Virus record (IMG/VR): IMGVR_UViG_3300023196_000914 | Span: 1 to 20,035 of that record | Origin: a virus | DNA: 20,035 bases | Reading direction: 5' to 3' (one strand) | Shown: in pieces, positions 1-20,035 of the stretch | Layout: the number at the start of each line of letters is the position of its first letter | Position numbering within the stretch: position 1 is the stretch's first letter | Notes under the pieces: model-generated | Told to the model about the DNA's origin: nothing | Seen by the model: the letters and a program-made list of their open reading frames with translations, nothing else | Database searches by the model: none | Translations under genes and position numbers: made by a program

Positions 1-29
1 CCATCCGTATCCATATAGAAGTAAGCCAT
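1..29 (-). CDS. Start of a further gene, cut by the window edge
   Basis: Only the first nine codons plus two bases are inside the window; they read MAYFYMDTD followed by a partial Gly codon. The start is supported by an excellent Shine-Dalgarno run (GGGAGGAG) lying 7-8 bases upstream, inside the last codons of the preceding gene, whose TAA stop is one base before this ATG. The position, third in a row behind the ejection proteins, suggests another virion component. The opening (a short strand followed by DTDG) resembles the start of some phage spike proteins with a beta-helix, but ten residues cannot establish this. The existence of the gene is well supported; its function is unknown. Confidence 0.75.
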
Positions 30-30
30 A

Positions 31-501
31 TTAGAGCTCCTCCCTCGTATCTGCTTCGAAGATAGCTACGTTATCAAGGATATGATTCTGTCTAGCTCTA
101 ATACGTGTTAACTGCTCACTAGTGAAGTGACTAAGTATCTGTCCATCACTAAACCCTTGAACGTATTGAGCTGCTTTAATCATCTTGTAGGGGCTACCTA
201 ACATCAATGCTTTAATAACTCTCTTAGCCTTCTGCGCTGTTGTTAGATGTTTTAACTCTAGAGCACTGGGGTCTGCACCCTCTTGAACAGCTGATTGCAC
301 CCCCTCCTTCTCACTAGCGATTAATTGAGCTTCTAGTTTAGGTATCCACGCAGCTAGGGATGTAGCCACATCGTGACCAACTGGCGCACCGTATCTATGC
401 TCGTGAACCTTTCCGTTATGGTCTGTATGCTTCTCAAATACAGCTAACCTACCATTCCCACGGTTTCGAACCTTCCATACTTCACTGTCAATTATAGGCA
501 T
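31..501 (-). CDS. Conserved phage protein of unknown function (156 aa)
   Basis: A soluble, mostly helical protein with no signal peptide or membrane segment. Residues 1-45 look like a small beta region rich in charged and aromatic residues (VWKVRNRGNGRLAVFEKH). The rest is helical, ending with a conserved-looking block around residues 85-145 (TAQKAKRVIKALMLGSPYK, then FTSEQLTRIRARQN). I have the impression of similar small proteins beside the 147-aa type protein in aquatic podovirus genomes, but I cannot name a family. The start is firm: GGGAGGT lies five bases upstream and overlaps the TAG stop of the preceding gene. It is probably a minor virion or assembly protein, judged only from its place in the late operon. 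The last codons carry the ribosome-binding site of the next gene. Confidence 0.85.
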   Translation of the reverse strand: MPIIDSEVWKVRNRGNGRLAVFEKHTDHNGKVHEHRYGAPVGHDVATSLAAWIPKLEAQLIASEKEGVQSAVQEGADPSALELKHLTTAQKAKRVIKALMLGSPYKMIKAAQYVQGFSDGQILSHFTSEQLTRIRARQNHILDNVAIFEADTREEL

Positions 502-512
502 AAGTTACCTCC

Positions 513-956
513 CTACGCTAATGTGAATACGCCTGACGCATTCCAAGTTACTGTGATGTCTCCATCTACTAAACTAATAGCTGTACTACCACCATCTACA
601 GTCATATCAATAAAGCCTATCGCATCTGTAGTACCTGCGTGTGTATCATTAACTAGAAGAGCTGCAATGATATTAGTAGGGGAACCAGCTGCTGCTGTCC
701 ACGATGGATTAGTAGAGCTATCGAAGGTAGCTGTCCCAGCGGCTTCTGTGTAAGTAGTCGTAAGAGCTATACCACCCGTACTGTAACCACCGCCTGCTGT
801 TACCTCTGTAAAGTCCCCTCTATCTGGGGTAACTGCTGCTGCTACTGGAAGTGTAGTAATAAGGATTAGTGAGAATGTATCTCCATCCATATCATGACTA
901 CCATCAGCTATCGTCTTTCTGTACTCTTCGAATAAAGTGAAATCACCTTGTGCCAT
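513..956 (-). CDS. Small beta-rich phage structural protein (147 aa)
   Basis: The protein begins MAQGDFTLFEEY and is rich in Thr, Ala, Gly and Asp, with alternating beta-strand-like segments (FSLILITTLPVA, GGIALTTTYTEA, IIAALLVNDT, AIGFIDMTVDGG). This MAQGDFTLFEE-type opening, followed by an LITT segment, a TEAAGTATFD segment and a GFIDMT segment, recalls a family seen repeatedly in phage structural modules, especially in marine viruses. I know it only as a conserved protein of unknown role, likely a virion decoration or tail appendage subunit. There are no catalytic motifs. The ATG is preceded by AGGAG with a nine-base spacer, and this Shine-Dalgarno overlaps the TAG stop of the gene before it. 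Family recognition is from memory and the role is inferred. Confidence 0.85.
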   Translation of the reverse strand: MAQGDFTLFEEYRKTIADGSHDMDGDTFSLILITTLPVAAAVTPDRGDFTEVTAGGGYSTGGIALTTTYTEAAGTATFDSSTNPSWTAAAGSPTNIIAALLVNDTHAGTTDAIGFIDMTVDGGSTAISLVDGDITVTWNASGVFTLA

Positions 957-968
957 GTTTTGAATCTC

Positions 969-1646
969 CTAAGTTTGATTCTTGTTAATTAATAAGTTAC
1001 CACCACCTACAACCGCATCTTCTACCCATATAATGTAGTTAGGACTTGATGGAGGTAATGTAATAGTTGAATTTGGAACTGTTGCATGTACGATATTTAG
1101 TTTGGTAATATCTAACATCTCTAGCGTTATAGTAGTCTCTGCTTTATTAGCATTGATTACATTAGCAAGTGGACCTACATCAGGAGCTCTCCCCCCTCCA
1201 CCACTATGATAAGTAATAGCATCTTGTATTCTTTCTAAGGCTTTATCAAAGTCCTTCTTAGAGACGAAGCCTTCTAACTTCTCCTCACTAACATCCTCCC
1301 TAATGAGCTCTACCTTAGGTCTAAGGGACTTCTCTATCTCAGGTATCTTAGCACTTAACATAGCCTCTACCATCCCTGAGAGGTCTCCCTCGTCTATCTT
1401 CTGTACTATGGTATTAGTTACGTTCTCCACCTTAGGTTCTGGGAGCATACCTTGTAGGCTCTCTAGTATCGTAGATAGCTCAGGAGCGTCTCTACCAGCC
1501 TTCCCTGCTATTGGAGTAGGTACCACAATACCTTTTTGTATCTTAGAGATTAAGTCTCTCTCAGCCTTCTCCTTGGCCTCCTTACGAGTCTTAACTTTTA
1601 CCTTAGCCTTAGCTATGGCGATAGCTGCCTTTGCTTTACCTTGCAT
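969..1646 (-). CDS. Mosaic coiled-coil/beta protein, probable virion appendage (225 aa)
   Basis: Three regions are visible. Residues 1-45 are very basic and Ala/Lys-rich (KAKAAIAIAKAKVKVKTRKE), like an amphipathic or anchoring helix. Residues about 55-145 are helical with heptad-like charge patterns (IVQKIDEGD, KKDFDKALERIQDAI). After a Gly-rich hinge (HSGGGGRAP) the last 75 residues look like beta-structure, ending PNYIIWVEDAVVGGGNLLI. An IIWVED...GGGN ending resembles the C-terminal beta modules of phage tail fibres and related appendages. I therefore suggest a short trimeric fibre or tail-tip protein, but this is inference. The gene overlaps the end of the 799-aa gene by 11 bases. The nearest Shine-Dalgarno (GGAGA) is rather far from the ATG, so coupling to upstream translation is likely. 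The stop is TAG. Confidence 0.82.
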   Translation of the reverse strand: MQGKAKAAIAIAKAKVKVKTRKEAKEKAERDLISKIQKGIVVPTPIAGKAGRDAPELSTILESLQGMLPEPKVENVTNTIVQKIDEGDLSGMVEAMLSAKIPEIEKSLRPKVELIREDVSEEKLEGFVSKKDFDKALERIQDAITYHSGGGGRAPDVGPLANVINANKAETTITLEMLDITKLNIVHATVPNSTITLPPSSPNYIIWVEDAVVGGGNLLINKNQT

Positions 1647-4035
1647 GGAAGATAAATCTCCATTCGTCCCTTAACTCATCTACCGTCATATTCCTAAACC
1701 TTTCTTGCTCAGCCTTAGGTAATGAATCAAACGCATCTCCAGCAGGACCTTGTCTGTACTCTTCTATGAGTTGTTGAACTGCACTACGCTCATCAGCTCT
1801 TAGGTCCTCTCCCTGCATCTCTGCTTGCACATCCATCTGCATCATCTCTTCATCGGTTATCGTAGGGTCAAAGGTCTCTGTATTCTCTACGTCAGCCTTA
1901 AACCTATCTCCAGCGAAGGGTAGGTTAAATTGTTTAATAGCTTCTAGTTGAACCTCAGGACTCTCATCCTTAATACCCTTAGCTAGGGCAGCCTCATCAC
2001 TGACAGGAGCTTTCTCTTCTTCACCATTCAAGATAGCCTTAAGCTTCTTCTGTACATCTTCATCTAAGTTACCTAGTGCAAACTCAGAGTCTATCGTCTT
2101 AAGTAAATCAACACTCTGATTAAGCGCTAAGTTATCTTTCTTCATAGACTCCATCTCTGATACAGTCATACCTGAACGACTAGCTTCTCTCTGTACTTGG
2201 TTGATAGGAGTTAACTTACCTTCTACTGCATGAGGAGGTATACCAGATGAACTAATCATAAAGTCCATACGAGCTTTGTCACTACCTAACTCTGTAAGGA
2301 AAGCATCATCTTGTGAGTATCGCTTAACTACTTCTAACTGTTTATTCAGAGAGTCTGCTACTGCCTGTCTACTTGCCCTATTAGCTTTGAGCCTAGCTGT
2401 TGTTACACCAGCAGGAGTTCCATGTATTCCTAATCTACCTGTGGCTGCTTCTCTACTAGCAATCTCTTCATCTGCAAGTAAAGGTACTTTAAACGTACTA
2501 GTACTAGTATCGTAAGTTACACCTTGGTCTCTTACACCTTTAGCTATATTAGTAGATAAGGTCTCTCTGTTATATTGTATTACCTTACGACCTAGAGCTT
2601 CTTTAATCTCAGGAGTTATCTGAGGGCTACTATACAACTCTCTAATCTTACCACTGTTAAGTAGGGAGAGAGCTCTGTGCTTATCCTCCTCAGTACCGCG
2701 TTCCTCTGCAAACTCTAGTACTTCAATCATACTCATAGTCATAGAGTCCACACCAGCTTTAGAGGAGTTAGTAATTACATCTTCTCCTTTAATGAAGGAG
2801 TTAACCGTATTCCACATAGTCTCTGCTACAGCTTGTTGATCATCAGCGTTGTAATCCTTAATAGACTTACCTTCTCCCATTCCTGCCATAACACCCATCT
2901 GGAACTGGAAAGCTTCATCCTTAGATAGTACGACCTTCCCTAAACCTTTAGCCATGATGTCGTTTAGCTGACTCTTGAACCCTGTGTTATTAACTAGATG
3001 TTCTTTAACTAAGTCACCAAATGCTCTCTCACCTACTACGCCTTTAAGTTTAGCTAATTCAGGAGAGTACTTAAGTAAGTTAATCTTCTCTTTGTTTTGT
3101 AACATAGTAGCTATCTGAGCGTAAGAACCAAAGAAGTCATCTTGCATATCTCCTATGAACTTCTCAGAAGAATCTATTCTTTCCATAGCTCTCTTATGTA
3201 CTTCCTTATACGTAGCCAACCCTTGCTTATCTAATCCACCTATCTGATTAGCAGTCATTAGATTCTCTGTGCTACTACGTACGGTCTTCATAAGCCCCAT
3301 CAGTGCAGCCTTAGAAGCTACTACTTGCTCAGTAGAATCTTGTCCTGTCCTAGCTGCAATAGCTAAGTTATTCTTGTGTAGTATAATCGCTGAGTTAAGT
3401 ATCTCTTGAGTCTTACCTTCGTGAAGTGTGTAAGCGTCTGTCATACCACCAACCTCACCCTTAGCTGCTGCTATCTGAGCTTTCTCTAATGCATTAGCAT
3501 CTACTATAGCCTTCTGTTGATTCTGCCTAGCTTGGCTATTAACCTCTGCTATCTCATCGTCACTAAGGTCAGCGATAGACTTACCTGCGTGTGCATCCAT
3601 CATAGCTGAAGCACTAAACTCTTTCAGAGAACCAAACTCATTGTGTAATCTAGTAGACCTTTGCTGCCTAGCTGACCCTGCACCTGCTCCTATAGAAGAA
3701 GCCCCGAAGTGTTGAGCTACCAACTGGTCTACCTGTAACCTCTGTGAAGGAGAGAAGCCATGTGTCTTAACTAACTTAGAAGCTTCTCTAAAGAACTGAG
3801 AGTCGTCTACTTGGCCTCGTATGTCCTCTAGCTTATCAATAATACCTACACCTTTAGATAAGACATCCTTTCTAGCTGCTTCCTTCTTATTAGTCTTTAC
3901 TCTATCGTGTACCTGCATACCAAAGCTTAAAGCAGCACCTACGTCCTGGACTGTAGATGTATTCCTAGATACGTCTGGTACTGTAACCTTAGCTTGGGCC
4001 ACTGGTGTAGTTAGTTCTTTAGAAAAACTAGCCAT
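1636..4035 (-). CDS. Internal virion / DNA-ejection protein, gp15-like by size and place (799 aa)
   Basis: A large, almost entirely helical, charged protein with no signal peptide and no clear membrane segment. Ala, Gln, Glu and Lys dominate, and many stretches could form long helices (for example residues 150-200 and 270-300). The C-terminus is acidic up to about residue 775 (DEEMMQMDVQAEMQGEDL). Its length is close to T7 gp15 (747 aa), and it is paired with another very large internal virion protein, so I infer a component of the ejected core that helps carry DNA across the periplasm. I could not see an enzyme motif. In T7 the gp15-like gene precedes the gp16-like gene; here the order is reversed. 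The ATG follows the previous TAA as TAATAATG, with AGGGGA inside the previous gene as the ribosome-binding site. Confidence 0.8.
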   Translation of the reverse strand: MASFSKELTTPVAQAKVTVPDVSRNTSTVQDVGAALSFGMQVHDRVKTNKKEAARKDVLSKGVGIIDKLEDIRGQVDDSQFFREASKLVKTHGFSPSQRLQVDQLVAQHFGASSIGAGAGSARQQRSTRLHNEFGSLKEFSASAMMDAHAGKSIADLSDDEIAEVNSQARQNQQKAIVDANALEKAQIAAAKGEVGGMTDAYTLHEGKTQEILNSAIILHKNNLAIAARTGQDSTEQVVASKAALMGLMKTVRSSTENLMTANQIGGLDKQGLATYKEVHKRAMERIDSSEKFIGDMQDDFFGSYAQIATMLQNKEKINLLKYSPELAKLKGVVGERAFGDLVKEHLVNNTGFKSQLNDIMAKGLGKVVLSKDEAFQFQMGVMAGMGEGKSIKDYNADDQQAVAETMWNTVNSFIKGEDVITNSSKAGVDSMTMSMIEVLEFAEERGTEEDKHRALSLLNSGKIRELYSSPQITPEIKEALGRKVIQYNRETLSTNIAKGVRDQGVTYDTSTSTFKVPLLADEEIASREAATGRLGIHGTPAGVTTARLKANRASRQAVADSLNKQLEVVKRYSQDDAFLTELGSDKARMDFMISSSGIPPHAVEGKLTPINQVQREASRSGMTVSEMESMKKDNLALNQSVDLLKTIDSEFALGNLDEDVQKKLKAILNGEEEKAPVSDEAALAKGIKDESPEVQLEAIKQFNLPFAGDRFKADVENTETFDPTITDEEMMQMDVQAEMQGEDLRADERSAVQQLIEEYRQGPAGDAFDSLPKAEQERFRNMTVDELRDEWRFIFHAR

Positions 4036-4037
4036 TA

Positions 4038-7000
4038 TTATTCTTCCCCTCTATTCAATTCTTGTCTTAGTACAGCTTGGTTAACACCTCTAGCTGTAGC
4101 ACCTGTTGACTGTGCATCAAACTTACTCATGTTATAGATTAACCTTTTGAGAGAGTCATCTTGAGTTTGAGCATTTCTAACGCCATTGATATAATCACCA
4201 TGTAACCCATACTCATGAGCCAACATACTTACTCCGTGAAGGGATTGGTTTATCTCGTTAACTCTATCTAAGTCACCCTTAGCATAAGCCTCTGAAGCTT
4301 CTCTGTGGAACTTAACAGCCATACCTACGAAGGTATTCACCTTAGTTCTTCTATCTTCTTTAGCGATATAGCTTAGTGTAGTATTCTCATAAGCTTGTGG
4401 AGGTAAACCACCTACCATTAACCAAGCTCCTATATCGTCAATACCTGCGTATCTCTTACCGTTCTTATCGAAGATATAACCAAATCGTAAGGCCAAGTCT
4501 AGCTTCTCTAAAGATTTAAGCGAGGTAATCTCACTCTTAAGAATCTCTAGACTAGCTCTACCTACGTTATCTAGAGTAGGGTCATTCATAATACCGTAAC
4601 CTTCTATACTACGATATACCGTACCAAGAAGACCACTCATCATCTGTCCACTAGCACCTGTTGCTACTTCTGCTGCTGTCTTATCTGTAAACATTCTTAC
4701 GAAGTCTGTTACGAATTGACCTACACCTGCTCTACCTGCGAAGTTAGTATTAACCTCTCCCTCAGATAGATGGTAAATCATTGCGTCTATAGCTCCATTA
4801 GTTAGAGCCTTAGCAGCAGTGGTACTCTCTAAGTCCTGAGATTTAGCTGTGTACATATTAACCAAAGTATCTACTACTGGAATACCTGCACTGCCGTACA
4901 AGAGTCCTTGCATAAGGAGTAGCTGTGTCTTCTCAGCTTTAGTGAAAGACTTACCAAACATAGAACCAATCAACCTGAATGGGTAAGACCAGAACTGTGT
5001 AGGCACTCCTACTAACCCTCGAAAGCCTAACTGTACATCTTGAGCACTCATACCTAACGATAATCTATGTGTCTCATTACCTATCCAAGCTCTTCCTTCT
5101 GGAGAGTTAGGGGAGAGTTTCTTAGGGTTAAGTTTAGCATCTCCTAACCATCTTCCTCTAGCTGCACCATAAGCAGTCAATCTAGATAGTAACTCACCAG
5201 CGTTAAATGCTGACCTACTCCAATCGGCTACTGTACTCATAGCACTAGAACCTAACTGAGCTCCATTATACGCACCAATCTCTGCGATACCCTTACCGAT
5301 GTTACCTAAGCCTAAGTGTTTAAACTCTGACATATAATCTAAGAAGTCTTCCTTACTACTGAAACCTCCAGCCTTCCAACCCTTAGCTATAATATGTAGC
5401 ATCTTATCGTCTACACCTCCAGCAAGAGCTAACTTAGCTGGGAGTGCATTCTTAGCAGCACCCATACCATACCTTGGAGAGAGAGCTACTATATTAGTTA
5501 TATTGATTGCTTGCATTATAAACGATGCTGGGTTAAAAGCTCCTAGCTTAGCGTTAAACACAAGGTTCTTAACTCTACCAGCTGGGTCTACAGCAGCAGC
5601 GTCTAGTGCTCCTTTCCTTAGAGAACCCTTCTCCATCCACCCTGAGTCTAGTTTAGTTCTCCAGAAGCTAGCCTTATCGAAGACCATATCTAAGAAGCTC
5701 TGAGCCTTCTGTACGTACTCTTCTTCCCACTTAGTACGTTGGGATATAATATCTGTTAAGTACTGCTGGTGAGCCTCTATGGACCTCCTAAGGCCAGGTT
5801 TATCATCTAGGTGCTTAAGGGGAGCTGCTTTTAATAACTCAATAGGGTTAGCGTGTGGGTCAATAGATAGATACCTTCTAAACTTATCACTCATAAGCTT
5901 TAGCATGTTATCTCTGTAACCACTGATACTAGCGAACTTAGCAGCTGTATTAAGTGAGTCAGAGAGAGCACCCATTGGGTCTAAGATTAAACTCTTCTCC
6001 CCATCTAGGTTCTTGAGTCTATCTCCTCTCATACCATTCATCTGATTACGTACACTAGCCATCATAGGTTCATCAGAGTCATCTCTAAATCTTCTAAGGT
6101 CTTCTCCGCTTAGTTTACTCTCTACGTCTACCTGCTTTCTATCTCTTACTGCTCCGAAGTGTATGTCATCATATTTAAATAACCCATGACTCTTAAAGAT
6201 AGCGTGTGCTTCCTTAGCTGTGTGCATACCTACTGCACCTAAATCCATCTTAGCTACTAAGTCATCTAAGTCACTTAGCTTCTCAAAGGGAGTCTCTTTT
6301 AGTTTAGTAAGTAACTCCCCGAAGTGGTCAGATACCTTCTTAGCTGTCTTCATAGAGATTGCACCAAACATAGCGACATCAGGCATACGTATTACCTTAC
6401 CTGACTTAGTACGCTTAACTCTAGCTGCTTTAAGGTAAGCTGGGTAGTTATTAACTCTACGCCCTCCAGCCTTATGTGGCATCTGTGCTTGTCCTAACTT
6501 CTTACCTTTTGACTTCTTAGGTACGTAAGCATAGCGAACTACTTCATCAGAGATACCCTCTTCAAACAGACTAGCTCTAAACCTACTACCTAGGTTAACT
6601 AAGTTATGAGTCTTACTTAACTCTTTCAGTGTCTTCTCATCTAATCCACCTTCCTTAGCAGTAGAAGAAGCTTTACCATCTTCAAAGATATGAACATCTT
6701 CACTATTAGTCTTATTAACTATAATCGTATTATGGTCTACCTCTGCTGCATTGAACTTAATGTCGCCCCCTACACTTACGGTATACTCTTTATGACCTAA
6801 TGCTTCTGCTTCTCGATGTAATGCTTTATTCTTAATTTCCCAATCAAAGTCATTCAATTGTTTATATGCGTAGTAAGCTTCAACCTCTTGTGACGTTGGG
6901 GCTCTCCCTACTCTACTATTAAATGCTCCTACTAGACCTTTCTGAGTTAACCACACATCTTCATCAACACCCTTCTGTACTATACTCCAAAGAGCTACAG

Positions 7001-8525
7001 TCTTCTTACCTGTGAAGCCCTTGAGGGAGTTCTTGAATACATCCGCTGAAGCTGCATACATAGATAGTTCAGCGTCCCCTGCTACTCGACCACCTGAGGT
7101 AGCTAAGCCAGATACGATATTGTCTACGTTGCCATACATCTTATTCAATGTAGATAAATCTGTAGGGATAGCCCCTGAGATTCCTGGGAGTAGTTGTGTT
7201 CTAGTCTTAACTGCAAAGCCCCCAGATGGATGTTTAATAACCTCACCCTTTAAATCTGAGTTAGTTAAGAACTTCTGTGCTGCTGTCTCACTCTTGAAAC
7301 CTGTACCTCTCGTAGTACCCACTGTGAATACAACGTCACCATCTTCTGATAAATCTACGCTGCTGTTAAGGACTCTATTAGCTCCGTGACTAGCTTTAAA
7401 CTCTTCTACCCTTCTAGCTTCTGTAGTAGCGAAGAACTCCTGTGATGTGAAGTTATCAGAGGTATCTTGTAATCTTCTTCTGTTAAGCTCTAGACTCTCT
7501 TGTACATCGCTGTACACACCATCTGATAAGTCCGTAGGGACTTTGTAAGGTATCGTTGAACTAATAACATCATCTTCTGAGGTAATAAGTTCCCAGTCAT
7601 CTTCTGAACCCTTAAGGATATCATCAGCTATTGACCTGTTATTACCTACACTCTTAGCTACATTTAGTAGAGACTTACCTGCTGCTGCTACTTCAAATGG
7701 AGCAAAGATGATACCTACACCTTGCCAGAACTTAAGATCTTCCCTCTGCTTCTCTGTACCATCCATAGCTGCACCCATCATATCTAATGCGAACTGAGGG
7801 TTATCCTTTAGGAACTGTGCCTTGCTTAGTAACTCTTGAGCGTGTTTACCGTAGAAGGCTTCTTGTTCTTCTAAGGGTAACTGCTTAGCTGCGAAGGCTA
7901 CACCTCGTAAGTCATCTATTACTCCACCTACTCCTCCACTACCAAAGACTAGAGGTTCAAGAGCTTCTACAAATGTAATAGCCTTTATGAAATCTACTGT
8001 CTCTGAGAAGAGGCTCTCATTGTCTTCTAGGTTCTGTATGGTTGCAAACTTGTTTCTTAGCTTAAGCTTGAAGGCTTCATCCTTAGCAATGTCCTCTATT
8101 ACAGAGGCATCTACCATACCTTTAATACGGTCAGGAAGTGTATCCTTTATAGACTTAACTGCGTTATCTTCTAGTGCATATTTCTCTTGGTCTAACAGAG
8201 AGAGTGTTACCATCTGGTTAGCGAGTACCTCTGGAGCTGCTGTTGCTGCAATCTCTGCTATGTACCCAACATTCTTCTGTTGTCTCATCTGTAAGTCTGT
8301 ACGAGATACCATCTCTCTTACACCTACCTTACCTGAGAAAGTAGCTACATCCTTAGCTTGCTCTTTATAAGAATCTACATCATCTACGTTCATAGCTCTA
8401 GCTGCGAAGGTAGCTTGCCTAGTAGCGTCATCCACATCTTCTGGAGTAGCCGTAGGTACATCTACCTCTTGTAACATAGTAGGGATAACTGGCTCTTGTT
8501 CTTGGTCTTGGAAGAAACTACTCAT
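4038..8525 (-). CDS. Giant internal virion / DNA-ejection protein, gp16-like (1495 aa)
   Basis: The largest gene in the window. The first 190 residues are acidic and helical. Short hydrophobic or Gly-rich segments occur near residues 190-215 (VFGSGGVGGVIDDL) and 270-290 (GVGIIFAPFEVAAAGKSLL). A mixed alpha/beta middle region is followed by a long helical part. Near residues 1172-1195 is TQFWSYPFRLIGSMFGKSF, a motif I associate with the C-terminal half of T7 gp16-type ejection proteins, followed by a hydrophobic stretch (LLLMQGLLYGSAGIPVV) that could contact membrane. T7 gp16 has 1318 residues and an N-terminal lytic transglycosylase; I see no such domain here. The start overlaps the TGA of the 152-aa gene as ATGA, implying translational coupling. 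The role is inferred as a core protein ejected into the host envelope; the middle region is unidentified. Confidence 0.85.
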   Translation of the reverse strand: MSSFFQDQEQEPVIPTMLQEVDVPTATPEDVDDATRQATFAARAMNVDDVDSYKEQAKDVATFSGKVGVREMVSRTDLQMRQQKNVGYIAEIAATAAPEVLANQMVTLSLLDQEKYALEDNAVKSIKDTLPDRIKGMVDASVIEDIAKDEAFKLKLRNKFATIQNLEDNESLFSETVDFIKAITFVEALEPLVFGSGGVGGVIDDLRGVAFAAKQLPLEEQEAFYGKHAQELLSKAQFLKDNPQFALDMMGAAMDGTEKQREDLKFWQGVGIIFAPFEVAAAGKSLLNVAKSVGNNRSIADDILKGSEDDWELITSEDDVISSTIPYKVPTDLSDGVYSDVQESLELNRRRLQDTSDNFTSQEFFATTEARRVEEFKASHGANRVLNSSVDLSEDGDVVFTVGTTRGTGFKSETAAQKFLTNSDLKGEVIKHPSGGFAVKTRTQLLPGISGAIPTDLSTLNKMYGNVDNIVSGLATSGGRVAGDAELSMYAASADVFKNSLKGFTGKKTVALWSIVQKGVDEDVWLTQKGLVGAFNSRVGRAPTSQEVEAYYAYKQLNDFDWEIKNKALHREAEALGHKEYTVSVGGDIKFNAAEVDHNTIIVNKTNSEDVHIFEDGKASSTAKEGGLDEKTLKELSKTHNLVNLGSRFRASLFEEGISDEVVRYAYVPKKSKGKKLGQAQMPHKAGGRRVNNYPAYLKAARVKRTKSGKVIRMPDVAMFGAISMKTAKKVSDHFGELLTKLKETPFEKLSDLDDLVAKMDLGAVGMHTAKEAHAIFKSHGLFKYDDIHFGAVRDRKQVDVESKLSGEDLRRFRDDSDEPMMASVRNQMNGMRGDRLKNLDGEKSLILDPMGALSDSLNTAAKFASISGYRDNMLKLMSDKFRRYLSIDPHANPIELLKAAPLKHLDDKPGLRRSIEAHQQYLTDIISQRTKWEEEYVQKAQSFLDMVFDKASFWRTKLDSGWMEKGSLRKGALDAAAVDPAGRVKNLVFNAKLGAFNPASFIMQAINITNIVALSPRYGMGAAKNALPAKLALAGGVDDKMLHIIAKGWKAGGFSSKEDFLDYMSEFKHLGLGNIGKGIAEIGAYNGAQLGSSAMSTVADWSRSAFNAGELLSRLTAYGAARGRWLGDAKLNPKKLSPNSPEGRAWIGNETHRLSLGMSAQDVQLGFRGLVGVPTQFWSYPFRLIGSMFGKSFTKAEKTQLLLMQGLLYGSAGIPVVDTLVNMYTAKSQDLESTTAAKALTNGAIDAMIYHLSEGEVNTNFAGRAGVGQFVTDFVRMFTDKTAAEVATGASGQMMSGLLGTVYRSIEGYGIMNDPTLDNVGRASLEILKSEITSLKSLEKLDLALRFGYIFDKNGKRYAGIDDIGAWLMVGGLPPQAYENTTLSYIAKEDRRTKVNTFVGMAVKFHREASEAYAKGDLDRVNEINQSLHGVSMLAHEYGLHGDYINGVRNAQTQDDSLKRLIYNMSKFDAQSTGATARGVNQAVLRQELNRGEE

Positions 8526-8980
8526 GAGAAGTCATGTCCAGCAATAGCTGCCTTTGTACCAGAAGTCATCTTAGGTGCTGATGTGAAGTCCATACTAGCT
8601 CCTAGTGTACCTACTGCTGATATAGTACCTGCGTTAGATGAGAACCCTGCTGCACTCTCTCTTAACCTACCTGCACTCTGTTGTAGTTGGAAGAGTTGGT
8701 TAGCGAACCCAATGTTACCAGCAGATGTACTCTGTACACTAGAGACACCTCCAGCAACGCTTGAGCTACCTGCTACACCTTGATTCTCTCCAGCTTGAAG
8801 TATCTGTGCTCTAGCTATCTGAGCTTCTCTAACGGACTCTACTGCGTTCTTAGAGGCTTGTAGTTTAGTCCTCTGTTCATCTAGTTGTCTAGCCTTCTTA
8901 GATTGCTTACGGGCTTGTCTAGACTGCTGTGTCCCAGCTGCTAAAGCTATCCCTGCGATTATACTAGTCGCTGCTGGCAT
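8522..8980 (-). CDS. Small internal virion protein, gp14-like (152 aa)
   Basis: The protein has a short hydrophobic N-terminus (residues 4-16, ATSIIAGIALAAG). A strongly charged coiled-coil-like helix follows from about 20 to 70 (RQARKQSKKARQLDEQRTK and on), then an Ala/Ser/Gly/Gln-rich tail. A hydrophobic helix followed by a coiled coil and a low-complexity tail is the usual pattern of podovirus ejection proteins such as T7 gp14 (196 aa) and P22 gp7, which insert in the host outer membrane. It stands directly before the giant ejection protein, as gp14 stands at the head of the T7 internal-protein group. The ATG follows the TAG stop of the preceding gene with no spacer, using GAGGAG inside that gene's last codons. 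Function is inferred from architecture and position. Confidence 0.82.
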   Translation of the reverse strand: MPAATSIIAGIALAAGTQQSRQARKQSKKARQLDEQRTKLQASKNAVESVREAQIARAQILQAGENQGVAGSSSVAGGVSSVQSTSAGNIGFANQLFQLQQSAGRLRESAAGFSSNAGTISAVGTLGASMDFTSAPKMTSGTKAAIAGHDFS

Positions 8981-9430
8981 CTAAAGTCTCCTCTCGTAAA
9001 TTATCTCTTTAACCTCATACCCTGCTTTAACAGGTATACTAGATTCCTTAGGATAAGAGACTAGTAGTGAGTCCACACCTTCTTCTTTTAATATTGTATC
9101 CATAGTCTTTTGCATAACTGTAGTAACTCCTTGTTCTCTGAACTTAGGCTCTACATATATACCTAAGTCTCTTGATTCTAGTTCACTAGTGTTATATATA
9201 CTAGGGAGTATCACACATACGTAGTAGCCAACTGGCTCTCCCTCTAAGGTCCTAGCAGCAAGAGTGAACATAGCACCTCTATCTTCAGCACCCTCAAAGA
9301 AGTCCCTACTTACTGATACTTCTTTATTATAAATTTCCATGTAGTGTCTATTAAAAAGAGGGAGAAACTCATCGAAGATATCGTGTATACTCTCCCACCT
9401 CAATACTACATCTTGCTTTTGATCGACCAT
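8981..9430 (-). CDS. GNAT-fold protein, analogue of T7 gp13 (149 aa)
   Basis: The C-terminal half has the pattern of GCN5-related N-acetyltransferases: a strand (DLGIYVEP, residues 88-95), the loop-helix that normally grips the acyl-CoA pyrophosphate (FREQGVTTVMQKTMDTIL, 97-114), another strand (SLLVSYP) and a final KAGYEVKEIIYERR segment (135-148). The pyrophosphate loop keeps R-x-x-G but has Thr where Gly or Ala is usual (REQGVT, 98-103). T7 gp13, at the same place between nozzle and ejection proteins, is also GNAT-like and is needed for virion assembly, so a structural or assembly role is as likely as acetyl transfer. The gene starts 25 bases inside the end of the nozzle C-terminal ORF, with only a weak ribosome-binding site, which suggests coupled translation. 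The stop is TAG. Confidence 0.82.
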   Translation of the reverse strand: MVDQKQDVVLRWESIHDIFDEFLPLFNRHYMEIYNKEVSVSRDFFEGAEDRGAMFTLAARTLEGEPVGYYVCVILPSIYNTSELESRDLGIYVEPKFREQGVTTVMQKTMDTILKEEGVDSLLVSYPKESSIPVKAGYEVKEIIYERRL

Positions 9431-10677
9431 TGTATAGTATACCCTAGTAGTTGGAAGTCTTTGTTAGCTTCTTGTTCAAACCTAAGTGATAAAGCTTTAC
9501 CTCTACCTCTTATCTTATTCTTAGTTGTAATAACCGATTCACCTGAGTCAAAAGGTTCTGCTTGTACAGGAGTGAAAGCTCTCCTAAACCTATAGACCTG
9601 TTGGTAAGGTGCGAACCTTCCATTAGCGTCTGAGTTATTCCAATCCCATTGAGCTCTTAGTTGACAGCCAGATGGTAGGTCTAACTCGAAACCACCCCCT
9701 CCATCGCTAATCCAATTCTCTTCTGTCTGTTTGAAGTGAGTTACTAGTGTAGGAGCACTCTTAGCGTTGCTAGGCTTCTGTAAGGTCTCATGCCCTGTCT
9801 CTAGGTAAGCAGTAGGGTAGTCACTGCCAAAGTCTTGAAAGGTTGTGTCATCTCTACGGCCTACCTTAACTGTGTAAGCAGGGGTAGCTACACCCACCTG
9901 ACGCATTGATATAAAGAAGGGTCCATCATCTCTTAACGCAGTCGTATCTACACCACCTACAAGTGTCTCAGATACCGTAGCATCCTCAACAACTTTACCG
10001 TTAGTTTGGGTAGGAAACCAACCACCTGTCTTGAGGTTAAGGTTAAGTCCTAGTGTATGAGCCCTTAGGATATCTGGCCCTGTAGCTTCAGCTATGTTGT
10101 TATAAGCCCACTCAATTACGTTATCCTTCTTATTGTAGAAACCGTAACAGTACTTCTTACCGACTAAGGTTATACCTGCGTAGTAAGTCTCTATAGTATT
10201 ATCTATAACACTCTTCTCTTCTAACACTGAGTATTGATTAGTAGTTATCTGGTGTATCTTATTCTCTGACCAGTAGTAGTACGCACCCTCTACTTGTACA
10301 ATAGCTTGAGCTGATATGCACCCTGCATCTGTTATCTTACGTAGAGAGAACTCCGTTGCTTTAAACCCTGACTTAGGCCCTGACAACTCCCATACTCCGT
10401 TACTACAAAAGATAACAACTCCATTAGAGGACTCCTTTAGAGAGATACCTCTGTCAGCACTATTGATAGGGACTGTACCTCCATCTGTATCTAGTATATT
10501 ATTTAACTGTTCTGCTGTAGGGTCGTTCTTTTGGTAACACTTAGATAGGAAAGCTACACTACCTCCTTCCATCACTTGTGAGTAATACACTACATTCTTT
10601 ACTAAGTAGAAGATTCTACCTGCTGTGAATACAGAGGATACTGGTCTTTCGTCTATCGTTTCATTAGCTATAGTCAT
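9406..10677 (-). CDS. Tail nozzle protein, C-terminal part (T7 gp12-like, 423 aa)
   Basis: This ORF reads in the same frame as the 342-aa ORF before it, separated only by one TAA codon. Residues 10-26 (ERPVSSVFTAGRIFYLV), followed by a strand and NVVYYSQV, match what I know of the middle of T7 gp12-type nozzle (tail tubular B) proteins, where an R-x-x-x-F-x-x-(G/N)-R-L/I-F/W-Y segment opens a beta-blade. Other propeller-like strands follow (NGVVIFCSNGVWELSG, AYYYWSENKIHQI). The protein lacks the expected N-terminal platform. Together with its partner it makes 765 residues, near T7 gp12 (794). The Shine-Dalgarno before its ATG is poor, so translation is likely by termination-reinitiation at TAAATG or by read-through. 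The product should be part of the tail tip tube. Confidence 0.85.
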   Translation of the reverse strand: MTIANETIDERPVSSVFTAGRIFYLVKNVVYYSQVMEGGSVAFLSKCYQKNDPTAEQLNNILDTDGGTVPINSADRGISLKESSNGVVIFCSNGVWELSGPKSGFKATEFSLRKITDAGCISAQAIVQVEGAYYYWSENKIHQITTNQYSVLEEKSVIDNTIETYYAGITLVGKKYCYGFYNKKDNVIEWAYNNIAEATGPDILRAHTLGLNLNLKTGGWFPTQTNGKVVEDATVSETLVGGVDTTALRDDGPFFISMRQVGVATPAYTVKVGRRDDTTFQDFGSDYPTAYLETGHETLQKPSNAKSAPTLVTHFKQTEENWISDGGGGFELDLPSGCQLRAQWDWNNSDANGRFAPYQQVYRFRRAFTPVQAEPFDSGESVITTKNKIRGRGKALSLRFEQEANKDFQLLGYTIQWSIKSKM

Positions 10678-11706
10678 TTATGGAGTTCCAGGAATATCTG
10701 TCCAACCGCTACCATCAGTACCACCACCTTCACCACCACCACCAGTGTAAGCTCCTGACTCATCAAAGTTCAATATCTTATCGTCTCTATCTATATCAAA
10801 AGCATTGAAGATGTAGTGACCTCTTGGTGCTGGGGAGTCTCCGAAGGTTATGTCATCTAGGACATCCTCATCAAAGAACTGCGTGAACCCACCTACGGTT
10901 ACATCCTCTACCATAGCTAAGTGTACGATGTCTGCGTTACTAGGGTTAAGAGATAGCTGAACAGTGTATCTACTGATAGGGGACTGTGTTGCCCCTCCTG
11001 CTGCTACTCTTCTAGGTTTATACCAACCTTGGTTATATAAGTTATACTCATGTATCTCTGTCATAGAGGGGTACAACGCAGAGACTGTATCCCCTACTGG
11101 GAAGTCTCCAATCACTGTGTGCTTACCTACCTCTACTCCTGATTCTAACCCTACTACATCTCTAACCTTTAAATTAAGCTTAGTGAAAGAGACTGTGGCT
11201 GCACTTACGTTATACCTTAAGAGTGTTGGCTCTATAGCTTCTGAGGTTATCATTACATAACCCTTTACAGCTGAGTATTGGATTGGGGTTCTCTCCGCAA
11301 GTATCAATGTACCTTTATCTGTACCAGACTTAATGTCATCTAGGTATAGGTAAACACCAAAGAGTATTGTAATCATATCATCGCTATCTGCATCACAGAA
11401 GAGAAGGCGATCCCCTTGCTGTATTATCAGAAAGTTAGAGTCTGCATCACCTCCTGCGTTCTCCCATAAGTGCCAAGAGTAAGCGAGTTCACCACTGTCA
11501 GCAGGTAACCCTACCGTTGTGTCGTTGGCAGTTAGGTATAACGAGCTATGCCCTAGCCTAGCCTTTAAACGCATAGGTGTAAGGTCTACTTCTAGATTAA
11601 GTAAATCTACAGCAGAGTCTTGAGGGAAGTCTAGTAAGTTAGCCTCAGTGTTTAAGCCCTTAAAGGGTAACCTGTACTCTTTATCACCCCTAGCTCTCTT
11701 AGCCAT
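10678..11706 (-). CDS. Tail nozzle protein, N-terminal part (T7 gp12-like, 342 aa)
   Basis: The N-terminus (residues 17-41) contains GLNTEANLLDFPQDSAVDLL followed by NLEVD and a basic stretch, the typical opening of podovirus tail tubular B / nozzle proteins, in which the start contacts the gatekeeper ring. The remainder is beta-rich and consistent with the platform and first blades of the nozzle. The last 25 residues are unusual: a Gly-rich run (YTGGGGEGGGTDGSG) followed by WTDIPGTP and TAA, after which the frame continues at once with the 423-aa ORF. Alone it is less than half of a normal nozzle. Its ATG follows the TAG stop of the 71-aa gene with no spacer. It may be a genuine separate subunit, or the first half of a gene interrupted by a nonsense codon. 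Confidence 0.85.
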   Translation of the reverse strand: MAKRARGDKEYRLPFKGLNTEANLLDFPQDSAVDLLNLEVDLTPMRLKARLGHSSLYLTANDTTVGLPADSGELAYSWHLWENAGGDADSNFLIIQQGDRLLFCDADSDDMITILFGVYLYLDDIKSGTDKGTLILAERTPIQYSAVKGYVMITSEAIEPTLLRYNVSAATVSFTKLNLKVRDVVGLESGVEVGKHTVIGDFPVGDTVSALYPSMTEIHEYNLYNQGWYKPRRVAAGGATQSPISRYTVQLSLNPSNADIVHLAMVEDVTVGGFTQFFDEDVLDDITFGDSPAPRGHYIFNAFDIDRDDKILNFDESGAYTGGGGEGGGTDGSGWTDIPGTP

Positions 11707-11922
11707 CTACTTTGCAACCTTCTGCTTCTTAGGTACATGACTAGCTATGTAATGTTTAATAGCTATCTCCATCTGCCTAATGTCATTCCATCCACCACTC
11801 AGCTTAGCTGGTAGCTCTCCTCCTGACTTAAAAGCAATCTCATATAGGTTCTTACCATCTGGTACTCGGTAACCTATCTCTTTACCCGCTTTAGTTTTAC
11901 CTACTACTTTAAATGTAGCCAT
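11707..11922 (-). CDS. Small protein between gatekeeper and nozzle genes (71 aa)
   Basis: I do not recognise this protein. It is small, basic and soluble (MATFKVVGKTKAGKEIGYRV at the start, SHVPKKQKVAK at the end), with a probable beta-hairpin followed by a helix around residues 46-63 (DIRQMEIAIKHYIASHV). Its start overlaps the TAA stop of the gatekeeper gene by one base (TAATG), with a purine-rich GAGAAGAG upstream, and its TAG stop is joined directly to the ATG of the nozzle gene. Such tight packing between two tail genes makes it very likely to be translated. It could be a minor tail, assembly or accessory head-completion protein. No enzyme motif is seen. Confidence 0.75.
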   Translation of the reverse strand: MATFKVVGKTKAGKEIGYRVPDGKNLYEIAFKSGGELPAKLSGGWNDIRQMEIAIKHYIASHVPKKQKVAK

Positions 11923-12680
11923 TATACTCTTCTCCCATAAAGTGCTTTTCTTGTACTAGCACCTATACGTTGTTTCTTTCTAGCTCTAAGTAAACCAAGT
12001 TTACCCTTCTTAGCTACACTAAACAGTGGCTCTTCTCTTAGGGCTTCACTTGATTCTGCTATTACTAAGTTTTGGTAAGTAGGATGGAACCATTCAGGTA
12101 AGTCTATTTCATAAGCATCTGACTGTGTGAAGGTTCTCTGGCTAGAAGTCATTATACCTGACTTACTTCCTTGTAGTGTAGACTCTATATCACTATCGTG
12201 AGAGTCAAAGACGAGGTATTTATCGTCAAAGGAGGTAAAGTAATCAGGAGCTTTATCTGTGCGGATAACATAATCATATCCACTGAAATCTTCTACTTCA
12301 AGAATACCTGTAGCCTCTGTACTTCTTAACCCTACTTTCTCTAGGAAAGCGGGAGGATCTAGGTAAGGTATCTTTTTAAATTTGATTGATGAACCTGTGC
12401 TCTTAGCTACGTTATACATAACTTGATTACGCTCTATCTTTAAAACATTATCTGGTAGGGCAAGGTAATTTGGTCTAGCTACATCTGCTAAAGACTCTAA
12501 CTGTACTAAGTCTCTGCTTAGACTGTTATTAAATACATCTGAGATAACTTCATTAAATACTTTCTCAGCTAGGGATGCGACTTGTTGTGATTCGATAGTA
12601 TCATCTATTGTAGCTACCCTGAATCCATCAGTCATATCCATATAAGTGTTTACTATAGAGAGTAATGTTAATTTAGCCAT
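11922..12680 (-). CDS. Tail gatekeeper / tail tubular protein A (T7 gp11-like, 252 aa)
   Basis: A probable adaptor ring protein that docks on the portal and carries the nozzle. Residues 24-35 read TIDDTIESQQVA, a signature commonly seen near the N-terminus of T7 gp11-type proteins, followed by a helix (SLAEKVFNEVISDVF). The middle is beta-rich and includes a conserved-looking LALPDNVLKIERNQVMY segment (residues about 74-90). The end is basic and helical (LGLLRARKKQRIGASTRK). Its length is a little above T7 gp11 (196 aa) and fits marine relatives. It is the first gene after the only intergenic gap, just where T7 has gene 11 behind the terminator. The ribosome-binding site is weak (GGTG), so it may be made at a lower level than the capsid proteins. 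Confidence 0.87.
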   Translation of the reverse strand: MAKLTLLSIVNTYMDMTDGFRVATIDDTIESQQVASLAEKVFNEVISDVFNNSLSRDLVQLESLADVARPNYLALPDNVLKIERNQVMYNVAKSTGSSIKFKKIPYLDPPAFLEKVGLRSTEATGILEVEDFSGYDYVIRTDKAPDYFTSFDDKYLVFDSHDSDIESTLQGSKSGIMTSSQRTFTQSDAYEIDLPEWFHPTYQNLVIAESSEALREEPLFSVAKKGKLGLLRARKKQRIGASTRKALYGRRV

Positions 12681-12720
12681 TATGCACCATTATTATTTAT
12701 TACTATATTCTTAGACAACC
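12681..12720 (-). promoter_or_regulatory. AT-rich leader before the gatekeeper gene; weak promoter candidate
   Basis: Read on the minus strand, this stretch between the hairpins and the gatekeeper ATG contains TTGTCT, 17 bases, then TAATAA, a loose match to a sigma-70 type promoter. The -10-like box ends only about 10 bases before the ATG, which would leave almost no leader, and AT-rich DNA gives such matches by chance. I see no T7-type phage promoter. It may simply be an unstructured ribosome landing site. Confidence 0.2.
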
Positions 12721-12753
12721 TATCTCAATAAAAGTTCAATCTTATTAGAGATA
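12721..12753 (-). terminator. Long AT-rich hairpin after the capsid genes (second of two)
   Basis: In the transcript the sequence folds as UAUCUC, a bulged U, AAUAAGA, loop UUGAAC, UUUUAUU, GAGAUA: 13 base pairs including one G-U pair, with one bulge and a six-base loop. It is not followed by a U tract, so it could be a weak terminator element, an RNase III-type processing site or a 5' stabiliser for the tail mRNA. Its first three bases are shared with the neighbouring GC-rich hairpin, so the two cannot both form fully. Confidence 0.5.
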
Positions 12754-12776
12754 AGAGGGCCGTTAAGCCCCCTCAT
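12751..12776 (-). terminator. GC-rich hairpin 5 bases after the capsid-associated gene, probable terminator
   Basis: In the transcript, AUGAGGGGGC pairs with GCCCUCUUAU across the loop UUAACG, giving a 10-pair stem (two G-U pairs). It begins five bases after the TAA of the 160-aa gene. The position, between capsid genes and the gp11-like gene, is the one held by the T7 late terminator Tphi. The downstream stretch is AU-rich (the second hairpin) but lacks a true U run, so termination may be partial, lowering tail-gene transcription relative to capsid. Confidence 0.6.
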
Positions 12777-12781
12777 GAGGT

Positions 12782-13264
12782 TTACGCTGCGTCAGCACCA
12801 AAAGGTAAGTACTTAACGATTAACGTTGCTTCACCGGCTGTGTAGGTACCTACAACTAGAGATGAGACACCTTGGTCTGCTGATGCATCACCAACCACAC
12901 CAACTAGAGCACCACCACCAGTGATAACTGCACCTAACGTTAAGTTAGCTGTAGCACCTGCTGCTGCTGTGATTAAACCATCAGGGTCATTAGCAGTACC
13001 ATCTAAGTCTGTAAGACCGATAGCAACACTAGTACCACCAACGAAGGCTACATCTACTTTAAGTACAGCAGATATAATCTTAGCACCTGCTGGGATACCC
13101 ATTACCATAACATTACCAGCTTCTACTGCTGGCATATCATCGTAACTAAAGGTGTATTTTAATTCCTTCTCAGAACCCTGTGATGCTACTGCACCACCGA
13201 ACTTATTCTTTGAAGGGAGTGGTCCGAAATAGGTCTGACGACCGTCTACGCTTTCTAAAGCCAT
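12782..13264 (-). CDS. Capsid-associated / decoration-like protein (160 aa)
   Basis: A small, beta-rich, Gly/Ala/Val-rich protein without membrane segments or catalytic motifs (for example VEAGNVMVMGIPAGAKIISA around residue 50, then AVLKVDVAFVGGTSVAIGL). It lies immediately behind the major capsid gene with its own good Shine-Dalgarno (TAGGAGA, eight-base spacer) that overlaps the capsid gene's TAG, and before the terminator-like hairpins. It should therefore be transcribed as highly as the capsid protein. This suggests a head decoration or head-fibre subunit. The beta-sandwich appearance fits, but I cannot assign a family. Its single Arg uses CGT, as in the capsid gene. Confidence 0.82.
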   Translation of the reverse strand: MALESVDGRQTYFGPLPSKNKFGGAVASQGSEKELKYTFSYDDMPAVEAGNVMVMGIPAGAKIISAVLKVDVAFVGGTSVAIGLTDLDGTANDPDGLITAAAGATANLTLGAVITGGGALVGVVGDASADQGVSSLVVGTYTAGEATLIVKYLPFGADAA

Positions 13265-13275
13265 GTTATATTCTC

Positions 13276-14226
13276 CTAAGAGTTATCAGTTAATAGAATG
13301 TAAAGAGACTCAGGACGGTAAGCTGCAAAGCCCCATCGAGAAGTAGCTGACCATTCGTCACGTTTGAGAGAGACATTACGCTCATGCTCAGCAGTAGGAC
13401 GTTGACGGATAACACCCATCATAGGCTTGCAATCCTCATCAGCTACACACATAGCGATGTTAGCGATACCACCTGAGACAGCTACACCATCAACTGTTTC
13501 AGCAGCGATAGCAGGTAGTAAGTTAGATACTAAGATATCGAATCCGTGGATATTACGTACGAATCTATGTCCTTTAGCAAATCCAGACTCTAATAGTCCT
13601 TCGAAGCGTGGGCTATCTGAAACAAGTACTGCACCAGTAGCTAGCTTATTAAGTGTATTCTCTACTTGAGAGTCTACAATCATAATACGACCAGCTTCAG
13701 GAACATTAGCTTTATCAAAAGATAACTTAATGTCTGCTAAACGGTCTACGAAAGCTTGAGCTGTATAACCATTAACTAGTGCTGAACGATGAGGCTGTCC
13801 ATTGATTGCGTTAATAGCTGCTGCTGTTTGAGAAGCATTAGCTGCTGCGTACAAGTCACCTTCGAGACGCTTAGAGAAAGCATACATACTTTCCTTAATA
13901 CGCTTAGAGAATAACAAGTCAGACTTCCAAGAGTCTTGGTTAAGTACGTCAGTGATGAAGAATCCATCTTGTACGTAGTCAGAGATTGACAATTGGATAC
14001 GAGATGTATCAATTGCACTAAAGTCTACTTCACTATTCTCTGAGTAATCACTTAGAGTAGCTTGTCCGATTTGGTCTACATTGAATGTATCACCATCAGG
14101 GAACTGTGCAGTTACGTCATTCAATAAGAGCATACCTAATAGGTTGTCTTTGAAAGACTCTTGTAGACCATCAGAATAAATCTGTTGGCGTATAATGTTG
14201 GTACTGTTACCAGAAGTTTGTGCCAT
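13276..14226 (-). CDS. Major capsid protein (316 aa)
   Basis: Identified mainly by position (portal, small gene, scaffold, then this gene), length, and composition typical of HK97-fold capsid proteins. An N-terminal arm and extended region (residues 1-70) is followed by a helix with KRIKESMYAFSKRLEGDLYA (around 107-126), like the long spine helix, then alternating strands and helices. The C-terminus (TSRWGFAAYRPESLYILLTD) looks like the closing strand of the core domain. The family match is inferred, not computed. The Shine-Dalgarno is the strongest type in the window (AAGGAGA). Codon use differs clearly from its neighbours: 12 of 16 arginines are CGT and only one is AGA, as expected for a very highly expressed gene. 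No slippery site for a T7-like 10A/10B frameshift is seen before the TAG stop. Confidence 0.88.
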   Translation of the reverse strand: MAQTSGNSTNIIRQQIYSDGLQESFKDNLLGMLLLNDVTAQFPDGDTFNVDQIGQATLSDYSENSEVDFSAIDTSRIQLSISDYVQDGFFITDVLNQDSWKSDLLFSKRIKESMYAFSKRLEGDLYAAANASQTAAAINAINGQPHRSALVNGYTAQAFVDRLADIKLSFDKANVPEAGRIMIVDSQVENTLNKLATGAVLVSDSPRFEGLLESGFAKGHRFVRNIHGFDILVSNLLPAIAAETVDGVAVSGGIANIAMCVADEDCKPMMGVIRQRPTAEHERNVSLKRDEWSATSRWGFAAYRPESLYILLTDNS

Positions 14227-14248
14227 TATAATTCTCCTTTAGAGAGTT

Positions 14249-14950
14249 TTAGTTAGTTTGTCTTAGTCTTTGAAGTTCATTCATTATTGAACTAGAACTT
14301 CCTTTGTACCAGTCAGGATTCTCGCTAGGAGCAGCGCGATGTAAACTGGCTGTATTAAAAGACCCACTTGGGGCTATTTGAGTTGCTACCTTACTTACCT
14401 TCATAGATTCTAATAGTAAACCTGCTGTCGCTGGGTCTGAAGCCATTTCAACTAATCTACTCAAGTCCACACCCATTGATGTAGCCTTTTCGTTCATTAC
14501 TTGTTCTAACTTATCGCCATACTGACCTGCGAGTTTATTCTTAGTATCTTCGAAAGTTGATGCAGCCTTAGTCTCTGCTGCTAGTGCAGCGGCTTCTTGG
14601 TTCTGCTTTCCTAAGATGTCTTGCAACTGCTTACTAGCTATCTCTCCGATTTCTTCCGCGCTTAATCCATTTGTAGATGGGGTAGGGTTGGCTTCCTGAG
14701 TTGACGCTGGGTTTTGTAACTTAGTCAATGCTTCTTCTACGGATAGACGAGATTGCGATTCTAATCTAGATGCCTCTAGGTCAGCTTTATATTTAGCGTT
14801 CTCTGCTTCTATTCGAGCAATATGTTCATCTGCGTTACTAATCTTCTTAGCTGCTGCTTCTGCGTCATACTGTCTTTCACCGACTTGGAACGACATCTGG
14901 TCTGATGCTTGTCCACTATTAGCAGCTGGGTCTGTGCTAAAGTCACTCAT
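14249..14950 (-). CDS. Capsid scaffolding protein (233 aa)
   Basis: An acidic, Ala/Glu/Gln-rich protein without hydrophobic core. Residues about 25-70 form a clear coiled-coil-like helix (AAAKKISNADEHIARIEAEN and on). A Pro/Thr/Ser-rich linker follows around 80-95, then more helix (LEQVMNEKATSMGVDLSRLV), and the C-terminus is short and basic (LQRLRQTN), which in scaffolds often binds the coat protein. Placement directly before the major capsid gene is classical. I chose the ATG at 14950 (MSDFSTDP) rather than an upstream in-frame ATG at 14998. It has AGGAG seven bases upstream and lies after the end of the preceding gene, whereas the upstream start would overlap that gene by 35 bases and add a residue stretch unlike the rest. 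Confidence 0.85.
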   Translation of the reverse strand: MSDFSTDPAANSGQASDQMSFQVGERQYDAEAAAKKISNADEHIARIEAENAKYKADLEASRLESQSRLSVEEALTKLQNPASTQEANPTPSTNGLSAEEIGEIASKQLQDILGKQNQEAAALAAETKAASTFEDTKNKLAGQYGDKLEQVMNEKATSMGVDLSRLVEMASDPATAGLLLESMKVSKVATQIAPSGSFNTASLHRAAPSENPDWYKGSSSSIMNELQRLRQTN

Positions 14951-14957
14951 GTAAATA

Positions 14958-14962
14958 CTCCT
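14958..14962 (-). promoter_or_regulatory. Ribosome-binding site that fixes the scaffold start
   Basis: AGGAG, read on the minus strand, is placed seven bases before the ATG at 14950. No comparable site precedes the in-frame ATG at 14998. Confidence 0.75.
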
Positions 14963-14963
14963 G

Positions 14964-15218
14964 TTATAAATCTTTAATAAGTGAGCGTAGCTGTTCACGT
15001 CTACCTAGACGCTTAGCTCTGCTCCATTCAAATTGAAACTCCGAGTTTGGAGTTACTTTCTCATCTTCTAGAATGAGTTGGTCTAACTCACTCTGTAGGT
15101 GACTCTTTAGATATTCGACTAGTGAGAGACCTTTCCAAGTCTTATACTGGTCCATCATCTCTTTCTTATCTTCTTTATCTAATTTAGTAAGGAAGGAAGG
15201 TACACGTATATTAGCCAT
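14964..15218 (-). CDS. Small protein between portal and scaffold (84 aa)
   Basis: I cannot name this protein. It is highly charged and helical (DKEDKKEMMDQYKTWKGLSL near the start; WSRAKRLGRREQLRSLIKDL at the end), with no membrane segment. Small charged helical proteins are often encoded between portal and scaffold in podoviruses and are treated as minor head or assembly factors; that comparison is general and no homologue is claimed. The ATG follows the portal TAG without spacer and uses GGAGG inside the portal's run of Glu codons, so it is translationally coupled to the portal. Confidence 0.8.
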   Translation of the reverse strand: MANIRVPSFLTKLDKEDKKEMMDQYKTWKGLSLVEYLKSHLQSELDQLILEDEKVTPNSEFQFEWSRAKRLGRREQLRSLIKDL

Positions 15219-17000
15219 CTACTCTTCCTCCTCTTCTTCCATCTCACCACCATCAAGGTCCTGATTAAGCATCTGCTCTTCAAGTCCAGGCTGGGTAGCT
15301 GCCATAGCTGATGATTGCTCACCTTGCTGCATAATCTGTTGTGCCTCTGTCTGTTCATGTAACTGTGCGAACTCTTCAACTAGTCCTGTATTCTGTACCT
15401 CTAAGAGCTCAGCTATTAAGTTTGCAGAAGCTTTACCTGAGAAGTGTAACGCTGCTGATTGAGCAAAAGGTGTAGCACTTACTTGAGTTAGACTAGCTAG
15501 TAACTGGTTCTTTCTAGCGAACCTCTTAGCACCTCTTGGGACTAATACTCCGTTGATACCTAAATCTTCCTTAGAGAGTTCTAGCATAGTTATTAAACCA
15601 CCCTCTGATTTGTTAGGTATCTTAAAGGCACTACCGAAGTTATCGTAAGCTAACTCTATACCTGCTTGTAGGTGTTTCTCTAAAGATGACCTCTCGAAGT
15701 CTGCTGCCTTATCTATAAAGCCTCTCATACCTCCGTCAGTCAACGCTGTTACTTCCCCTAGCGTTTTCTCACCTTGACTTCTAAAACCCGTTAGGTCGCT
15801 TGGTAGACGTGCTGCTGCCCTTGCTCCGTGGTTAAGTCGGTCTATATGTAAATCTGCATTAAGGAATTGAGTGTTAATACCTAAATCTTGAACACCTCCA
15901 CCCTCTGGAGCTAAGTAAGTAACCTGACCTGTATCTTCATCGTACATCTCTTCTACGTCACCTGTATAAACTTTATCAGGGTATATAGTTCTATCTAAGC
16001 CTTCACTCTTACTATTCTCTCTGTGGTTAATCTGGTAGTTCATACCTATGATATTTTCTAGAGGTCCCATTCCCCAAAGGTTATCTGGGAGCTTCTGCCA
16101 CACACTTTGATATATGTGAGGTAATCCGTTAGTTGTAGGGATAGCTTCTTCTTTAAGTAGATGGTCTTGGTCAGCTACTACGTACATCATAGCCTCTCGT
16201 AACTCACCTCTAACTGCATCGAAGATATCTCCATAGAACCATAACAACTCTACGTACCCAGATGTTAGGTATTGCTGGTAAGTACCAAAGCCTCTAGGTA
16301 CATACTGATCATTCTTATCATCGTTACCATCACTAGTACCTGAGTAGTTACGTTCTTTAAGAAGTTTAGTAACAGTAGCTTCATCGAAGATACCATCTCG
16401 ACCTCTCTTAAATAACTCACCTAGCGAGATAACTTCTCTAATTACCTTAGGTGCTTTCTCGAACTCTGCACAAGTAGGGTCAAAGGCTATATCGTATGGG
16501 CTAATCCTTCTAGCCTTAAAACCTATGTAACCTGCCTTCTCTTCTGTAGATTCATCTACGTAAGTAACCTGAGAGAAGCAATTACCATAAGTAACTAAGT
16601 CTGAGCGTAGTTTAGTAACCTCTTCGAAGTATCCATTCAAAGCTATACGATTCTTAAGGTAAGATACGATAGCCTGTCTCTGGTCCTTACGAGCAGCGAA
16701 AGAGTCCATAGGTTGGAATGTAAACCAATCCTCATGTGGCATTACTACCTGTAGTAGGATAGCCTCTAAGTCTTGAGCGATAGTCGAGACAATAGGTATA
16801 TGAGTACTGTGTGTAAAGGAGTTCTCTACGTTGTTTAGCTCTGAAGTGTTAGTAGCGTATCTGTAAGATTCTACCTCTCTCCACCTGTCTACGGCCTCTT
16901 CTTTATCTCTATCCCAAGTCATCCACAGGTTAGTGATAAAGGTTGCTACCATCTCATCTGTATCGAGACTCTGTAAGCTAGTTGCGGATTCACCTGCCAT
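15219..17000 (-). CDS. Portal (head-tail connector) protein (593 aa)
   Basis: The dodecameric channel at the capsid vertex through which DNA is packaged and ejected. Support: direct placement after the large terminase, length near podovirus portals (T7 gp8 is 536 aa), and a typical opening with a Trp-rich helix and a Y-R-Y-A-T-N segment (WMTWDRDKEEAVDRWREVES, residues about 26-45). A DLEAILLQVVMPHEDWF block (residues about 76-92) and a helical C-terminal part rich in Gln and Glu (EEFAQLHEQTEAQQIMQQGE) fit the portal crown. The protein ends in a run of six Glu (EMEEEEEE). The ATG is joined directly to the terminase TAG, with AGAGGAAA upstream. I assign the family from pattern and context. Confidence 0.87.
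   Translation of the reverse strand: MAGESATSLQSLDTDEMVATFITNLWMTWDRDKEEAVDRWREVESYRYATNTSELNNVENSFTHSTHIPIVSTIAQDLEAILLQVVMPHEDWFTFQPMDSFAARKDQRQAIVSYLKNRIALNGYFEEVTKLRSDLVTYGNCFSQVTYVDESTEEKAGYIGFKARRISPYDIAFDPTCAEFEKAPKVIREVISLGELFKRGRDGIFDEATVTKLLKERNYSGTSDGNDDKNDQYVPRGFGTYQQYLTSGYVELLWFYGDIFDAVRGELREAMMYVVADQDHLLKEEAIPTTNGLPHIYQSVWQKLPDNLWGMGPLENIIGMNYQINHRENSKSEGLDRTIYPDKVYTGDVEEMYDEDTGQVTYLAPEGGGVQDLGINTQFLNADLHIDRLNHGARAAARLPSDLTGFRSQGEKTLGEVTALTDGGMRGFIDKAADFERSSLEKHLQAGIELAYDNFGSAFKIPNKSEGGLITMLELSKEDLGINGVLVPRGAKRFARKNQLLASLTQVSATPFAQSAALHFSGKASANLIAELLEVQNTGLVEEFAQLHEQTEAQQIMQQGEQSSAMAATQPGLEEQMLNQDLDGGEMEEEEEE
15227..15231 (-). promoter_or_regulatory. Ribosome-binding site inside the portal Glu run
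   Basis: GGAGG eight bases before the ATG at 15218. The same bases are the Glu codons of the portal's acidic C-terminus, so one stretch serves both as protein tail and as Shine-Dalgarno. Confidence 0.75.
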
Positions 17001-18587
17001 CTATCTTTTTCCTCTTCTAGTTCCACCATACTTACTCAGCTTCACCACATTGTTTGGTTTACTATTAGCGTGTCTTCTCTTCAATGGAGCTACACACTCT
17101 GTGACTGCTATAGCTAAGGCATCCTTTAAATCGTCATGTGGAGGCTTAGCAAGCTTTAACTCTTCTTCTAATTGTTTAGTGTAGCCACCCTTAGTATGGT
17201 ATATCGTACCACTTCTATAACGCTGATGTAGGGCCTGTGCTATACGCTCTTCTTTCTTACCTGAGTGAGATACATGAGCTTTCCCATCTACCTCAAGTCT
17301 TCCACCATTCCTACGGACTTCATCTTCTAAGAAGTTCTTAATGAACTTACCAGCACTATTAGTCTCTATAGTAATGGTATTAAATCCCCAGTACTCTTGT
17401 AACTCGACTATCTCTCTGTAGTATTCTTCTGGCTTATCTGTCTGGAATCTCTTTACTTCTAATACGTAGATGTAACCATCTTCATCTATACCTACTACAG
17501 CTAGTGCTGTGTGGTCACGTCTCTTAGCGTTAATAGAGCCACTGTCTGTCCATGCTAAATCTGCTGCTGAGTATAACTTAAGCTTCTTATCTTTGTAATT
17601 CCAAGTCGTACCTTGCTGCTCTAAGTGATTAGGGTCTAGGTATTTAAAGTCACTCTGTTTAATTACGTGAGTAGACTCATCTGCTGGGTCATTGTAGTAC
17701 TGACCGTAGAATAATCCGATATCTCCATCAATCAAAGCATCTGCTTTCTTAATGGCTATCTCCCTCTCATCAAATCCATACCACTCTCCGTTAGGCATCT
17801 GTTGCTTAGGCCATACGAAGTTACCATCTCCAGTACGTCTGTAAGAGTCTTCTACTACTCTCTGGAATACATCCCATCTCTTCTCTTTAACGTCTCCATA
17901 CGCTATCTCTATATCCATCATCTTAGTGTATAAATCATCTTCACTGTACTTAGTTCCTACTGCTAGGAATGTACCACTAGTAGAGTTAATCTTAGCGAAT
18001 GACTTGTAGCACTTAAGTACTTCTGACTTACCTGCTTCTGTATCCCAATTCTCATCTGTTACTAAATCATCAAAGACTGTAAGGTCTGAGTGCATCCCTG
18101 TGTTAGCTGACTTAGCTGTAGTAGCTCGTACACTAGGGTCACGTATCATACGCTCCTTACGTGCTGGATGGTCTAGATGAAAGTTACTCTTGTTCCAACC
18201 TTCCTTAGGCTTATGTACCCAAGTATTCTTTCTAGGGTCTCTCTCAAAATTAAGGTGATTAGGCCATAACTCTCTGTGTGCATCTGAGTACAGTAACGAT
18301 TGTATAGAGGTCATCTGTGCTTGTACAAGAGCCTCACTCCATGATACGTAGTTAATACGAGACCAAGGTTTAATAGTTAATATCCAAGATACATAGACTG
18401 CTGCACACCAACTCTTCTGGTGGTCTCTAGGTATTAGAGCTAACTTACAATCTGCTTCACCGTACTGGAAGTAATCAAACATATCAAAGTGTACGTCACC
18501 GTAGTAACGCTCTGGAGATACCCACTGGGCGTATGCCTTCAGGGAGTTCTCACACTCTTCTTTAATAGCTAGTAATTCTTTATTCAC
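17001..18587 (-). CDS. Terminase large subunit (528 aa, GTG start)
   Basis: The ATP-driven packaging motor and headful or site-specific nuclease. ATPase part: a divergent Walker A at residues 52-60 (IPRDHQKSW), Walker B at about 170-175 (TVFDDL), and a GTK coupling-type motif near 211. Nuclease part (RNase H-like): first acidic residue in AADLAW (Asp343), second in ITIETN (Glu408), third in PPHDDLKDALAIA (Asp485/486). The order and spacing are those of complete terminases, and the length is near T7 gp19 (586 aa). The start is GTG directly after the TAA of the previous gene, with GGAAGG seven bases upstream; no better start is present. The C-terminus is very basic (GGTRRGKR). No small terminase gene is visible beside it. 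Confidence 0.92.
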   Translation of the reverse strand: MNKELLAIKEECENSLKAYAQWVSPERYYGDVHFDMFDYFQYGEADCKLALIPRDHQKSWCAAVYVSWILTIKPWSRINYVSWSEALVQAQMTSIQSLLYSDAHRELWPNHLNFERDPRKNTWVHKPKEGWNKSNFHLDHPARKERMIRDPSVRATTAKSANTGMHSDLTVFDDLVTDENWDTEAGKSEVLKCYKSFAKINSTSGTFLAVGTKYSEDDLYTKMMDIEIAYGDVKEKRWDVFQRVVEDSYRRTGDGNFVWPKQQMPNGEWYGFDEREIAIKKADALIDGDIGLFYGQYYNDPADESTHVIKQSDFKYLDPNHLEQQGTTWNYKDKKLKLYSAADLAWTDSGSINAKRRDHTALAVVGIDEDGYIYVLEVKRFQTDKPEEYYREIVELQEYWGFNTITIETNSAGKFIKNFLEDEVRRNGGRLEVDGKAHVSHSGKKEERIAQALHQRYRSGTIYHTKGGYTKQLEEELKLAKPPHDDLKDALAIAVTECVAPLKRRHANSKPNNVVKLSKYGGTRRGKR

Positions 18588-18965
18588 TTAGTAGCCTTCC
18601 TTGAAACAAGCAGGACTAATAGGTCGGACTCCGGTAATTGGGTAGTCTCTTAAATCGTTTCTGAACTGTATCATCTCAGCTCTCTCTTTGCCTGTTAGCC
18701 TAAAGTCCGATAACATGTACTTATCAGAGGATTGTAGGTTGTAGTCTCTCCAGCTGCGGTTATGCTCCTCTTCTCTTTCTAAGAGGTCTGCTTCAGGTGT
18801 ATAGAAAGTCTTAGTCTCAGGGTTGTAGTGTGTGTCTTGCCCTATATCTTCTAAGAAGGTAGTTGAATCTACTTCGTCAACTGTATCAGGGGTATCTGCC
18901 CTCCCTTCATCGTAGAACCCTATAAACTTAAAGGTATCTTTATCATAAGCTACATACTTCTTCAT
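18588..18965 (-). CDS. Tail fibre assembly chaperone-like protein (125 aa)
   Basis: The C-terminal half fits the pattern of phage tail fibre assembly / tail assembly chaperone proteins: an R-x-W-R-(x)n-S-D core (NRSWRDYNLQSSDKYMLSDF, residues 69-88), then LTGKERAEMIQFRNDLRD (90-107), equivalent to the usual YR-x-x-LRD block, and a Pro-containing end (PITGVRPISP). Such proteins help fibre C-termini fold and trimerise and are encoded directly behind the fibre, as here. I chose ATG at 18965, which overlaps the fibre TAA by one base (TAATG). An ATG nine codons earlier would extend into the fibre gene without a ribosome-binding site. The N-terminal part (YVAYDKDTFKFIGFYDEG) resembles the small beta region of these proteins. 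TerL follows with no gap. Confidence 0.75.
   Translation of the reverse strand: MKKYVAYDKDTFKFIGFYDEGRADTPDTVDEVDSTTFLEDIGQDTHYNPETKTFYTPEADLLEREEEHNRSWRDYNLQSSDKYMLSDFRLTGKERAEMIQFRNDLRDYPITGVRPISPACFKEGY
18595..18600 (-). promoter_or_regulatory. Ribosome-binding site supporting the GTG start of the terminase
   Basis: GGAAGG on the minus strand lies seven bases before the GTG at 18587, inside the last codons of the fibre chaperone gene. It is the reason for accepting the non-ATG start. Confidence 0.65.
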
Positions 18966-20035
18966 TATGCTGTGTACCCCGTTGCTATCCATTTGAGAGG
19001 GACAGTGCCACTACCTCCAACTTGATTGTATGCTCGGAAAGAGCCTGTGGTGATACTAGCTGCGGAGCCTATCCCCCACCAGTTAGCTGTAGTAGACCCA
19101 TTTGTCAATGTGACCCCATAAACTGTAGTGAAGCTGTTAGTGAAATTTATAGTAGTAAAACTAAGAGCAGAGAATGTAGATGTACCCGATTTAACAGTGA
19201 ACCCACTCTCCTTATCTCTCCATGACCACTGTGATGCCCCTGTGGTTATCTCATTAACAATAAACGCAGGAGCTTCTGCTGAGAAGTTATTACGCTTAAG
19301 TACTGTAGGTGTTCCACTGCTACGCACTAGTGTTACCCAGTAGATGCCATTGGTAGGGGTTGGGTCTACATAACCTCCCTCCGCCGTTATGTTGTACTTA
19401 CATCTCCAAAGTTGACCTCCAGGTAGTGGGTCAGGAGTTACATTACTAGCTGTGCCTACAAAGGCTGCTGAGTGTAGCACTGTACCTGTCTGTGTTCTTC
19501 TTATTTGTACTGTCCAGCTAGGAGCTGTGTAAGCCTGATTTGTAGCACCTGAGTACACGCTAGAGTCTGAGAAGTTGTAGCTCAAAGAGGCAGTTTCCCC
19601 TAAAGGAGTTACTGTTAGTGAAACCCCTGAACCTGTACCACTGGCCTGATTAGCCCCCTGATTAGCCGCAGTTACAGCCCCACTTCCTCCTATATCATAC
19701 CATTGGTTCAACGACTTTCTGACATTCTCAGAGATAGACCCTACAGATTTAATGAATTCATCACCTGCCTGACCATCTACTATTGCCTTCTCCACGCCAT
19801 CCACTAGTTGTATAGCGAATACATTCTCACCAGTAGACCTTCTGATTGCCATAGGTGTAGCGTCATAAGGGTTGAATGTGATACTGACACCTGACGAGTT
19901 ACCTACGTCAGAGTGGTTAGTATCTATATTAGCGTTAGCTCGAATAGTCTCTGTAGAATCATTATCTACATTACCTAACCCTACATCTGTAGAAGTAGTC
20001 CCTGCCCTAATAGTAGCAGTAGAGTCATTATCTAC
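18965..20035 (-). CDS. Tail fibre / receptor-binding protein, N-terminus outside the window
   Basis: The frame is open from the right window edge to the TAA at 18967-18965, giving 356 visible residues. The ATG at 19852 (MAIRRSTG) is internal, because 61 sense codons precede it in frame. These codons carry fibre-shaft repeats with VGLGNVDNDST-type motifs (a very common phage fibre signature). The middle is Gly/Ser/Thr/Ala-rich (AVTAANQGANQASGTGSG). The last 60-70 residues look like a C-terminal tip domain of the gp53-like kind: a TTINFTNSFTTVYGVTLTN stretch, a Trp pair, and the ending PLKWIATGYTA, like the usual W-I-A-x-G-Y end. It probably forms a trimer that contacts the host surface. The downstream chaperone supports this. 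It is oddly placed upstream of terminase and portal. Confidence 0.85.
   Translation of the reverse strand, partial: VDNDSTATIRAGTTSTDVGLGNVDNDSTETIRANANIDTNHSDVGNSSGVSITFNPYDATPMAIRRSTGENVFAIQLVDGVEKAIVDGQAGDEFIKSVGSISENVRKSLNQWYDIGGSGAVTAANQGANQASGTGSGVSLTVTPLGETASLSYNFSDSSVYSGATNQAYTAPSWTVQIRRTQTGTVLHSAAFVGTASNVTPDPLPGGQLWRCKYNITAEGGYVDPTPTNGIYWVTLVRSSGTPTVLKRNNFSAEAPAFIVNEITTGASQWSWRDKESGFTVKSGTSTFSALSFTTINFTNSFTTVYGVTLTNGSTTANWWGIGSAASITTGSFRAYNQVGGSGTVPLKWIATGYTA
19953..20035 (-). repeat. 66-bp tandem repeat in the fibre shaft coding region
   Basis: The 17-base block GTAGATAATGAYTCTAC occurs at 20035-20019 and again at 19969-19953, exactly 66 bases (22 codons) apart, with one mismatch. 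It encodes VDNDST, followed by A/E-T-I-R-A. More copies may lie beyond the window edge. This is protein-level shaft repetition, not a regulatory repeat. Confidence 0.75.

Follow-up and report, generated by a model that had tools for sequence, protein, structure and literature searches.

The tail nozzle of this short-tailed phage, as a rule a single protein, is encoded by two adjacent genes. The same two-gene state was found in relatives that form one clade with it; the junction varies between members, both halves are under selection, and the joined sequence was modelled with the fold of a nozzle. Very probably a single ancestral fission has divided the gene, both halves are real genes and their two chains rebuild one nozzle subunit. 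As far as can be judged from the sequences, this gene fission is fixed, and it is an ancient and stably kept state across a large phage lineage; neither a mutation nor a sequencing error accounts for it. The window spans the complete IMG/VR virus record (20,035 bases), and the features of its nozzle region are as follows.

11706 to 10678, minus strand: N-terminal nozzle gene, 342 aa, with a Gly-rich tail and the end ...GTP; first part of PHROG 8094 (tail appendage / tubular tail protein B)
10677 to 9406, minus strand: C-terminal nozzle gene, 423 aa, starting with MTIANETIDERPVSSVFTAGRIFY; profile match to PHROG 8094
10675 to 10680, minus strand: stop-start junction TAA-ATG, spacer zero
10687 to 10689, minus strand: weak Shine-Dalgarno-like GGA, 5' of the second start, -3.3 kcal/mol
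10696 to 10755, minus strand: Gly-rich linker, first-chain residues 318-337, predicted disordered (AlphaFold pLDDT <50)
11707 to 11922, minus strand: small gene, 71 aa, PHROG 9082, upstream of and abutting the nozzle gene (TAG-ATG); outside the nozzle
11922 to 12680, minus strand: tail protein / adaptor (tubular tail A type), PHROG 7592, upstream neighbour

The preliminary description had stated that the 342-aa and 423-aa ORFs lie in one frame and are divided only by the TAA at 10680-10678, directly followed by ATG. This was borne out on the sequence, and the GGGGEGGG stretch and the ETIDERPVSSVFTAGRIFY start are likewise present as claimed. Due to the fact that abutting genes always share a frame by geometry, the common frame and the lone stop at the nozzle are unremarkable and incidental. 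A zero-spacer stop and start was found in 6 of the 18 neighbouring gene pairs of the window (8980/8981, 10677/10678, 11706/11707, 15218/15219, 17000/17001 and 18587/18588). The neighbours of the nozzle genes in the window are the adaptor-type tail protein, the small ORF, a GNAT-like acetyltransferase and an internal virion protein, and the order adaptor, small ORF, nozzle, internal virion proteins is similar in Zobellviridae records. The GNAT-like acetyltransferase gene (window 8981-9430) shares 25 nt with the end of the C-half gene, and several relatives also have a GNAT gene after the nozzle gene.

The assignment to a tail nozzle was supported, as both ORFs match one PHROG family in order and the joined model has a nozzle fold. 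The first ORF matches positions 1-288 of the 769 positions of the PHROG 8094 profile (E 8e-36), while the best stretch of the second ORF begins at position 349 of 769, with a whole-protein E of 1e-87. The family is thus not covered by a single open reading frame in the window but by two genes, like in the rest of the split clade. When the C half by itself was searched by sequence directly against the PDB, no match was obtained. Between T7 gp12 and the window family no significant sequence or profile match was found, so that the break is not placed on the T7 blades or tip. The family profile detects the single-chain nozzle of cyanophage A4 by sequence, with stretches of both halves in order.

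For structure prediction the TAA was read as Gln, solely to permit a joined AlphaFold2 model of 766 residues. This model reached a pLDDT of 84.2 and a pTM of 0.84, with pLDDT <50 only at 573-575 and at 318-337, the sole long stretch, which is the Gly-rich linker and stops five residues short of the first-chain end. Solved tail nozzles were the top PDB matches of the joined model, namely cyanophage A4 (9k09_U, E 2e-24), T7 gp12 (7boy_s, E 9e-14) and P22 gp10 (8eap_D, E 4e-11). The top BFVD matches were single-chain phage proteins, one of them of 739 aa with TM 0.83/0.86. In T7 the nozzle is hexameric, and its parts are a platform, a propeller, a fibre dock and a tip (PMC6702177). T7 gp12, or tubular tail protein B, is a single chain of 794 aa, whereas the nozzle of the window is encoded by two genes. 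Since the alignment behind the model contains mostly single-gene relatives, the model gives the joined fold and is not proof of chains that still associate; a model from nine split-only rows, too shallow an alignment to be informative, had a pLDDT of 42 and a pTM of 0.34.

A first scan yielded six close relatives, and wider scans together with phage records extended the set to 114 usable loci. Loci were classed by whether the N- and C-half profile matches fall in one stop-to-stop ORF or not, with five rows set by hand. All six close relatives from the first scan have two genes. A single-gene nozzle was found in 68 of the 114 loci, and a break at the site of the window in 36, the window included; as the loci were ranked by similarity to the C half of the window or its profile, 36/114 is not a population or natural frequency. 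The remaining loci are broken near residue 190 (5/114: L053, L054, L057-L059), inside the C half (4/114: VpV262, two V. breoganii phages and L022) or by a nonsense codon in the linker (L122, 1/114).

In the tree of both halves the 36 same-site split loci form one clade with an SH-aLRT of 100, which requires one change. When the halves were analysed apart, in a reduced set without RIO-1, the 30 split loci again grouped as one clade in either tree (support 99 for the C half and 99 for the N half). These are quick trees with SH-aLRT support only and midpoint rooting, and the single gene is taken as ancestral because T7, P22 and most relatives are single-chain, not from a rooted tree. Two genes are also found in named phages, i.e., RIO-1, Vibrio 172P1 and several Zobellviridae/Melvirus records; RIO-1 and PSA-HP1 are split members available in culture. 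The preliminary description had expected a split nozzle to be exceptional, but it is the norm throughout one clade, and it stands in the GenBank notes for RIO-1.

Several other interruptions of the nozzle gene were observed. The loci L053, L054, L057, L058 and L059 form a separate clade, in which the break lies at about 4120 in each locus, stop and start overlap or nearly abut (TAATG in three) and the second ORF begins near RPTTLTAAHNYNLRNQGW. In L044/L124 (VpV262), L041, L042 and L022 the nozzle gene is broken within the C half, and VpV262 has a separate 98-aa ORF (ORFP), whose annotation notes similarity to the C-terminal region of SIO1 gp27. These nozzles of VpV262, the Vibrio breoganii phages and the L053-L059 group belong to the same family as that of the window and are also broken into pieces, but at other sites, either inside the C half (splitC) or at residue ~190 before YNLxNQGW (splitB). 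Over 10 kb, the contigs L121 and L122 are identical except at 5 bases, two of them in the linker (4374-4377); here L122 has TAC changed to TAA with no start codon just after, which is a variant or an assembly error. L005/L020 carry an extra in-frame TAA inside the N half at 339-341 (FDP*WLKDQ), where relatives have a sense codon, e.g., FDAEWL.

When the junction was compared with relatives, as the preliminary description had suggested, every close relative was found to have two genes, with differing stops and spacers. Among the 36 split loci the spacers are -4, -1, 0, 1, 6, 8, 9, 14, 17, 27, 1055 and 1987 nt. The closest relative, L010, whose C half is 67% identical to that of the window, has a 1-nt TAATG overlap and is out of frame. 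The halves are separated by one to three other genes in L025 (2918-3955) and in L043, i.e., RIO-1 (3963-5914), the two loci with spacers of 1055 and 1987 nt, and these genes belong to PHROGs of unknown function where matched.

These junctions bear on two other explanations, both raised at the outset. Programmed read-through of the TAA would give a minor full-length nozzle besides the two halves, and a joined chain would indeed result in 15 members, the window among them, whose halves share a frame. However, the junction is out of frame in 21/36 members, including L010, the halves of some relatives lie further apart, and some in-frame spacers hold further stops (TAG and TAA in L013, TAA and TGA in L065). 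Conserved read-through is therefore excluded, and a private read-through in the window alone, which nothing favours, is highly improbable. It is hardly credible that the gene is otherwise intact and was interrupted by a recent nonsense mutation, a strain variant or a sequencing error. Such events may occur in the nozzle gene, as the TAC to TAA change between L121 and L122 indicates, but every close relative is two-gene, its second gene has an ATG, the ends are conserved while stops and spacers vary, and the window itself has a proper ATG and an extended linker. This explanation was thus refuted by the relatives, while the option of a two-subunit nozzle gained support from their two separate genes, with the assembly of both products being probable.

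A TAGGAG-like sequence was found in several junction spacers. Pairing with the anti-Shine-Dalgarno sequence averaged -6.4 kcal/mol at 33 second starts versus -2.4 at 172 internal ATGs within the same genes (p about 4e-11, for rows that are not independent). The control with random positions has some evidently invalid scores (mean +123.7), and the internal-ATG control alone was used. The second start of the window is weak in comparison (-3.3 kcal/mol), and therefore coupled re-initiation at TAAATG is a likely route to the second gene there. The dN/dS ratio was 0.05-0.16 in both halves wherever computable, with synonymous change near saturation in the most distant pairs; therefore both halves have been kept as proteins by purifying selection.

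The linker between the conserved anchors (window G296 and R364) is 65-79 aa long in four in-frame split members, and among 37 viral-contig relatives with a single gene the median between the same anchors is 40 aa; the Gly-rich tail is absent or short in most of them. Among 33 distinct N halves, 21 have Pro at the end and 19 end in [ILV]P, in many cases after a variable Gly-rich stretch. Pro is terminal in 1.3% of 605 other ORFs of these loci; as the sequences are related, this is to be read as a pattern rather than a test. LP also occurs at a comparable place in many single-gene linkers (LPxDxExG), so the [ILV]P end of the N half may be ancestral, a segment possibly retained for docking.

The same N-chain end enters two further explanations. 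According to the first, the products do not form one subunit, since one half took a separate role outside the nozzle as chaperone, fibre dock or assembly factor. The intervening genes of RIO-1 and L025 and the Gly-rich tail gained by the N half, with its often conserved [ILV]P end, would fit this, but both halves retain conserved positions of the single-chain family, the own tree of each half recovers the same clade, and the single-chain A4 nozzle aligns in order with stretches from the two halves, all of which make a separate role improbable. According to the second, the two-chain subunit is obligate (6+6) and the break functional, the Gly-rich tail and [ILV]P end of the N chain being mobile in assembly or channel opening and the repeated fission elsewhere reflecting selection for separable parts. 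We consider this unlikely, though somewhat less so than a separate role.

RIO-1, a cultured Pseudoalteromonas phage (Melvirus, Zobellviridae), is the nearest described case. Its gp44 and gp40 are broken at the same site as the window nozzle, before an AGRxFY-like segment, and the GenBank notes (KC751414, NC_021300) match gp44 to the N-terminal portion of PA11 gp38 and gp40 to its C-terminal portion. The halves of RIO-1 share descent with those of the window, as the phage falls in the 36-row split clade (SH-aLRT 100), but three genes (gp43-gp41) separate them, whereas the window halves abut with zero spacer. The single-chain tail appendage of other Zobellviridae (PA11 gp38, CW02 gp43, ICBM2, CRP-4, ICP2 and Klyazma) is homologous to the window nozzle, and its gene likewise sits between those for the adaptor and the internal virion proteins, but it is one ORF instead of two. 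Both halves are labelled 'tail appendage' in some oyster-associated phage records, and in some public records they are listed as unrelated hypothetical proteins. Text searches, with the RIO-1 papers of 2013 and 2016 outside their scope, found no paper on the split as a lineage trait. The two-gene nozzle itself is thus already known from the RIO-1 GenBank notes; what may be new is that the split loci form a single clade and that the nozzle gene is also broken at further sites.

Under the preferred explanation of one ancestral fission, a single-chain nozzle gene would have been split a single time, in the common ancestor of a large lineage that comprises Zobellviridae and relatives. The break would have fallen in a flexible linker that immediately precedes the conserved RPxxxxxxAGRxFY segment. 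The halves would be translated successively, presumably with stop-start coupling at overlapping or abutting junctions (TAATG, TAAATG, TAGATG) and elsewhere from a Shine-Dalgarno-like site at or beside the first stop. The two chains, expected to assemble 1:1 and to be present in virions, would fold against each other and most likely rebuild one nozzle subunit, with six of each per virion.

The finding means that a central gating tail protein tolerates division into two genes, and that this division lasts across a deep phage lineage. Split nozzles thereby offer a natural test for the loops of the nozzle that tolerate opening, and they caution annotators not to 'repair' such split genes.
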